A DNA stretch of 64,000 bases, from positions 1,228,001-1,292,000 of the forward strand of contig NZ_CP107052.1 in NCBI RefSeq assembly GCF_025736875.1. Direction: 5' to 3'. Below are positions 1 through 64,000 of the stretch, in pieces; the first letter of the stretch is position 1; every line of letters starts with the position of its first letter. The DNA comes from Candidatus Kirkpatrickella diaphorinae. GTDB taxonomy: Bacteria > Pseudomonadota > Alphaproteobacteria > Acetobacterales > Acetobacteraceae. The translations under genes and the position numbers were made by a program. Below the pieces are notes generated by a model. It was not told the origin of the DNA, did not search any database, and was given only the letters and a program-made list of their open reading frames with translations.

Positions 1-610
1 ACCATTGTCACTTGGCGCGGATGTCGTCCTCTATTCCTGCACGAAGCATATTGACGGCCAGGGACGCGTCCTTGGTGGGGCCATCCTGGGAAAAGCGGAT
101 TGGATTAAAGATGTCGTGCAGCCCTTCACGCGTAATACGGGTAACAGCCTGTCGCCCTTCAATGCGTGGGTCTTATTGAAAGGGCTGGAAACCCTCCCGC
201 TCCGGGACCGCGCCATGGCGTCAAACGCGGCGATGGTGGCTGACTTCCTTGCGGGCCACAAAGCGATCCGAAAGTTGCACTATCCCGGACGCGCGGATCA
301 CCCCGCCGCGTCCCTCATCCGTCAGCAGATGAGCCATGGCGGCAGCCTTATCGCTTTTGAATTGCGGGGTGATCAGGAGAAGGCATTTCGATTCATGAAT
401 GCGCTCAAGCTCATCACCATCTCAAATAATCTGGGCGATTCCCGCAGCCTCATCACACACCCGGCCTCAACAACCCATATGCGCGTGCCGGCGGAAGAGC
501 GTGCCCGGCTTGGGATTACCGAGGCAGTGCTGCGCCTTTCCATCGGGTTGGAGGAGAGTGAAGATCTGATCGCGGATCTCGCCCAGGCACTGGAGGAGAT
601 GGATCATTAA
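1..610 (+). CDS. metZ: O-succinylhomoserine sulfhydrylase, C-terminal part (5' end outside window)
   Basis: Open from the left edge in frame with the stop at 608-610, so the true start lies upstream. The product is a PLP-dependent Cys/Met-metabolism enzyme that makes homocysteine from O-succinylhomoserine and sulfide. The PLP-binding lysine is the K of SCTKHIDGQGR (codon 44-46), followed by the conserved GNSLSPFNAWVLLKGLETL stretch; about 200 residues of a roughly 400-residue protein are present. The wording around the lysine fits MetZ better than MetB or MetY. apaG follows 43 bp downstream on the same strand, an adjacency I recall from other alphaproteobacteria. Confidence 0.88.
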   Translation, partial: PLSLGADVVLYSCTKHIDGQGRVLGGAILGKADWIKDVVQPFTRNTGNSLSPFNAWVLLKGLETLPLRDRAMASNAAMVADFLAGHKAIRKLHYPGRADHPAASLIRQQMSHGGSLIAFELRGDQEKAFRFMNALKLITISNNLGDSRSLITHPASTTHMRVPAEERARLGITEAVLRLSIGLEESEDLIADLAQALEEMDH

Positions 611-653
611 AGATTCGTTGCATTCCATCGAACTCAGAAGCTAAAACGCGCAT

Positions 654-1127
654 ATGGCAGATCGTGACTCCAGCTCGGGGCTCCTCCCGCAAACAAGTGG
701 TGAGTTTTCGGATATTCTCGATGCTCCCCCCGCGTTCGAAGCGCGCACCGGCGACATCGTCGTCACCGTGCGTCCCTTCTGGCTGGATGATCAATCCGCG
801 CCGGATGAGCACCGCTATGTCTGGGCCTACACGATCCAGGTGGAAAATAACGGCACGCAAACCATCCAGATCCTGAGTCGTCACTGGTGCATCACAGATG
901 GCAGTGGCCGATCTGATCATGTTCATGGTGAAGGGATCATCGGTGAGCAGCCGATCATCGCGAGCGGCGCCGTTTTTGAATATACATCCGGCGCCGCTCT
1001 GCACACGCCGTCAGGCATTATGCAGGGCACTTACCACGTCATCATTCCCTCGACCGGGCAGAGGTTTGACGTGCTCGTCCCGACTTTCAGTCTCGACAGC
1101 CCGCATCATAGAGCGACAATCCATTAG
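654..1127 (+). CDS. apaG: ApaG domain protein
   Basis: 157 residues with a single ApaG (DUF525) immunoglobulin-like beta domain from about residue 30 to 155. The diagnostic glycine-rich loop GEGIIGEQP lies at residues 92-100, preceded by the RHWCITD strand. ApaG is historically linked to cobalt/magnesium resistance and Ap4A levels in enterobacteria, but its biochemical role is not settled. The N-terminal 25 residues are a non-conserved extension. The start is the ATG at 654; no strong ribosome binding site is visible, so translation may be coupled to the preceding metZ. Confidence 0.9.
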   Translation: MADRDSSSGLLPQTSGEFSDILDAPPAFEARTGDIVVTVRPFWLDDQSAPDEHRYVWAYTIQVENNGTQTIQILSRHWCITDGSGRSDHVHGEGIIGEQPIIASGAVFEYTSGAALHTPSGIMQGTYHVIIPSTGQRFDVLVPTFSLDSPHHRATIH

Positions 1128-1464
1128 GGTTTATGGGCCGCCCTCCCTGCAAGCAGGACTGTCTCAAGCGATATCACGACGCAAATAGCGTGGCACCTGA
1201 CGCCGTTATAAAATAAAACATTTATATGTTAAATTTTTGTTATGGAATAATCATGATGCGACCTGCTCAGAACGCTACGGATTCTAAAAAGCCCTAGAAG
1301 TCACGACGTTGCAACCATCTTCCTCCGTGACACGCTCATCACGTGAAAGTCATGTTTCCTATGTGAATTGTGTGTTATAGGCGACATTGGTCGTTGATTA
1401 CTGCGCCGTGTGGGATGTGCCTGACTGGGCCGACCACTTCCCTTGAAAAATAAGGATATTCATT
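1128..1464. other. intergenic region between apaG and the sugar transporter
   Basis: 337 bp without a convincing gene. The middle (about 1208-1255) is AT-rich and probably carries the promoter of the downstream transporter, but I cannot pick out a clear -35/-10 pair. No hairpin with a T-run follows apaG and no tRNA-like fold is visible. Confidence 0.5.
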
Positions 1465-2874
1465 TTGAGTGATATAGACCAGGCGGCAGCCGAACCTTCG
1501 CACCGTCCGCTCGCGGGGCGGATGCTTTTCGCAGCACTTCTCGCATCAATTGCAGGCTTGATGTTCGGGCTCGATATCGGCGTCATTTCTGGTGCACGTC
1601 AATTCATAGCGCATGAATTCAATGCCTCGAATACAGAGCAAGGACTCATCGTCAGCTTCATGATGTTCGGCGCGATGGCCGGGGCACTGGGCGCTAACCC
1701 GATCTCGCTTCATCTGGGGCGACGCATGGCGCTTATTATCAGCGCTTTTCTGTTCGTTCTCGGCTCTTTGCTCTGCGCTTTTGCCCCTTCCGCCATTTTC
1801 CTGATGGTGGCGCGCGCGGTGCTGGGCCTCGCCGTCGGTGTCGCGAGCTTCGTCGCCCCGCTTTACATCTCGGAAGTCGCGGATGAGCGTCGTCGTGGCG
1901 GGTTGATTTCCACTTATCAGCTCATGGTCACAATCGGCATTCTCCTCGCTTTCGTCTCTGACGCGATTCTCGCCTATTGGGGCGCCTGGCGGCTAATGCT
2001 CGGGATTGTCGCCATCCCCGGAATTCTCTTTTTCATCGGTGCGTTCTTCCTGCCGGACAGCCCGCGCTGGCTGATGCTGCGGGGCCGGGAAAAGGAAGCC
2101 CTCGCCGTGTTGCATGACCTGCGCGAGTCCCAATCGGAAGTCGCGCGTGAGGTCGAGGATATCAAGGAACAGCTTGAGATAAAAAAAAGCCAGCGTGGTT
2201 TCGGTATGTTCCTGCAGGATGGGAATTTCCGCCGCGCTGTCTTCCTCGGCATCGTGTTGCAGCTTGTGCAGCAGCTGACCGGTATCAATGCGGTCATGTA
2301 TTTCGCACCCACGATTTTTGAAAGCTCGGGCTTTGGTCAGGATGGGGCTTTGTGGAGCACCGCAATTGTCGGGCTCGTCAACTGCCTCGCAACTTTCATC
2401 GCCATTGGCTACGCGGATAATTTCGGGCGCCGCAGACTTCTGACGGTCGGGTTTTTCGCGATGGCGTTGGGCATGGGCGGACTTGCCGTCCTTCTGACAA
2501 TCGGGGTGGATACGTCTCCGATCCTGCCTTACCTCTCTGTCGGCTTCCTGCTGCTCTTCATTGTCGGGTTCGCCTCCTCCGCCGGCCCGATGATCTGGGT
2601 GCTGTGCTCTGAAATTCAGCCTCTTAAAGGCCGGGATTTCGGGGTGACATGCTCGACATTCTCCAACTGGTCGACCAATTTTGTCATCGGGCTGACCTTC
2701 CTGCCGTTACTTTCCATGCTGGGCGCAGGGAACACGATGTGGCTCTTCGCCGCGCTCAATGCAGCCTTCATCATCTTCACGCAGAGCTTCGTGCCTGAAA
2801 CGAAAGATGTGTCGCTTGAAAGCATTGAATCGAAATTGCGCCGCGGTATCCGGCTGCGCGATATCGGGCAGTAA
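1465..2874 (+). CDS. MFS sugar porter (sugar:H+ symporter, GalP/XylE type)
   Basis: 469 residues with 12 predicted membrane helices and the signatures of the sugar porter family: GLDIGVISGA in helix 1, PDSPRWL after helix 6, QQLTGINAVMYFAPTIF in helix 7, the NFGRRRLL loop and a C-terminal PETKDVSLE. It sits in the inner membrane and imports a hexose or pentose with protons; which sugar cannot be read from the sequence. The start is TTG at 1465, chosen because the frame is closed upstream and AAGGAT lies 8 nt before it. It stands alone, with a terminator directly downstream. Confidence 0.9.
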   Translation: MSDIDQAAAEPSHRPLAGRMLFAALLASIAGLMFGLDIGVISGARQFIAHEFNASNTEQGLIVSFMMFGAMAGALGANPISLHLGRRMALIISAFLFVLGSLLCAFAPSAIFLMVARAVLGLAVGVASFVAPLYISEVADERRRGGLISTYQLMVTIGILLAFVSDAILAYWGAWRLMLGIVAIPGILFFIGAFFLPDSPRWLMLRGREKEALAVLHDLRESQSEVAREVEDIKEQLEIKKSQRGFGMFLQDGNFRRAVFLGIVLQLVQQLTGINAVMYFAPTIFESSGFGQDGALWSTAIVGLVNCLATFIAIGYADNFGRRRLLTVGFFAMALGMGGLAVLLTIGVDTSPILPYLSVGFLLLFIVGFASSAGPMIWVLCSEIQPLKGRDFGVTCSTFSNWSTNFVIGLTFLPLLSMLGAGNTMWLFAALNAAFIIFTQSFVPETKDVSLESIESKLRRGIRLRDIGQ

Positions 2875-2898
2875 CCTGGCGCTCTAACGAGGCTAAGC

Positions 2899-2933
2899 GG
2901 GCCGATATGGTGAAAGCTGCATCGGCCCTTTTC
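2899..2933 (+). terminator. intrinsic terminator of the sugar porter gene
   Basis: Perfect 8-bp stem GGGCCGAT (2899-2906) with ATCGGCCC (2921-2928) around a 14-nt loop, followed by TTTTC. It begins 24 bp after the transporter stop codon. Confidence 0.75.
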
Positions 2934-3036
2934 ATGACGGGCAACCGGGCTCCCCGCGCCAAGCGAGTTGCCGCAATCACCGGGCATCATGCGTCACCTC
3001 TTGACGAAAGCGGGACAAACAAGCATTGCATGAGCC

Positions 3037-4236
3037 ATGCGAGTAGCCGTCATTCTTCTTGCGGCCGGTACCGGTCGTCGCTTCGCCTCCGGGCTGAAAC
3101 GCCTCGTTTCAAAAGGCGGTCAATCAGCCTTTTATGACGCGGCCGGGAATGCGGCGGATCTCCCCAAACAATATTGGCTGTTTGATGGCAAGCCGGTCAT
3201 CCGCCACGCAGCGGAAGCCCTCCTGCCTTTCGTCGATGTGATTCAGCCTGTCGGTGACGCAGCGGCACTCTCCCAGCTTCTTGACGGTTTGCCGATCCTC
3301 CCGCCTGTGCCTGGCGGGGCGGAAAGGCAGGATAGTGTCCGCGCCGGGCTGGAGGCCCTGGCCGCGCTAGAGACCCCTCCCGAATATGTGCTTGTCCATG
3401 ACGGTGCACGCCCCTACGTGCCGCATTTCGTGACTCAGGGCGTTCTTGATGCCCTCCAGCATTACAAAGCTGCCATCCCGGCCGTGAAACTCGCGGACAC
3501 TCTCAAACGTGTTGAAGGCGGCGTTATTCAGGGCACGATTGACCGGGCGAATCTGCACCGCGCGCAAACCCCTCAAGGTTTTCACTTTCCGGCCCTTCTG
3601 GCCCATCACAGGCGGCATGAACGCTCTGAAACCGACGATGCCGCGTTGTTTGAGGCGGCAGGTGAAGCGGTCGCCATCGTTCCGGGCGATGAGGATAATA
3701 TCAAACTTACCCAAGCGGAGGACCTGGTGCGATTGGAGAGATTGCTGGGCACGCCCCCCTGCCCGCGCACAGGGCTTGGTTACGATGTGCATGCTTTTGC
3801 GGATGACCGTGATCTGATTATTTGCGGCGTTAAAATCCCGCATGAACGCGGCCTTGCCGGGCATTCCGACGCCGATGTCGGCATCCACACTTTATGTGAC
3901 GCAATTTACGGCGCTTTGTCTGAAGGCGACATCGGCTATCACTTCCCGCCTTCGAAGAATGAATGGAAGGATATGGACTCGGCCCGTTTCCTCATCCATG
4001 CGGGGCAGCGCATCCGTGAGCGCGGCGGTCGCCTCGTTAATGCCGATATCACCATTATTTGTGAGCGCCCTAAAATCGGGCCTCATGTTGCGGCAATGCG
4101 CGCGCGGCTGGCATCCTTGCTGGAGGTCGATATGGAGCGGATTTCCGTCAAGGCGACAACGTCCGAACGGCTCGGCTTTACGGGGCGGGAGGAAGGAATT
4201 GCGGCAACGGCCGTCGCGACCGTCCTGCTACCCTAA
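3037..4236 (+). CDS. ispDF: bifunctional IspD/IspF isoprenoid (MEP pathway) enzyme
   Basis: 399 residues. The N-terminal IspD domain (about 1-240) transfers CMP from CTP to 2-C-methyl-D-erythritol 4-phosphate; it shows [10 protein letters not shown] near the start, PKQYW at 43-47 and VHDGARPYV near 120. The C-terminal IspF domain (about 245-399) cyclises the later intermediate to 2,4-cyclodiphosphate; GYDVH near 248 carries the metal-binding Asp and His, and HSDADVGIH is also present. The fusion is common in alphaproteobacteria. Unusually, about 22 extra residues (17-40) split the IspD nucleotide-binding signature between GRRF and PKQY, where most IspD proteins have only a few. The start is the ATG at 3037, which gives the canonical IspD N-terminus. 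Confidence 0.93.
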
Positions 4237-4299
4237 ATACACGGCATGGTTACCGCAACGCGTAGGCCTTCCTCGGCGCAAATTGAAAGCTGGAACCCT

Positions 4300-5022
4300 T
4301 CACACTGCCTGACCCGTTGCACTCAAGGCGGCGTATTCCAGCACGTGCTCTATCTCGCGACGGCAGGATGCCTGTCCCGCCTCACGATCCTCATCGCGCC
4401 CCCAGCGCGCCATCTGTGCGTTTTCCTCGATAAAGGCGCAGGCGATCCCCGTATCGACTGTGATGGCGCCATAAAGAATGGCATGGGCGAGAATGAGGCT
4501 CGCCGTCATGGATGAAAGAACGGAAAGGCCGGTCAGGGCGACATCGTCGTAGCTTGATAAGCGCGCTTCAATAGCTTCGATAACCCCATCCGCGATGTCA
4601 ATCGGCGTGATCTCTTCAGACCAGGGCAGAGCGCAACCAAACATTTCCTCAAACGTCTCGCGTGGCGACGCGAAAATCCGCGTCTGCGCCTGCCCGAGTG
4701 AATCATCACCATGACGATATAAAAGCGCGTCAGAGCGGAAGATATCAACAAGTTGCGCCACGACCTCACGCCGACGCGGCGCGATACGTTCCAATTGCGT
4801 GGCGGCAAGTTGCGTGAGCGGCATGTGCTCCGGGTTGAAAATCGCGTTTTTACAGCAGAGTCGCCATTCATCAGCAATTTTCTCAGCAAGGGCGGCGGAG
4901 GGCACAATCAAGCTTGACCCGGCTGGCAGCGCGACCGGTTTCCCGTCAAGCAAAATGGCCCACTGATCCGCCGCCGCGCGCTCAATCGTGACGTCAGACC
5001 AGAAGACCCTGTTTCCCCTCAC
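4300..5022 (-). CDS. ATP12-family F1 ATP synthase assembly chaperone
   Basis: 240 residues matching the ATP12 family, which in mitochondria and alphaproteobacteria chaperones the F1 alpha subunit during ATP synthase assembly. Family features visible are LDGKPVALPAG near residue 25, IADEWR near 50, the MPLTQLAATQ stretch, SDALLYRH and a late ALTGLSVLSSMTASLIL segment. It starts with GTG at 5022, overlapping the stop of the upstream AsmA gene by 4 bp (GTGA), so it is probably translationally coupled as the last gene of the minus-strand run. It converges on ispDF with a 63-bp gap in which no terminator hairpin is evident. Confidence 0.85.
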   Translation of the reverse strand: MRGNRVFWSDVTIERAAADQWAILLDGKPVALPAGSSLIVPSAALAEKIADEWRLCCKNAIFNPEHMPLTQLAATQLERIAPRRREVVAQLVDIFRSDALLYRHGDDSLGQAQTRIFASPRETFEEMFGCALPWSEEITPIDIADGVIEAIEARLSSYDDVALTGLSVLSSMTASLILAHAILYGAITVDTGIACAFIEENAQMARWGRDEDREAGQASCRREIEHVLEYAALSATGQAV

Positions 5023-7544
5023 CGGAACAAGCCGAGACTTTTCAACAGATCGGCCGCGCCCTTACTCTTTTTCACTGATGCCGCACTTATTCCGGCCCGA
5101 CCTTCACGCGCTGTGTGCAGCCACGCGGGACAGAGATCGGTTTTCTGCTCATTGATCGTAAAGCCGGTTCGGCCATCTTCACCCTGTACTGCGGTCACAT
5201 GTGGATTTTCGAGCAATCCCTGCACGCGCAGGCGCTTTGAGGCACCCGCCCCGGCGACAGAAATGACCGGCTCAATGTTGAAATCAACTGTTTCACTCTC
5301 CCGGTCAAATGTCCCACGTCCGGACAGTTGAACAGGTGCGGCATCCAGTCCGATCAGATCAACATCGAGTTGCGTCGGCGCCACATTCATATGCAGACCG
5401 AAACACCGCACGGGAAGTTCACTCCCGTCCAGAAAAGCCCCGATCCCTCCTTTCAGGTAAGGCCGAAAGGGGGCCGTCCGAATACGCCCACCCACCATGG
5501 AAAGGCCGAGATGGCCCGTCATGTGGCGCTGAAACGCGTCGCGTGAGGCCGCCGGCCCCTGGAGATCACCCACAATCTCGACCGGTCCACTCAGGAAAGG
5601 AGCCATATCAAGCGCGCCAAGCAGTAACTCCGCCGGAACCGTCATGGGCGCTGCATGGAGTGCGAGAGTCGGGGAGGATGTGTCACCGTTATAAACGACG
5701 CTGCCCACCATCGTGCCGGTTTTGGCGCTGTTCTCAGCAAGGTTCAGACGCCAGACCTGATGGGCATAATCCGCATTGAGTTTGACATTATCATAAAGCT
5801 GGTCGCCAAATTTGAGGTTCTTCCCGTTCGCGATGATGGACCAGTCAAATTTATCGGCCACGCCATCAGAGAGACGCCGCCAGCTATCCTGCACCCAATG
5901 ACTTTTGATCGCCGCTTCATCCGGCGGCGGTGCAGTCTCTGCCGCCGAGGCAGCGTCAGTCGATGGCGGGACGGCAGGGGAAAATGGCGGTATCGGACGT
6001 GCTTCCGGCTTCGGCGCGGTGACGGGCGGGGGCGTCGTCTGCTTGAGATTGAGGAAATCAACATGCGTGACGTCAAACTGCGCCTCTATTTTGCCGCGTG
6101 ATGTTGCTTCGGCAGGGAAGGTCACATGGCCCTGTCCGTTGAGGCTCAAAGCGCGGCTTCTGAGTTTGAGGCTTTTGACGTCGAGGGACGTGCCGAAATG
6201 CGCCTCCGCGCGGGCGTCGAAGATGGCGTCTTCGAGAAGGACCGGCCCGACAGGGAGGTATTGCGCGCGCCCATCCATGTCAAAAGACGCCTCCGACCGC
6301 CCCGCATGACCATTGACGTGAATCACGCCATCCCGGTCGAAAAAAGCAATCCGGTGCGTGTTCGGCGCCAGACGCGCTGAAAAGGGAAAGGTCTTCTCAA
6401 AATGACTATGCAGGGAGTCATTGAGGTCAGACAAAGTCGGGACGGTCGCCTGAATGGCCCAATCCTTCCCGGGGGATGGAATGACAGTCGAGAATTTCAA
6501 CGCGTCCCGCACATTCCGGGCGGACACGCTGATATTCCGCCCTTCAAAAAAACCGGGCACATGTAAATAGCCGATATCGAGATCCGCCATCTCCAGCGTC
6601 AGGGACTGATACCAGGGGCGCTCATTCTTATCCTGACGGGCCGGATCCTCAGTGAGCGGGTGATCACTAAAGACGACCCGCCCGGAGAGCCCCTCAATAT
6701 CCGGCAGGCGAACATGATTGAAGATCGCCTGAAGCTGCTGCGTCCGACGCATCCGCGCCTTGATTTCCCCTGACCAGCCGCGCAGATGCATGACATCTCG
6801 CAAAGCGCCGGAGTAATTCGCCCAGCCATCCTCTCGATCACCGGAGCCGAGAATGAGGCCCAACCCGATATGCCAGGGTTTGCGCGGATTTTGAAAATCC
6901 GCGAATGAGCCAACATGACCGCTGAGGCTGAAAGGTGTCTCACCATGACGCGCATGCACTTCAATCGCCGGTGCGTTTGAGCGAAGCCCGTCAAACGTCG
7001 CATTTTCAATCAGAACCTGCCCGGAGCGATGGGTGAGCTGATCATCCAGGCTGCAAATGACGTTGCGCAGCCTGATCCCTGCAAGATGCACGCGATATTT
7101 CTGCTTCTGGCCTGACGTTACGTGCCCATCATCTGTGTCCGGGCGCGCCTCATGCACAGGGTGAAGCATCCAGCTTGCGTGACCGGACGCATCACGACGG
7201 ATGTTGATCTGACCATTTGCAAGGTCAATCCGCTTGATGCGGAGGTTATGATGCAGGAGGGGTAGAATATCGACCGCCACCCGGGCGGAAGCCACTTGCG
7301 CCATCGGCGGGCCTTCCGAGAAATCCGGGTCGCGAAGCGTGACATGCTCCAGCGTCAGACCAATCTGCGGAAATGCTGAAACCCGGACCCCGTCAAAGCG
7401 AAGATCATCCCCCGTATGCGCCTTGACCAGCGCGATGAGATGCTGCCGGTCAATCAAACGGCTGAGGATGATCTGTGTCGCAACGATGCCGATCGCGGCC
7501 AGACTCAGAATAACGACCAAACCCGCCAATATGCGCTTCATCAT
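5019..7544 (-). CDS. AsmA family envelope protein
   Basis: 841 residues. A single N-terminal membrane segment (about residues 5-27) is followed by a long, beta-rich periplasmic region typical of AsmA proteins; a proline/alanine-rich linker lies around residue 490-540 (the APKPEARPIPPFSP region), and an AsmA C-terminal domain with a LKGGIGAFLDG-like segment follows. AsmA relatives resemble bridge-like lipid-transfer proteins and affect outer membrane lipid homeostasis; the specific function here is inferred. It starts at an ATGATG whose ATGA overlaps the stop of the pseudouridine synthase gene. It is the second AsmA-like gene in this transcription unit; the other is at 9948-13235. Confidence 0.85.
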   Translation of the reverse strand: MMKRILAGLVVILSLAAIGIVATQIILSRLIDRQHLIALVKAHTGDDLRFDGVRVSAFPQIGLTLEHVTLRDPDFSEGPPMAQVASARVAVDILPLLHHNLRIKRIDLANGQINIRRDASGHASWMLHPVHEARPDTDDGHVTSGQKQKYRVHLAGIRLRNVICSLDDQLTHRSGQVLIENATFDGLRSNAPAIEVHARHGETPFSLSGHVGSFADFQNPRKPWHIGLGLILGSGDREDGWANYSGALRDVMHLRGWSGEIKARMRRTQQLQAIFNHVRLPDIEGLSGRVVFSDHPLTEDPARQDKNERPWYQSLTLEMADLDIGYLHVPGFFEGRNISVSARNVRDALKFSTVIPSPGKDWAIQATVPTLSDLNDSLHSHFEKTFPFSARLAPNTHRIAFFDRDGVIHVNGHAGRSEASFDMDGRAQYLPVGPVLLEDAIFDARAEAHFGTSLDVKSLKLRSRALSLNGQGHVTFPAEATSRGKIEAQFDVTHVDFLNLKQTTPPPVTAPKPEARPIPPFSPAVPPSTDAASAAETAPPPDEAAIKSHWVQDSWRRLSDGVADKFDWSIIANGKNLKFGDQLYDNVKLNADYAHQVWRLNLAENSAKTGTMVGSVVYNGDTSSPTLALHAAPMTVPAELLLGALDMAPFLSGPVEIVGDLQGPAASRDAFQRHMTGHLGLSMVGGRIRTAPFRPYLKGGIGAFLDGSELPVRCFGLHMNVAPTQLDVDLIGLDAAPVQLSGRGTFDRESETVDFNIEPVISVAGAGASKRLRVQGLLENPHVTAVQGEDGRTGFTINEQKTDLCPAWLHTAREGRAGISAASVKKSKGAADLLKSLGLFR

Positions 7545-8536
7545 GAACCCGCCTTGTTTTTTGTACGTTTCGCCTTCGGGGTTTCGCCCGCCGCAAACCC
7601 GAGGCGCCGGAACGTTTCAAGCATATGGGGCGGCAGCGGCGCGGCGACGCTCAACATACCGCCCTCAGGATGCGGGATTTCCAGATGCCTTGCATGCAGA
7701 TGAAGGCGATCTTCGAAACCATCAATATGGGTTTTATCCCCGCCATATTTCGGGTCACCCAATATTGGTGTCCCGAGGCTTTCACAATGCACGCGCAATT
7801 GATGTGTCCGCCCCGTCAGAGGGTTGAGTTGCAGCCAGGTCAGTTTGCGCCCCGCCGCATCAACAACCTCATAATCCGTCAAAGCCCGCTGGGCGTCGGC
7901 ATCCTTACGATCCGCCGCCATCATCAATGCGCCCTGCCCGGCCCCCAGCTTCACAAGAGGTTGGTCAATCGTGCCGGATTGCGGGGAGGGTCGCCCGACC
8001 ACCACCGCCCAATAGGTTTTCCGCACATGACGCCCGCGAAAGGCCGCGGCCAGTTTCGCCGCCACACCCGGCGTACGCGCCACCAGAAGGAGCCCCGACG
8101 TGTCACGGTCAATGCGATGAACGAGACGGGGACGCTCCACCTCCCCCTCTTGCAGCCCATCGAGCATCATGTCGATATGCGTTGTGATCCCCGGCCCGCC
8201 CTGCGTCGCCAGCCCGGACGGTTTATCAAGCACGATCAACGATTTATCCTGGTAGACAACCATATGCTGGATGTCACGGATCAGGCTGGGATCAAGGGGG
8301 CGCTTCTGCCCACCGAGCGGCGCACGCGCTCCTTCAGGCAAAGGAGGGATACGGAGATTCTGCCCGGCAATGACGCGTGTTGATGCTGTGACGCGCTTTC
8401 CATCAAGGCGGATCTGCCCCGTTCGACATAATTTTTGCAGGGCCCCTTGGGTGAGAGAAGGATAATGCCGGCGGAACCAGCGATCGACCCTCATCTCGGC
8501 CTCATCCTGGTCGATAACACGTGTCATGACACTCAT
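7541..8536 (-). CDS. RluA-family 23S rRNA pseudouridine synthase (RluC/RluD-like)
   Basis: 331 residues. An S4 RNA-binding domain occupies about residues 15-75 and an RluA catalytic domain about 90-300. The catalytic aspartate is D143 in the HRIDRDTSGLLL motif; GRTHQLRVH is a second family signature. It isomerises specific uridines in 23S rRNA. The S4 domain argues for RluC or RluD rather than RluA, but I cannot choose between the two from sequence alone. Its ATG overlaps the rarA stop by 4 bp, and its own stop overlaps the asmA start. Confidence 0.9.
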   Translation of the reverse strand: MSVMTRVIDQDEAEMRVDRWFRRHYPSLTQGALQKLCRTGQIRLDGKRVTASTRVIAGQNLRIPPLPEGARAPLGGQKRPLDPSLIRDIQHMVVYQDKSLIVLDKPSGLATQGGPGITTHIDMMLDGLQEGEVERPRLVHRIDRDTSGLLLVARTPGVAAKLAAAFRGRHVRKTYWAVVVGRPSPQSGTIDQPLVKLGAGQGALMMAADRKDADAQRALTDYEVVDAAGRKLTWLQLNPLTGRTHQLRVHCESLGTPILGDPKYGGDKTHIDGFEDRLHLHARHLEIPHPEGGMLSVAAPLPPHMLETFRRLGFAAGETPKAKRTKNKAGS

Positions 8537-9888
8537 GACCCACGCCTTGCCCGGAGTCGTGCATAATTGTCCAGAACTTTTGTAATTTCGGCCTCATGGC
8601 CGCGCGGCGTCGGGCGGTAAAATGTCACGCGCGCCATATCATCGGGAAAGAAATTCTGGCCTGAAAACCCATCTTCCGCATCGTGATCATATTCATAGCC
8701 TTTCCCGTAACCGATTTCCCGCATCAACTGGGTGGGCGCATTACGGATATGCAAAGGCGGGCCGAGGCTGCCTGTCTCACGCGCCGTGGCCCGCGCCATT
8801 TTATAAGCGGTGTAGACAGCGTTTGACTTGGGGGCCGTGGCCAGATGCACGATGAGTTGCGCCAAAGCCAGCTCGCCTTCCGGGCTGCCGAGGCGCTCAT
8901 AACTCTGCCATGCCGCGATAGAAAGCGGCAGGGCGGTCGGGTCAGCCATTCCGATATCCTCCGCGGCAAAGCGGTTCAACCGGCGGGCAATGTAGCGCGG
9001 GTCCTCGCCCCCTTCCAACATGCGGGCAAACCAGTAAAGCGCCGCATCAGGGTCAGAGCCGCGCAATGATTTATGCAAAGCGGAGATGAGATTATAATGC
9101 TCTTCCCGATCCCGATCATACAAGGCGGCGCGACGCGTGAGGATGGCGGATAAAGCCGTTGAATCAAGGGGGGCATCTGCTTTGAGGGAGAGGAGTTGCT
9201 CCGCGAGGTTCAGCAGGTAGCGCCCATCCCCATCCGCCATCGCGCGCAGGCTGGCGCGCGCATCCGGTGTCAGGGGAAGCGTACGCCCTCCATCATCTTC
9301 GGCGCGATGAAGCAGCTTTTCAAGCGCGGCATCATCCAACCGGTTGAGAATAAGAACCTGACAACGTGAGAGGAGCGCACTATTCAGGGAAAAGGACGGA
9401 TTTTCCGTCGTGGCGCCGACCAGCACAACCGTCCCCTTTTCCACAAAGGGGAGGAAACTATCCTGCTGGGCACGGTTGAAACGATGGATCTCATCCACAA
9501 ACAAAAGAGTGCCCCGCCCGGTTGCGGCCTGGTAGCGTTGCGCCGCGTCAAATTCCTTCTTAAGCTCCGCAACGCCTGAGAATACGGCGGATATTGGCGC
9601 GAAACGCAATCCGGCCTCGCCCGCGAGAAGGCGCGCCATCGTCGTTTTGCCGCAACCCGGCCCGCCCCACAAAATGAGGCTTGAGAGGCTGGATTGCGTC
9701 AACATGCGCGTGATGCGCCCCGCCTCACCAAGGAGATGCGCCTGCCCCACAACATCACGCAGCCGCGTCGGGCGGAGGCGGTCTGCAAGGGGCTGGGTTT
9801 TCGATGTCATATTGGTTTGGGTGCGTCGGGGATCTGAATCCGGCGGTGACGCGGTGCCAAACAAATCATCTTCGGCTGCTGCGCCCAT
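8533..9888 (-). CDS. rarA: replication-associated recombination protein A (MgsA/RarA AAA+ ATPase)
   Basis: 451 residues from the ATG at 9888, which has GGAGGG 5 nt upstream; an in-frame TTG at 9903 is the alternative. It has a clamp-loader-like AAA+ domain with Walker [10 protein letters not shown] (about 75-83) and Walker [16 protein letters not shown], then a C-terminal tetramerisation region with [18 protein letters not shown]. RarA acts at stalled replication forks with SSB and RecA. Residues 1-30 are a non-conserved, probably flexible extension. It is third in the minus-strand run, followed at once by the pseudouridine synthase gene. Confidence 0.93.
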
Positions 9889-9947
9889 CGAACCCTCCCC
9901 CAACCCCCACGCCGATTAGCCAGCGTCGAGGCTGTTCACATCACATT

Positions 9948-12900
9948 CTATTCGTTGAAGGATCGTATCACGCCAGGCAGAAAAACGGAAAACGGATTGG
10001 CTACAAGATGCGGATCTTTGAAATCACCCGTAATCACATAAGTCGCGGCAAAAACGCCCCCTTCTTTTTCAGGGGAGAAGAGATGGCCGAGTTTCGGGAA
10101 GCGTCCCAATATCGCATTAAACCCGAATGCGGGCACGACCGTCCCATGCAGGTCAAGCTTCTCCCGGCGCAAATCAATGAGGCCGCGCAGCGTCGCCCCG
10201 AGGGCGCGATTGCCGAAATATCCGTCTTCGATCAGGATCTGAGACGGGTCGATTGTGAGTTTGGCATGCAGGCGATCCAACGCAAAACGCTGCGGATTTG
10301 TCTTTGACCAATCCACCAACGCGGCATGGGCCAAGGTTTGCAGCAGACGGGGCGGCTTGCGGAAATTGAAAGCACCAACATCCAGATGGCCGCGCATTCG
10401 CGGGAGGGCCTGACAGCAATCCCCCTCTGTCACACCATCAAAGGCCAGATGTCCGCCCTCAAGCCGATCATAAATGGCGAGATTTTCGAGACTTCCCCCC
10501 AGATTTTGCACATGAATCTGCAGATGCGCGCGCTGCCCCTGGGGTGTGAGTTCCGCGCTGAGGGGGGAAACACCCCCCGCGTACAATGTTCCGCGTCTGA
10601 CACGTATCCCCTGCCCTGCTGAAGTGATCTGCAAATCCCGATAAATGGCGCGCCCATGATAAATCACGTCATTGGCACGTAAAGAGGCCTGCCAGTGCGC
10701 CGCTTCCCGAGACACGGGATGCGCCTTTGGCGTTTCTTGTGCGGCTTTGTGCGATGCGGCATTTCGCGGCTTTTGCAGCCATGGCGTGATGTCGAGCGTC
10801 GAGAGCCTGAGGCGCGCATCAACAGGCGTTTCATGGCGCGCCGGAAACACAATACGACCCGTGCCGGAACTACCAGCAAGGCGCATTTTGTCGAGTGTCA
10901 GAACGGAAATCTTGCCTTGAGCGGTTTGCCCCCAGCCTGACACGTCAATATTGTCCCCGGTAATGGCGAAACGCGGCAGATCCGTGATGACGCGGTTATG
11001 AAATTTGACCTCCGCCATCGCCTTGGCGGCCATGCCGAGCGGTTTTTGCCATAAGGGAATTGAGATCCCGGCGTCACGCAGGTCAAGCGATGTCTGGAGT
11101 GATGCGTGACCGTCCTCCGTCGCCGCGTAATGTGATTTCAGCAGCGCATGGCCCTGAAACCAGAATTCCGCATCAGGCAGGATTTTGCGAAGGTCGCCCG
11201 GCGTCACGATGGATTGCGCATCGAAAGACTCCGCCTGATCCGACGCGCCTTTCGGCATGAAGAGGAGATTGACATGGACCTGCGTCGGTAATGGCCCGAA
11301 TGCGCCTTTCGCATCCAATTTCATCTGGGACTGGGTCGCCACCAGATGACCTGACACGCCGGAAACAGATTGCCCCAGCACGAGGTTCTGCAGTTCAACC
11401 TTCTGAAACGCGGCTTTGATATCTGCCCGGAAAGCATCGGGCGACGCATCGGAATCCAGCGGAAACTGCATGGCAAGCTGCGCATCGACCTGCCCGGACG
11501 GCTTCGTGAAAGGTAATTTTTTACCTTTCAGCAATTTCAATTCCGGCTCTGACAGCACATTGATGAAGCCGGAGAGATCACCCACCAGATTGAGTTTGAG
11601 ATCCGCTATCTGGGAGGCATCGAACAATCCGTTGATACGCATGTGCCCGCTTTTTAACCGCAGGGAGCGGCCACTCTGCCCGCCCGGACCATCGCTGGAT
11701 GACACCAGGCGTGATGTCTGCCACCCGCGCAAAAAGGCGATATCGAGCGCATCCTTTTGCGTGATTGACAGATCCGCATCAAGGTGGATGCCCGGCGGGA
11801 TGGGACGTTTCCAGAAAAGCGTCGCGTCCCGCACATGCCATTTTCCTTCAAGGCCCGCAATATCGAGTTTATCGAACCCGTTCGGGCTGGCGAGTTGCGC
11901 TGTGACATCAAGACCCTCCGCCCTGCCCTGCGTCAAATTCTGCCCGACCCACAGCCTGACTGGCGGGATAAACTGCATCGGCCATATCGTCATCAATTGC
12001 GGGATCTGGATGGGTCCGGGGAGCGCGGCATGGATGTCGCCATCGATATTTTTTGGTGCCGCAAAATGGTCGAGATTAAGCTGCCCCTGCGCCGTGACGT
12101 CATGCATCTTCCCGTCAGCACCGCGCATTTGCAGGGACAGGTGAGAAAGTATGAGGCGCGCCGCATCATCCGCCCCGTTTTTGCGTCGCAGCATGGAAAG
12201 GAGAGGTCGCCCCGCATTTGATGCTGTATCCGGCGGGGATGCGGTGATGGCGGCCGTACCGCCCCCAAGCGATAAAGCCGGTCCATTTTTCTGTTGAATA
12301 TGCCCGGAGCCCAGCTTCACCTCTCCATCTATTCGCGTCAGATGAATTTGAGAGTCCGGAAGCACCATCATGGCCGGCCCGTGCGTGCGGAGTGCGATGG
12401 CGCCTGTCAATGTGGCCGGCATCTGCCAATTTGCGGCGGCGGGTAGAAAATTTTGCAGGTCAGCAAGGTTCTGCATCGGCAGGATGCCCCGCCAGATCGA
12501 CCCGTCCGGCAAAGAATGGGTCGTGATTGAAATATGTCCGAGATTTTGCGGACCGGCACGCACGCCGCCCTCCAGAGCGCCATCCCAGGATAAAGTGTAA
12601 TGCCCGGTATAAGCGCGCGCTAAAGCGCCCTGCGCCGCATCGAGGCTCAGAAGTTTGCCCGACGCACTGTCAAGGAGGCTGACCGACACATGGTCAATTT
12701 TCAGCTCATGCAGGAGGCGGAGGGAAAAGGGCGGGATCAGATACATGTGACGGCGCGCATCCGGCCAATCCAGATCAAGATCACCATCCTCGAAAAACCG
12801 CAATTTTACGAAACCATGGTCCGCAATCAAAGTGACCGGTCGGAAACGCTTATGGAGAAGATAGCGCGGCAGGAGGCGCATATAAGCGTGCTGCGCCGAT

Positions 12901-13235
12901 ACGAGAACATCGCCATCGCGCCCGATGATTTTGAGATCATCAGCCCAGACGCCCAAGCCTGAAGGCAGGCCGTGCGCCGGACTGCGCCAGCCGATCCTGA
13001 ACCGCGCCGCGGAGAGGCGGCCCGCAGGGGGGCCGCGCAGAAGGCTCCGTTCAATTGATATCGGGAAGAAACGCGAGATGATCGGGGTCACATCCACCGG
13101 GCCTGACCGAAACTGAATGACCAGATAAATGATGCCCATCGCGAATAGCGCGGCGATCACAAGGGCGCCATAAAGTGCCCTGCGCCAGAAAGAGGATGTC
13201 CCGGCTTTCACCGATGCCGGTGTGCCACGTTCCAC
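9948..13235 (-). CDS. large AsmA/YhdP-like (DUF3971) envelope protein
   Basis: About 1095 residues from the GTG at 13235 (TTG at 13238 is equally possible). Either start sits directly after the bcp stop codon; the longer open frame to 13331 would overlap bcp by 92 bp and is less likely. One N-terminal transmembrane helix (LYGALVIAALFAMGIIYLV) anchors a very long beta-rich periplasmic region, with a YhdP/AsmA-like C-terminal part containing LRGLIDLRREKLDLHGTVVP. YhdP-type proteins are implicated in phospholipid delivery to the outer membrane; the role here is inferred from family. A 59-bp gap separates it from rarA. Confidence 0.8.
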   Translation of the reverse strand: MERGTPASVKAGTSSFWRRALYGALVIAALFAMGIIYLVIQFRSGPVDVTPIISRFFPISIERSLLRGPPAGRLSAARFRIGWRSPAHGLPSGLGVWADDLKIIGRDGDVLVSAQHAYMRLLPRYLLHKRFRPVTLIADHGFVKLRFFEDGDLDLDWPDARRHMYLIPPFSLRLLHELKIDHVSVSLLDSASGKLLSLDAAQGALARAYTGHYTLSWDGALEGGVRAGPQNLGHISITTHSLPDGSIWRGILPMQNLADLQNFLPAAANWQMPATLTGAIALRTHGPAMMVLPDSQIHLTRIDGEVKLGSGHIQQKNGPALSLGGGTAAITASPPDTASNAGRPLLSMLRRKNGADDAARLILSHLSLQMRGADGKMHDVTAQGQLNLDHFAAPKNIDGDIHAALPGPIQIPQLMTIWPMQFIPPVRLWVGQNLTQGRAEGLDVTAQLASPNGFDKLDIAGLEGKWHVRDATLFWKRPIPPGIHLDADLSITQKDALDIAFLRGWQTSRLVSSSDGPGGQSGRSLRLKSGHMRINGLFDASQIADLKLNLVGDLSGFINVLSEPELKLLKGKKLPFTKPSGQVDAQLAMQFPLDSDASPDAFRADIKAAFQKVELQNLVLGQSVSGVSGHLVATQSQMKLDAKGAFGPLPTQVHVNLLFMPKGASDQAESFDAQSIVTPGDLRKILPDAEFWFQGHALLKSHYAATEDGHASLQTSLDLRDAGISIPLWQKPLGMAAKAMAEVKFHNRVITDLPRFAITGDNIDVSGWGQTAQGKISVLTLDKMRLAGSSGTGRIVFPARHETPVDARLRLSTLDITPWLQKPRNAASHKAAQETPKAHPVSREAAHWQASLRANDVIYHGRAIYRDLQITSAGQGIRVRRGTLYAGGVSPLSAELTPQGQRAHLQIHVQNLGGSLENLAIYDRLEGGHLAFDGVTEGDCCQALPRMRGHLDVGAFNFRKPPRLLQTLAHAALVDWSKTNPQRFALDRLHAKLTIDPSQILIEDGYFGNRALGATLRGLIDLRREKLDLHGTVVPAFGFNAILGRFPKLGHLFSPEKEGGVFAATYVITGDFKDPHLVANPFSVFLPGVIRSFNE

Positions 13236-13239
13236 CAAT

Positions 13240-13701
13240 TTACAGCTCGGCGGCGGCTTCCTTGACGAGGCGGGCATGTTCCGCGGCTTTGACGTTTCGC
13301 CAGACGAAGCGGATTTTGCCATCGCGATCAATCAGGAAGGAGCTTCGCTGGATGCCGAGATAGGTTTTGCCGTAATTCTTCTTCTCAACCCAGACATCGT
13401 AGATTTTTGACAGAGCGTGATCCGCATCGCTTGCCAAGGGGAAGGTCAGACCGAATTTTTCAGCAAATTTATCAAGTTTGGGCACCGGGTCGGGGCTGAC
13501 GCCGATAACTTGAAGGCCAAGCCTCTGTAATTGCGGCAGATCACTTTGCAGGTCACAGGCCTGCGTTGTGCAACCCGGCGTGTCGGCCTTCGGGTAAAAA
13601 TAAAGAAGGTAGGGCTGCCCCTGATAATCCGTGTCCTGCACCGTTCGCCCCCCGGAAGCCTGAAGGGAAAATTTCGGCGCTTTGTCTCCAACGTCGATCA
13701 T
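13240..13701 (-). CDS. bcp: thioredoxin-dependent thiol peroxidase (peroxiredoxin Q/Bcp)
   Basis: 153 residues from the ATG at 13701, with GGAG 9-12 nt upstream; a longer frame to 13830 adds 43 non-conserved residues. It has the Prx-Q fold with peroxidatic Cys44 and resolving Cys49 in the DTPGCTTQAC motif, plus FYPKADTPGC and the VSPDPVPKLDKFAEK segment. It reduces hydroperoxides in the cytoplasm using thioredoxin. It is the first gene of the minus-strand run that continues with the large AsmA-like gene 4 bp later. Confidence 0.94.
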   Translation of the reverse strand: MIDVGDKAPKFSLQASGGRTVQDTDYQGQPYLLYFYPKADTPGCTTQACDLQSDLPQLQRLGLQVIGVSPDPVPKLDKFAEKFGLTFPLASDADHALSKIYDVWVEKKNYGKTYLGIQRSSFLIDRDGKIRFVWRNVKAAEHARLVKEAAAEL

Positions 13702-13900
13702 GCGAGCTTCTCCGTCCTGATGAAGGCCCGTTATCTTTAGCGTAGCTGACGATGCCGCGCAGATATCGAGGCGGCCCTGAGGCAATTGGCTTGGACGACC
13801 CTCATAGCGTAAACCACGTCGAACGCCCACCCTGCAAACAGGTCAAGTTATTTAAGGTTCGATTTTATTTCGCCCTGTGCGGCCTGCGCGTACCCGGATC

Positions 13901-13918
13901 GCGCCCTGAGGAGGGCGC
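13901..13918 (-). terminator. hairpin just downstream of the Gly/Pro-rich secreted protein gene
   Basis: Perfect 7-bp stem GCGCCCT (13901-13907) with AGGGCGC (13912-13918) and a 4-nt loop, starting 7 bp past the stop of the minus-strand gene at 13925. There is no adjacent T-run, so it may be a weak terminator or a 3'-end stabiliser. Confidence 0.4.
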
Positions 13919-13924
13919 TGAATC

Positions 13925-14392
13925 TCAAGGTACGGGCTGAAACCATGGTGGCGCGGGCGGCAATTCAGGCGGCGGGGGCGGATAGGCGGGACCATTGATC
14001 ACATTGATCTGCACCGGTGGATAAACGACCTGATGCGCGCTTGAAGCAACCTCCATGCCCACGGCCCCGCCAATCAGCCCGCCAACGATAAGCCCCGTGC
14101 CCAGGCCACTGCCACCATACCAGTAACCGGGCCCCCAGCCCCAACCCCAACCATCATTGATAACAGGTGGTGGCGGAAGGGGTGGGCCGAAGTGCGGCCC
14201 CCAATATGGCCCGCGCGGGCCAAAATAAGGCCGTCTTACCGGACCGAACCGATAGTGACCGCCGGGGCCGAAATGCGGCCCGCCGCGATGGAATCCGTGT
14301 CCGTAAGGCTGCGCCATCACAGGCGGGGACAGGCTGATTGAAAGGCCCAGCGATGCTACTGACAGTGTTTTGAAAAAAATGCCCCGCATCAT
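13925..14392 (-). CDS. secreted Gly/Pro/Trp-rich protein with glycine-zipper segment, unknown function
   Basis: 155 residues from the ATG at 14392, picked because AGGAG lies 4 nt upstream and because it yields a clean Sec signal peptide (MMRGIFFKTL... ending PPVMA before QPYGHG). The mature part has a His/Gly/Pro-rich region, a tryptophan-glycine run (DGWGWGWGPGYWYGG), a hydrophobic glycine-zipper-like stretch (GTGLIVGGLIGGAVGMEVA) and a proline-rich tail. It looks like a small envelope protein of the glycine-zipper type; I do not recognise a specific family or function. Confidence 0.7.
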   Translation of the reverse strand: MMRGIFFKTLSVASLGLSISLSPPVMAQPYGHGFHRGGPHFGPGGHYRFGPVRRPYFGPRGPYWGPHFGPPLPPPPVINDGWGWGWGPGYWYGGSGLGTGLIVGGLIGGAVGMEVASSAHQVVYPPVQINVINGPAYPPPPPELPPAPPWFQPVP

Positions 14393-14583
14393 ACGCTCCT
14401 GAAATGCGATTAAGTCGCGCGGCATTTTTGCAGCGCGCCGGATCTGTTTCTCAGATGGGCGCGGAAACATGCCGGAAAAACGGCAAAAAGCTGGTTATTT
14501 TGTGACAAAATGATTCAGATCCTTGCCAAAGCACCGCGTTATAGGTGTGTGCGGCGCTTTCCCCGGCATGACCCTTGCTTTCT

Positions 14584-15234
14584 TTAATGTTTCTCTTTGT
14601 CACTTTTGACAGGGAGGGCATTATAACCCGCAGGCACCTCAAAAACAGAACCGGGTAATGCGCGGTAACTGACCTGTTTGGCGACGAGCTTGCCATTCAC
14701 GCCATCAGCATCGACCCCCTCCTCCGACAGGATGATGCCGTCATCCGTCACACATGCGGTCGCGGCGCCGTAGCGACTGGTGATCGCCCAGCGCGTGCAG
14801 GTCAGTCCCGCGACATTCGCCTGGCCCTGCGGCGTGAAAGCCATGGAAAGATCGAGCATGAACGGGTTTCTTAAACCCACTTTCGGGGAGAAGCGGTTGA
14901 AAAGCTTCTGCTGATGCAGGATCAACGTAACGAAATGATCTTTGCGATTAAAAATTGTGGTCGCGATATGTTGCGGCCCGTCAACCCGCATAAAATCGCC
15001 ACCCGCCTTGAAAGATACGGTCACATCCAGAGGTTTCGGAAATTTCTTGGGCTGCACCGCGTAGGTGACTTCAGCATCGCGCATCGGTGTCAAGGGTGGA
15101 TGCTGGGAGGCGATTACGCTCTCTTTTCCGTCCGCGGGTTTGACTTGCGCAAAGGCCGTCTGTGGCGCGCCCGGTGTCATGACACCTGCGATGATGGCAG
15201 CACCGAAAGCGGCGAGACATGTTTTTGAGGACAT
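14584..15234 (-). CDS. secreted hypothetical protein (periplasmic, DUF4412-like)
   Basis: 216 residues with a Sec signal peptide (residues 1-29, ending TAFA before QVKPADG). The mature region has a strand-rich pattern, with TVSFKAGGDFMRVDGP and TPQGQANVAGLTCTRWAI segments that resemble DUF4412-type periplasmic proteins; that comparison is from memory and moderate. Two cysteines (TCTRW and AACVTDDG-like context) could form a disulfide. It is separated from aat by only 36 bp on the same strand, so co-transcription after aat is possible. Confidence 0.7.
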   Translation of the reverse strand: MSSKTCLAAFGAAIIAGVMTPGAPQTAFAQVKPADGKESVIASQHPPLTPMRDAEVTYAVQPKKFPKPLDVTVSFKAGGDFMRVDGPQHIATTIFNRKDHFVTLILHQQKLFNRFSPKVGLRNPFMLDLSMAFTPQGQANVAGLTCTRWAITSRYGAATACVTDDGIILSEEGVDADGVNGKLVAKQVSYRALPGSVFEVPAGYNALPVKSDKEKH

Positions 15235-15270
15235 GAGCGGAAAATCCTTCCCGAAAAATTAAATTCATCG

Positions 15271-15960
15271 TCAGGCCGCGTCGCGGACCTTCAAAGATCG
15301 AATCTCCGGCATCAAAGCATCCAACCTGACATCTGCACACCAGACCACGTCGCGTTGAAGTGCCTCGGAAAGGGCGTCCTGGTAATGCGATGCGTCCCAG
15401 ATGAGACAGCCGAATTGCGCAAGGTGCGACGTTGGATATTGCGTGTCAAGCAAGGCAAAGCCCTGCCGGCGGAGAGTCGCGACCAGGTGAACCAGCGCGA
15501 TCTTTGAGGCATCTCTGGCGCGTGAGACCATCGTTTCTCCAAAAAACGCGCCACCAATATGGATACCGAACAAACCACCCACGAGCTCATGCCCCGCCCA
15601 GATTTCAACGGAATGTGCGTATCCGGCCTCAAACAGCGCCAGATAGAGTTGTCTGAGGGGTTGGTTGATCCAGGTCTCCGTGCGGGTCGGATGTCGCGCC
15701 GCGCAGAGATCCAGGATGCGCACAAAATCGCGGTCGGACGTCACATCATATCGACCGGCGAGCACCGTGCGGCGCAGGCGCCGGGGGAGGTGAAACCGGT
15801 CATTCAGCGGCATCACACCGCGCTGCATCGGCTGAAACCAATGCAGAATATCGTCATCCGCATTGTCCGCCATCAGGAACCGCCCGTGATGATAACCTTC
15901 AAGCATATCCTGCATTGTAAAAGGGCGGGTACGCCGACGTGACGATTTACCGCCCGTCAT
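15271..15960 (-). CDS. aat: leucyl/phenylalanyl-tRNA--protein transferase
   Basis: 229 residues matching Aat, which transfers Leu or Phe from aminoacyl-tRNA to N-terminal Arg or Lys of proteins, marking them for ClpS/ClpAP degradation. Visible signatures are YHHGRFLMAD near the start, the WF-P-RGVMPL segment, the central VEIWAGHELVGGLFGIHIGGAFFGE and LLDTQYPTSHLAQFG. The ATG at 15960 has no good ribosome binding site; the ATGs at 15915 and 15906 are alternatives that would shorten the non-conserved N-terminus. Confidence 0.93.
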   Translation of the reverse strand: MTGGKSSRRRTRPFTMQDMLEGYHHGRFLMADNADDDILHWFQPMQRGVMPLNDRFHLPRRLRRTVLAGRYDVTSDRDFVRILDLCAARHPTRTETWINQPLRQLYLALFEAGYAHSVEIWAGHELVGGLFGIHIGGAFFGETMVSRARDASKIALVHLVATLRRQGFALLDTQYPTSHLAQFGCLIWDASHYQDALSEALQRDVVWCADVRLDALMPEIRSLKVRDAA

Positions 15961-15993
15961 ATAATGTTATGATGGCCCGGGGCCTGGGTCGCT

Positions 15994-16182
15994 ATGGAGA
16001 GCATGTTGGAACTGACAAAAGCCTTTCTCATCTCATTCTTTTTCATGCAGATGATCTATATTTTCTACCCGCGCGTGGGGGGATTATGGTTCATTATATC
16101 GACAGTGAGCCTTCTCGGTGCGTTGGCAGGTTGTGTCTTTGAAGGCATCCTCATGCTCGGGAAAAATCCATCACGTCGCTGA
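15994..16182 (+). CDS. possible small membrane protein, 62 aa
   Basis: A 62-codon frame from ATG 15994 (a second ATG at 16003 would give 59 aa) with two hydrophobic helices (about 8-25 and 31-52) separated by a short YPRVGG turn and ending in a basic tail, KNPSRR. It fills the gap between the aat start and the EcsC gene and overlaps the end of the latter by 12 bp on the opposite strand. The hydrophobic pattern is protein-like, but I recognise no family and the ribosome binding site is weak. Confidence 0.4.
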   Translation: MESMLELTKAFLISFFFMQMIYIFYPRVGGLWFIISTVSLLGALAGCVFEGILMLGKNPSRR

Positions 16183-17004
16183 ACGTCCTTCACGCACAGC
16201 CTCGGCCATGTGGTCAGCCGTCTCACGCACGCTCAGGCCATGGGTGCGCTCCAACCGGCGGATCGTAAAATGTGCCCGCGCGAGTGAGCGGTAATGTGCC
16301 AGAAATGCCGCATTCAGCGACGCACCGCAAAGCGCACCCGCGACCGGCATCATCTGAAGGGCGAATTTCCGTGACAGGCCCATCCCGTAATGCGACGCGA
16401 CCTCGCCAATCAGCATCACGATTGGCCTTCCCCGCATCAAGGCGCGCGCGGAGAAGAACCCGAGTTCACTCTCCTCACCCTGCGAAGTTGAGGCGAAGCT
16501 TCGCAGGGCGAAGACTTCCAGACATGCCCGGCGCGTATCAGGATCGGAGAGATCCTCCCCCTCCTGCCGGGCAATATCGGCGATTTCCCGCATGATGGTG
16601 AGGGTGGTGAAACCCACATCGGGCAAGAGGCCGAGCGCCCCGCTAAACCCCCCGACCGCGCCGGATATCGCCACCGCAACCTGAGCGCCCCCCTCCCTGA
16701 GACGGTGACGCGGACGCGCTACGGGCTTTGACATTCCCATAATCGCGACATCAAAGGCACGGGTGATCGCGACTTCCGCAATGCCCTGAAACTTGGCCTG
16801 TAAAGATGGCGCAAGCCCGATTCCCTGAAGGCTCAGCCGCGCGGCCTGCCCGATCGCGCCGCCCATGAGATCGGCCAGCCGGACGAGCAAACCGCGGCCT
16901 TTTTCAACATCGGCAAGGGCGCCCTGTAATTGCCGCAATGAATCGGCATCGAGTTTCGACCGGATGACTGCAAAACCCGGTGACGACGCATCAGATGACG
17001 TCAT
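16171..17004 (-). CDS. EcsC family protein
   Basis: 277 residues from ATG 17004, which has GAGGAGGG about 8 nt upstream; the frame stays open to 17160 but those extra residues look non-conserved. It is a member of the EcsC family, with the LPDVGFTTLTIMREIADIARQEGEDL core, the DTRRACLEVFALRSF segment and an alanine/glycine-rich amphipathic part (AISGAVGGFSGALGLLP). EcsC proteins are named after a Bacillus gene next to an ABC exporter; no catalytic function is known. The hydrophobic segments suggest membrane association. Confidence 0.85.
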   Translation of the reverse strand: MTSSDASSPGFAVIRSKLDADSLRQLQGALADVEKGRGLLVRLADLMGGAIGQAARLSLQGIGLAPSLQAKFQGIAEVAITRAFDVAIMGMSKPVARPRHRLREGGAQVAVAISGAVGGFSGALGLLPDVGFTTLTIMREIADIARQEGEDLSDPDTRRACLEVFALRSFASTSQGEESELGFFSARALMRGRPIVMLIGEVASHYGMGLSRKFALQMMPVAGALCGASLNAAFLAHYRSLARAHFTIRRLERTHGLSVRETADHMAEAVREGRSAT

Positions 17005-17266
17005 GGCGCGACCCTCCTCAATAAATATGTTTCGATGGTAGCACGGTGCTGCGCAGGATGCACACGCCACTACGGTGAAAGAATAAAGGATGCGACCTTG
17101 CATCATCGTGAAAAGCGACGATGTTTTAGGTCTCAGTTGTTGAAGTTCCGGTCGATACATTCATTGACGGGGGGCTTGTCCCGCGCCAGAAATTCAATCG
17201 ATCGTCGCCCCTCCTCGACTCGCACCCACATTTTAAACAAAAACGACGTGAAAAGGCCGCCACGAT

Positions 17267-18652
17267 ATGAATCGAGACACGAAAAGCCAGGGCATCCAAA
17301 CCGTCAACCCGGCAACGGGCGCGGATCTCGCCTTCCACCCCTTCATTGAGGATAATGCGGTGGATGGTGTGCTTCAGCGGGCAGCCCTGGGCTTTGAAAC
17401 GTGGCGAAATATGGGCATGACGGCCCGGCTCGAAATTCTGAAACAATTTGGCGCCGCAATTGAGAGCGCCAAGGAAAATCTTGCCCATCAGGCCAGTATT
17501 GAAATGGGCAAGCCGATCACCCAGTCATTGGCGGAAATCGACCGTTGCGTGCAATTAACGCGCTGGATCGTCGATCATACACCCAAAATCCTGTCGCCAC
17601 GGAAGGTCGATATACCGACCGGGCGCGCCTGGCTCCGTTTTGATCCGGTCGGCACTGTTTTTGGCATCACGCCCTGGAATTTTCCCCTTTACCAGATCAT
17701 TCGCGCCGCTGTGCCGATTATGGCGGGCGGCAATGGTTATCTCGTCAAACCCGCAGAGTGCACCATGCAATGCGGTTTAATGCTGAATGATATTGCCGCG
17801 TCCGTTGGGATGGGTGATGTGTTTATCGCCGCAAATTTCCGGCGGGAACATTCCCGGCAAATCATCCAGGACAGACGCATCGCGGGCGTCGCCCTGACGG
17901 GCAGTGTCGGTGCGGGCCGTGCCATTAGTCAGCTTGCCGGTGAGGCGGGTAAAAAGACGGTCATGGAATTAGGCGGGTCCGACCCTTTCATCATTCTCGC
18001 CGATGCCGACCTTGAAAAAGCCGTCGACGGCGCTGTGGCGTCACGCTTTGGAAATGCCGGGCAAGTCTGTATCGCCGCGAAGCGGTTCATCGTCGAAGAA
18101 TCGATCGCCGCCGATTTTACCGATCGGTTCGCTGAACGCATCGCTGACATGCAACCGGGCGACCCGCTCGATCGTGAGACTTTCCTCGGCCCGATGTCGC
18201 GCATTGACCTGCGCGATGCTCTGCATAAACAGGTGCAGATAGCCGTCAAGGAAGGGGCGAAACTTGTCTTGGGGGGGGCAAAGCCGCGGCAACCCGGCGC
18301 CTGGTATCCGCCCACCCTCCTGACGGACGTCACGCCGGAAATGGCGTGTTTCCGGGAGGAGCTCTTCGGGCCTGTTGCCTGCGTGATTGTCGCGAAAGAC
18401 TCGGATGACGCCGTCAGATTGGCCAATGACAGTGATTTCGGCCTGTCATCCAGCCTCTGGACGAAAGATCTCGCAAAGGCCGCGCAACTGGCGGGCGAAA
18501 TTGAAGCCGGAGCCGTCAACATCAATAAGGGGTCAAGCTCCGACCCGAACCTCCCGATCGGCGGGATCAAGGCAAGTGGTTACGGGCGGGAACTGACCGA
18601 GTTCGGCCTGCTGGAATTTATGAACATCAAACCTGTCTGGGCCGCTGCTTAG
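17267..18652 (+). CDS. NAD(P)-dependent aldehyde dehydrogenase (succinate-semialdehyde dehydrogenase type)
   Basis: 461 residues of the aldehyde dehydrogenase superfamily. The catalytic cysteine is C268 in GNAGQVCIAAKRF and the general-base glutamate is E234 in VMELGGSDPF; the TPWNFPLYQI and GPVGVI-like DPVGTVFGI segments of the cofactor-binding domain are also present. The length and the C-terminal GGIKASGYGRELTEFG resemble the GabD/SSADH group, but the substrate is uncertain; in acetic acid bacteria related enzymes oxidise several aldehydes. It is cytoplasmic and transcribed alone, divergently from the EcsC gene across about 260 bp. Confidence 0.87.
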   Translation: MNRDTKSQGIQTVNPATGADLAFHPFIEDNAVDGVLQRAALGFETWRNMGMTARLEILKQFGAAIESAKENLAHQASIEMGKPITQSLAEIDRCVQLTRWIVDHTPKILSPRKVDIPTGRAWLRFDPVGTVFGITPWNFPLYQIIRAAVPIMAGGNGYLVKPAECTMQCGLMLNDIAASVGMGDVFIAANFRREHSRQIIQDRRIAGVALTGSVGAGRAISQLAGEAGKKTVMELGGSDPFIILADADLEKAVDGAVASRFGNAGQVCIAAKRFIVEESIAADFTDRFAERIADMQPGDPLDRETFLGPMSRIDLRDALHKQVQIAVKEGAKLVLGGAKPRQPGAWYPPTLLTDVTPEMACFREELFGPVACVIVAKDSDDAVRLANDSDFGLSSSLWTKDLAKAAQLAGEIEAGAVNINKGSSSDPNLPIGGIKASGYGRELTEFGLLEFMNIKPVWAAA

Positions 18653-18717
18653 ACGGTTTCCGGCGACGCAAAGGATCGGCCATCATACGGGCCGATCCGG
18701 CGCGGACCCATAGCACG

Positions 18718-19128
18718 TTACGTGATGCCGCCCATTTTGCAGATAATATCCCATTCATCCGCTGTTATCGGCGCGACAGAAAGGCGGGATTGCCGCAAAA
18801 GGGCCATTTCAGAAAGTGCCGGTGAAGCTTTTATCTGGGCGAGCGTGACGGGCCGCTTCATGGGTTTCACTGTGCATACATCGACGCACACCCATCTCGG
18901 GTCATCAGAAGTCGGGTCCGGATAGGCGGTGCGCACAACTTCGACAATGCCGCGAATCGCCTTCTCTGTCACGGAATGGTAAAAAAAGGCCCGGTCGCCT
19001 TTTTCCATCGCGGCCAGATTATTGCGCGCCTGAAAATTGCGCACGCCGGTCCAGGGCTCAACATTATTATGACATTGCATATCCCAGGAAAACGACGCAG
19101 GCTCAGACTTGATCAACCAATATTTCAT
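18718..19128 (-). CDS. EVE domain protein
   Basis: 136 residues forming one EVE (PUA-like) domain: MKYWLIKSEP at the start, WTGVRNFQARNNL, the KGDRAFFYHS strand, EVVRTAYPDPT and a C-terminal PITADEWDII. EVE domains bind modified bases in DNA or RNA; in bacteria they occur alone or fused to restriction enzymes, and no restriction genes are nearby here. It is transcribed away from the ccm cluster. Confidence 0.9.
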   Translation of the reverse strand: MKYWLIKSEPASFSWDMQCHNNVEPWTGVRNFQARNNLAAMEKGDRAFFYHSVTEKAIRGIVEVVRTAYPDPTSDDPRWVCVDVCTVKPMKRPVTLAQIKASPALSEMALLRQSRLSVAPITADEWDIICKMGGIT

Positions 19129-19231
19129 GCGCTCCCTGACAGCGCGGCGAGGCCCACGCCTGATTGCTGATGCAATGACAACCGCCCTTTCCCTGGCTCA
19201 GGCCGATTTCTTCTGCCCGGATCTGCGCCAT
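19103..19231 (-). CDS. possible 42-aa cysteine-containing small protein
   Basis: A 42-codon minus-strand frame from ATG 19231 whose product has a compact, protein-like sequence with a CHC pair and a later PRCQG (GGCHCISNQAW...). It overlaps the EVE gene start by 26 bp on the same strand. The frame stays open further upstream, into the ccmC coding region on the other strand, and no ribosome binding site is obvious. I do not recognise it; the reason to list it is the unusual Cys/Gly spacing in the otherwise empty EVE-ccmC gap. Confidence 0.2.
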   Translation of the reverse strand: MAQIRAEEIGLSQGKGGCHCISNQAWASPRCQGAHEILVDQV

Positions 19232-19271
19232 GATGACCGCTTTATGTGGCCAATCAGGGGGTGAATCATGT

Positions 19272-20144
19272 ATGCGATATTCTGTACGTGTATATCGTGA
19301 GTTTCGTTTGAAAACCATTCCGAACATTTCTCCCGACGGTTCGCCCGCCTTACGCCCTAGAGTGGTGGAGCGCTTCGCCAATCCGGGCCGGTTTATCCGG
19401 GTGACGCAATGGCTCCTCCCCCTTCTGACCATTGCGGGCATCGTCACGCTTGCCATCGGGCTTGTCTGGGCGCTGGTCTTCGCACCGGCCGACTGGCAGC
19501 AGGGTGAGACGGTGCGCATTATGTACATCCACGTGCCCATGGCGATACTGGCCTCGACCGGCTATTTCCTTCTCGCAGTCTGCGGCGCGTCCTCCCTCGT
19601 CTGGCGGCACCCTATCGCCAATATCGCCGCGCGGGAGATCGGGCCGATTGGCGCGACGGTGACCGCGCTCTGCCTGATCACCGGCTCTCTCTGGGGAAAG
19701 CCGATGTGGGGCACGTGGTGGGTATGGGATGCACGGCTGACCTCTGTCCTGCTGCTGTTTTTCCTCTATATCGGCCATATTGCGCTGATACGTGGTTTTG
19801 ATGATGCACAACGTGGCTATCGCGCTGCTGCCATTCTCGCACTGGCCGGGGTGGTTGATCTGCCGATCATCAAATTCAGCGTCAATTGGTGGAATACTCT
19901 GCACCAGCCTGACAGCATCACCCTGACACACGCGCCCGCCATGTCCCTTTCCATGCTGATGCCACTCGCCATCTGTATGATCGGGTTTTTTCTCGGTTTC
20001 GCAGCACTCGTGACAGGGCAGGTCAGGGCCGCCCTCCTCGAAATCAAATGGCGGCGCGCGCGCTTCTCCGACAGATATGCGCTATCCGATGAAGAGGCGA
20101 ACGCGCCAGCCACAACCGCACATGCTGTGATGAGTGAGGAATGA
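19272..20144 (+). CDS. ccmC: cytochrome c maturation protein CcmC (heme exporter membrane subunit)
   Basis: 290 residues from ATG 19272, preceded by GGGGGTGA 7 nt upstream; an earlier ATG at 19230 is possible. It has six hydrophobic helices and the tryptophan-rich heme-handling motif WGTWWVWDARLTS that defines the CcmC/CcmF superfamily, with flanking periplasmic histidines. CcmC loads heme onto CcmE at the periplasmic face of the inner membrane. The stop overlaps ccmD. No ccmA or ccmB precedes it; the neighbour upstream is an EVE gene on the other strand. Confidence 0.93.
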   Translation: MRYSVRVYREFRLKTIPNISPDGSPALRPRVVERFANPGRFIRVTQWLLPLLTIAGIVTLAIGLVWALVFAPADWQQGETVRIMYIHVPMAILASTGYFLLAVCGASSLVWRHPIANIAAREIGPIGATVTALCLITGSLWGKPMWGTWWVWDARLTSVLLLFFLYIGHIALIRGFDDAQRGYRAAAILALAGVVDLPIIKFSVNWWNTLHQPDSITLTHAPAMSLSMLMPLAICMIGFFLGFAALVTGQVRAALLEIKWRRARFSDRYALSDEEANAPATTAHAVMSEE

Positions 20145-20293
20145 TGACCAGCACCCACATCACCTTCATCATCGCGGCTTACGGGTTGACGATCGGAACG
20201 CTGGCCATGCAGGCGCTTTTATGTTGGCGACGGCTGCGCCGCGTTCAGAGTCGGTTGCGGATGCGTGAGTCCCATCAGCCGCATCAATCATGA
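20141..20293 (+). CDS. ccmD: heme exporter protein CcmD
   Basis: A 49- or 50-codon gene starting at ATGATG (20141 or 20144) overlapping the ccmC stop and ending at TGA 20291-20293. The product begins with one hydrophobic helix (ITFIIAAYGLTIGTLAMQAL) followed by an arginine-rich tail (CWRRLRRVQSRLRMRE), the standard CcmD layout: a small membrane peptide that helps release holo-CcmE from CcmC and the CcmAB ATPase. Position between ccmC and ccmE supports the call despite low sequence conservation in the family. Confidence 0.88.
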   Translation: MMTSTHITFIIAAYGLTIGTLAMQALLCWRRLRRVQSRLRMRESHQPHQS

Positions 20294-20308
20294 GGCTGGA
20301 GCACCGAA

Positions 20309-20899
20309 ATGTCTGAACGTGATGCCCCTTATCAAGGGCGGTCGCCCCGCCAACGGCGTCGATATGCCCGCAAGTCCCATCGCCTCTGGATTATGCTGCT
20401 CTGCCTGATCTGCCTCGCGGCGGCTTCAGCGCTTATATTGCGGGCTTTCTCATCTAACATCGTCTTTTTTATGGCGCCATCTCAAGCGCTTGAGCACCCG
20501 CCACGTCCCGACCAGTCGATCCGCCTGGGGGGCATGGTGGTCGCCGGCAGTCTCAAGCGCTATGTCGGGCCGGACGCCACGCCGGTCAATCAGTTTGCCG
20601 TGACAGACGGGCAGAAAGCCGTCACGGTGATTTATTGCGGCGTTCTGCCTGACCTGTTCCGTGAGGGTCAGAGCGTCATCGCCATTGGCGAGATGACAGC
20701 GGATAAAAACCTGCAAGCCTCTGAAGTCCTCGCCAAACATGACGAAACCTACATGCCGAAGGAAGTCGCTGAAGCTTTGCGCAAAAGCGGCAAATGGGAC
20801 CCGCGCTTCGGTAAACCACCGCGTGCGGAGGAATGGGACACGATGACAGAATCCCAGGCCCGAAAGTCGATTGCACAGGCTGAACATGCATCTCATTGA
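20309..20899 (+). CDS. ccmE: cytochrome c maturation heme chaperone CcmE
   Basis: 196 residues. A basic N-terminus (RSPRQRRRYARK) and one signal-anchor helix (about 25-46) lead to a periplasmic OB-fold domain. The heme-binding histidine is H144 in AKHDETYMP, with the conserved tyrosine Y148. CcmE carries heme covalently from CcmC to the CcmF/CcmH ligation complex. The C-terminal 45 residues after the heme motif are long, polar and probably flexible. It follows ccmD by 15 bp and runs into ccmF. Confidence 0.94.
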   Translation: MSERDAPYQGRSPRQRRRYARKSHRLWIMLLCLICLAAASALILRAFSSNIVFFMAPSQALEHPPRPDQSIRLGGMVVAGSLKRYVGPDATPVNQFAVTDGQKAVTVIYCGVLPDLFREGQSVIAIGEMTADKNLQASEVLAKHDETYMPKEVAEALRKSGKWDPRFGKPPRAEEWDTMTESQARKSIAQAEHASH

Positions 20900-22901
20900 T
20901 CTTCTGCATCGTCTCAGCTTCGGCGCTGAGGCCGGGCATTATACTTTGGCGCTCGCCTGTGTCGCGGCATTCCTGCAATGCGTGATTGGCCTTTGGGGTG
21001 CAGGGCGCGGCGATGCCCGCCTGATGCGTTTCACCTCGCTGCTGGCAGTGGCGCAACTCGTCGCCCTGCTTCTTGCGTTCCTGGCATTGATATTCAGCGC
21101 CGTCACAGATGATTTCTCAGTCCGCAATATCGTTGAGAATTCGGCGCGTGACAAACCGCTTCTCTATAAGATAACCGGGGTCTGGGGTAATCATGAGGGG
21201 TCCATTCTCCTCTGGGCACTGATATTGGCTTTTTGCGGCATGTCCGTCATTGCATTCGGACGTCATTTGCCGAGCCGTCTCAAATCCCGCGTCATCGCGA
21301 TATTGGGCGGCGTGTCGACCGGCTTCCTGCTTTTCTGCGTGACGACATCCAACCCGTTTGATCGCATCAACACCACGCCACCTCTGGACGGGTTCGGGAT
21401 GAATCCGCTTCTGCAGGATCCCGGGCTCGCTTTCCACCCGCCTGTTCTCTATGCCGGATATGTCGGATTTGCCGTGCCTTTTGCCTTTGCGGTCGCGGCG
21501 CTGATCGGTGGGCGCGTTGATGCGGCCTGGGGGCGATGGGTGCGGCCCTGGGCGCTGGGTGCCTGGTGCTTCCTGACCTGTGGCATCGCCATGGGCTCCT
21601 GGTGGTCTTATTATGTTCTGGGCTGGGGCGGATACTGGTTCTGGGACCCGGTTGAGAATGCCTCCCTCATCCCTTGGCTGGCCGGGACGGCGCTGGTCCA
21701 TTCCGCCATCGTGGTTGAGAAACGTGAGGCGCTGAAAGTCTGGACGATCCTCCTCGCCATCGCGACATTCTCATTTTCCCTCTCCGGGACGTTCCTCGTC
21801 CGCTCGGGCATTCTCAACTCCGTTCATGCCTTTGCCAATGACCCGGCGCGGGGGGTGTTTATCCTTCTCCTTCTGGCCCTCGTCATTGGCACCGCCCTCG
21901 CCCTTTTTGCCTGGCGCGCGCCAAATCTGGTGGATGAAGGGCATTTCATGCCAGTTTCGCGGGAGGGGGCGTTGATCCTGAACAACATCCTGCTCTGCAC
22001 CATCTGCGCCATTGTCCTTGTCGGGACGATGTATCCGCCTTTTACGCAAATTCTTACGGGCAGGACATTATCCGTCGGCAAACCGTTTTTCGACGCCACC
22101 ACCATCCCGCTCATGCTTCCCCTTATGGCCGTGATGGTGGCCGGGCCGCTCCTCTCCTGGAAGCGCGGATGGCTCCGCCCAATCTTCAAGCGTTTACGCT
22201 GGACGTTACTGCCGCTCATCCTCTCGGCCGTGCTGGCATCGAGCCTCTTATCCGGACTCCTCCCGACGATCTGTGCAATATTTGCCGTGTGGCTGATACT
22301 GGGCAGCCTCACCGACATTGGAGGCCGCGTGGCGCTCGGCACGTTCTGGCGAAGTCGATGGCAGCGCCTGCGCCACCTCCCCCTCTCAAGCTGGGGCACG
22401 GCTTTGGCGCATATGGGCGTCGCCATCACCGTGCTAGGGATTACCGGCATGTCGCAGTCACAGCAGAAGATCACGGAAATGGCGGAGGGCGCGCATGTTG
22501 CTTTCAGCGGCTATGAATGGACGCTCGGCAATATACGCCAGCAGAAAGAGAAGAATTTCGACGCGTTGATTGCAGATGTCGTCGTCACGCGTCACGGGCA
22601 TGTCGTCACAGTGCTTCATCCGGCCCGGCATGTTTTTACACGTCAGCGTCAAATAGTGACGGATGTGGCCATTCACACAAATATGCTTCAGGATCTTTAT
22701 TGTGTGCTGGGCGACGCGCGGGAGGAAAAGGATGGGCAAATGCGTTTTATTTTGCGCCTGCACGTCAACCCCCTTGCGCCGTGGATCTGGTTGGGCGGGC
22801 TGGTTATGGCGATAGGCGGCGTGCTCTCCCTTTGTGATCGACGCCGACGTTTCGGCGCGCCGCAACGCCGTTTGAAGTGTGATGCGGCGGTGACGATATG
22901 A
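20886..22901 (+). CDS. ccmF: heme lyase CcmF/NrfE family
   Basis: 671 residues from ATG 20886, overlapping the ccmE end by 14 bp; TTG 20871 is a less likely start. It has about 15 membrane helices, the WWD-type motif WGGYWFWDPVENASLIPW, and conserved histidines in GNHEGSILLW and DPGLAFHPPVLYAGYVG. CcmF ligates heme to the CXXCH motif of apocytochrome c together with CcmH and CcmI. A large periplasmic loop precedes the last helix (LAPWIWLGGLVMAIGG). Confidence 0.95.
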   Translation: MHLIDLLHRLSFGAEAGHYTLALACVAAFLQCVIGLWGAGRGDARLMRFTSLLAVAQLVALLLAFLALIFSAVTDDFSVRNIVENSARDKPLLYKITGVWGNHEGSILLWALILAFCGMSVIAFGRHLPSRLKSRVIAILGGVSTGFLLFCVTTSNPFDRINTTPPLDGFGMNPLLQDPGLAFHPPVLYAGYVGFAVPFAFAVAALIGGRVDAAWGRWVRPWALGAWCFLTCGIAMGSWWSYYVLGWGGYWFWDPVENASLIPWLAGTALVHSAIVVEKREALKVWTILLAIATFSFSLSGTFLVRSGILNSVHAFANDPARGVFILLLLALVIGTALALFAWRAPNLVDEGHFMPVSREGALILNNILLCTICAIVLVGTMYPPFTQILTGRTLSVGKPFFDATTIPLMLPLMAVMVAGPLLSWKRGWLRPIFKRLRWTLLPLILSAVLASSLLSGLLPTICAIFAVWLILGSLTDIGGRVALGTFWRSRWQRLRHLPLSSWGTALAHMGVAITVLGITGMSQSQQKITEMAEGAHVAFSGYEWTLGNIRQQKEKNFDALIADVVVTRHGHVVTVLHPARHVFTRQRQIVTDVAIHTNMLQDLYCVLGDAREEKDGQMRFILRLHVNPLAPWIWLGGLVMAIGGVLSLCDRRRRFGAPQRRLKCDAAVTI

Positions 22902-23458
22902 CGCCCGTTCAGAAACGGCGTCTCGTCATGTCGCTTCCCATCCTGATCGCTCTTGCGATGGGTGGCGGGTTCTGGGCGATGCTGTCGGGCATGCGTGAGG
23001 GGCGCTTTGACCCACGTGCTGTCGAAACGCCCGCGACAACGAGGCTGATCCCCGATTTTGACCTGCCAGGACTGATGCCGGACGAACCCCGTCTGCGCCG
23101 CGCCATTCTGAAGATGCGGACCAAACCAGTCCTGATCAATTTCTTCGCCTCCTGGTGCATCCCCTGCATCACCGAATTGCCCGAACTTCAAAATCTAGGT
23201 CACGATGTGACAATCTGGGGCATTGCCTATAAAGACCGGCCTGAAAATGCCCGCGCCCTTGTACTGCGCAATAACAAGCCCTATGAAATGACAGCGCAGG
23301 ATGTGGGTGGGGATTTCGGGATCGAGATGGGGATCAATGGCGTGCCGGAGAGTTTTCTGGTCATGCCCGACGGGCGCATCATTTGGCATGATTCAGTTCC
23401 CATCACCTCGGAAACAATCAGGAATGTCATTCGCCCTCTGCTGAAAGCGGTGCGATGA
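22898..23458 (+). CDS. ccmG: periplasmic thiol:disulfide oxidoreductase CcmG/DsbE
   Basis: 186 residues with an N-terminal signal anchor (about 8-30) and a thioredoxin fold. The redox pair is C87 and C90 in FFASWCIPC, with the cis-proline segment GVPESFLVMPDG later on. It reduces apocytochrome c cysteines before heme attachment. It overlaps ccmF by 4 bp and ccmH by 4 bp, so the three are probably translationally coupled. Confidence 0.94.
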   Translation: MTPVQKRRLVMSLPILIALAMGGGFWAMLSGMREGRFDPRAVETPATTRLIPDFDLPGLMPDEPRLRRAILKMRTKPVLINFFASWCIPCITELPELQNLGHDVTIWGIAYKDRPENARALVLRNNKPYEMTAQDVGGDFGIEMGINGVPESFLVMPDGRIIWHDSVPITSETIRNVIRPLLKAVR

Positions 23459-23937
23459 TACGCCGTTTCCTGCTGATTTGCCTCCTGTTGATCACGATCT
23501 CCCCGACCTTCGCGGTCGATGATCCGCGGGAACTCCTGCCCGATCCGACGCAGGAAAGGATGGCCGAAAAGATCGATGCGGAACTTAGATGCCTTGTCTG
23601 CCAGAACGAGTCGATTGAGGATAGCTCTGCCTCTCTGGCGCGTGACCTGCGCCGTGTCGTGCGTCAGCAAGTCGCACAGGGGAAAAATCGGGACGATATC
23701 CTGGCCTGGATGACAAGCCGCTACGGGGATTTCGTGCGCCTCAAACCGCGCCTGACGGCCGCGACGGCGTTACTCTGGTTGACCCCCTTCGTGGCCCTCG
23801 CGCTCGGACTTTTCCTCGCCAGCCGGATCTTCCGCCATCGTAAGGAAACGACGCCTTTGACGGAAGAAGAACGCGCCCGCCTGGAGATCCTGCTGCAAAG
23901 CCGTGCGCCCACAGACCATGGCGGCGGCGAGGCCTAA
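23455..23937 (+). CDS. ccmH: cytochrome c maturation protein CcmH (CcmL type)
   Basis: 160 residues: a signal peptide (1-20, ending TFA), the redox-active C46/C49 pair in LRCLVCQNESI, a three-helix domain and a C-terminal membrane helix (LLWLTPFVALALGLFLASRIF). It is the short form corresponding to the N-terminal half of E. coli CcmH; the TPR half is the separate ccmI gene 2 bp downstream. It works with CcmG to reduce the apocytochrome. Confidence 0.94.
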   Translation: MIRRFLLICLLLITISPTFAVDDPRELLPDPTQERMAEKIDAELRCLVCQNESIEDSSASLARDLRRVVRQQVAQGKNRDDILAWMTSRYGDFVRLKPRLTAATALLWLTPFVALALGLFLASRIFRHRKETTPLTEEERARLEILLQSRAPTDHGGGEA

Positions 23938-23939
23938 AA

Positions 23940-24671
23940 ATGACGATCACGCTCTACATCATCCTGACGCTTTTATGCCTCTCACCTTTATTGCTGGGAC
24001 TGCTGAAACGCCAAAGACGGGAAACGGTCCCTTCCACCGCGGATTCCGAACAGGCCTTTTATGCCGCGCAACTGGACGCAATTGAGGAGGAAAAACGCGC
24101 ACGGCACCTTCATGACGTCGAGGCCAGGGATATGCAGATGGAAATTGCGCGGCGTCTTTTGCGCGCCAACACCACAGAGCGTGGCCCGTCTCAACCCGTC
24201 TCCTGGCGGGTGATCGCCGCGATTTCCCTCCTTCTCCCAACGTTCGGCACCGCTTTATATCTCTATAAAGGTGAGCCAGGTTACGGGCCGCAATCAGCGT
24301 CCACCCCGCAAAACGAGATTGACCCGCAAATGCGCCCCGTTATCGCACGGCTTGAAAAGCAGGTCGCGGTCATTCAGCCGGATGACCCTGCTTATATCAA
24401 ACTGCACCTTCTTCTGGCGGCTGTGCGTGAGAAGCAAAATCGGCCGCTGGAGGCTTTGGCCCTGTATCGGGCGGCGCTTAACGTCCAATTTGAGGCGCTT
24501 CTCGCCATTCACGTTGCGGACCTTCAGTCACAATTGGATAACCGCATCAATGCGCAAAGTTTGCGACTTTATGAGCGCGCCCTGGATGCCGCCCCGAAGG
24601 ATGCGCCCTGGCGTCTGGAAGTGGAGAAACGCATCGCCCAAGGCGAGCACGACACGCAGCCCACGCCATGA
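23940..24671 (+). CDS. ccmI: c-type cytochrome biogenesis protein CcmI (CycH)
   Basis: 243 residues. Two membrane helices (about 3-20 and 88-107, VIAAISLLLPTFGTALYLY) flank a cytoplasmic loop with a heptad-like EAQLDAIEEEKRARHL character, followed by a periplasmic TPR-like domain (about 130-235). CcmI binds apocytochrome C-termini and delivers them to CcmF/CcmH. It is shorter than many CcmI proteins, with fewer TPR units. Confidence 0.86.
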   Translation: MTITLYIILTLLCLSPLLLGLLKRQRRETVPSTADSEQAFYAAQLDAIEEEKRARHLHDVEARDMQMEIARRLLRANTTERGPSQPVSWRVIAAISLLLPTFGTALYLYKGEPGYGPQSASTPQNEIDPQMRPVIARLEKQVAVIQPDDPAYIKLHLLLAAVREKQNRPLEALALYRAALNVQFEALLAIHVADLQSQLDNRINAQSLRLYERALDAAPKDAPWRLEVEKRIAQGEHDTQPTP

Positions 24672-25033
24672 CGCGCTCTAAAACCAGCGGTAAAAACCGT
24701 GGTGCCGTCCTCTTCAAAAACCGCTTCAGGCCGCGCGCTCAAAATAATGTTGTGGAGGCACGTATTTTCCTCTGCCCTGTCTGCCATGAGGAGATACGGC
24801 AATCGGCGGAGATCTGTCCGCATTGCCGCAGTCGGCGCATCTTCGGCCCGACATATTGGGAAAGTGGTATCGCGATCGGGATTGGCATGGCGGCAGGTCT
24901 ATTTTACAGCCTGGCAATTCTCGATCGCGTCTCATGGGTATTTCCATGCGCGGCCCTCGGAGCTCTGGTCGGGTTTTATGTGGCGCAGATACGTTTCGAC
25001 GGTGACCGGTGGCGAAGAAGGTCGGATAGCTGA
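24668..25033 (+). CDS. zinc-ribbon membrane protein of unknown function
   Basis: 121 residues, overlapping the ccmI stop by 4 bp and so probably the last gene of the ccm operon. A zinc-ribbon-type knuckle pair, LCPVCHEEI then ICPHCRSRRI (about residues 35-57), is followed by two membrane helices (SGIAIGIGMAAGLFYSLAIL and VFPCAALGALVGFYVAQI) and a basic tail. The first 30 residues are basic and poorly ordered. It does not match any cytochrome c maturation component I know; the position suggests a link to the pathway but proves nothing. Confidence 0.72.
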   Translation: MTRSKTSGKNRGAVLFKNRFRPRAQNNVVEARIFLCPVCHEEIRQSAEICPHCRSRRIFGPTYWESGIAIGIGMAAGLFYSLAILDRVSWVFPCAALGALVGFYVAQIRFDGDRWRRRSDS

Positions 25034-25197
25034 CAGAGATCGCGATCAACGTCGCTTCTCCAAGCTGCATGATCGGTTAGAACTGCACGAATGGCAGGCT
25101 TCGGAGTTCAGTTCGGACCGTTTCCAAGTCGGGCATCTATGCCGCTCATTGTGCCTCGACGGGTGAACGCGACATGAATGCGCGGATCGCTTCGATT

Positions 25198-26883
25198 TCA
25201 GGGGAGAGCCGTTTCATTTTCACGCGCCGTTCCCGCATGACGGACAGTCAATGCGTCATCGCCGTGCAAATATTCCATTTTATTTTTCATATCGACGATA
25301 TGGGAAACGACTTCCGGGATTTGACTGAGATAAAAATCGAGATGAAAAGGCTTGTTACGCAGCCATATTCCGGCCATCACGCTTAAAAGCCGGGCGGTTT
25401 CCGACCCTGGCTTTGGTGAAAAAGCACGTTTTTCCGCAAGATCGAATTTTTCCCAGGCGAGGATTTCCGTCGCTCGTGCACTGAGCCAACCACCTTGAGA
25501 AGCTGGCAAGGCACAGAGATAACGCTGATCTTCCGGCATGAAAAATGAATAGCGCCCCGCTTCATTTTCAACCAGATCGACGGGCACGGCGAGGCCGGAT
25601 GCCGAGGAATCGTGCATTATTATGCCCACCAGCTTGTCTTCACCGGAGATGAAGAAGGCCCTCTCCCGATCGCCTTCATGGAAGATGGCGAGAAGAAGCT
25701 TGATGAAGCGCCTGTCCTCGCATGAAGAGAGATAACCTGTCATGGGATCCAACTTGATGACGGAACCGTCATGGCTCATCACGTCATAAAATTTCACATC
25801 GATCGGAGTCGAGATGGGGAAACGCCCCATATTGGGGATAAAGAAATGTCGCCTTTTTCCCTCAGCGATATCGGCAATCGTTTTCGCAAAACCTTCGACA
25901 TTTTTGATTGTCTTTGTTTCGTAGTAATTTCCGTCCTTCACCTGAGCATCGACGATGTCATCTGACTGTATGTAATCAATGTAGGCCTCATTGACGCCAT
26001 CCATCATCAGGTAATTGCTGTCGACGGCGCTTTTCATATTTAAAGCGACGCCGGAAGGCGCTGACGTAAAGATAGACGTATGAAAAGCCGAACCAACCGG
26101 GCCGACAACGATATTATTATTTCTGAATGAGGAAATCTGCTTGTAAACGGAGAGTTGCTCGGGACGGATGATCTCAAAGCCTGATGCCTTTAAATATCTT
26201 TCCAAAACGCGTTCATTATCAATCTTGACCGTCCCGCATACGAGCCGGGACCGGGAAATATAAATATTCCTGTCCTTGAGAAGCGTCTCCCCTTCAAGCC
26301 TCTCCATGGCGCGATCCCCAAGCGCGTGACAATATTCCGCCATGCGACGGTAACTATAACCATGCTCTGCAAAAGCTGGCGCAGGGACGATGAGTTTGCG
26401 GATGCGGATGGGATGATCGGGACAGATGAAGTCATCCTTCGTCAATCCCAGGAGATTGAAGAGTTCAATCGCCCATCGAAACGTGAAAACTTCATCCAGG
26501 CCACGCGCGCATCGCACGAGCAGTTTTTCATTTTTCCGGATATCCTTGATTGCCCAGAGGCGGGATATGAATTCGGTGATGAAATGCCCGTATTGATCAT
26601 GAATGTGGCCCGCGAAAATCGCCGTCTCGATGACAGGATAGGATCTGGCAATGACCGGGTCAGTCCAGATCGGCTGGCCTTTAAGAATTGAGGGAGATTT
26701 ATGATAGAAAGCGGTTTGCGGGATGAGATATCCCTCCCGCGTGAACACACCCATGACACCGTCATAATGGCCGTGCCCACAAACATAAATGGCATCTGAG
26801 AAAGAAAAGATTTCAGGATCAGAATAAAACTTCATCCCCGCACGTTTCGGGAAACTGGCTTTTTTGATCTCAGTCATGCGCAT
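25198..26883 (-). CDS. glycosyltransferase family 61-like protein
   Basis: 561 residues. The central and C-terminal part of the catalytic region resembles GT61/DUF563 enzymes: GHIHDQYGHFITEFISRLWAI-type wording early, LFNLLGLTKDDFI, the ISRSRLVCGT strand and the nucleotide-sugar-site stretch NNIVVGPVGSAFHTSIF near residue 255-270. About 200 residues after that domain are unassigned. It probably transfers a sugar during surface polysaccharide or glycoprotein synthesis; donor and acceptor are unknown. It stands alone between the convergent ccm operon and the divergent TonB receptor gene. Confidence 0.75.
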   Translation of the reverse strand: MRMTEIKKASFPKRAGMKFYSDPEIFSFSDAIYVCGHGHYDGVMGVFTREGYLIPQTAFYHKSPSILKGQPIWTDPVIARSYPVIETAIFAGHIHDQYGHFITEFISRLWAIKDIRKNEKLLVRCARGLDEVFTFRWAIELFNLLGLTKDDFICPDHPIRIRKLIVPAPAFAEHGYSYRRMAEYCHALGDRAMERLEGETLLKDRNIYISRSRLVCGTVKIDNERVLERYLKASGFEIIRPEQLSVYKQISSFRNNNIVVGPVGSAFHTSIFTSAPSGVALNMKSAVDSNYLMMDGVNEAYIDYIQSDDIVDAQVKDGNYYETKTIKNVEGFAKTIADIAEGKRRHFFIPNMGRFPISTPIDVKFYDVMSHDGSVIKLDPMTGYLSSCEDRRFIKLLLAIFHEGDRERAFFISGEDKLVGIIMHDSSASGLAVPVDLVENEAGRYSFFMPEDQRYLCALPASQGGWLSARATEILAWEKFDLAEKRAFSPKPGSETARLLSVMAGIWLRNKPFHLDFYLSQIPEVVSHIVDMKNKMEYLHGDDALTVRHAGTARENETALP

Positions 26884-27357
26884 TTCATTCTCTAAATATA
26901 TCAGATCTTCAAATATATTCGGAACTCCCCCTCTCCCCTTCCACTCAGCAAGATTGAAAATTCAGACAATTTTCATCTAAGGTTGTTTTTACAATATCGT
27001 CAATGCATCAACAAGATATGATTGTTGCATCAAACGCCTTGTGAATTTTACATTGTGCAAACGCACCGTTCAACAACATATCGTTCGATGGGGTCACGGG
27101 CGCAGCATCAGGGCATGGGTGCACAGCGTCTTCTAAGCCCCTATGCTGTTGATGCGGCGTCGCGATGAATTTCGCCGTCATCATCCCCGTTTCCGCCCGG
27201 CCTCTCATCCATAAACCCGACCTTCCCGGCTTTTCGCGGACGGGCGGCGTATTCATCTCGAAATCATGAATTTCATTTCATCAAAGCTTCACACACCGTC
27301 ACGTCGACGCTGAATAAGTTGAGGGGCGTTCACGACCTCCTAAAGGAAAATCCGGAG
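26884..27357. promoter_or_regulatory. divergent promoter region of GT61 and TonB receptor genes, with a structured element
   Basis: 474 bp without a convincing gene. The half next to the GT61 gene is AT-rich. At 27105-27155 an imperfect hairpin is visible: GCATCA (27105-27110) pairs with TGATGC (27150-27155), and inside it GCAT and GGG pair with ATGC and CCC. It could be part of a long 5' leader of the receptor gene on the plus strand. I do not recognise a known riboswitch consensus. Confidence 0.4.
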
Positions 27358-29763
27358 ATGAAGCCTCGCAAGCGGCACCGCGTTTTCACCTTGCCCCTTT
27401 TCTGTTCACCCCTCGCCCTGATGTATGAAAGTGCCGATGCCGCTGGCAGGAAACATCAACCCGATACACGGCAACACCCCGCACGCTCTCACACGGCGGC
27501 GAAAATGAGATCCGTCAATGCGCCCACCGCGCCGGAGCAGATCGTCGCGACCGCGCGTCGTGTGTGCTCCGAGCAGACGATTGGTCGTATGCAGGCACAG
27601 CGCATTCTGCCCGGAATAAGCCCTGTCAAAGCGCTACAGATACTGCCGGGCGTCGTGTTCAATAATGCCGATCCCTGGGGAAATAACGAGCAGAATGCCT
27701 CGCTCTTTATCCACGGTTTCAATCAGAACCAGCTTGGCTACACGATGGATGGCATTCCATTGGGTGATCAGGCTTACGGGAATTATAACGGCCTATCGCC
27801 GCAACGCGCCATCATCAGTGAGAATGTGCGAAGCGCAACTGTCGCCACCGGCTCAGGCGCGCTTGGCACGGCGTCAACTTCCAATCTTGGCGGCACGCTG
27901 CTCTTCACGTCGCTGGATCCGAAGACCCGTTATGGCGCCCAGCTTGACCAGAGTTTCGGGAGTTTCTCCACTTTCCGCACCTATGCGCGGCTGGATACCG
28001 GCACGTTCGGCCATGGAAACACGGCCTATATTGCCTGGGCGCGTCAGGATGCCCGCGCATGGGACTTTGCCGGTCATCAGGGGGGCCATCAGGTCAATCT
28101 GAAGTTTGTGCATAAAGGCTCAAGCGACAAATTCACTTATTTTTTCGATTGGTCCGACAAGGTTGAGCCGAATGAAGATGGGATTGTGCTCCCGAGCGGT
28201 TACGGCACGTATGTGCGGCCCTTCACTTATCCTGATTTTAATTATGCAAAAACCTATCTCAATACACCCGCCTACCGACAGGCCGGTCTGAATTACCGCA
28301 ATTATTACTCCGCCGCGCAACGGCAGGATTTTCTGACTTATTTCAAGTGGCAGCATGATTTCAGCCGCCACCTGCACTGGGATAACAGCTTTTATTACCA
28401 TCACAATCTTGGCGAAGGTGTTGTCGCAGGCCCGATCAGTGCCGCAGGTCTGCCGACTTTGTTCAGCGCCTATTTCCCGGATCAGAATGCCGGACAACTC
28501 AGCAATGTGTTTGGCGGGTCCGGCTACGCCACCCGCACGACGGAGTATTGGGATAATCGCGGCGGCGTGATGTCGACGCTGCGCTACCATCTCGGCCGTC
28601 ATGATATCGAATTAGGGGGCTGGTATGAGCGGAATAACAACACGCAGGCGCGGCGCTGGTATCCGCTTGAGGCCGATTACCCGACGACACCCTACGCGCG
28701 TCAGCAAAATGCGCTGATCAATCAGTACACGAATTATTTCTACACAAATAGCTGGATGACCCGCCTTCAGGATCGCTGGAAAATCTCGGATAAATTGACG
28801 CTTCTGGCGGGGTTCAAATCTGAACTGGTCTACACAAAAGGCACGCTGCCCGTCGCGGCCCGGCCGGGCTCACTCTCTCCGGCGACATCCATCACCGTGC
28901 CCGGGGGCCGGATTGCGGCGGTGAAGCCCTTCCTCCCCTCCTTCGGCGCATTGTGGAATATCACGCCGCATGAGCAGTTTTTTGCGAATATTCAGGAGAA
29001 TATGCGTGCTTTTCAGGCGGCAGGTTATGGCAATGCCACGCCCTGGGGTTCAACAAGCCAGGCCGCTTTCGAAAATTTCCGGGAGAATGGCAAGGTTGAA
29101 ACCTCATGGACCTATGAGACCGGCCTGCGCACCCATCATCGCTTGCATATCGGGCCACTGACGGATATTTCCGCACAGCTTGAATATTATCATGTGCATT
29201 TCTCAAACCGGCTGGTGGCCATCGCCTCAACCCAGAGCCTGTCCTCCATTATCGGTGCCGCGACGACCTTGGCGAATGTCGGCTCCGTCTCAACCAATGG
29301 CATGGATTTTTCATTCACCGCGCAGTTAGGTCCGCATTTTTCGATTTATAACGGCCTCTCTTACAATAAATCAGTGTATAATGATGATTATACTTCCGGC
29401 CATTCCACGATCCGCATCGCGGGACGCAATGTCGCAGGGCCGCCGGACTGGACCGAGAAATTTGTCGTGACCACAAATTGGGGCCGTTTTTACGGCCAGT
29501 TGATCGGTGATGTCATGGGCAAACGTTATACGACCTATATGAACGACCTCTGGGCCGCGCCAAATGCGCAATTCAGCATGAATGCCGGTTACACCATTCG
29601 GGGCATCCCGCATGTGCCGTCACTGCGCGTCCAGGGCAATATCACCAACCTGACCGGCACACGGGGCTGGACGACGGTTAATGTGGATCAGGTTTCCCGA
29701 CAGTTTACAGCCTACCCCATCGCCCCGCGCATGTATTTCCTGACACTCAGCGCTCAATGGTAA
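27358..29763 (+). CDS. TonB-dependent outer membrane receptor
   Basis: 801 residues from ATG 27358 (AAGGA 10 nt upstream; a TTG at 27319 is an unlikely longer start). Signal peptide residues 1 to about 28 end in SADA; a TonB box EQIVATAR lies at 60-67; the plug domain has the typical VKALQILPGVVF, FIHGFNQNQLGYTMDGIPLGDQ and TSNLGGTLLF segments; a long beta-barrel ends with YFLTLSAQW, whose terminal aromatic fits BAM-dependent insertion. Substrate is not evident. The glycerophosphodiesterase gene starts 11 bp downstream, which hints at uptake linked to phosphodiesters. Confidence 0.93.
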   Translation: MKPRKRHRVFTLPLFCSPLALMYESADAAGRKHQPDTRQHPARSHTAAKMRSVNAPTAPEQIVATARRVCSEQTIGRMQAQRILPGISPVKALQILPGVVFNNADPWGNNEQNASLFIHGFNQNQLGYTMDGIPLGDQAYGNYNGLSPQRAIISENVRSATVATGSGALGTASTSNLGGTLLFTSLDPKTRYGAQLDQSFGSFSTFRTYARLDTGTFGHGNTAYIAWARQDARAWDFAGHQGGHQVNLKFVHKGSSDKFTYFFDWSDKVEPNEDGIVLPSGYGTYVRPFTYPDFNYAKTYLNTPAYRQAGLNYRNYYSAAQRQDFLTYFKWQHDFSRHLHWDNSFYYHHNLGEGVVAGPISAAGLPTLFSAYFPDQNAGQLSNVFGGSGYATRTTEYWDNRGGVMSTLRYHLGRHDIELGGWYERNNNTQARRWYPLEADYPTTPYARQQNALINQYTNYFYTNSWMTRLQDRWKISDKLTLLAGFKSELVYTKGTLPVAARPGSLSPATSITVPGGRIAAVKPFLPSFGALWNITPHEQFFANIQENMRAFQAAGYGNATPWGSTSQAAFENFRENGKVETSWTYETGLRTHHRLHIGPLTDISAQLEYYHVHFSNRLVAIASTQSLSSIIGAATTLANVGSVSTNGMDFSFTAQLGPHFSIYNGLSYNKSVYNDDYTSGHSTIRIAGRNVAGPPDWTEKFVVTTNWGRFYGQLIGDVMGKRYTTYMNDLWAAPNAQFSMNAGYTIRGIPHVPSLRVQGNITNLTGTRGWTTVNVDQVSRQFTAYPIAPRMYFLTLSAQW

Positions 29764-29774
29764 GGAATAATAAT

Positions 29775-30872
29775 ATGCTGACACGTCGTCATGCCCTCCT
29801 CCTCGGCATTGCCGGGATGTGCGCACCTTCCTTTGCCGCACCCTCCCTCGCGCCGCGCCCCCTGGTTTTCGCGCATCGCGGGGCCTCCGCCCTGCGGCCG
29901 GAGCACACGCTGGCATCCTATGCGAAGGCGATGGAGGACGGGGCCGATTACATCGAACCTGACCTCGTCATGACAAAAGATGGCGTCCTCGTTGTGCGCC
30001 ATGAAAGCAATATCATCGACACGACGGATGTCGCTTCACGACATGAATTCGCTGCACGCAAGCGCACCCTTGTCATAGACGGCATCACCGAGACAGGCTG
30101 GTTCACCACCGATTTCACCCTTAAGGAACTCAAAACGCTGCGCGCGAAGGAACGCCTGCCGCAGATCCGTCCGCATAATACGCGTTATGATGGGCAGTTT
30201 GACATTCCCACCTTTGAGGAGGTGATTGATTTTGTCGCTGCCGAATCCGCCGCACGCGGCAAGATATTCGGGCTGATCCCGGAGATCAAAAATTCGACGC
30301 ATTTCCACCGCCTCGGCCTTGACCCTGAAACGATATTTCTGGAGACCATTGCGGCCCATCAATATACGCGTCACGCCCCGCTTGAACTCCAATCCTTCGA
30401 AACCGGCAATCTCAAGGCCATCGGCAGAAAAACACGCGCCATCAACCCACAGGCCCGCGTCACGTTCCTAATGGGCGCGCCGGATGAATTACCGCCTGGC
30501 CTTATGGGGAAGCCGAATGCCATGAATTTCGGCGCCTTCATGACGCCCGCCGGGCTGCAGAAAGTGCGCCGCTTTGCCGACGTCATCGGCCCTTCCAATG
30601 CGGACCTCATCCCGCGCAGAAAAGATGGGTCCTGGGGCAGGCCGACATCTCTCATCACGGATGCGCATGAGGCGGGGCTTCTCGTGCATTCCTACACGGC
30701 ACGACCGGAAAATTCTTTCCTCCCGAAGGAATTGCGCAATGGCGCCGCGCCGGAAGCCCGCAATCCTGAGGGCATGATTGCCGAGGTCAAACGCTATCTC
30801 GATATGGGTCTGGACGGCTTCTTCACAGATGACCCGGCTTTAGGACGGCTTGCCGTCGATCGGCCTGGCTGA
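29775..30872 (+). CDS. glpQ: periplasmic glycerophosphodiester phosphodiesterase
   Basis: 365 residues from ATG 29775 with AAGGA upstream. A signal peptide with two arginines (MLTRRHALLLG, cleavage near SFAA) suggests export, possibly by Tat. The GDPD TIM barrel shows the active-site residues H34-R35 (FAHRGAS), E61 and D63 in YIEPDLV, and H76 in VVRHESNI. It hydrolyses glycerophosphodiesters to glycerol-3-phosphate and an alcohol. Residues 130-170 and the long C-terminal part match the GlpQ-type periplasmic subgroup. It is likely co-transcribed with the TonB receptor. Confidence 0.92.
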   Translation: MLTRRHALLLGIAGMCAPSFAAPSLAPRPLVFAHRGASALRPEHTLASYAKAMEDGADYIEPDLVMTKDGVLVVRHESNIIDTTDVASRHEFAARKRTLVIDGITETGWFTTDFTLKELKTLRAKERLPQIRPHNTRYDGQFDIPTFEEVIDFVAAESAARGKIFGLIPEIKNSTHFHRLGLDPETIFLETIAAHQYTRHAPLELQSFETGNLKAIGRKTRAINPQARVTFLMGAPDELPPGLMGKPNAMNFGAFMTPAGLQKVRRFADVIGPSNADLIPRRKDGSWGRPTSLITDAHEAGLLVHSYTARPENSFLPKELRNGAAPEARNPEGMIAEVKRYLDMGLDGFFTDDPALGRLAVDRPG

Positions 30873-30937
30873 ATCCGCGCCGTGTCGCGCTTTTAGACTC
30901 CATCCGCGCACGCCACGCGACGCCCCGCAACATCTCT

Positions 30938-30987
30938 CGGGGGCGCGTATCGTCCCCCTTCCCTTCAGGCGGCAGTACGCGCCCCCG
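30938..30987. repeat. 12-bp perfect inverted repeat between glpQ and lptF
   Basis: CGGGGGCGCGTA (30938-30949) and TACGCGCCCCCG (30976-30987) form a perfect 12-bp stem with a 26-nt loop, 66 bp after glpQ and 77 bp before lptF. No T-run follows on either strand. It may act as a transcription attenuating/terminating hairpin or as a stability element in the lptF leader. Confidence 0.65.
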
Positions 30988-31064
30988 AAATCGGCAATGC
31001 AAAATAACGTTCAGGATCTGCTTTGCCCCTTTGAGCTTGGCTTGGGAGCAGGTATGAGAAAAAT

Positions 31065-32210
31065 ATGTCCGCGCCGCCAACCCTTTTTCAGCGCTTCTTT
31101 CCGACGACGCTGCTTGATCGCTACGTCCTCAAGCAATTGGCGTTAGGGCTGACGGGCATCACGACAGGCGCCATCGCGTTGATCTGGCTGATGCAGTCAC
31201 TGCGCTTTGTCTCCCTCGTCGTGGATCGCGGGCTTTCGCTGCGGGTGTTTATCGAGCTGACCGGCCTGATGATTCCGTCATTCCTCGCTGTCATCCTGCC
31301 GATCACCACTTTCCTCGTCATTCTCTTCGGTTATCAGCGTATGACGAGTGACCGGGAAACCACCGTGATGCAGGCGGCGGGGCTTTCCGCCTCTCAAATG
31401 GCGCGGCCCGGCGTCATCTGCGCCACCATCGCGACCGTACTCTGCTATCTGCTCAATCTCTGGATTGTCCCGACTTCCTATCATTCCTTCAAGAAATATC
31501 AGTTCGAAATCCGGAACCGCCTTGCCGCCTATCTGATCCAGGAAGGTGTTTTTACGCCGCTTTCAAAAGATATGACGGTCTATGTGCGCAGTAAGGACCG
31601 TAATGGCCAGTTACGGGGCATTTTTGTCGAAGATGACCGCCTGCCGCAAAGCCATGCCACAATTCTGGCGGAATATGGCTCGATGATCGTCGTCGACGAT
31701 GTGCCACATGTTGTACTTTATAACGGCTCGCGACAGGAAATCGACAAGCATAATGGAAGGCTGGATGTCTTGACCTTTAAGCGAAATCTCATTGACCTCA
31801 CTTCCAAAAATCACACGGCGCGGCAACCGCGGGATGCGGGGGAAATGTCGATTTCGGAATTATTAAATCCTGAAAATGCCAGTGTCAGCCCCCGCGACCG
31901 CGGTAAATTCGCGGTCGAAGCCTGGAAGCGCCTGACATCCCCCCTGACCGCGCTTTCTTACGGGATGGTCGCGCTTTTCACCGTCCTGAGCGGTGCCTTC
32001 TCGCGTCACGGTAACGTCAAGCGGCCCTTTATCGCAATCCTGACAGTGGTGGCGATGATCGCCCTCAACCTTCTGCTGCAGAATCTGACAAGCCGCAATT
32101 TACAGCTCGTCCCCCTGATGTGGCTCGTCGCCGGGCTGCCCGCCGCCTTGTGCGCCGGGCTGTTATTCGGGCCTGAACTCCGGCAGCGTTTACGGCCCCG
32201 TCTCTCCTGA
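31065..32210 (+). CDS. lptF: LPS export ABC transporter permease LptF
   Basis: 381 residues: three N-terminal membrane helices, a periplasmic beta-jellyroll (about 135-265) and three C-terminal helices, the LptF/YjgP layout. Conserved segments include LDRYVLKQL near residue 16, the coupling stretch SDRETTVMQAAGLS that contacts the LptB ATPase, and WKRLTSPLTALSYGMVALF. With LptG and LptB it extracts LPS from the inner membrane. It is first of lptF-lptG-lptD-surA-rsmA. Confidence 0.95.
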   Translation: MSAPPTLFQRFFPTTLLDRYVLKQLALGLTGITTGAIALIWLMQSLRFVSLVVDRGLSLRVFIELTGLMIPSFLAVILPITTFLVILFGYQRMTSDRETTVMQAAGLSASQMARPGVICATIATVLCYLLNLWIVPTSYHSFKKYQFEIRNRLAAYLIQEGVFTPLSKDMTVYVRSKDRNGQLRGIFVEDDRLPQSHATILAEYGSMIVVDDVPHVVLYNGSRQEIDKHNGRLDVLTFKRNLIDLTSKNHTARQPRDAGEMSISELLNPENASVSPRDRGKFAVEAWKRLTSPLTALSYGMVALFTVLSGAFSRHGNVKRPFIAILTVVAMIALNLLLQNLTSRNLQLVPLMWLVAGLPAALCAGLLFGPELRQRLRPRLS

Positions 32211-32211
32211 C

Positions 32212-33348
32212 ATGGCGGCAGCTTCACCCCCTTCCGCGCACCGTGTCGGTGTCTCCGTCACGCTTGCCCTTTATGTCGGGCGCTCTTTCACCTGGGTTGT
32301 CATTGCCATGGTTCTGGCCCTGACCGGGCTGGTTTCACTTTTCGATTTTATTGACCTGCTGCGACGTGTCTCCACAAAACCTGACGTGCCTACCACCCTC
32401 GTTTTTGAGATTGCAGGGCTGCACATTCCTTATTTCATGATTCTCATCATGCCTTTCGGGATTCTGCTCGGCGGTATCGTCTGTTTCTGGCGCCTGACAC
32501 GTACATCGGAATTGATCGTCGCCCGGGCGGCGGGCATTTCCGCCTGGCAGTTTCTGACGGCGCCCCTCGCCGCGGCGCTGCTGATCGGCGGGCTGGGCAC
32601 GACGGCAATTTCGCCCCTCTCATCTTTCATGTTCCGCCAGGCTGAACTCCTGGACCAGACTTATCTTCAGACCGGTGGCGGCCCCCTGACATTTAACGGC
32701 ACCAATCTTTGGCTGCGAGAGGCGGAACCGGATAAAGGCGTCGCCATCATCCATGCTGAGAATGTCCACCGGGAAGGCGTGTCGCTGCGCCTCGGGACCG
32801 TCTCGATTTTTCGTCTGGATGACCGTGACCACCTGATTGAACGCCTGACCGCCAGCTCCGGCCGCCTCATTGAGGGTTTCTGGGCGCTTGAAGGCGTGTC
32901 GATGGTGCGGCCGAACCACCTGCCGGACCAGATCGGCAACACAAAAATCCCGACCAGCCTGACATTAGGCCGGGTTGAGCAGAGTTTCGCCTCGCCTGAC
33001 ACGCTGTCAATCTGGGCGCTTCCCCGATTTATCCGGCTGCTTCAGGCGTCCGGTTTTTCAACGATCCGTCACAGATTACATTTCCAGACACTCTTGGCGT
33101 TGCCGATACTTTGTGGGACGATGGCCCTCGTCTCTGCCGGGTTTTCAATGCGCCCAACGCGGCGCGGCGGTGTCGCGCGGATGCTTGGCTCCGGCGTTGC
33201 TGCCGGGTTTGCCTTGTTCAGCGTTTCCAAGATCGCGGCCCAGTTTGGCGAATCGGGGGCACTGCCGCCCCTTCTTGCCGCGTGGGCGCCGACAATTGCC
33301 GGTTTGTGTCTCGCTGTGGCGCTATTGCTACATTTGGAGGATGGTTAA
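32212..33348 (+). CDS. lptG: LPS export ABC transporter permease LptG
   Basis: 378 residues with the same architecture as LptF: membrane helices, a periplasmic jellyroll (about 140-260) and a final helix bundle. The coupling segment reads TRTSELIVARAAGISAWQFL. It is the partner permease in the LptB2FG complex. It begins 1 bp after the lptF stop, and its own stop TAA overlaps the lptD ATG by 1 bp. Confidence 0.95.
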   Translation: MAAASPPSAHRVGVSVTLALYVGRSFTWVVIAMVLALTGLVSLFDFIDLLRRVSTKPDVPTTLVFEIAGLHIPYFMILIMPFGILLGGIVCFWRLTRTSELIVARAAGISAWQFLTAPLAAALLIGGLGTTAISPLSSFMFRQAELLDQTYLQTGGGPLTFNGTNLWLREAEPDKGVAIIHAENVHREGVSLRLGTVSIFRLDDRDHLIERLTASSGRLIEGFWALEGVSMVRPNHLPDQIGNTKIPTSLTLGRVEQSFASPDTLSIWALPRFIRLLQASGFSTIRHRLHFQTLLALPILCGTMALVSAGFSMRPTRRGGVARMLGSGVAAGFALFSVSKIAAQFGESGALPPLLAAWAPTIAGLCLAVALLLHLEDG

Positions 33349-35663
33349 TGGCGGGTAAGCGGCGCAGAAACGGGCACCGGCGGAGAAATCTCGCCGCTGT
33401 AGCCCTGTTGGGCGGCGTCGGGCTGACAACGCATGACAGCGCCAAGGCAGGCGGGATGCGTCGGGAGCCGGGGCCGAAAGTCAATATCGGCAAAACCTCC
33501 TCCTCAAGTGAGCCCGTCACTTACCTCGCTGATCACGAATCCTACACGAAAGATGGCGTCGCCACCTGGTCCGGCAATGTTCAGGTCTGGCAGGGTGATC
33601 AGGCTATGCGCGCCGATAAGATCGTTTATGACCGGAATTCAGGCATTATGCGCGCGATGGGCCATATCGCCATGATCGAGCCCGATAACAGCACGATTTT
33701 CACCAATACGCTGGAATTGAGCAATGGCATGCATAATGCCATTGCGCGCGGCATTTACATCCGGATGCAGGATAACGCCAAAATCGCTGCGAACGGAATG
33801 AGAAGGACGGATAGCCGGATCAATGACCTCAGCAAGGTGATTTATACGGCGTGCAAAACCTGTGAAAAAAATCCGGACAAACCACCTTTCTGGCAAATCC
33901 GGGCTTATGACGCCAAGCAGGATTCGGAGCATAAAAGGATAGAATTCTCCCACGCTTATCTTCAGTTTTTCGGGGTGCCTGTCTTTTATTTCCCGTTATT
34001 TTCCATGACGGACCCGACCGTGAAACGGCAAAGCGGCTTCCTCATGCCCGGTATCAGCCCGCATGACCGCTATCTCGGCACTTACGCCACCATCCCCTAT
34101 TACTGGGTCATTAATGACTCGCAGGATATGACGGTGCAGGCCCTCGTCTCCACGCGTACCGGCCCGCAGATCAGCGCGCAATATCGAAATAATCTCCGCT
34201 TCGGGAAGATCCGCTTTACGGGCGGCGTTGCTGATGCGACCCGTCACAACACGTCCTTCCTGAACTTCCTCGATAATCGGACGGAAAGCACAAGCACGAC
34301 AGGCATACAGGGTTATGCGCGCGGTAAGGTTGATTTCGTCATTAACCGCAACTGGCGCGCCGGGGCTAATGTCAATGTTGCCTCTTCAGCAAATTACATG
34401 CGCGACTACCGCATCACCGGTTACGGTAACGAAGTTCTTGCCTCTGACGGGTTTGTCGAAGGCTTCGGCGTTGGGTCCTGGGCGCGCCTGGATGCGCAGC
34501 TTTATCAGGGGCTGAATCAGGGCGTCATTCAAAACGCGCAATTGCCTTTTGTGCTGCCTCGTTTCAGTTATGGCTTTCAGGCGCAGCGTGATCCGCTCGG
34601 GGGTGTCTTCTCGCTGAATACGACGGATTTCGTTGTTTACCGCCCTGAAGGTGTCAATACCGATCGGGCGCAAATCCGCCTCAATTGGGATCGGCCTTTC
34701 CATAACGCGCTCGGGCAGGAATGGCTGTTTACATTGCGTCTCGATGCGGCAGGGTATCAGGCCAGCCATTACCGTCAGCAACCCCTTTATGCACCGATCG
34801 GCGGCACGCACACGTCAGGCCAGTTCCTCCCCACAGCGGCGCTGAAAGTCAGCTGGCCTTTCATGCGCAGTTTCGCGCACGGCGCCGGGGTGCAGATCAT
34901 TGAACCGATCGCGCAGATCATCGCATCCCCGACACGGTTTTATAAACCGACCAGCCTCATCCCGAATGAGGACAGCTTCCAATATGAGTTCACGGACAGC
35001 ACGCTCTTTTCCCTCAACCGTTATAACGGGACGGATCGGCTTGATAGCGGAGTACGCGGTAATATCGGGCTGCATGGCAATTGGACATGGCACGGGCACG
35101 TAATCGATTTCCTCGTCGGGGAGAGCATTCAGAGGTCAATCGACCCTTACCGCTCACCTTATGACGGGCTGGGACATCACTTATCGAGCCCGGTGGGCCG
35201 CATCCGGCTGAGCCCCAACCGCTTTGTCGATCTGACAGTGCGCGGCCGTTACAACCCTTACGGGAAGCCCTTTGATTACGGTGAAGCCCTGTTGAATACG
35301 GGGGTTAATCACTTCCACGTCAATGCGGGCTATATTTACGAGCCCATCACACCTTATTACCTCTATCAGCAGAATTACCGCTTCAATCAGGTTTCACGCG
35401 CGTACTCCACCCCGATCAGCGAAATCACCGCCGGGGTTAATGGCGATTATGGTCATTATCACGCATCCGTTTACGGGCGTCGCTCGTTATCACGCAAGGA
35501 GTTCGTCAGTATCGGCGGCGATGTCGGTTACGCCAATGATTGCTTCGGCTTGGACGTTATGTTTATCAAACAATATACTTTCATTGGGGGGCAGCAGCGC
35601 AATACGACGGTGCTCTTCAATTTCACTCTGAAAACCATCGGAACCTTCGGGATAAACGGCTGA
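33348..35663 (+). CDS. lptD: LPS-assembly outer membrane protein LptD
   Basis: 771 residues from ATG 33348, which overlaps the lptG stop; the frame is open further upstream inside lptG but that is not used. A basic N-terminus (MAGKRRRNGHRRR) precedes a signal peptide ending near AKAGG. The OstA/LptA-like jellyroll spans about 45-170 (TWSGNVQVWQGDQAMRADKI), and the YTACKTCEKNPDKPPFWQIRA segment holds the paired cysteines typical of LptD; a C-terminal barrel of about 550 residues follows. It inserts LPS into the outer leaflet. No lptE is visible nearby. Confidence 0.94.
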   Translation: MAGKRRRNGHRRRNLAAVALLGGVGLTTHDSAKAGGMRREPGPKVNIGKTSSSSEPVTYLADHESYTKDGVATWSGNVQVWQGDQAMRADKIVYDRNSGIMRAMGHIAMIEPDNSTIFTNTLELSNGMHNAIARGIYIRMQDNAKIAANGMRRTDSRINDLSKVIYTACKTCEKNPDKPPFWQIRAYDAKQDSEHKRIEFSHAYLQFFGVPVFYFPLFSMTDPTVKRQSGFLMPGISPHDRYLGTYATIPYYWVINDSQDMTVQALVSTRTGPQISAQYRNNLRFGKIRFTGGVADATRHNTSFLNFLDNRTESTSTTGIQGYARGKVDFVINRNWRAGANVNVASSANYMRDYRITGYGNEVLASDGFVEGFGVGSWARLDAQLYQGLNQGVIQNAQLPFVLPRFSYGFQAQRDPLGGVFSLNTTDFVVYRPEGVNTDRAQIRLNWDRPFHNALGQEWLFTLRLDAAGYQASHYRQQPLYAPIGGTHTSGQFLPTAALKVSWPFMRSFAHGAGVQIIEPIAQIIASPTRFYKPTSLIPNEDSFQYEFTDSTLFSLNRYNGTDRLDSGVRGNIGLHGNWTWHGHVIDFLVGESIQRSIDPYRSPYDGLGHHLSSPVGRIRLSPNRFVDLTVRGRYNPYGKPFDYGEALLNTGVNHFHVNAGYIYEPITPYYLYQQNYRFNQVSRAYSTPISEITAGVNGDYGHYHASVYGRRSLSRKEFVSIGGDVGYANDCFGLDVMFIKQYTFIGGQQRNTTVLFNFTLKTIGTFGING

Positions 35664-35671
35664 TATTGATC

Positions 35672-37069
35672 GTGACCTTCACACTCCATAATTTCCGTCG
35701 TCGCTCTTTGAGAGGCATGTCTCACAGTCTGATCGCGGTCAGCCTTCTGAGCCTCAGCCACATCACCCCCGCCGACGCCGCGCATGGCCGGCACGCCGCG
35801 ACAAAGCATCGCGCCGTCAAGAAGCTCGACGCCGCGGCACCTCCGGAAGCGCAGATCATCGGCACTATCAATGGCCAGGTTCTGACCGAGCGTGACGTCG
35901 AAAATCGCGGCCGCCTCTTCGCCCTCTCGACCGGTTTATCGATCAGCCCCGAATTGATGCAGCGCCTGCGCCCCCAGATCATCCGGCAACTGGTTGATGA
36001 GCGCATCAAAACGCAGGAGCTGTTGAAACGGCACATCAACATCCCGCCCCAGCAGATCGCCGACACGATCCGCAATATCGAAGCCCGGAACGGGATGCCA
36101 ACCGACGCGCTGCGCAGCCGCCTGCGCAATGATGGCGTTTCCCTGTCGACACTGATCGACCAGATCCGCGTTCAACTTGGCTGGATGACGATTTTACGTC
36201 AGGAAGTGGGCGGACGGGCGCGCATCACCGCACGGGAAATTGAGCAGCGTGAAGCGGCGCTTAAAGCTGAGGAAGGGCGCCCGCAATATAATGTCAGTGA
36301 GATCTTCGTCCCGGTCGCTGACCCGCGTCACCCGGAGCCGGAACTGGAATTTACCAAAACCATCATCGCCGAGCTCCGGAAAGGCGCGCCCTTCCCCATT
36401 GTCGCGGCCCAATTCTCCCGCGCGCAGACGGCTTTGGATGGGGGTGCTCTCGGATGGGTTCAGGAGGATAGTCTCGACCCGCCTGTCGTCGCCATTGTGC
36501 GCGCCATGCCGATCGGCGCGATCTCCAACCCCATTCAGGTGGCAGGGGGTTATGATATCGTGACCGTCCATGCTCGGCGCACGGTCGGGCATCAATTGGC
36601 GAATCTGGTCACGTTACGTCAGGCTTTCTTCCCTTTCACCTCAGCTTTGAACCCGCGGAACCCGACTGAGCAGCAGAAACAGGCGCTTGACCGGGCCACC
36701 AGCGCCGTCAAACGCGTGCGCGGCTGTGACGCCATGGAGCAGCTCAATAAGTCACTGGGGGAGAAGCGCCCCTCTGACCCCGGGAATGGGTCCAGCCTTG
36801 TCCTTGACCGCATGAATGAGCAGATGAAATCCGTCATCAGTCATCTCGGTATCGGCGTCCCCAGCAAACCGCTTGTCTCCCCGGACGGGATTGCGCTGAT
36901 CATGGTTTGCGCCCGAGAGCAGAAAAACGTTGCGCAGCAATCACCCAGCGAAATCGCGGATAATCTGTTGAATGAACGCGTTGAACAAGCCTCTCGACAG
37001 CTCGAGCGCGATCTGGAACGCCGTTCCGTCATCAAACTGCGCCCGAACGCCCATGCATCCGCGCATTAA
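35672..37069 (+). CDS. surA: periplasmic peptidyl-prolyl isomerase/chaperone SurA
   Basis: About 465 residues from GTG 35672, chosen because it supplies a basic n-region (NFRRRSLRG) before the hydrophobic signal peptide ending in PADA; ATG 35717 (450 aa) is the alternative. An N-terminal SurA chaperone domain (INGQVLTERDVENR, LVDERIKTQELLKRH) is followed by a parvulin PpiC domain containing VSEIFVPV, GGALGWVQEDSLDPPV and IQVAGGYDIVTVHARR, then a helical C-terminus. It escorts outer membrane proteins such as LptD through the periplasm. Confidence 0.92.
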   Translation: MTFTLHNFRRRSLRGMSHSLIAVSLLSLSHITPADAAHGRHAATKHRAVKKLDAAAPPEAQIIGTINGQVLTERDVENRGRLFALSTGLSISPELMQRLRPQIIRQLVDERIKTQELLKRHINIPPQQIADTIRNIEARNGMPTDALRSRLRNDGVSLSTLIDQIRVQLGWMTILRQEVGGRARITAREIEQREAALKAEEGRPQYNVSEIFVPVADPRHPEPELEFTKTIIAELRKGAPFPIVAAQFSRAQTALDGGALGWVQEDSLDPPVVAIVRAMPIGAISNPIQVAGGYDIVTVHARRTVGHQLANLVTLRQAFFPFTSALNPRNPTEQQKQALDRATSAVKRVRGCDAMEQLNKSLGEKRPSDPGNGSSLVLDRMNEQMKSVISHLGIGVPSKPLVSPDGIALIMVCAREQKNVAQQSPSEIADNLLNERVEQASRQLERDLERRSVIKLRPNAHASAH

Positions 37070-37098
37070 TTTCGGCTTCTGTAAGGTCTGATCGGTCT

Positions 37099-37941
37099 GT
37101 GACGAACGCCGCGACTTTCCCGCCACTGCGCCAGGCGATGGAGCAGCATGGTCTTTCACCCCGCAAAAGCCTGGGGCAGCACTTCCTCCTCGACCCGTCC
37201 ATTGTCGCGCGCATCGCGCAGCTGGCGGGCCAGCTTGACGGTGTGACCGTAATTGAAGTCGGGCCGGGCCCCGGCGGACTGACGCGCGCGCTGCTTCAGA
37301 CGGAAGCCGCTCAGATCTTCGCTGTGGAGATTGACGCGCGGGCCATCCCGATCCTCGAAGATCTTAAGACCCATGACCCGGATCGTCTGCATATAATCCA
37401 GGCGGATGCGTTGAGGCAGGACATGGCGACGTTCGGGTCCGCCCCAAGGCAGCTCGTCGCAAACCTGCCTTATAATGTCGGCACCAAGCTTATGGTTAAC
37501 TGGCTGGCACAGGCGGCCATGTGGCGTCGTATGACGTTGATGTTTCAGCGAGAAGTGGCAGACCGCATCTGCGCGCAACCCGGGACGGCCGCTTATGGGC
37601 GGCTGAGCGTGTTGGCTCAGTTCTGTGCGTCGTGCAGCATTGTCATGCATGTGCCCGCCGGTGCCTTCACGCCCCCACCCAAAATCGATTCAGCGGTGGT
37701 GGATATCCGACCCCATGCCGAACAGCCTTCAGCATCATTATTCCGTGCTATGGGGCGGGTGACCGCCGCCGCCTTCGGCCAAAGGCGCAAAATGTTGCGC
37801 AGCGCGCTGAAAACCCTCCATGGTGAGACGCTTCTGGACCGCGCCGACATTGACCCCTCGCGCAGGGCCGAGACATTGAGCGTCGCAGAGTTTACGCAAC
37901 TCGCCACCTTATTGTGCGACATGGAAAGCGGGGCAGCGTAG
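37099..37941 (+). CDS. rsmA: 16S rRNA adenine dimethyltransferase RsmA/KsgA
   Basis: 280 residues from GTG 37099. The SAM-dependent Rossmann domain has motif I VIEVGPGPGGLTRAL (52-66), acidic motif II VEID near 76-79 and the catalytic NLPY at 122-125; the N-terminal SLGQHFLLDP is the family signature. It dimethylates two adenines near the 3' end of 16S rRNA during 30S maturation. It follows surA after 29 bp; pdxA, which sits between these genes in many proteobacteria, is missing here. Confidence 0.95.
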   Translation: MTNAATFPPLRQAMEQHGLSPRKSLGQHFLLDPSIVARIAQLAGQLDGVTVIEVGPGPGGLTRALLQTEAAQIFAVEIDARAIPILEDLKTHDPDRLHIIQADALRQDMATFGSAPRQLVANLPYNVGTKLMVNWLAQAAMWRRMTLMFQREVADRICAQPGTAAYGRLSVLAQFCASCSIVMHVPAGAFTPPPKIDSAVVDIRPHAEQPSASLFRAMGRVTAAAFGQRRKMLRSALKTLHGETLLDRADIDPSRRAETLSVAEFTQLATLLCDMESGAA

Positions 37942-37992
37942 GAAGCGGTTACGAAAACCCTTTCTGTCGGCCATTGAACGCCGTGCTCCCGC

Positions 37993-39213
37993 TTATTTTT
38001 CCTTCGGCGGGCTTGCATCCCGCATCATGTAGTCACGGGTCAATGGCACGGCGTTGATATCTCTCGTCAATTGCAGCTGAAAATTCATGTGGCCCTGCAA
38101 TCGAAAAGCCAGCTCCGCACCGGTGAGATAGAACTCAAACATCCGACAGAAACGCTCATCATAAAGCGCGCGGATTTTATCGCGATTTTTGCTGAAGCGC
38201 ACCCGCCAGGCGGAGAGCGTCTTAGCGTAATGAAGGCGCAATATCTCACAATCGGTTAGCCAGAGGCCGGAACTTTCAATGCTGGGCAGCACCTCACTCA
38301 ATGCCGGGGAGTAGCCGCCGGGGAAAATATATTTATTGATCCACGGATTGGTTGAGCCCGGCCCGTCCGACCGCCCGATCGCATGGATAAGCGCCACTCC
38401 GTCCGGATTGAGGCTGCGCGCGACGGTTTGAAAAAAGGCGTCATAATGATTGATCCCGACATGCTCAAACATGCCGACCGAAACGATGCGATCATAAGTT
38501 TGCTGCGATTTGCGATAGTCGCGAAGCTCGAACTTCACCTGGTTTTCAAGCCCGGCCTCCTGCGCGCGCTGACGTGAAACCTCCAATTGCTCCCGCGAGA
38601 GGGTGATGCCCGTCACATGGGCGCCGTAATCCTTCGCCAGGGTCAATGCCATCCCACCCCAGCCGCATCCGATATCCAGCACCTGCAAACCTGGGCGATC
38701 CAGTCGCAATTTCGCGGCGATATGGCGCTTTTTTGCGGCCTGCGCTTCCTCCAGCGTCATATCATCGCGCTCGAAGTAGGCGCAGGAATATTGCATGTCG
38801 TCATCAAGAAACAGCGCATAAAGGGCGCGATTGAGGTCGTAATGCTGCGCGATATTTTTCCGCGCGCGGACGAGCCCGTTAAGCTGACGCACGCGGCGGG
38901 TCATATAACGCCCGTAAGCTTCGAGGCGGTTCAGGAGGTGATTGGATGACCGCATATTATCCATCAGCACGGTCAGGACATCTTCAAGGCTGCAATCAAC
39001 GGCTTCAATCTCGCCATTCATCCAGCTTTCACCAAAAGCCAACTCGGAATTCAGCAAAAGGCCACGAAGGGCGGAGTCGGCATTAATGCGTATCGTGGCG
39101 GTGCGTCCATTCTCCTCACCCTTGAACGACCTGGCCGTGCCATCCGGAAGGATGACCGTCAGCGCGCCCGCCCGAATAAACGCTTTGAGAATTTTTTCCA
39201 GAAGAAACGTCAT
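37993..39213 (-). CDS. cfa: cyclopropane-fatty-acyl-phospholipid synthase
   Basis: 406 residues from ATG 39213, with GGGG 6-9 nt upstream; the frame is open to 39276 but the extra 21 residues lack family similarity. The N-terminal lipid-binding part (about 1-115) is followed by a SAM methyltransferase domain with VLDIGCGWGGMALTLAK, and by YSCAYFERDDMTLEEAQ, VGMFEHVG and KYIFPGGYSP, all typical of CFA synthases. It transfers a methylene from SAM onto unsaturated acyl chains of membrane phospholipids, a common acid and stress adaptation. It converges on rsmA with a 51-bp gap. Confidence 0.94.
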   Translation of the reverse strand: MTFLLEKILKAFIRAGALTVILPDGTARSFKGEENGRTATIRINADSALRGLLLNSELAFGESWMNGEIEAVDCSLEDVLTVLMDNMRSSNHLLNRLEAYGRYMTRRVRQLNGLVRARKNIAQHYDLNRALYALFLDDDMQYSCAYFERDDMTLEEAQAAKKRHIAAKLRLDRPGLQVLDIGCGWGGMALTLAKDYGAHVTGITLSREQLEVSRQRAQEAGLENQVKFELRDYRKSQQTYDRIVSVGMFEHVGINHYDAFFQTVARSLNPDGVALIHAIGRSDGPGSTNPWINKYIFPGGYSPALSEVLPSIESSGLWLTDCEILRLHYAKTLSAWRVRFSKNRDKIRALYDERFCRMFEFYLTGAELAFRLQGHMNFQLQLTRDINAVPLTRDYMMRDASPPKEK

Positions 39214-39500
39214 CGTCGCCCCAATTCCTGTCAGCTTGGTTGCCCTTATGAGAAACCGAAGCGAAATCCCCGTCAATGCTTATGGAAAAAAATTTCGTGC
39301 CACTGATGATTGAGGTGGTTTCATGTTTTGGACAAATATTCGTTAATGGGGCGTGCCGTCATACTCGGATCTCATCATGCTACTTTTGTGCAATTCATGC
39401 ATAAGAGTGTATGGACAGGGAAACAGGCCGGAAAATCATCGTTATGCACCACCCGTGTCGCATGGGGCGGGCATAAGCGCGCAATTTTGCATCTTAACGC

Positions 39501-39534
39501 AAAAAACCCGGCGAAAGAGATCGCCGGGTTTTCC
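39501..39534 (-). terminator. intrinsic terminator of the rpsF-rpsR-rplI operon
   Basis: A 12-bp perfect stem, AAAACCCGGCGA (39503-39514) with TCGCCGGGTTTT (39521-39532), and a 6-nt loop. Read on the minus strand, the stem is followed by a T-run, and it begins 25 bp after the rplI stop. Confidence 0.85.
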
Positions 39535-39557
39535 ACAAAATCACGATGGTGGTGTGA

Positions 39558-40154
39558 TCAGCTTTCGGAAACGTCGCTGACTTCTGCCGTGGCTTCCGCC
39601 TCGGCAACCACTTCACCTTCTTCAGCATGCACTTCCGGCTCTTCAACCTCATCATGCTCAGGCCCGATAACTTCGCCTTTCGCCTGACGCTCAGCCTCTT
39701 CTTCGGAACGCGCAACATTGACCGTGACGGAAATCGTGACTTCCGGATGAAGCACAACCTGTACCGCCACAAGTCCCAGCAATTTGATCGGATGCGGCAG
39801 CACGACCTGCGTACGCTCAACCGTCAGACCGGACACGGTGATCGCCTCAGCAATATCGCGTGAGGTGACTGAACCATAAAGGCTGCCACTGTCGCCAGCC
39901 TGGCGGATGATGACAACCGCCAGACCATCCATACGCTCGGCAAGGCGTTCCGCCTCTTCACGCTTTTTGAGGTTCAGCGCCTCAAGCTGCGCGCGGTCCG
40001 TTTCAAAGCGCTTGCGGTTTGTCTCATTCGCGCGCAGGGCCTTGCCCTTCGGCAGCAGGAAGTTGCGCGCATAACCGGGCTTGACGCGCACGACATCGCC
40101 CATCTGGCCGAGATGCGCAACGCGTTCGAGGAGGATCAATTCAATCTGTGACAT
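39558..40154 (-). CDS. rplI: 50S ribosomal protein L9 with acidic C-terminal extension
   Basis: 198 residues, against about 150 for most L9. The N-terminal domain shows the signature [21 protein letters not shown], followed by the long helix (about 40-75) and the C-terminal globular domain (to about 150). The last 45-50 residues form a strongly acidic tail ([19 protein letters not shown] region) that is not part of the standard fold. L9 binds 23S rRNA at the base of the L1 stalk and helps maintain reading frame. It is last in the operon and followed by a terminator. Confidence 0.96.
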
Positions 40155-40164
40155 GATGTGCCCC

Positions 40165-40443
40165 TCAGCTCATGACGTAAGGCAGAAGCGCCAGAAAGCG
40201 CGCGCGCTTGATCGCCTGGGCGAGTTCACGCTGCTTCTTGGCGGAAACCGCCGTGATGCGGCTCGGCACGATTTTGCCGCGCTCGGAAAGATAGCGGCTG
40301 AGCAGGCGCACATCCTTATAATCGATTTTCGGCGCATTTTTGCCGGAGAACGGACAGGATTTGCGACGCCGGTAAAAAGGACGACGTGCCCCAACGGCCA
40401 TGCGACGCGCTGCGGGATTCACTTCATTTGTTGTGTCTGTCAT
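40165..40443 (-). CDS. rpsR: 30S ribosomal protein S18
   Basis: 92 residues with the S18 core: [52 protein letters not shown] and an [14 protein letters not shown] end. It binds S6 and 16S rRNA on the platform of the small subunit. The first 14 residues precede the usual start region; ATG 40401 (MAVGARRP) would remove them. It lies 5 bp after rpsF and 10 bp before rplI. Confidence 0.97.
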
Positions 40444-40448
40444 GAGGC

Positions 40449-40916
40449 TTACTCCGCATCCATGTCGGCGTTTTCACGCGCGCGATATTCTTCACGGTCA
40501 TCACCGCGACGCCCGCCGCGGCCGCTCTCAAAGCGCCCTGACGGCTTGTTGCCACCGGCACGGAAACCGCCACGATCACCCCCGCGATCCTCGCTTTTGC
40601 GCGACAGGATCGGCGAAGGTGCCTGGTCAATCGCATCGACACGCAGGGTCAGGACGCGCAGGACATCCTCATTGAGGCTCAGTTGGCGCTCCAGCTCCCG
40701 AATCAGTTCGGGCTGGGCATTGAGGCCGAGCAGGACATAATGCCCCTTGCGGTTTTTCTTGATGCGGTAAGCGAGGCTGCGAAGGCCCCAGAATTCGCGC
40801 TTTTCGATCGACCCACCGCCTTCAGTCAGCAGCTTCTCGATCTGTTCAACAATTCCCTCAACCTGCGCCTGAGAGATATCGTTACGTGCAATCAGCACGC
40901 TTTCATATAATGGCAT
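40449..40916 (-). CDS. rpsF: 30S ribosomal protein S6 with RGG-rich C-terminal extension
   Basis: 155 residues. The S6 fold covers about residues 1-95 ([44 protein letters not shown]). The remaining 55 residues form a low-complexity tail with several RGG/RG repeats ([21 protein letters not shown]) and scattered acids, ending NADMDAE. S6 pairs with S18 on the 30S platform. ATG 40916 has AGGGAG 8 nt upstream. It is first in the operon; the 240-bp upstream region holds its promoter and leader, where I could not identify a firm -35/-10. Confidence 0.96.
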
Positions 40917-41093
40917 TGTGACTCCCTTTGGATTGCTTCAACCCGATCACGCCTTGATGGCGTTGACATCCTTTCCCCAGGATTATGGGTATAGCCGCTG
41001 CGATGCCGTCGCCCGGCAGGGAAGAGGTTGCGTAAACCACATTCAGACCGATAAAGCAAGGTAAATCACGGTCGGCCCGATTGCATCCCGTAT

Positions 41094-41129
41094 AAAAAAA
41101 ACGGCCCCAATGCTTTCCGCGCGGGGCCG
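41094..41129 (-). terminator. intrinsic terminator of the giant Hint-domain gene
   Basis: A 7-bp stem CGGCCCC (41102-41108) with GGGGCCG (41123-41129). On the minus strand the stem is followed directly by a run of eight T residues, a strong intrinsic terminator 29 bp past the stop of the 41158-48330 gene. Confidence 0.85.
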
Positions 41130-41157
41130 CTCATTTTTCTCAAAGCTTTGGCGGATG

Positions 41158-44100
41158 TCAGGCCGCGGCGGTCTCCGGCCGCGTCACATCAGCCTTCGTG
41201 ACCGTCAGATAAGGCCCTTCCTGCAATAATTTGATCTGCAGGGAAAAATCAAAGTTGCCACGCTCCTCAGAGGAGGGCAATTTCAAAACGGCGCACCCAT
41301 CTGTCCACCTTGCGGCGGGGTGCTCGACACCATGCCATCCCGGCGCATCATCGGTGAAATGATGTGTGACCTCCATGATGTGCTGCGGCCCGATCAGATG
41401 CACCGCCCCCACCAGCACCCCCAGCACACGCCGATCATCCACATAAGGACCAATCACATCACACGGACGGCTCGCACGGCTGGCAAGGCACACCGCATCC
41501 ACATCCTTCGGCAGATTGAAAACATAGCCCCCCTCCCGATGCGAGACAGGCCACAGCGCCATACCATTGGGCAGAAGCAGGTGGAAATCCGCATCCATCG
41601 TCACGCCCGCCCCCGCACGTGCCGCCGCCGGCAATGCCACAAGCCGCTCACGGCATACATCAAGCCCGGCAAGGCGCGCACATACAGGCTCAACCTGCTC
41701 ACGCGTCACAAAAAGCGGGGCCGCAAGCGCCGACACTGTCTTCGGACGCAGGCCCACAACGCCATGCCCCGCGCTGAAACGCGCCCGGTTGCCCGTATCC
41801 AGATATGTCTCCACAGCCAGGCCCGCCGCACTGACAATCGCGTGCTTCTCCGTCTCAAAATGATGAAAACGGTATGTTGGCAGCTCACGCTCATAGGCAA
41901 TGCTGCCCCCATTGACGAGCATACGCACAGGGATCAGCCCGCCATCCACAAAAACGCAATGTTCCGACGTCACCAGAACATCCTCAAACGGCGCACCCGG
42001 GCCGAAAGCATCCTTGACGATGCGCACAGCGTAGCCCGCAAGGTCACCGGGGAGATCCGCCCGGCACGTCACGTCGCCCTCACCCACCCAGCGCACGGGT
42101 GCGGCCACTTCCGCGCCGTCCTCATAGGTGATGACAAGGTCGCCAGGCGCCAGTTCTTCAACCGGGCGCCAGCCTTGAGGCGTCTTGATCCGCGTGCCAG
42201 ACAAAAAGCATGTCTCAATGTTCGTGCCGCCATGTCCGTCCGGATTTACCGTGAGATCCTGCCCATCCTTAAGGTTTTTCCCGGAAACATGATCAAATAT
42301 GAGTTCTTGCAGCCCACTTGACCTGGCATTGGCGGATTTTGAGGCGGTTTCATAAAGTATATGGATTTTGCCCGCTTCATAATAAGCCCGCTTGACCGTC
42401 ATACCTTCCTGTTTGAGGCCCTCGACATCGAGCTTAACCCCATCGCCGAAATTCTTGATCCCGACCCTGATATGCGTTTCCATCTGGGTGGGGTCGATCG
42501 CCTCTTCAAAGCCGATCGTGCAGCCTAGCTTGGCGGCTTCATCACTGATTTCAACCGTGGCGGTGCACAGGGAACCATTTTCAAGCTTCACAATTCCGGA
42601 CGCAGCAACTTTGATCATGGGCGAGATATCCGCACCATCCATGATCATCAACGTCGTGCCTGCACCGACATTGATCACGTCCTTCGTCACGCCACCCGTC
42701 ACCGTCCCGAATAGTTTGACGACGCCGTCACCTTTGAGATCAAGCGCACCGCTCACGGACATGTCGCCGCTAATGTCCAATTCCGCTTTCGACTGGCCAA
42801 AATCGATCGTACCGCCTTTCGAGGAGACCGAGATTTTGCTGCCGATACTGAAACTTCCATTCTGCTTCAGGACGATCGAACCACCATCAAAGTCGATCGA
42901 CGCATCTGAAGATGCATCCGGCGTGGCGATCAGAGATGTGCCATCAAACGTCAGCGTGCCGGAGATTTTCGTCGTGCCGCCGGTCAGGTCAAGCGCTTTG
43001 ACGGTCACCGCATCCGTGACGCTGATCGTGCCATCCGCCTGCGTCAACTTATCAATTGTGCCGCCGTTCAGCGTAACGGTGCCCGTATCACCCTTTAACA
43101 GGGTCAGGCTCGTCATATCTGTGCCGAAGGTGCTGTCAGCGGAGCTGTTGACCGTGACAGCCCCCAGCGTCCCTTTCTTCAGATCAACCTGGCCCGAGCC
43201 GGAGATCGCCAGCACGTCATGCGTGTACTTGATGGTATTGACGGTGACGGAACCGCCCGTGACGGTAAATTTGGTTGTCACCACCAGCCCGTCAAAAGTG
43301 AGTGTCCCGCCGGAAACATTGAGCGTATCGACGTTGATTGACTTGTTATCATCAATGACTGCGCCGCCAGAGACGGTTAGAGTCGTCACCGTCACATTGT
43401 CCGCTGTTAATTTCAGATTGCCGCCAGCGACCGATATGGTCGAAAGTGCGCTTCCACCCAGCGACGTCGTGCCGGAATTATCTTTGAGAAGCTCAAGCGA
43501 TGTGAAAGACGCGCTGATGCTGCTATCGCCGGAGCTGGAGATCGTCACATCACCCAGACTACCGTTATAAAGCTGAACGACACCACTGCCCGTGACTTTC
43601 AGGGCGCCGTTACATGCAACGTGCGACGCAGAAAATTTTCCGCCACTTACAGCGGCATCGCCGGTGACTTTGACCCAGGAAGCATCGAACGAGCCGCCGG
43701 ACTGTGAAATTGTCGCCAGCGTCAGCTGATTGCTTTCAGAAGTGCCGGAATTTGCGGTGAAAGTCCCGCCGGAGAGTGTCAGGGATGAAATGTTATCGCT
43801 GGCCCCGCAAGTGACCTTCCCGTCTTCCACGATAAGCGGGACGCTGAGCGTCACTGAGTCGGCGAGTTTCAAAATCCCCAGATTATTGGCGACATCAATA
43901 CTGCCTGTATCATTATTGTCCGGCCTGGAGATCCTGGCATTCTGCGACAGATCAACTTCACCGGAGACATTATCGCCCCCACCGATGGAAATGACACCCG
44001 TCAGCGTAATCGAACCTGCGAGGGTGCCAAGGCCGCCGAAACGCGGCTGGTCATTCGTGCGGGTGGTGTTTCCAAAGGCGGTTTTAGAACTGCCGAGACC

Positions 44101-47100
44101 CTGATCATAATATGGGTTGTACCCGACGGTCAGATTCCCGATTGATGCCCCATCAGAAAATGAAATTGAAGAGGTTTTCCAGCTATTTGAGCTGCCATCC
44201 CAGTAATTGCCGGAGACGGCAACATGTCCATCACCGGAATAACCATATTTGCCCAGATCAATCGCCGCGGAGGCCACGATTTTCGCATCGCTGTCCAATA
44301 TGAATTTCGCCGAGACTTCGACCGTATTGTAATCCCAGCCGATCACATAATTACCGGAGAGCGTGCTCTCAGCCTCGATCTTTAAACGGGCCTGCGAATT
44401 AAGAACAATAACGCCGGATTCACCCGTCTCAGCGCGTCCCCCCTCCATATAAACGGTTGAACCGTTGAGAATCTGCGCCCAGAGTTTATTTCCGCCTGAA
44501 TTATCATTGAAATATTGGACGTCTGATTCTTTGACAGAGCGCCCGGCAGCCGAAGCTGACGTATCGGGCTTGCCGCCGGAGAAATGATAGATACCACTCT
44601 TATAAATGTAAAAGTCACCCTTCACGCAGAAAGCATGACTGATGGAAAGCGTGCCCGACGTGATCTGCACGTTAAGAAAGCCCGCGCCGTAGATAATCTG
44701 CCCGCTCAGCGTGACTGAATATTTATCAGAGACGTCGATTTTAATGATCGGGTTGTTTGATGTATTTCCCGACGCGACCAGGATAGGCACGGTCATATCC
44801 GTGCTCATCTGATTGAAGTAACTGACTTCAATATGCTTGACGATGGGCAGGAAATCGAAGTTGGTCGCTCTACTGTAAGATGTACCAAGGACGTCATTGA
44901 CCTGGTTCCACGCCTGCTCCCTTGCGTAGGCATGCCAGCCAAACGTGCTCCAATACATTTTATTGACGCCGCCACTATCTCCTTTATGCTCGGAGTCAAG
45001 GCATTTTTGATCGATGCGACCACTCAGTTTGATCTTGAGAGAGTCCAGACCGAAATACCATTTACGCGCATCATCCCACGTCATTGTCCCGTCGGGAAGC
45101 ACGCTCGCATTCAAAGCTTCATTATTGTACAGATTTTTCCCCAAGACATGTTCGAGGATAATCTCGTGCTCCTCGACTTTGCTCGTCGTCTGATTCGTCT
45201 CTTTATAGAAAACGTGGATTTTGCCGTCGAGATAATATGCTTTCTCGAAGGTCGCGCCATTTTCGTGCAGCGCATCAAAATCCAGTTGCACACCATCCTT
45301 GAAATTTTCGATTGTGACATTGATGTGTTCGACCAGACCCGTCGTACCACCATCTGCAAAGTGAAGGACACCGCCCTTTTGCGCCGCATCGTCACTACAG
45401 ACGATTGTCGCCGATGCGCTGGCCGTGTCTTCAAACGAGATGCGGCTGCCAGCTTCCATAAGGATCTTCGGCTTGATGACCGCATCCTTCATGATCATCA
45501 AAGTCGTGCCGGCATGGACGTTGATGACATCCGCATCATCGGACCCAGTGACATTGCCATATAAGCTGACGACACCGCTGCCCTCAATATCAAGTGCGCC
45601 TTTGACATCGAAGCCCTTCTTGATGTTGAGCTCGGCAAGTGACCCGCCCAGATCAATCCTGCCCCCGTTCTTGGACACGTTGAACGCGCCATTCATGTCA
45701 TATGTGCCGGCGTGATTGAAGGTCAGCGTGCCGCCATCCAACGTGACGTTTGCGTCCTTGCCGATCGTCACGGTGGAATCGCTCAGGACAAGCGTGCCGG
45801 AAATCGACGTTGTGCCGCCGGAGATATCAAGCGTCTTGACCGTGACCGTTCTGGTCACATCCAGAATGCCATCCTGCTGGGTCACCGTTTCGATCGTTCC
45901 GCCAGTCAGCGTGACTGTGCCCTCATCTCCGGTTTGCAGGGTAAGGCTGGTGATATTTGCGCCGAGCGTGCTGTCGGCGGAGCTGTTGACCGTCACCGTT
46001 TTAAGAACGCCGTTCGACAGATTAATCGCGCCGGAACCCGTAATCGCCAGCGTGTCCGCCGTGTATTCGATTTCATCAGCCGTGACGATGCCACCGCTGA
46101 CGCTGAAGCTTTGTCCGACTTTCAGGATGGCGCATTTAACATCCCCGTTTGTAACGGCGAGATTATTAACGGTTACATTATGGTCACTGGTCACATGACC
46201 GCCTGAAATCGACAGAGATGTAACGGCGACATTCTGCGCCGAGAATTTCAGCGTCCCGCCCGCGACGGTGAGGCCTGGGAGGTCTGCCCCGGTAAGGGTT
46301 GTTGTGCCGGTGTTACCGGAAGCAAGTTGCAGCGAGGTGAAGCTGGCTCCAATGGTGCTGTTGCCGCTGCTGTTAATGGTGACGTCAGCCAGCGTGCCAC
46401 CTGAAAGCTTGACGGCACCACTGCCCGACACATTCAGCGCGCTGTCGCATTTCATGGATGTCGCCGATAATGTCCCGCCACTGACGGCGGTTTCACCCTT
46501 GAAATACGCGTATGCGGCATTGAGCAGCCCACCCGTCAAAGTGAGTTTGTCCACGGTGAGGATATTGTCTTCGGCGGCGCTCGGGGTTCCGTCAAATGTG
46601 CCGCCGGAGATGGTCAGGGAGCCGAAACTGTCATTTTTACCGCAGGTGAAGTGCCCCCCGAGCATGTTCACGTCGCTGAAATAATCGCTGTCGCCACATG
46701 TAACCGTCCCGTCATCCATTTTAAGCGGGACGTTCATCTTGGCCGAGTCTTCAAGCTTCAGAACGCCGAGACTATTGACGATTTCAACGCTACCTTTTTC
46801 ATTTCCATCGGGCCTTGCGAGCGTCGCGTCTTTTGCCAGATCAACCTCACCGGTTGAATCGTCGCCGCCACCAATAAAAAAGTTACCACTGAGCTTGATG
46901 GTCCCGGAAAGCGCCGCCGTGGCACCGTAACGTGCATGAAGGTTTTTGAGAGAAGCATCACCCAAAACCGTCTGCGCGCTGCCGATACCCTGGTCAAAAA
47001 AGGGATTATAACCAATCGTCAGATTGCCAATGGTGGCGCCGTCTGAGAAATCGACGGCAGATGTCTGCCATGATGAGCCATTCCAGAAATCGCCGGTGAT

Positions 47101-48330
47101 GACCAGATTTCCATCGCCCGAGAAGCCGAATTTTCCGAGGTCAACATTTGTGGAGGCCACGACCCTGGCGCCGCTTGTCAGGACGAACCTGGCATTGGCC
47201 TCAACCGTGTTATTATCCCAACCAATAACGTAATTGCCGGACATGACGCTCTCAACGTCGATCTTGAGACGCGCATTGGCATTAAGCACGATGACGCCCG
47301 TATCGCTCGTGGTGGCTGAACCGCCCTCGAGATAAACGGTGGACCCATTCAGCACCTGCGCCCACAGCTTATGCCCGTCCGCATTGCCATTGTCGTAATG
47401 GACGTCAGCTTCCTTGACGCTGCGTCCCGCGGCTGAAGCCGTCGTGTCAGGTTCCTGCCCTTTGAAGCTGTAGGAACCTTTTGGCTGAATGTAGAAATCG
47501 CCCGTGATGACAAAGGCACGGTCAATCGTCAGCGTGCCGGACGTGATATAGACGTTGAGGAAGCCGCTTCCGAAAATGATCTGGCCGCTCAGTTCAACCG
47601 TGCCTTTATCGCCGGTGAGAATATCGACTTCAGGATCATCCGTGCCAGCCTCGTTCGCGATCAGAACCGGCACGGATAGTAAAGTGTCGCTTTTGAACTC
47701 AGCTTTGGTGTCAACGATGGCGGGCATGAAAGTTAAGTTGGTGTCGCTCGGGACAGACGTGCCCAGCGCCTTGTTGATCCACTTCCAAGCCTGCGCTTTC
47801 GCCGAAAATGTAAATCCGAAGATCGTCCAGGTTTTCTTGTTGATGCCTTCCTTGGAATCGAGGCAGGTCTGATCGACATTGCCACTAAGACCAACCTTCA
47901 GCACACCCGTGTTAAAATACCACCCGGCAACGCCGTCCCACATTATTTTACCAGCGGGAAGCGCATTGGCATCAGGCACCGCCGGAGACAGGTTAACCGC
48001 ACTGACCCGACGCGACGCCATCAGCGCATCATCGACTTCCTTGACGTGGTCCGGCTTTGAATCGTGATCTTCCACGAATTTATCATCGGCGCGTGTTGTC
48101 TCATCTCCTGATGACGCGGCCACGTTGATCGGCGCTGTGCTCGGGGTATTTTGCGGCATTGATGCGCCGCCATCCTCGGATCGGTCCGTTGAAGAAAGCG
48201 CGCTGTCAGAGGCAGTCTTATCCGGCGTGCGGCCAGGCGGGAGCGCTGACGCGTTCTGATCGCGCTTTTCAACCGTCTTTTTGGACTTCCCTGTATCTTT
48301 CTGCGCCACTTCAAGATCCTTCAGAACCAA
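41158..48330 (-). CDS. giant duplicated beta-repeat (adhesin-like) protein with C-terminal Hint domain
   Basis: 2390 residues. Residues 1 to about 125 are charged and Ser/Asp-rich, with no Sec signal peptide. Two tandem copies of a unit of about 950 residues follow: copy 1 starts near residue 128 (KIMWDGVAGWYF), copy 2 near 1082 (TMTWDDARKWYF). They match block by block, for instance AAGRSVKEADVHY/AAGRSVKESDVQY and AGTTLMIM in both. Each copy is rich in short beta-helix-like SGGT/SGSG repeats as in AIDA-type adhesins. From C2041 (CFLSGTRIKTP) a Hint module begins, with the TxxH motif at T2121-H2124 (TSEH), followed by about 260 more residues. Function is unknown; a self-processing surface or secreted protein is inferred. 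The start is TTG 48330; GTG 48309, with AAGGA upstream, is an alternative. Confidence 0.85.
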   Translation of the reverse strand: MVLKDLEVAQKDTGKSKKTVEKRDQNASALPPGRTPDKTASDSALSSTDRSEDGGASMPQNTPSTAPINVAASSGDETTRADDKFVEDHDSKPDHVKEVDDALMASRRVSAVNLSPAVPDANALPAGKIMWDGVAGWYFNTGVLKVGLSGNVDQTCLDSKEGINKKTWTIFGFTFSAKAQAWKWINKALGTSVPSDTNLTFMPAIVDTKAEFKSDTLLSVPVLIANEAGTDDPEVDILTGDKGTVELSGQIIFGSGFLNVYITSGTLTIDRAFVITGDFYIQPKGSYSFKGQEPDTTASAAGRSVKEADVHYDNGNADGHKLWAQVLNGSTVYLEGGSATTSDTGVIVLNANARLKIDVESVMSGNYVIGWDNNTVEANARFVLTSGARVVASTNVDLGKFGFSGDGNLVITGDFWNGSSWQTSAVDFSDGATIGNLTIGYNPFFDQGIGSAQTVLGDASLKNLHARYGATAALSGTIKLSGNFFIGGGDDSTGEVDLAKDATLARPDGNEKGSVEIVNSLGVLKLEDSAKMNVPLKMDDGTVTCGDSDYFSDVNMLGGHFTCGKNDSFGSLTISGGTFDGTPSAAEDNILTVDKLTLTGGLLNAAYAYFKGETAVSGGTLSATSMKCDSALNVSGSGAVKLSGGTLADVTINSSGNSTIGASFTSLQLASGNTGTTTLTGADLPGLTVAGGTLKFSAQNVAVTSLSISGGHVTSDHNVTVNNLAVTNGDVKCAILKVGQSFSVSGGIVTADEIEYTADTLAITGSGAINLSNGVLKTVTVNSSADSTLGANITSLTLQTGDEGTVTLTGGTIETVTQQDGILDVTRTVTVKTLDISGGTTSISGTLVLSDSTVTIGKDANVTLDGGTLTFNHAGTYDMNGAFNVSKNGGRIDLGGSLAELNIKKGFDVKGALDIEGSGVVSLYGNVTGSDDADVINVHAGTTLMIMKDAVIKPKILMEAGSRISFEDTASASATIVCSDDAAQKGGVLHFADGGTTGLVEHINVTIENFKDGVQLDFDALHENGATFEKAYYLDGKIHVFYKETNQTTSKVEEHEIILEHVLGKNLYNNEALNASVLPDGTMTWDDARKWYFGLDSLKIKLSGRIDQKCLDSEHKGDSGGVNKMYWSTFGWHAYAREQAWNQVNDVLGTSYSRATNFDFLPIVKHIEVSYFNQMSTDMTVPILVASGNTSNNPIIKIDVSDKYSVTLSGQIIYGAGFLNVQITSGTLSISHAFCVKGDFYIYKSGIYHFSGGKPDTSASAAGRSVKESDVQYFNDNSGGNKLWAQILNGSTVYMEGGRAETGESGVIVLNSQARLKIEAESTLSGNYVIGWDYNTVEVSAKFILDSDAKIVASAAIDLGKYGYSGDGHVAVSGNYWDGSSNSWKTSSISFSDGASIGNLTVGYNPYYDQGLGSSKTAFGNTTRTNDQPRFGGLGTLAGSITLTGVISIGGGDNVSGEVDLSQNARISRPDNNDTGSIDVANNLGILKLADSVTLSVPLIVEDGKVTCGASDNISSLTLSGGTFTANSGTSESNQLTLATISQSGGSFDASWVKVTGDAAVSGGKFSASHVACNGALKVTGSGVVQLYNGSLGDVTISSSGDSSISASFTSLELLKDNSGTTSLGGSALSTISVAGGNLKLTADNVTVTTLTVSGGAVIDDNKSINVDTLNVSGGTLTFDGLVVTTKFTVTGGSVTVNTIKYTHDVLAISGSGQVDLKKGTLGAVTVNSSADSTFGTDMTSLTLLKGDTGTVTLNGGTIDKLTQADGTISVTDAVTVKALDLTGGTTKISGTLTFDGTSLIATPDASSDASIDFDGGSIVLKQNGSFSIGSKISVSSKGGTIDFGQSKAELDISGDMSVSGALDLKGDGVVKLFGTVTGGVTKDVINVGAGTTLMIMDGADISPMIKVAASGIVKLENGSLCTATVEISDEAAKLGCTIGFEEAIDPTQMETHIRVGIKNFGDGVKLDVEGLKQEGMTVKRAYYEAGKIHILYETASKSANARSSGLQELIFDHVSGKNLKDGQDLTVNPDGHGGTNIETCFLSGTRIKTPQGWRPVEELAPGDLVITYEDGAEVAAPVRWVGEGDVTCRADLPGDLAGYAVRIVKDAFGPGAPFEDVLVTSEHCVFVDGGLIPVRMLVNGGSIAYERELPTYRFHHFETEKHAIVSAAGLAVETYLDTGNRARFSAGHGVVGLRPKTVSALAAPLFVTREQVEPVCARLAGLDVCRERLVALPAAARAGAGVTMDADFHLLLPNGMALWPVSHREGGYVFNLPKDVDAVCLASRASRPCDVIGPYVDDRRVLGVLVGAVHLIGPQHIMEVTHHFTDDAPGWHGVEHPAARWTDGCAVLKLPSSEERGNFDFSLQIKLLQEGPYLTVTKADVTRPETAAA

Positions 48331-49126
48331 AGCGCCGCCTTTTGTGGATGTAGATTTTCAGAGCAACTTTACTGTCATCTGAAATAGCGGGAACGAAGCG
48401 ACTGTGCCGCAATCGCCCGCTCCACATTAGCGCCGCATCACCGATATTCTGCGTTATTCTACTATCCCGTTAAGTCAAAGTGAGAGACAAATTATTTAAA
48501 ATAAGGTTTACACGCTTGATCTGCCAATAAACCCGCAATTCATGATCTCCTATATGCGAGGTCATTAACATTTTTCTTATTGAACTCTGTTTTATCTTCT
48601 CTCGTTTTACTTGGGATGACTTTCGCCTCTCCACGCAGGAAAACGCTCCTTGCCAGATGAACTGACAGTGTCACCCGCCGCAGCCATGGTGATCGCATTC
48701 TGACGGCAGGTGGCGCAGCAGGTGCGCCTGACAGTCCAGCTTTGGCTGCGGCTGTTGAGATCACCCGGTGATGCCTGATCTTCATTTCATCAGAACCTGT
48801 CCGAACAATGTTTGCCTCCGCGCAGGACGGGGCCTTCGTAACGGCGACGCGTGATCATAATTTTCACCGGAAACGCGGCGTCGCTGGCTGACGAGGCCCT
48901 GCGCGCAGCGGCACATCGTTAACAAAGCTTGAAGCCGTTAAACCTTTTAAAGTTTCATTAAATTTGAGGGTTTTCAACGCACCATGAAGGGTTCAACGGC
49001 CCGGGATGTAGGCGAAACCGGCGTTCGATGTTCTACGAGTCTGATCACATTTGGGGCGCTCATGCCCTGCCGCCCATTACGGCGACTTGAGCAGTGCGCG
49101 ACAGCACGGCTCCCAGGTTCAAAAAA
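48331..49126. other. gene-poor region between the Hint protein gene and rpoD
   Basis: About 800 bp with no intact gene. The part next to 48330 (48440-48540) is AT-rich and probably contains the promoter of the giant gene; a TTGACT-like box lies at 48473-48478 on the minus strand without a convincing -10. A likely transposase remnant lies at 48660-48785, and 48900-48990 is again AT-rich. The rpoD terminator borders it on the right. Confidence 0.5.
48660..48785 (-). pseudogene. possible remnant of an IS21-type transposase N-terminal region
   Basis: The minus strand from 48785 encodes MKIRHHRVISTAAAKAGLS, which resembles the (Y)MKFRQT...AAAKAGFS helix-turn-helix segment of IS21-family IstA proteins as I remember them. 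After this the similarity seems to continue in another frame (AHLLRHLPSE, compare the DPRLPSQ that usually follows), implying a frameshift, and then stops. No second gene, terminal repeats or target duplication could be found. The identification rests on a short stretch. Confidence 0.3.
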
Positions 49127-49169
49127 GGCAAAAAAAAGCGCGACTCCCATGAACGGGAAGTCGCGCTTT
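49121..49169 (-). terminator. intrinsic terminator of rpoD
   Basis: The stem AAAGCGCGACTCCC (49135-49148) pairs with GGGAAGTCGCGCTTT (49155-49169) with one bulged base and a 6-nt loop. On the minus strand it is followed by two T-runs, and it begins 17 bp after the rpoD stop. Confidence 0.85.
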
Positions 49170-49185
49170 CTGGCAGATCATGCGG

Positions 49186-51153
49186 TCAGTTATCTTCGAG
49201 GAAGGACCTTAACTTCCGGCTGCGGCTGGGATGTTTCAATTTCCGCAGCGCTTTGGCCTCAATCTGACGGATACGCTCACGTGTCACGTTAAATTGCTGG
49301 CCCACTTCCTCAAGCGTGTGGTCGGTATTCATCCCGATGCCGAAGCGCATACGCAGGACACGCTCCTCACGCGGCGTCAATGACGCGAGCACGCGCGTGG
49401 TCGCCTCGCGCAAGTTGGTCTGGATGGCTGCGTCCAAAGGTATGACCGCTGTCTTATCCTCGATGAAATCACCGAGATGGCTGTCCTCTTCATCACCAAT
49501 CGGCGTTTCGAGTGAAATCGGCTCTTTCGCAATTTTGAGGACTTTCCGCACCTTCTCAAGCGGCATACCCAGTTTTTCAGCAAGTTCCTCCGGGGCCGGC
49601 TCACGCCCGATTTCATGCAGCATCTGGCGTGATGTGCGGACAAGCTTGTTAATCGTCTCAATCATATGGACCGGGATACGGATCGTCCGCGCCTGGTCCG
49701 CGATCGAACGCGTAATGGCCTGACGGATCCACCAGGTCGCGTAGGTGGAAAATTTATAGCCGCGGCGATATTCAAATTTATCGACGGCCTTCATCAGGCC
49801 GATATTGCCCTCCTGAATAAGATCCAGGAATTGCAGCCCGCGATTGGTGTATTTCTTCGCAATCGAAATGACGAGACGCAGGTTGGCCTCAATCATCTCC
49901 TTCTTGGCCCGTGTCGTATCGCGCTCCCCACGTGAGACCACGGCATAAACCCGGCGGAACTCACTGACAGGCAGGCCGGTATGATGCGACAGCTCCGCCA
50001 CCTGCGCACGCAGCTCGGCAATCCGGGCATAGTGACGGGTGGTCAGGTTCTTCCAGGCTTTGGAGGAAAGGGCGGAGACAGTGTCAAGCCAGTTCGGATC
50101 AAGCTCGCGTCCGCGATATTTGGCAAGGAAATCATCCCGCGTCACGCGGCAGCTTTCCGCGAGGCGCAGCATCTGCCCTTCCAGACTGTTGAGGCGCTGG
50201 AATTGCGACTTCAGATGCGTGACCAGTTCCTCGATACCATTATTATGGAGTCTGACCTGCTCAACCATTGAAACGAGCCTGTGGCGGACATCCTCATATT
50301 CTTTTTCCTGCTTCGTGGATATGGCCTCGCCACGGGTCATATTCTCAATGCGGTCAACCTGAAGGCTGCGCAAATGATGGTATAGCGGCTCAATCGCCTC
50401 AAATGTCGCCAGGATTTCCGGCTTCAGTTTTTCCTCAAGGGCGGAAAGGGACAGGCCAGCGCCATCACCCTCGCCGGTTTCCTCACCGCCACCATTTTCA
50501 TCGAGGGACTCTTCCGCGTCATCCTCATCGTCACTGGTGCTTTCTTTATCGTCCGCGCCAGCTTCCTCCGTCGGTCCATCATCTGTCTGGCTTGCTTCCA
50601 GATCGACAATTTCACGCAAAAGCATCTCACCTGCTTTGAGGCGCTCATGCCACGAGATGATGGCGCGGAACGTCAGGGGGCTTTCACACAGCCCGCCAAT
50701 CATTTCATCCCGACCCGCCTCAATGCGTTTGGCAATGGCGATCTCCCCCTCGCGGGAGAGAAGCTCCACCGCCCCCATTTCACGCAGGTACATTCGCACC
50801 GGGTCATCCGTGCGACCCGCACTTTCACTGACATTACCTGTCTGCGCTTCTTCAGCTTCCTCAGACTCGTCCTGCTCTTCAACCTGGGTTTCGGCTTCCT
50901 CGGAATCGTCGCTTTCTTCATTATCGACGACCTGAATGCCCATTTCCGACAGGTTGGCCATGACGTCCTCAATCTGCTCGGACGACATCTGCTCTTGCGG
51001 GAGGACGGTATTGAGTTCATCAAACGTGATGTGTCCACGCTCGCGCCCTTTGGCGATCAGCCTCTTGACAGACGCAGGCAGAGTATCAAGAACGTTATTA
51101 TCGTTGTCCTGATCCTGAACTCTCTCGGCCGTGCTGGCTGTTTTCGTCGCCAT
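49186..51153 (-). CDS. rpoD: primary RNA polymerase sigma factor RpoD (sigma-70)
   Basis: 655 residues with the full group-1 architecture: region 1.1 near residues 25-85, region 1.2 ([17 protein letters not shown]), a long non-conserved insert, then 2.1-2.4 with [34 protein letters not shown] and [12 protein letters not shown], 3.0-3.2 and a 4.2 helix-turn-helix ([22 protein letters not shown]). Two very acidic stretches sit before region 1.2 ([18 protein letters not shown]) and in the insert ([19 protein letters not shown]). ATG 51153 has GGGAG 7 nt upstream. dnaG lies 270 bp upstream on the same strand, with a likely rpoD promoter between. Confidence 0.97.
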
Positions 51154-51354
51154 TCGATACTCCCATATCCCGCCTTCGCCATCAAATATGCGGTCCCCAA
51201 ACCCTCGGAAAGCACTACGCCCACCGCACAGCGCAACGCGGCACGTGCGGCAGGTTCAGAGTTTTCTCCGTGATATGCGATTCACCCGCAACCTTGGCAG
51301 CGTGCAGGTGGGCTATCCGAGCCTTGAAGTCAAGGGCTACGAGGAATGTTCCGC

Positions 51355-51403
51355 ATTATAAGTTTAAATTATGCATCGCGGAACCTCTTTGATGATCAAA
51401 GAG
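51355..51403 (-). promoter_or_regulatory. candidate rpoD promoter with adjacent 19-bp palindrome
   Basis: On the minus strand a perfect TATAAT sits at 51360-51355; 17 bp upstream the -35 position (51383-51378) reads TTCCGC, a poor match. Immediately upstream of that is a perfect palindrome, CTCTTTGAT-G-ATCAAAGAG (51385-51403), without a T-run, located 21 bp past the dnaG stop. It looks more like a protein-binding site than a terminator. Confidence 0.45.
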
Positions 51404-51423
51404 AGTTGGTTTGACATTCCTCG

Positions 51424-53265
51424 TCAGATGTCGTCCGGTGGTTCCCCCGCCTTCAGCCGTTCAAGCACGGTAAGCCGGGCCTTCAGGGCGTCGGGAAAAG
51501 TTTTCAGAGTGGCGTCGCTCAAGGCCGCCGCGACGTCCTTCCGCACCTCCTGACTGAAAGCGGGAAAATTGACCAGGCCGTAAAAATGCCACCAGCGCTC
51601 CGGTGCGTTGATGACAAGCAGGGAGTCATCATTATCCCGGCGTGAACGGGCGCGGGCATCATATTTGTCTAATAAAGCACGGCCAAACTGAGCACATCGG
51701 GCCATGGCCTCTTGCGCTTCACCCTCAGACTCAAACCAAGCAATCGGGGAGGTCGATGTTTCTCCCGATAAATGACGCCGCTCTGCATGAAATTCGAGGA
51801 GCCCCTCCCTCAGCAGGGCAAGGTCAGGCGGCAAATCCAGAGTGCTATAGGCTTGCTCGACATCGTCCAGCAAAGCGGGGTGTCGGAGGAGGATTTCCGT
51901 CAAAATATCGAGGCGCGCCGCATTCCCTTGCTGCACCACGGAATTAACCGGCAGATCAATGGTCCTGGAAGCGAGGTTTTTTGTCCGGGCGCGCCCCGGG
52001 GACGGCGCGGATCGGAAACTCTCGAAAACCTTATCGCGCCATGACCGGCGATATTCGTAACCCAGCGTCTTGTCGGAAATCTTCTCCGCCGCGGCATCAA
52101 GGCGCTGCCGCAAAGCGGCCCGTTGCTCCGGCACCCGGCCGTCACATCCTTGCCGCAATAACATGAAAATCTCATCATGCAGGGAGTGAGACCGGGCGAG
52201 CACGTCCTTCATCGCATTCGGCCCGTGATTTTTGATCAGGCTGTCAGGATCCTCCCCCTGCGGCAATCGGCAAAAACGCAGCGTCCTGTCGGCGCGCAGC
52301 ATCGGAAGGGCGAGTTCAGCAACACGCAGGGAGGCCCGGCTGCCCGCCGCATCGCCATCCAGGCAGATGATGGGCGATGATGATTCCCGCCACATCAGAT
52401 CGATCTGCTCGGCGGTCACGGCGGTGCCCAGCGGCGCGACGCCCGCCGTGAAACCAGCCTGGGACAGGGCGATCACATCCATATAACCTTCGACGACCAG
52501 AAGGTCCTTCTTGTCCTTCAGGACCGCCTGACGCGCATTATGAAGATTATATAAAGTGCGTTTTTTAGAGAAAAGTGGCGTTTCCGTCCCATTCACATAT
52601 TTCGGCTGCGCCTGCCCCATCGCGCGACCGCCAAATGAGATCACCGCGCCGCGCCGGTCATGAATCGGGAAAATGATGCGGGAAAAAAATGCCGCCCCCC
52701 CCTTCTCGGTTCTTAAAAGCCCGGCTTTGAAAATATCCCTCTCATTATGGCCCGATTTTTTGAGATGACTGACGAGCGCGCCATGATCCGCATCCGCCCA
52801 GCCCAACCCGAAATGATCAATCGTGGCCTGCGTCAAACCGCGCTCCCGCAAGTAGGCACGCGCATGACGGGCCGCGTTGCCGGTCAAGGCCTTCCGGTAA
52901 AATTGTGCGGCCTCGGACAGAATATCCCGTAAGCGGGTGGACTCCTCTGACCTTTCAACCGCACCCGCATCCGGTTTCGGCATGTCGAGCCCGGCCTCCG
53001 CCGCCAGGGCCGCAACCGCTTCGGGGAAGGAAAGCCCCTCACTCTGCATGACGAAACTGAAGATATCGCCATGCACACCGCAGCCATAGCAATGGAAGTG
53101 ATCATCATAAATATGGAAGGAGGGCGTCTTTTCCCCATGGAAAGGGCAGCACGCCTTCCATTGATTGCCGGAGCGCTCCAGTTTCGTGCGGCGCCCGATG
53201 ACGCTGCGCAAAGGGATGGCGTCCCTGATGTCATCAAGAAATTTAGGCTCAAAAACGAGCGCCAT
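51424..53265 (-). CDS. dnaG: DNA primase
   Basis: 613 residues. An N-terminal CHC2 zinc-binding domain (CCPFHGEKTPSFHIYDD, then CYGCGVHGD, residues about 39-68) precedes the TOPRIM RNA-polymerase core (LLVVEGYMDVIAL and ICLDGDAAGSRAS with acidic metal ligands), and a C-terminal DnaB-interaction domain follows. The start MALVFEPKFLDDIRDAIPL is typical. It makes RNA primers at the replication fork. A proline/arginine-rich linker (APSPGRARTKNLA) separates the core from the C-terminal domain. Confidence 0.96.
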   Translation of the reverse strand: MALVFEPKFLDDIRDAIPLRSVIGRRTKLERSGNQWKACCPFHGEKTPSFHIYDDHFHCYGCGVHGDIFSFVMQSEGLSFPEAVAALAAEAGLDMPKPDAGAVERSEESTRLRDILSEAAQFYRKALTGNAARHARAYLRERGLTQATIDHFGLGWADADHGALVSHLKKSGHNERDIFKAGLLRTEKGGAAFFSRIIFPIHDRRGAVISFGGRAMGQAQPKYVNGTETPLFSKKRTLYNLHNARQAVLKDKKDLLVVEGYMDVIALSQAGFTAGVAPLGTAVTAEQIDLMWRESSSPIICLDGDAAGSRASLRVAELALPMLRADRTLRFCRLPQGEDPDSLIKNHGPNAMKDVLARSHSLHDEIFMLLRQGCDGRVPEQRAALRQRLDAAAEKISDKTLGYEYRRSWRDKVFESFRSAPSPGRARTKNLASRTIDLPVNSVVQQGNAARLDILTEILLRHPALLDDVEQAYSTLDLPPDLALLREGLLEFHAERRHLSGETSTSPIAWFESEGEAQEAMARCAQFGRALLDKYDARARSRRDNDDSLLVINAPERWWHFYGLVNFPAFSQEVRKDVAAALSDATLKTFPDALKARLTVLERLKAGEPPDDI

Positions 53266-53376
53266 TATGCCTCAGAGCCTGACATGAATTTTCCCCCGCA
53301 ACGTCACGCCGTGCATACCCTCCTGCATGGTAACGCGGCATCACACTGACTCGATTTGCCTGAAGGCGTAACGCGC

Positions 53377-53829
53377 TCACCCCAGCTTCGCCTTTACCAA
53401 TACGCTCATTTTCCCCATATCGAGTTGCGCACCGTGTTGCGCCCGCAACCAGCTCATGACGTTTTTAAGGTCTTTGACCGAATGCGCGCCCGTCTCGGAC
53501 AGCGCTTTCTGCACGATGATCTCCAGATCCGCATCACTCAGCGGCGGCGGCAGGTAATGCTCGATCGTCGCAATTTCAGCCTCTTCCTTCTCGGCCAGTT
53601 CGGGCCGGTCACCTTGACGATAAAGCGCGGCGGATTCACGCCGGGATTTAATCATGGAACGCAGCGCCGACAGCATCGTCCCCTCATCCAATGCTGCATC
53701 TTTCGCCCGTAATTCAATATCGAGATCCTTGAACCTGCTGGTGATGGCGCGAAGCTGCGCAACCCGCGTCATATCCCGCGCCTTCATGGCGGTTTTGAGG
53801 TCCTCGTTAATCCGGTCTCTTAGCGACAT
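53377..53829 (-). CDS. GatB/YqeY domain protein
   Basis: 150 residues from ATG 53829, which has an excellent GGGAGG 7 nt upstream; a longer frame extends across the promoter region and is not used. It is a YqeY-like protein with MSLRDRINEDLKTAMKARD at the start, LRSMIKSRRESAALYRQGDRPELAEKE-type helices and a C-terminal tRNA-binding-like GatB/YqeY helical domain (VMSWLRAQHGAQLDMGKMS). These resemble the tRNA-interacting tail of the GatB amidotransferase, but their role is unknown. It precedes dnaG on the same strand by 111 bp, an adjacency seen in many bacteria. Confidence 0.92.
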   Translation of the reverse strand: MSLRDRINEDLKTAMKARDMTRVAQLRAITSRFKDLDIELRAKDAALDEGTMLSALRSMIKSRRESAALYRQGDRPELAEKEEAEIATIEHYLPPPLSDADLEIIVQKALSETGAHSVKDLKNVMSWLRAQHGAQLDMGKMSVLVKAKLG

Positions 53830-53896
53830 ATTTCGGCCTCCCATCATGCCGTTTTCCATGAAATCCAATGAAGGCTTATCCCAGAAGCATCGTCGA

Positions 53897-53911
53897 GGGA
53901 ATAAATTTCCC
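53897..53911. promoter_or_regulatory. inverted repeat site 1 (GGGAA-N5-TTCCC) in the yqeY/carA intergenic region
   Basis: GGGAA (53897-53901), spacer TAAAT and TTCCC (53907-53911). It has the same arm sequence and spacer length as the site at 53937-53951, centre to centre 40 bp. It lies on the yqeY side of the divergent region. Confidence 0.55.
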
Positions 53912-53935
53912 ACCTCTTTCGCAGCCGACACCGAG

Positions 53936-53952
53936 TGGGAAAAAACTTCCCA
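53936..53952. promoter_or_regulatory. inverted repeat site 2 (TGGGAA-N5-TTCCCA) overlapping the carA -35 box
   Basis: TGGGAA (53936-53941), spacer AAAAC and TTCCCA (53947-53952): perfect 6-bp arms. Its right arm coincides with the proposed carA -35 hexamer. A further GGGAA half-site at 54002-54006 covers the carA ribosome binding site. Confidence 0.6.
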
Positions 53953-53975
53953 AACACATTTTACCCAATTATATA
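53947..53975 (+). promoter_or_regulatory. candidate carA promoter
   Basis: -35 TTCCCA (53947-53952, four of six consensus bases), exactly 17 bp of spacer, and -10 TATATA (53970-53975, with TATAAG in the same stretch). Predicted start of transcription is near 53982, giving a leader of about 30 nt before the carA ATG. Confidence 0.5.
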
Positions 53976-54012
53976 AGTCGGTGCAGATGTAGATGTAAAA
54001 AGGGAATGCGCC

Positions 54013-55356
54013 ATGGATGTCGACCTCCTGATTAAAAAACTTGGCGGGGCAGATCAATTGGCTGAGCTGACAAATGTCGGGCCGGAGGCTGTGCGCAAAT
54101 GGCGTCAATCCCGCGCCATTCCGGCCAAGCATTGGCCTGCGCTTTTACAACTTCCCGGCATTTCCATGGAAGACCTCACTGATACCGGGCCCGCAGCGTC
54201 CTGCGATGATACAGGCCGCCCCCATGGCGCGACGGCTGTGCTTCTCCTCGCCGATGGCACGATCCTGTGGGGTCGGGGCTTCGGTGCCCATACGACGCAG
54301 GCAGCCATCGGGGAAATCTGCTTCTGCACCGGCATGTCCGGCTATCAGGAGACTTTGACGGACCCATCCTATGCAGGCCAACTCGTCACCTTTACCTTTC
54401 CGCATATTGGTAATGTCGGGACAAATGCGGAGGATGATGAGGCACGGCGCGTTGCCGCGCGCGGAGTCATCGTCAAACAGGACATTACCAGCCCGGCCAA
54501 TTGGCGCGCAACCGCCCCCCTTGCTGAATGGATGCAGGCCCAGGGTCTGACCGGGCTATCCGGGGTTGATACGCGCTTCATCACGCATCTTCTGCGTGAA
54601 AAAGGCCCCCAATCCGCCGGTATCTTCTACCCGCAGGACGGTGTGTTCCCCATAGAGACTCTCCTGGCGGAAGTGCGTTCCTGGCCGGGGCTTGAGGGGA
54701 TGGATCTCGCCAAAGCGGTGACCTGCGCGCAGGCCCATAAATGGACGGAACCCGTCTGGGGCGGGACGCCGCCTTCCGGCCCGCTCAAAAGGGTCGTTGC
54801 GATTGATTACGGTGCCAAGCTGAATATTCTGCGCTGCCTCGTCTCGGCAGGCTGTGAGGTCACGGTTGTGCCCGCGACCAGCTCAGCTGAAGAGATCATG
54901 ATGTATAATCCGGAGGGTATTTTTCTCTCCAATGGTCCGGGGGACCCGGCTGCAACGGGGACGTACGCCGTGCCCGTCATCAAGGCGCTCCTGAAATCAG
55001 CCGTGCCGATCTTCGGGATCTGCCTGGGGCATCAGCTTCTGGCCCAGGCCCTCGGTGCGCGGACTTATAAGCTGGAGCAGGGCCATCGCGGCGCCAACCA
55101 GCCTGTCAAGGAGCTGGCAACAGGCAAAGTCGAAATCACGAGCCAGAATCACGGTTTCGCGGTTGATGAGCAGAGCCTGCCGGAAGATGTCATCGTGACG
55201 CATACGAGCCTCTTTGACGGCTCGAATGAGGGGATTGAAAGCCGGACCTACCCTGCTTTCTCCGTCCAATATCACCCTGAGGCCAGCCCCGGCCCGTCCG
55301 ATAGTTTTTACCTCTTTGAACGCTTTGTTGCGCTGATGAATAAAAAGGCCGCCTGA
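54013..55356 (+). CDS. carA: carbamoyl-phosphate synthase small subunit with N-terminal helix-turn-helix domain
   Basis: 447 residues, about 60 longer than a typical CarA. Residues 1 to about 55 form a Cro/YdaS-like helix-turn-helix: [25 protein letters not shown] and [13 protein letters not shown]. The CarA proper starts near 73 ([17 protein letters not shown]) and has [19 protein letters not shown] and a class I glutamine amidotransferase domain with nucleophile C337 ([10 protein letters not shown]), H421 and E423 ([11 protein letters not shown]). It supplies ammonia from glutamine to CarB for arginine and pyrimidine synthesis. ATG 54013 has AGGGAA 7 nt upstream, and the frame has no stop between the domains. 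I recall a small domain called carph-isopro in public annotations that may be the same; not verified. Confidence 0.95.
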
Positions 55357-55358
55357 AT

Positions 55359-58300
55359 ATGCCGAAAAGAACCGATATCGCGTCCATCCTCATCATCGGT
55401 GCCGGCCCTATCGTGATCGGGCAGGCCTGTGAGTTCGATTATTCCGGCACGCAGGCCTGCAAGGCGCTGCGTGAGGAGGGTTATCGCGTCATTCTGATCA
55501 ACTCCAACCCGGCGACGATCATGACCGATCCGGGCCTCGCCGACGCGACCTATGTGGAGCCGATCACGCCGGAATTTGTCGAGCGCATCATCCTGAAGGA
55601 AAAACCCGACGCGCTTCTGCCAACCATGGGTGGGCAAACGGCGCTGAATGTCGCCATGGCCCTCGACCGGTCGGGTTTTCTGAAGAAACACGGCGTCGCT
55701 TTGATCGGCGCGGATGCGGATGTCATTGACCGCGCGGAAGACCGCCAGAAGTTCCGTGAGGCCATGAATGAAATCGGCGTGGAAAGCCCGCGCAGCGCCA
55801 TCGCGCACACGCTGGAGGAAGCACGCACGGCGCTGGATATTGTCGGCCTGCCCGCCATCATCCGCCCCTCTTTCACTATGGGCGGCGCAGGCGGCGGGAT
55901 TGCCTATAATCGTGAGGAATTTGACCATATCGTGACGGGCGGGCTGGATGCCTCCCCCACGACGGAAGTCCTGATTGAAGAATCTGTCCTTGGCTGGAAG
56001 GAATTTGAGATGGAGGTGGTCCGCGATAAAGCGGATAACTGCATCATCGTCTGTTCCATTGAGAATATCGACCCGATGGGCGTCCATACAGGTGACTCCA
56101 TCACTGTCGCCCCCGCTTTGACGCTGACGGATAAGGAATTCCAGCGTATGCGGGATGCCTCAATCGCCTGTCTGCGCAAGATCGGCGTGGAAACGGGCGG
56201 GTCCAACGTGCAATTCGGCGTCAACCCGGTGGATGGACGCATGGTTGTCATTGAGATGAATCCACGCGTCTCGCGCTCCTCCGCTCTTGCCTCTAAAGCG
56301 ACAGGTTTCCCGATTGCGAAAATCGCCGCCAAGCTCGCGATCGGTTATACGCTTGATGAATTGCGCAATGACATTACCGGCACGACCCCGGCGAGTTTTG
56401 AGCCGACGATTGATTACGTAGTTGTTAAAATCCCGCGTTTCACTTTTGAGAAATTTCCCGGCGCCCCGGCTCTGCTTTCCACCTCCATGAAGTCGGTGGG
56501 GGAGGCCATGTCGGTTGGGCGCTGCTTTACCGAGGCTCTGCAGAAAGGTCTGCGGTCGATGGAAACCGGGCTGACCGGTCTTGACCCGATTGAGCCGCCC
56601 GGTGATGGCTCCCACGATGCCTACCGCGCGGCCCTTTCCGAGCCGCGTCCGGAACGCATCCTTATGGCCGCGCAGGCTTTGCGTGCGGGCCTGTCCATCA
56701 GCGACATCCATCATGCCTGCCGGTTTGAGCCGTGGTTTCTGGAGCAATTGCAGACCATTATCGAGGCCGAGCAGCATATTCGTGAGAATGGCCTGCCCCG
56801 TTCCCCCCTTGCCCTGCGTCAAATCAAAGCGATGGGTTTTTCGGATCGGCAGCTTGCGCAGCTCAGCGATATGACGCCCCAGGCCATTGCCGATCTTCGG
56901 GCGCGGCTGGGTGTGCAACCCGCTTATCGCCGTATCGACACATGCGCGGGGGAGTTCGCCTCCTCCACCCCCTATCTTTACAGCAGTTATGAGGGCGGGT
57001 TCGGCACGCCAATCTGTGAAAGCGCGCCGACCGAAAGCCGGAAAATCGTCATATTGGGCGGCGGGCCAAACCGGATCGGCCAAGGCATTGAATTTGATTA
57101 TTGCTGTGTCCATGCGGCCTATGCTTTGCGTGAGGCCGGGTTCGAGACCATCATGGTCAATTGTAACCCGGAGACGGTTTCCACCGATTATGACACGTCA
57201 GATCGCCTTTATTTTGAGCCCCTGACCGATGAGGACGTCATCGCCCTGATCCGCCGTGAGCAGGAAAAGGGCGAGGTTCTGGGCTGTATCGTGCAGTATG
57301 GTGGTCAGACTCCGCTTAAACTCTCCGCCGCGTTGGAGAAAGCGGGCATTCCCCTCCTCGGCACCCCGGCCGATGCTATTGACCGCGCGGAAGATCGTGA
57401 GCGCTTTCAGGCGCTTCTGCGCAAACTGGGCCTGCGCCAGCCGGAGAACGGCATTGCCCGCAACCCGGGCGAGGCTGAAGCTATTGCTGAGAAGGTCGGT
57501 TATCCCGTTGTTGTGCGGCCCTCCTATGTTTTGGGCGGGCGCGCCATGGAAATCGTGCATGATCCGAATGGCCTGCAACGTTACCTCCTCAGCACCTTGA
57601 TGCTTGCGGGCCGTGAAGTTTCGTCCGGGCCCATCCTGCTGGATCATTACCTCAATGACGCGATTGAGGCGGATGTGGACTGCATCTCGGACGGTCATGA
57701 CGTCTATGTTGCTGGGGTGATGGAACATATTGAGGAAGCAGGGATCCACTCAGGTGACTCAGCCTGTTCAATCCCCCCTTATACCCTGCCCCCCTCCATC
57801 GTGACGGAATTGCGCAGCCAGACGGAAGCCATGGCCCGTGAGCTGGGCATCGTCGGTCTGATGAATGTGCAATATGCCATCAAGGATAATGAGGTCTTTG
57901 TTCTGGAGGTGAATCCCCGCGCCTCCCGGACGGCCCCCTTTGTCGCTAAAGCGACAGGTGTGCCGATTGCGAAAATCGGTGCGCTGGTCATGGCAGGCCG
58001 AAAGCTTTCCGAATTTAAGCTGGATGGTGACGCCATCGCACCGCATGTGGCGGTTAAAGAGGCTGTGTTCCCCTTCCATCGTTTTGCCGATACGGACACG
58101 ATCCTCGGGCCGGAAATGCGCTCAACCGGTGAAGTTATCGGGCTGGATAGCAGCTTCGAACGCGCCTTCGCCAAAGCCCAGCTTGCGGCGGGGGTTGTCC
58201 TCCCGCAGGAGGGCACCGTGTTTCTTTCCGTCCGGGATGGTCACAAGCCTCAAATTCAGGCTTTGGGCCGCAAATTGATCGATATGGGGTTCCAGATCAT

Positions 58301-58613
58301 GGCGACGCGCGGCACAGCGGATCGGCTTGAGGAGTCCGGTATCTCCGTCAGGCGCGTTAATAAGGTGCTGGAGGGCCGCCCCCATTGCGTCGACGCGATT
58401 CGCTCCGGTGAGGTCCAGATGGTGATCAACACGGTGACCGGTGCGCAGGCTGTGCGGGATAGCTTTGATATTCGCCGCTCTTCCCTGCTGGGCGGCGTGC
58501 CGCATTTTACCACGCTCGCCGGGGCGCGCGCCGCGATTTACGCCATCTCCGCCATGCGCGATGGCGCGCTGGAGGTGTCGCCTCTGCAATCTTATTTCAG
58601 GCGGTCATTTTGA
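55359..58613 (+). CDS. carB: carbamoyl-phosphate synthase large subunit
   Basis: 1084 residues starting 2 bp after carA. Two homologous ATP-grasp halves: the first (about 1-400) has [21 protein letters not shown] and [22 protein letters not shown]; the second (about 555-935) has [22 protein letters not shown] and [22 protein letters not shown]. An oligomerisation domain lies between them, and a C-terminal MGS-like allosteric domain (about 945-1080) contains [16 protein letters not shown]. It forms carbamoyl phosphate from bicarbonate, ammonia and two ATP. The family layout is complete and nothing is missing. Confidence 0.97.
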
Positions 58614-58804
58614 ATGAAATCTGGTGGGATGTCGCCGTTCAGGGCTGGGTCTGCAAGGCCCGGCCCGCTTCATCCGGCCATCCCCGCCCGTCCCCTATCT
58701 CTGGCGGCATGATTGCAGAGGTGATAAAAGGGGTTTAAACTTTGCGTTTTTAGACGAGGCGCACGCACGGCATCTTGTGCGCAGGAAAGACTTGGGGAAA
58801 CAAC

Positions 58805-59278
58805 GTGCAGAAAATTCCGATGACGGCCGGCGGGCTGACACGTCTTGAAGATGAGCTTCGCCGCCTTAAAAGTGAAGATCGACCCGCCGTCATCCGTGCG
58901 ATTGCTGAAGCACGCTCGCATGGTGACCTTTCCGAAAACGCGGAATATCACGCTGCACGGGAACGTCAATCTTTCATCGAAGGCCGTATCCTGGAACTTG
59001 AGGACCTCATTTCCTCCGCGGAGGTTATTGACCCGGCCTCCCTCTCCGGCGACACCGTGAAATTCGGTGCGCATGTCCAGCTTGTCGATGAAGAGACCGA
59101 AAAAGAAAGCCTCTATCAGATCGTCGGCGCGCATGAGGCGGATATCAAGCAGGCGCGCATTTCAATTTCCTCTCCGCTTGCCAAGGCTCTGATTGGCAAA
59201 TCCGTCGGTGACAGCGTCAGCGTCCCCGCACCGGGTGGTGACCGCACTTATGAGGTTCTTTCCGTCACCTATAAATAA
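58805..59278 (+). CDS. greA: transcription elongation factor GreA
   Basis: 157 residues from GTG 58805, with GGGGAA about 6 nt upstream; this gives the standard [18 protein letters not shown] start. An N-terminal coiled coil (about 8-75) carries the acidic tip and the signature [20 protein letters not shown]; the C-terminal FKBP-like domain ends with [21 protein letters not shown]. It rescues backtracked RNA polymerase by stimulating transcript cleavage. The 191-bp carB-greA gap contains no convincing gene and probably a promoter. Confidence 0.96.
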
Positions 59279-59310
59279 GACGATCCGCTTGCCGGACCTG
59301 AGAAAGTTAC

Positions 59311-60510
59311 ATGACGAATCTGACGTTTGATGACGTTCGCGCGGCCCATGAGCGCATCCAGCGTCGTATTCTGCGCTCGCCGACTGTACCCTGTGAGGCA
59401 CTTTCAAAGCGGCTCGGCACGGAAATCTGGCTGAAGCTTGAAAATCTGCAGGCCATCTCATCTTTCAAGGAGCGCGGCGCCGCCAATAAACTGGCGCTTC
59501 TGACGGAAGATGAGCGTGCGCGGGGGGTTATTGCCGTTTCAGCGGGCAATCATGCTCAGGGTGTTGCCCGCCATGCGCATCTTCTCGGCATTGACGCCAC
59601 CATTGTCATGCCCCGTCACACACCCTCGGCAAAAATTGAGCGCACCCGGAAATGGGGAGCGCAGATCGTCGCGGAAGGTGAGGATTTCGCTGAAGCCTCC
59701 CTGATTGCCGAAAAGATCCTTGAGCGGGAAGGACGTGTGCTCGTCCATCCCTTTAATGACCTCGCTGTCATGGCAGGTCAGGGGACTTTTGCCATTGAAT
59801 TGCTGGAGGACGCCCCGCCCCTCGATTACATTGTCCTGCCGATTGGCGGAGGCGGGCTGCTGAGTGGTTCCGCCATTGTCGCGCAATCTCTGAGTCCGCA
59901 GACGCGTATCATCGGCGTGCAGGTGGAGAGCTATGCTTCTCTCGCCCGCTTCCCCGCGGAAAGTCCTGCGCTTGGCGGCTCAACGATTGCTGAAGGCATG
60001 GCCGTCCTGAAGCTCGGTGCGCGATGTCTGGAAACGGTGCAGCCCCTTCTTGACCGTGTGCTGATCGTTTCGGAACTGGAGGTTGAAGCCGCCGTGGCGA
60101 CTCTTGCCGAGCAGGCGCGTGTTGTTTCGGAGGGGGCGGGCGCCGCCGCACTGGCGGCCGTCGTGAAATATGCGGAAATCTTTGAGGGGAAACGCGTCGG
60201 GCTGCCGGTGACGGGCGGCAATATCAGCACGCGTGTTTTTGCCAATGCGCTCCTTCGGGCTTTACGCCGCGATGGACGGATTCTTTTCCTCAGTATGCAG
60301 ATCCCTGACCGTCCCGGCCTGCTGGCCGATATCGCACGTCGCATCAGCGAAGCGGGCGGCAATATCATTGAGGTCTCCCATCAGCGGCTCTTTGCGGAGC
60401 CCTCCGTCCAGTCGGCTGAATTGGAGGTGATGATTGAGGCGCGAGATGGTGCCCATGCCGAGATCATTCAGCATTCCCTGTCGCAGGAATATAAGCTCAT
60501 GCGTCGTTAG
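59311..60510 (+). CDS. ilvA: threonine ammonia-lyase (threonine dehydratase), short form with ACT domain
   Basis: 399 residues. The fold-type II PLP domain has the cofactor lysine K53 in ISSFKERGAANKL and the phosphate-binding loop PIGGGGLLSG; SAGNHAQGVA is also typical. A single C-terminal ACT domain (about 325-399, IPDRPGLLADIARRISEAGGN) suggests allosteric control. It converts threonine to 2-oxobutanoate for isoleucine synthesis or threonine breakdown; the length fits the TdcB-like/YkV group more than the two-ACT biosynthetic IlvA. It follows greA by 32 bp. Confidence 0.92.
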   Translation: MTNLTFDDVRAAHERIQRRILRSPTVPCEALSKRLGTEIWLKLENLQAISSFKERGAANKLALLTEDERARGVIAVSAGNHAQGVARHAHLLGIDATIVMPRHTPSAKIERTRKWGAQIVAEGEDFAEASLIAEKILEREGRVLVHPFNDLAVMAGQGTFAIELLEDAPPLDYIVLPIGGGGLLSGSAIVAQSLSPQTRIIGVQVESYASLARFPAESPALGGSTIAEGMAVLKLGARCLETVQPLLDRVLIVSELEVEAAVATLAEQARVVSEGAGAAALAAVVKYAEIFEGKRVGLPVTGGNISTRVFANALLRALRRDGRILFLSMQIPDRPGLLADIARRISEAGGNIIEVSHQRLFAEPSVQSAELEVMIEARDGAHAEIIQHSLSQEYKLMRR

Positions 60511-60547
60511 ACAGAGAGGCGCCACGCGCGGCGAGAGGCCCCGTGAC

Positions 60548-60590
60548 GTGGCGTCAACCTGCAAGCCTTTCCGCTGCTTCGTGACGCCAC
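60548..60590. terminator. inverted repeat between convergent ilvA and glycosyltransferase genes
   Basis: A perfect 9-bp repeat, GTGGCGTCA (60548-60556) and TGACGCCAC (60582-60590), with a 25-nt loop, in the 89-bp gap between two converging genes. It could end transcription from both sides, although no T-run follows. Confidence 0.4.
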
Positions 60591-60599
60591 TGAAGGGTC

Positions 60600-61646
60600 T
60601 CAGGCGAGCAAACCCTCCGACTGAAGCTTCTCAATCACTGAGCGAATGCGATTGCCATAAGTATGCTCAGCCAGGGTGCGCTCCTGCGCGAGGCGTGAGG
60701 CGCGATACCGGGCCGCATCATCTTTGATATACTTCTCAACGACGCGTTCAAAATCGACCAGATTTGAGAAAGGCGGAATTTCCTCCGTCGTGAAATAGCG
60801 GCGCATTTCATAAGTGTCCTCATGAAACACCTGAAACGCACCGGCAGCCGCGGCTTCGAAAGTGCGGGGGCCCGGTGTTGAGGGCGTGATGACGTAGCGA
60901 TTATTCTCGAAATGCAGAGAGCGCCCGAGATTGAGAACCATTTTGGAGCGCCGATAAAGCTCAATCAACTGGTCTTTCTCAATGCGCGCATCCGAGAAAC
61001 CTGTGCCGAATTCGCCCCAGCCCGGCCCGATGATCTTGATATTTAGCTGAGAGAGGACCGGCATGAGGGACGCCACAACATCTTTACGGCTCGTAAAAGC
61101 GACACCGCAGAAAAGCACGTCAATCGGGCGATCACCCTCTGCCGTCAACGGGACATAATGCAATTTACGGCTGGCCGCGAGCGGCAGGTGATAAACCCGC
61201 TCACGCTGATAAAAATTATGGCCCCAATGGTCGCAGGAGAATACGACGTCAAAGTCATTTGAGATCCGATAATGCGCATCCTGCTCATAGGGATCCTCTG
61301 TTGCCCAGAAAACGGTCACCGCCCCGATTTTACGGGCTTCACGACAGACCTCACCGAAATAGGTGCTCTCCGGCAGGTAAGACCCGATGGCAAAAACGAT
61401 TGTCGGTTTCAGATATTGGATAGAGGCCGCGGCGCCGCTAATATGCACGGAAGCCACATTTTCCTCACCCAGACATTCAGCCCAGCCATCCATGACAGAT
61501 TCACGGACCTGTGCATTGGCCTGGGATTCAAAGCGCCCGCCGCTACAGACCAGTACACGGTGCTGCACGGCAACGCCCTCATTGAGGCTTCTCTCCACTT
61601 CCTTGCTCTTTCGCGCTTTGGGCTTCGCGTTCGTCTTTACAGCCAT
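60600..61646 (-). CDS. glycosyltransferase, CgeB-like (group 1 fold)
   Basis: 348 residues from ATG 61646, with AGGCAGG about 5 nt upstream; an adjacent TTG at 61649 is possible. A basic start (KTNAKPKARKSKE) precedes a GT-B fold resembling the CgeB/Glyco_trans_1_2 family: FAIGSYLPEST, FWATEDPYEQD, FSCDHWGHNFY in the N-terminal half, and DVLFCGVAFTSRKD, KMVLNLGRSLH and STPGPRTFEAAAAGAFQV in the C-terminal nucleotide-sugar half. It probably decorates a surface glycan or protein; the substrate is unknown. It follows the larger glycosyltransferase gene by 24 bp in the same direction. Confidence 0.83.
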   Translation of the reverse strand: MAVKTNAKPKARKSKEVERSLNEGVAVQHRVLVCSGGRFESQANAQVRESVMDGWAECLGEENVASVHISGAAASIQYLKPTIVFAIGSYLPESTYFGEVCREARKIGAVTVFWATEDPYEQDAHYRISNDFDVVFSCDHWGHNFYQRERVYHLPLAASRKLHYVPLTAEGDRPIDVLFCGVAFTSRKDVVASLMPVLSQLNIKIIGPGWGEFGTGFSDARIEKDQLIELYRRSKMVLNLGRSLHFENNRYVITPSTPGPRTFEAAAAGAFQVFHEDTYEMRRYFTTEEIPPFSNLVDFERVVEKYIKDDAARYRASRLAQERTLAEHTYGNRIRSVIEKLQSEGLLA

Positions 61647-61670
61647 CAACCTGCCTAACCTCTATCAAAG

Positions 61671-64000
61671 CTATATTTGAGAAATCGCAAGGCTTCGCGT
61701 CAGAATTTCTTCCACACGCGCCTTGAAATCATTCGGGTCGCAATCATTCGTTACGGCAGCGAGCGCCTCCAGACGCACGCGATGCCAGATTTCCGCGTCA
61801 TAATAAAGTGAAACCATCTGCCGGGCGAAGGCGCGCGGGTCACCCGCCATTGCGCTGAGGAGCGCGACATCGTTCTTCCAGCCGACCTGCCGCGCCAGAA
61901 GGTCCGTCGCGACAATCGGAATGCCGAATGACGCCGCCTCATGCACTTTGTAGGGGAGACCCCCGGCATATCGCGTCGGCGCCACGAAAACGCGATGACT
62001 GTCATAAAGCGCCTTCAGATCCCGGACAGGGCCGACACAGCGCACATAGGGTAATTCCCGCCATGCTTTGATATCGAGATCCGGGTCCATATATCCTGCA
62101 ATTGTCAGGAGGGGCGGGTCATCAATCATGGCATGAAGATGGGGAAACACCTCTTCAATAAGCCATTTCAGACTGTCGAAATTCGGTGTGTCTTCCGCGT
62201 AAAGCGCTCCGACAAAGAGAAAATGATGTCGCTCCTGGAAGGGACGTTGAGTCGGGTCCGGTTCCAGCGCATGTCCCAGGATTGACACATGCTCATACCC
62301 CGCGTCCCGCACCATTTTGGCCTCATCGGCCGAGACCGCGACAATCTGCTGGCAGAAATGGGAGCTCGCCAATTCATCGCCGATCAATTCCGCCATGGAT
62401 CCCTTGATTTTAGGGGCACCGAGAATGCGTGCTTTCTCAAAACGGCGCGGCGTGTCGATCACCTCCGTATCGAGAATGACGCGCTTCATCGGAAGGTAAC
62501 GACCATGCTCCGTCACGATCGGCAGCAGACGTGAGAGATTATGTGTCCTGCAGATCCAGAGAATATCGTAATAACCGGCACGCTCTTCAATGAAGGAGGT
62601 AAAGCGGTCGAGATGCCAATCCGTCAATAACTCCACATCATCGGGAAAATCATGGACGAGATCCGCCGGGTCATTCGCCTTGTCCATCATGGGGAATACG
62701 CTGACCTGATACCCCAGGGCACTCATCGCCCGGACGACTTCATTGGAGCGCACATAGCCGGAACCCAGCCGCCGCACGGGCAGGCGGTCCTCAATGACGA
62801 GGACGGTCTCCCGCCCCCTTTTCTGCTCACGCCCCAAGACCGCATTGCGGACATGTGGCGGCGGTTTGGCGAGTAAAAGCTGCCGGTGACGATTGAAGAA
62901 AACGCGATGGTTGATCTGGATCCAGTCATGGGAGTCGGTCAGGCCGAAGCTTCCACTCTCCATATGTTCAACCGCGACGGACGGATCATAGACGATCCTT
63001 TTACCGGATTTGAGCATACGAAGGCAGAAATCCGTGTCCTCAAAGTAGGCTGGCGCGAATTTCGGATCAAAACCGCCTAGCTGTCGTGCATCTTCAGTAC
63101 GCACCATCAAAAATGCGGCGGAACAATAATCAACATCGCGAACAAAATTGGCCTCGCCAATGTTCGGATCATCCTGACGGCGATAACCGTAACTCGCCCC
63201 ATCGCGCCAGATGATCGACCCGGCCTCCTGAAGGCGCATATGTGACCGGATGATCTTCGCGCCGACAGCACCAATATCCTCGGAGGATTGCAGGCGATGA
63301 AGCGCATTGGCGACAGCGTTGGGGAAAAGCTTGATATCGTTGTTGAGATACAGGCAGAACGCGGACCGGACACGCGGCAGAGCCTCATTGGCCCCGAGGA
63401 GGAAACCGATATTATAGGGGAACCGCATGACGTGCAGACCGTCAACATGGTTCTCAATCTGCCCGGACAGATCGCTTGACCCGGAATCGACGATAATGAC
63501 CTCAATCGGGCCGTCATAATTTGCGCGTAACGATGCCAAAGCCTGCATCGTCAACGCAAATTGATTGCGCATGACAAGAATGACCGAGATATCAGGCTCA
63601 CCATGGCAGGTGAAATCAAGGCGCCCTCTTAAGGCAATATCAGCGCATTGCTCGGCCTCCTCAAGGAAAAGCATGCGCGTCTCACGCTCATCAAGCTCAA
63701 CTGCACCATGCGTCTCCCCCACCGGGGCGAATTGCGCGCGCATCCATTGCCGGAACGGGTGATCCGCCTCCCGATCCGCCATCGGGCCGAGTTGCCGGAA
63801 GCGCACTATCCAGGGGCCGAGATCAGTTTCCGTATCGGGTCGACGCCCCTCATAGGCGCCATGACGCAGAAAATGCTCATAAGCGTTGCGGAATATACCG
63901 CCACGGAGAGCAGGCACGACATCCGGGTAAGCCTCCCGATAGGCTGATTCACTGAATTGCGGCAGGGGATCAAAACGCTCGGGCGTATCATTTGTCAGAT
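61671..64000 (-). CDS. multidomain glycosyltransferase (GT2 plus GT4), N-terminus beyond window
   Basis: Open from the stop at 61671 to the right edge with no stop, so the gene is truncated by the window; the GTG at 63917 lies inside a continuing frame. The segment near the edge (FSESAYREAYPDV, then NAYEHFLRHGAYEGRRP) is a repeat seen at the front of rhamnan-type glycosyltransferases. A GT2 domain follows (ISVILVMRNQFALTMQAL, VIIVDSGSSD, LYLNNDIK and DYCSAAFLMVRTED), and then a GT4 GT-B domain (FLFVGALYAEDTPNFDSLKWL, GGLPYKVHEAASFGIPIVAT). Such fusions add successive sugars to a surface polysaccharide or a glycoprotein. It is probably co-transcribed with the CgeB-like gene. Confidence 0.85.
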   Translation of the reverse strand, partial: LTNDTPERFDPLPQFSESAYREAYPDVVPALRGGIFRNAYEHFLRHGAYEGRRPDTETDLGPWIVRFRQLGPMADREADHPFRQWMRAQFAPVGETHGAVELDERETRMLFLEEAEQCADIALRGRLDFTCHGEPDISVILVMRNQFALTMQALASLRANYDGPIEVIIVDSGSSDLSGQIENHVDGLHVMRFPYNIGFLLGANEALPRVRSAFCLYLNNDIKLFPNAVANALHRLQSSEDIGAVGAKIIRSHMRLQEAGSIIWRDGASYGYRRQDDPNIGEANFVRDVDYCSAAFLMVRTEDARQLGGFDPKFAPAYFEDTDFCLRMLKSGKRIVYDPSVAVEHMESGSFGLTDSHDWIQINHRVFFNRHRQLLLAKPPPHVRNAVLGREQKRGRETVLVIEDRLPVRRLGSGYVRSNEVVRAMSALGYQVSVFPMMDKANDPADLVHDFPDDVELLTDWHLDRFTSFIEERAGYYDILWICRTHNLSRLLPIVTEHGRYLPMKRVILDTEVIDTPRRFEKARILGAPKIKGSMAELIGDELASSHFCQQIVAVSADEAKMVRDAGYEHVSILGHALEPDPTQRPFQERHHFLFVGALYAEDTPNFDSLKWLIEEVFPHLHAMIDDPPLLTIAGYMDPDLDIKAWRELPYVRCVGPVRDLKALYDSHRVFVAPTRYAGGLPYKVHEAASFGIPIVATDLLARQVGWKNDVALLSAMAGDPRAFARQMVSLYYDAEIWHRVRLEALAAVTNDCDPNDFKARVEEILTRSLAISQI

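Follow-up and report, generated by a model that had tools for sequence, protein, structure and literature searches.

What acts on the two matching inverted repeats upstream of carA in Candidatus Kirkpatrickella diaphorinae, and could it be CarA itself? The stretch of DNA analyzed here (the window; 64,000 nucleotides, positions 1228001-1292000 of a 2.18-Mb, single-contig genome) carries yqeY on the minus strand, a 183-bp intergenic stretch, and then carA and carB, the latter presumed to share the carA promoter (Table 1). An earlier note on this sequence had remarked that the repeats are of the kind bound by a dimeric Cro-like protein and that CarA carries such a domain. Comparative sequence analysis now indicates that CarA is very probably both an enzyme and a Cro-like autorepressor of carAB; it most likely switches off its own gene, because a DNA-binding head on the protein is accompanied by two matching sites in the promoter.

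Table 1. Positions of genes, candidate operators, and predicted promoter elements at the carA locus (window coordinates)
Feature	Coordinates	Strand	Remarks
yqeY, divergent neighbor	53377..53829	-	Not the operators' partner
Operator O1, distal candidate	53896..53912		AGGGAATAAATTTCCCA; 10/10 match to GGGAA-N5-TTCCC
Operator O2, proximal candidate, over core promoter	53936..53952		TGGGAAAAAACTTCCCA; perfect 6-bp arms
Predicted carA -35 box, TTCCCA	53947..53952	+	Coincides with O2 right arm
Predicted carA -10 box, TATATA	53970..53975	+	
GGGAA in carA Shine–Dalgarno region	54002..54006	+	Sequence reading only; no partner TTCCC arm
carA, carbamoyl-phosphate synthase small subunit with N-terminal Cro/YdaS-like HTH, 447 aa	54013..55356	+	
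Cro-like HTH domain, CarA residues 1-55	54013..54177	+	
carB, carbamoyl-phosphate synthase large subunit	55359..58613	+	ORF start 2 bp past carA stop

The two GGGAA-N5-TTCCC repeats reported in the earlier note are present upstream of carA, at 53897-53911 (GGGAATAAATTTCCC) and 53937-53951 (GGGAAAAAACTTCCC), with starts 40 bp apart, and the arms of O2 are as perfect as had been claimed. These are the only two matches in the window, where shuffled sequences predict 0.11, and the whole genome holds eight, versus three for the reversed control motif. The other six matches all fall within open reading frames, leaving the carA pair as the only noncoding ones. A wider regulon of this motif was considered and rejected, given these intragenic locations and counts in five relatives that were only modestly above the reversed control. 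The O1 15-mer is identical in a genome of the same genus (L010), and the operator consensus across the family is TGGGAA-N5-TTCCCA, spanning 17 bp with an A/T-rich center. The further half-site that the note had placed at the carA ribosome binding site does not hold up in the same way, since this GGGAA lacks a partner arm and is probably the Shine–Dalgarno sequence rather than an operator half-site.

The body of CarA matches TIGR01368 with 445.6 bits (cut-off 307) and, with Cys337, His421, and Glu423 invariant among 20 aligned CarA proteins, has the intact glutaminase Cys-His-Glu of a carbamoyl-phosphate synthase small subunit. Ahead of this body, residues 4-45 match the Pfam families YdaS_toxin and P22_Cro; the YdaS_toxin match scores 26.4 bits for whole CarA, under the cut-off of 30, and 30.8 bits for the domain alone, and both families match all 30 relatives scanned. 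The domain scores 67 bits against the NCBIfam model NF046037, “carph-isopro” (cut-off 38), and the corresponding domains of relatives are also well above that cut-off. Among proteins of solved structure, the domain is related in sequence to XPH1, Xfaso-1 Cro, N15 Cro, and P22 Cro; the predicted HTH fold (mean pLDDT 82) is best matched by N15 Cro with its operator and by Xfaso-1 Cro, with weak E-values and a probability of 1.00. A model of full-length CarA is confident in the HTH and not in the linker at about residues 58-61. Profile and fold thus agree on a helix-turn-helix of the Cro/P22_Cro/YdaS type, which bears out the Cro-like domain that the earlier note had recognized at the N terminus of CarA. 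A role as a toxin in a toxin–antitoxin pair, of the YdaS kind, would be suggested by the Pfam name alone, and the domain belongs to a housekeeping enzyme. The recognition helix spans about residues 24-33 and is near-invariant (E25, A, R28, K29, W, R31, and Q32); Glu25 and Gln32 are the specificity residues, and helix geometry would place positions 25, 28/29, and 32 on one face.

The domain and the sites have a shared distribution. The HTH profile is present in 378 of 397 family genomes and in 98 of 102 genera; most of the 19 genomes without it are fragmented assemblies, and the near-complete assemblies G030, G140, and G233 encode a CarA that lacks the domain. The exact pair GGGAAN5TTCCC-N18-38-GGGAAN5TTCCC occurs in 147 of the 397 genomes, with one match each, and the reversed control in none. 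Random scatter, an outcome that the earlier note had named as a refutation, is thus not observed. Scoring as a pair any two sites with ≥13/16 core positions lying 33-58 bp apart, we found paired sites upstream of 169/170 Acetobacteraceae carA genes that encode the HTH (L161 has a single site); with a stricter cut-off (≥14/16) the figure remained 169/170 loci, versus 4/850 dinucleotide shuffles and 2/1365 downstream control windows. No HTH-less carA gene carries the pair (0/17, including those of G030/G140 and G233 within the family), and domain and sites thus disappeared together twice, independently, inside the family. The conservation upstream of domain-bearing carA genes on which the earlier proposal depended is therefore found, as is the absence of sites where the domain is absent. 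Named loci among the CarA relatives come from Gluconobacter, Acetobacter, Asaia, Neokomagataea, Saccharibacter, Bombella, Swaminathania, Tanticharoenia, and Rhodopila. The loci L137, L139, and L141 represent two small-genome lineages (1.7-2.1 Mb) that lack both HTH and operators, and these could serve as natural knock-outs for comparing carAB control.

The sites also change with the recognition helix. Replacement of Gln32 (by Ser, Ala, Thr, or His) or of Glu25 (by Asp) usually goes with an operator that reads CGGAA-N5-TTCCG or nearly so, the outer operator base pair changing with the residues (GGGAA to CGGAA). After removal of near-duplicates, 135 loci were available for counting: residue and operator are both changed in 11 and both standard in 122, a single locus (L153) combines a changed residue with the standard operator, and another (L187) combines standard residues with a changed operator. 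The outer base is thus altered in 11/12 loci with a Glu25/Gln32 change versus 1/123 otherwise (Fisher test, p = 3e-14, a value that ignores the relatedness of loci), and L153 and L187 partly break the specificity rule. On a tree built from the CarA body without the HTH, the residue change has five origins, four of which fall on the same branch as an operator change; random placement of changes gave at most three coincidences in 200,000 draws. We used this branch-coincidence test because the Treekit pair test, in which about four of five pairs changed in the same direction and none in the opposite one, cannot reach significance with five pairs. Palindromic sites and residue–base co-change both bear on operator binding by a dimer, and co-loss and co-change together support the view, held in the earlier note, that the partner of the sites is probably CarA's own N-terminal domain.

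The position of O2 relative to the predicted promoter points to how such binding might act. The earlier note had read the right arm of O2 as the carA -35 box, with TATATA beyond a 17-bp spacer, and this promoter call is well supported because the same layout is kept in relatives of its promoter class. Two such classes are found across loci, 78 “near” and 61 “far.” In “near” loci, the 17 bp between the two boxes are typically taken up by O2, in the order TTGnnn (T 91, T 88, G 91%), one base, O2, one base, and a -10 box that starts with TA; in “far” loci, which are mainly those of acetic acid bacteria and include the window, the right arm TTCCCA doubles as the -35 box, with a -10 box beginning in TA (T 82%, A 84%) 17 bp farther on. 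O2 lies over the core promoter in both classes, and a protein on O2 would therefore block RNA polymerase. O1–O2 spacing varies from 36 to 55 bp and is mostly 38-40 bp, with further groups at 44 and 50 bp; because of this clustering strict helical phasing is unsupported, and the “four helical turns” of the earlier note do not generalize beyond the window. In some “near” loci (L018, L019, L029, L030, and similar), the predicted -10 box stands only about 10 bases before the likely start codon, which suggests a carA mRNA that is leaderless or has a very short leader.

In bacteria, an operator is usually the target of a separate regulatory protein, and the palindromes might likewise be bound by a protein other than CarA that controls carAB. 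We consider this quite improbable, since sites and HTH are present together, lost together, and changed together at recognition-helix positions. The usual candidate, ArgR, was found in 0/40 genomes (this genome and 39 relatives) by a search that recovered ArgR from E. coli and others as a control, and ArgR-controlled carAB was rejected on this basis; within the Proteobacteria, ArgR has been reported to be conserved among gammaproteobacteria but missing from the other classes (PMC5343134). That the HTH binds the sites and activates, or mainly organizes DNA, instead of repressing is an improbable reading to which the upstream position of O1, where activators can sit, lends some weight, and the regulatory sign is not readable from sequence; against it, in most loci O2 coincides with the 17-bp spacer or the -35 box, where repressors that act by occlusion usually sit.

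The remaining alternatives fare worse. An RNA hairpin of the carA leader, acting as attenuator or riboswitch, would explain why the change from GGGAA/TTCCC to CGGAA/TTCCG preserves complementarity, as RNA stems would; O1 and O2, however, would not be transcribed because each is located on the predicted promoter or upstream of it, no credible Rfam match was obtained, the arm changes track a protein residue, and the published carA RNA motif is mostly in Polynucleobacter (PMC8632094), all of which makes this reading very improbable. Equally hard to sustain is an assignment of the operators to the divergent yqeY: this gene does lie within 1.5 kb upstream in 158/170 loci, but the site pair is kept in the 12 loci without yqeY nearby, and yqeY stands beside HTH-less carA in G030, G140, and four outgroups, all of them without sites, so that the sites follow HTH-carA and not yqeY. 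Chance palindromes in the intergenic region can be dismissed almost entirely: the simple 15-mer does have a few chance matches per genome, but this explanation is refuted by family-wide conservation and by zero control matches for the exact pair.

We strongly infer from these comparisons that CarA would bind O1 and O2, and we further infer that it would do so in the cell and as a dimer, that O1 and O2 cooperate, and, because of site position, that the outcome is repression rather than activation. CarA has two features of a trigger enzyme, a fused DNA-binding domain and candidate sites on its own promoter. In the model of autorepression that we propose, the body of CarA would make carbamoyl phosphate with CarB, and its first ~55 residues, tethered by a short flexible linker, would form a DNA-binding domain of the Cro type. 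These domains, paired through CarA/CarB oligomers or through contacts of their own, would bind the 17-bp consensus at O2 and at O1 ~40 bp upstream; with both sites occupied, probably cooperatively, RNA polymerase would be blocked, and carAB would therefore fall with enough CarA or with CarA in the right allosteric state. Natural candidates for the effector would be UMP, ornithine, arginine, or IMP. E. coli CarA/CarB is a heterodimer with UMP and a tetramer with ornithine and MgATP (PMC6245113), and we propose, because of this change in oligomeric state, that oligomer-dependent pairing of the heads could act as a natural switch. One point against the model is that it requires the enzyme's body to accommodate an additional DNA-binding head.

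Self-repression by an enzyme by way of a fused DNA-binding domain is rare, and PutA is the textbook case. PutA, a trifunctional protein with a ribbon-helix-helix fusion that represses its own genes (PMC5293562), resembles CarA in that a metabolic enzyme is extended at its N terminus by a domain that binds DNA; it differs in enzyme, pathway, fold (ribbon-helix-helix versus Cro-type HTH), and operator, and, unlike CarA, acts in catabolism and responds to a known switch (proline/membrane). In E. coli, carAB is controlled by ArgR, PurR, RutR, PepA, and IHF (PMC6245113); the operon is the same and transcription is likewise controlled at the promoter, with a trigger enzyme (PepA) among the regulators, but these are separate proteins, whereas in the present case the DNA-binding domain is part of the enzyme subunit. 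The CarA HTH shares its fold, by model and profile, with the phage Cro proteins N15, Xfaso-1, and P22, and shares with them palindromic operators of 16-17 bp over promoters; recognition helices of Cro proteins have likewise been reported to correlate with operator half-sites (Hall 2005, as cited in PMC4997575). In contrast to phage Cro, the CarA domain is fused to a housekeeping enzyme, has two sites rather than several and another operator sequence, and lacks a phage context. The domain is already catalogued as NF046037, “carph-isopro” being a domain name, and we found no paper using NF046037 or dealing with HTH-CarA, its operators, or its regulation in a search confined largely to openly accessible literature, a negative that is therefore no proof of novelty.

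From the “carph-isopro” name, at least one more class of enzymes with a Cro head may be expected. When 385 genomes from across the taxonomic class were searched, one other enzyme so equipped was found: GlmU in G051, of another alphaproteobacterial family, has a CarA-like Cro HTH at its N terminus (L227:1-1647, minus strand), seen in this single genome, the sole one examined of its family and order. This fusion is not among the NF046037 matches listed, and upstream of it AGGAATTAAATTCCC (1711-1725) matches the palindrome at 9/10 positions, a match that on its own is within chance. The one remaining outside hit, in genome G563, is a protein of 124 aa that has this domain (NF046037, 43.6 bits; L226:1369-1743, plus strand); it is encoded divergently to a phage-type repressor gene and is likely a phage Cro, which is consistent with a phage origin of the HTH domain; tblastn found no relatives of the domain in plasmid and phage records. 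It is conceivable, and we put it forward tentatively, that CarA captured a Cro-type phage repressor domain in an ancestor of the Acetobacteraceae and became a metabolite-sensing autorepressor replacing control of the ArgR/PurR type, and that the same domain on other enzymes (the GlmU fusion; the hint in “isopro”) marks a general class of self-regulating enzymes with a Cro head.

If the autorepression model is true, it would add a self-repressing enzyme at the step where arginine and pyrimidine synthesis part ways, one that spans a whole family (Gluconobacter, Acetobacter, Asaia, and the bee-associated Bombella) in which ArgR was not found. The natural swaps of operator and residue would then offer a ready specificity code, and a DNA-binding head that needs pairing would give a direct route from metabolite to promoter.
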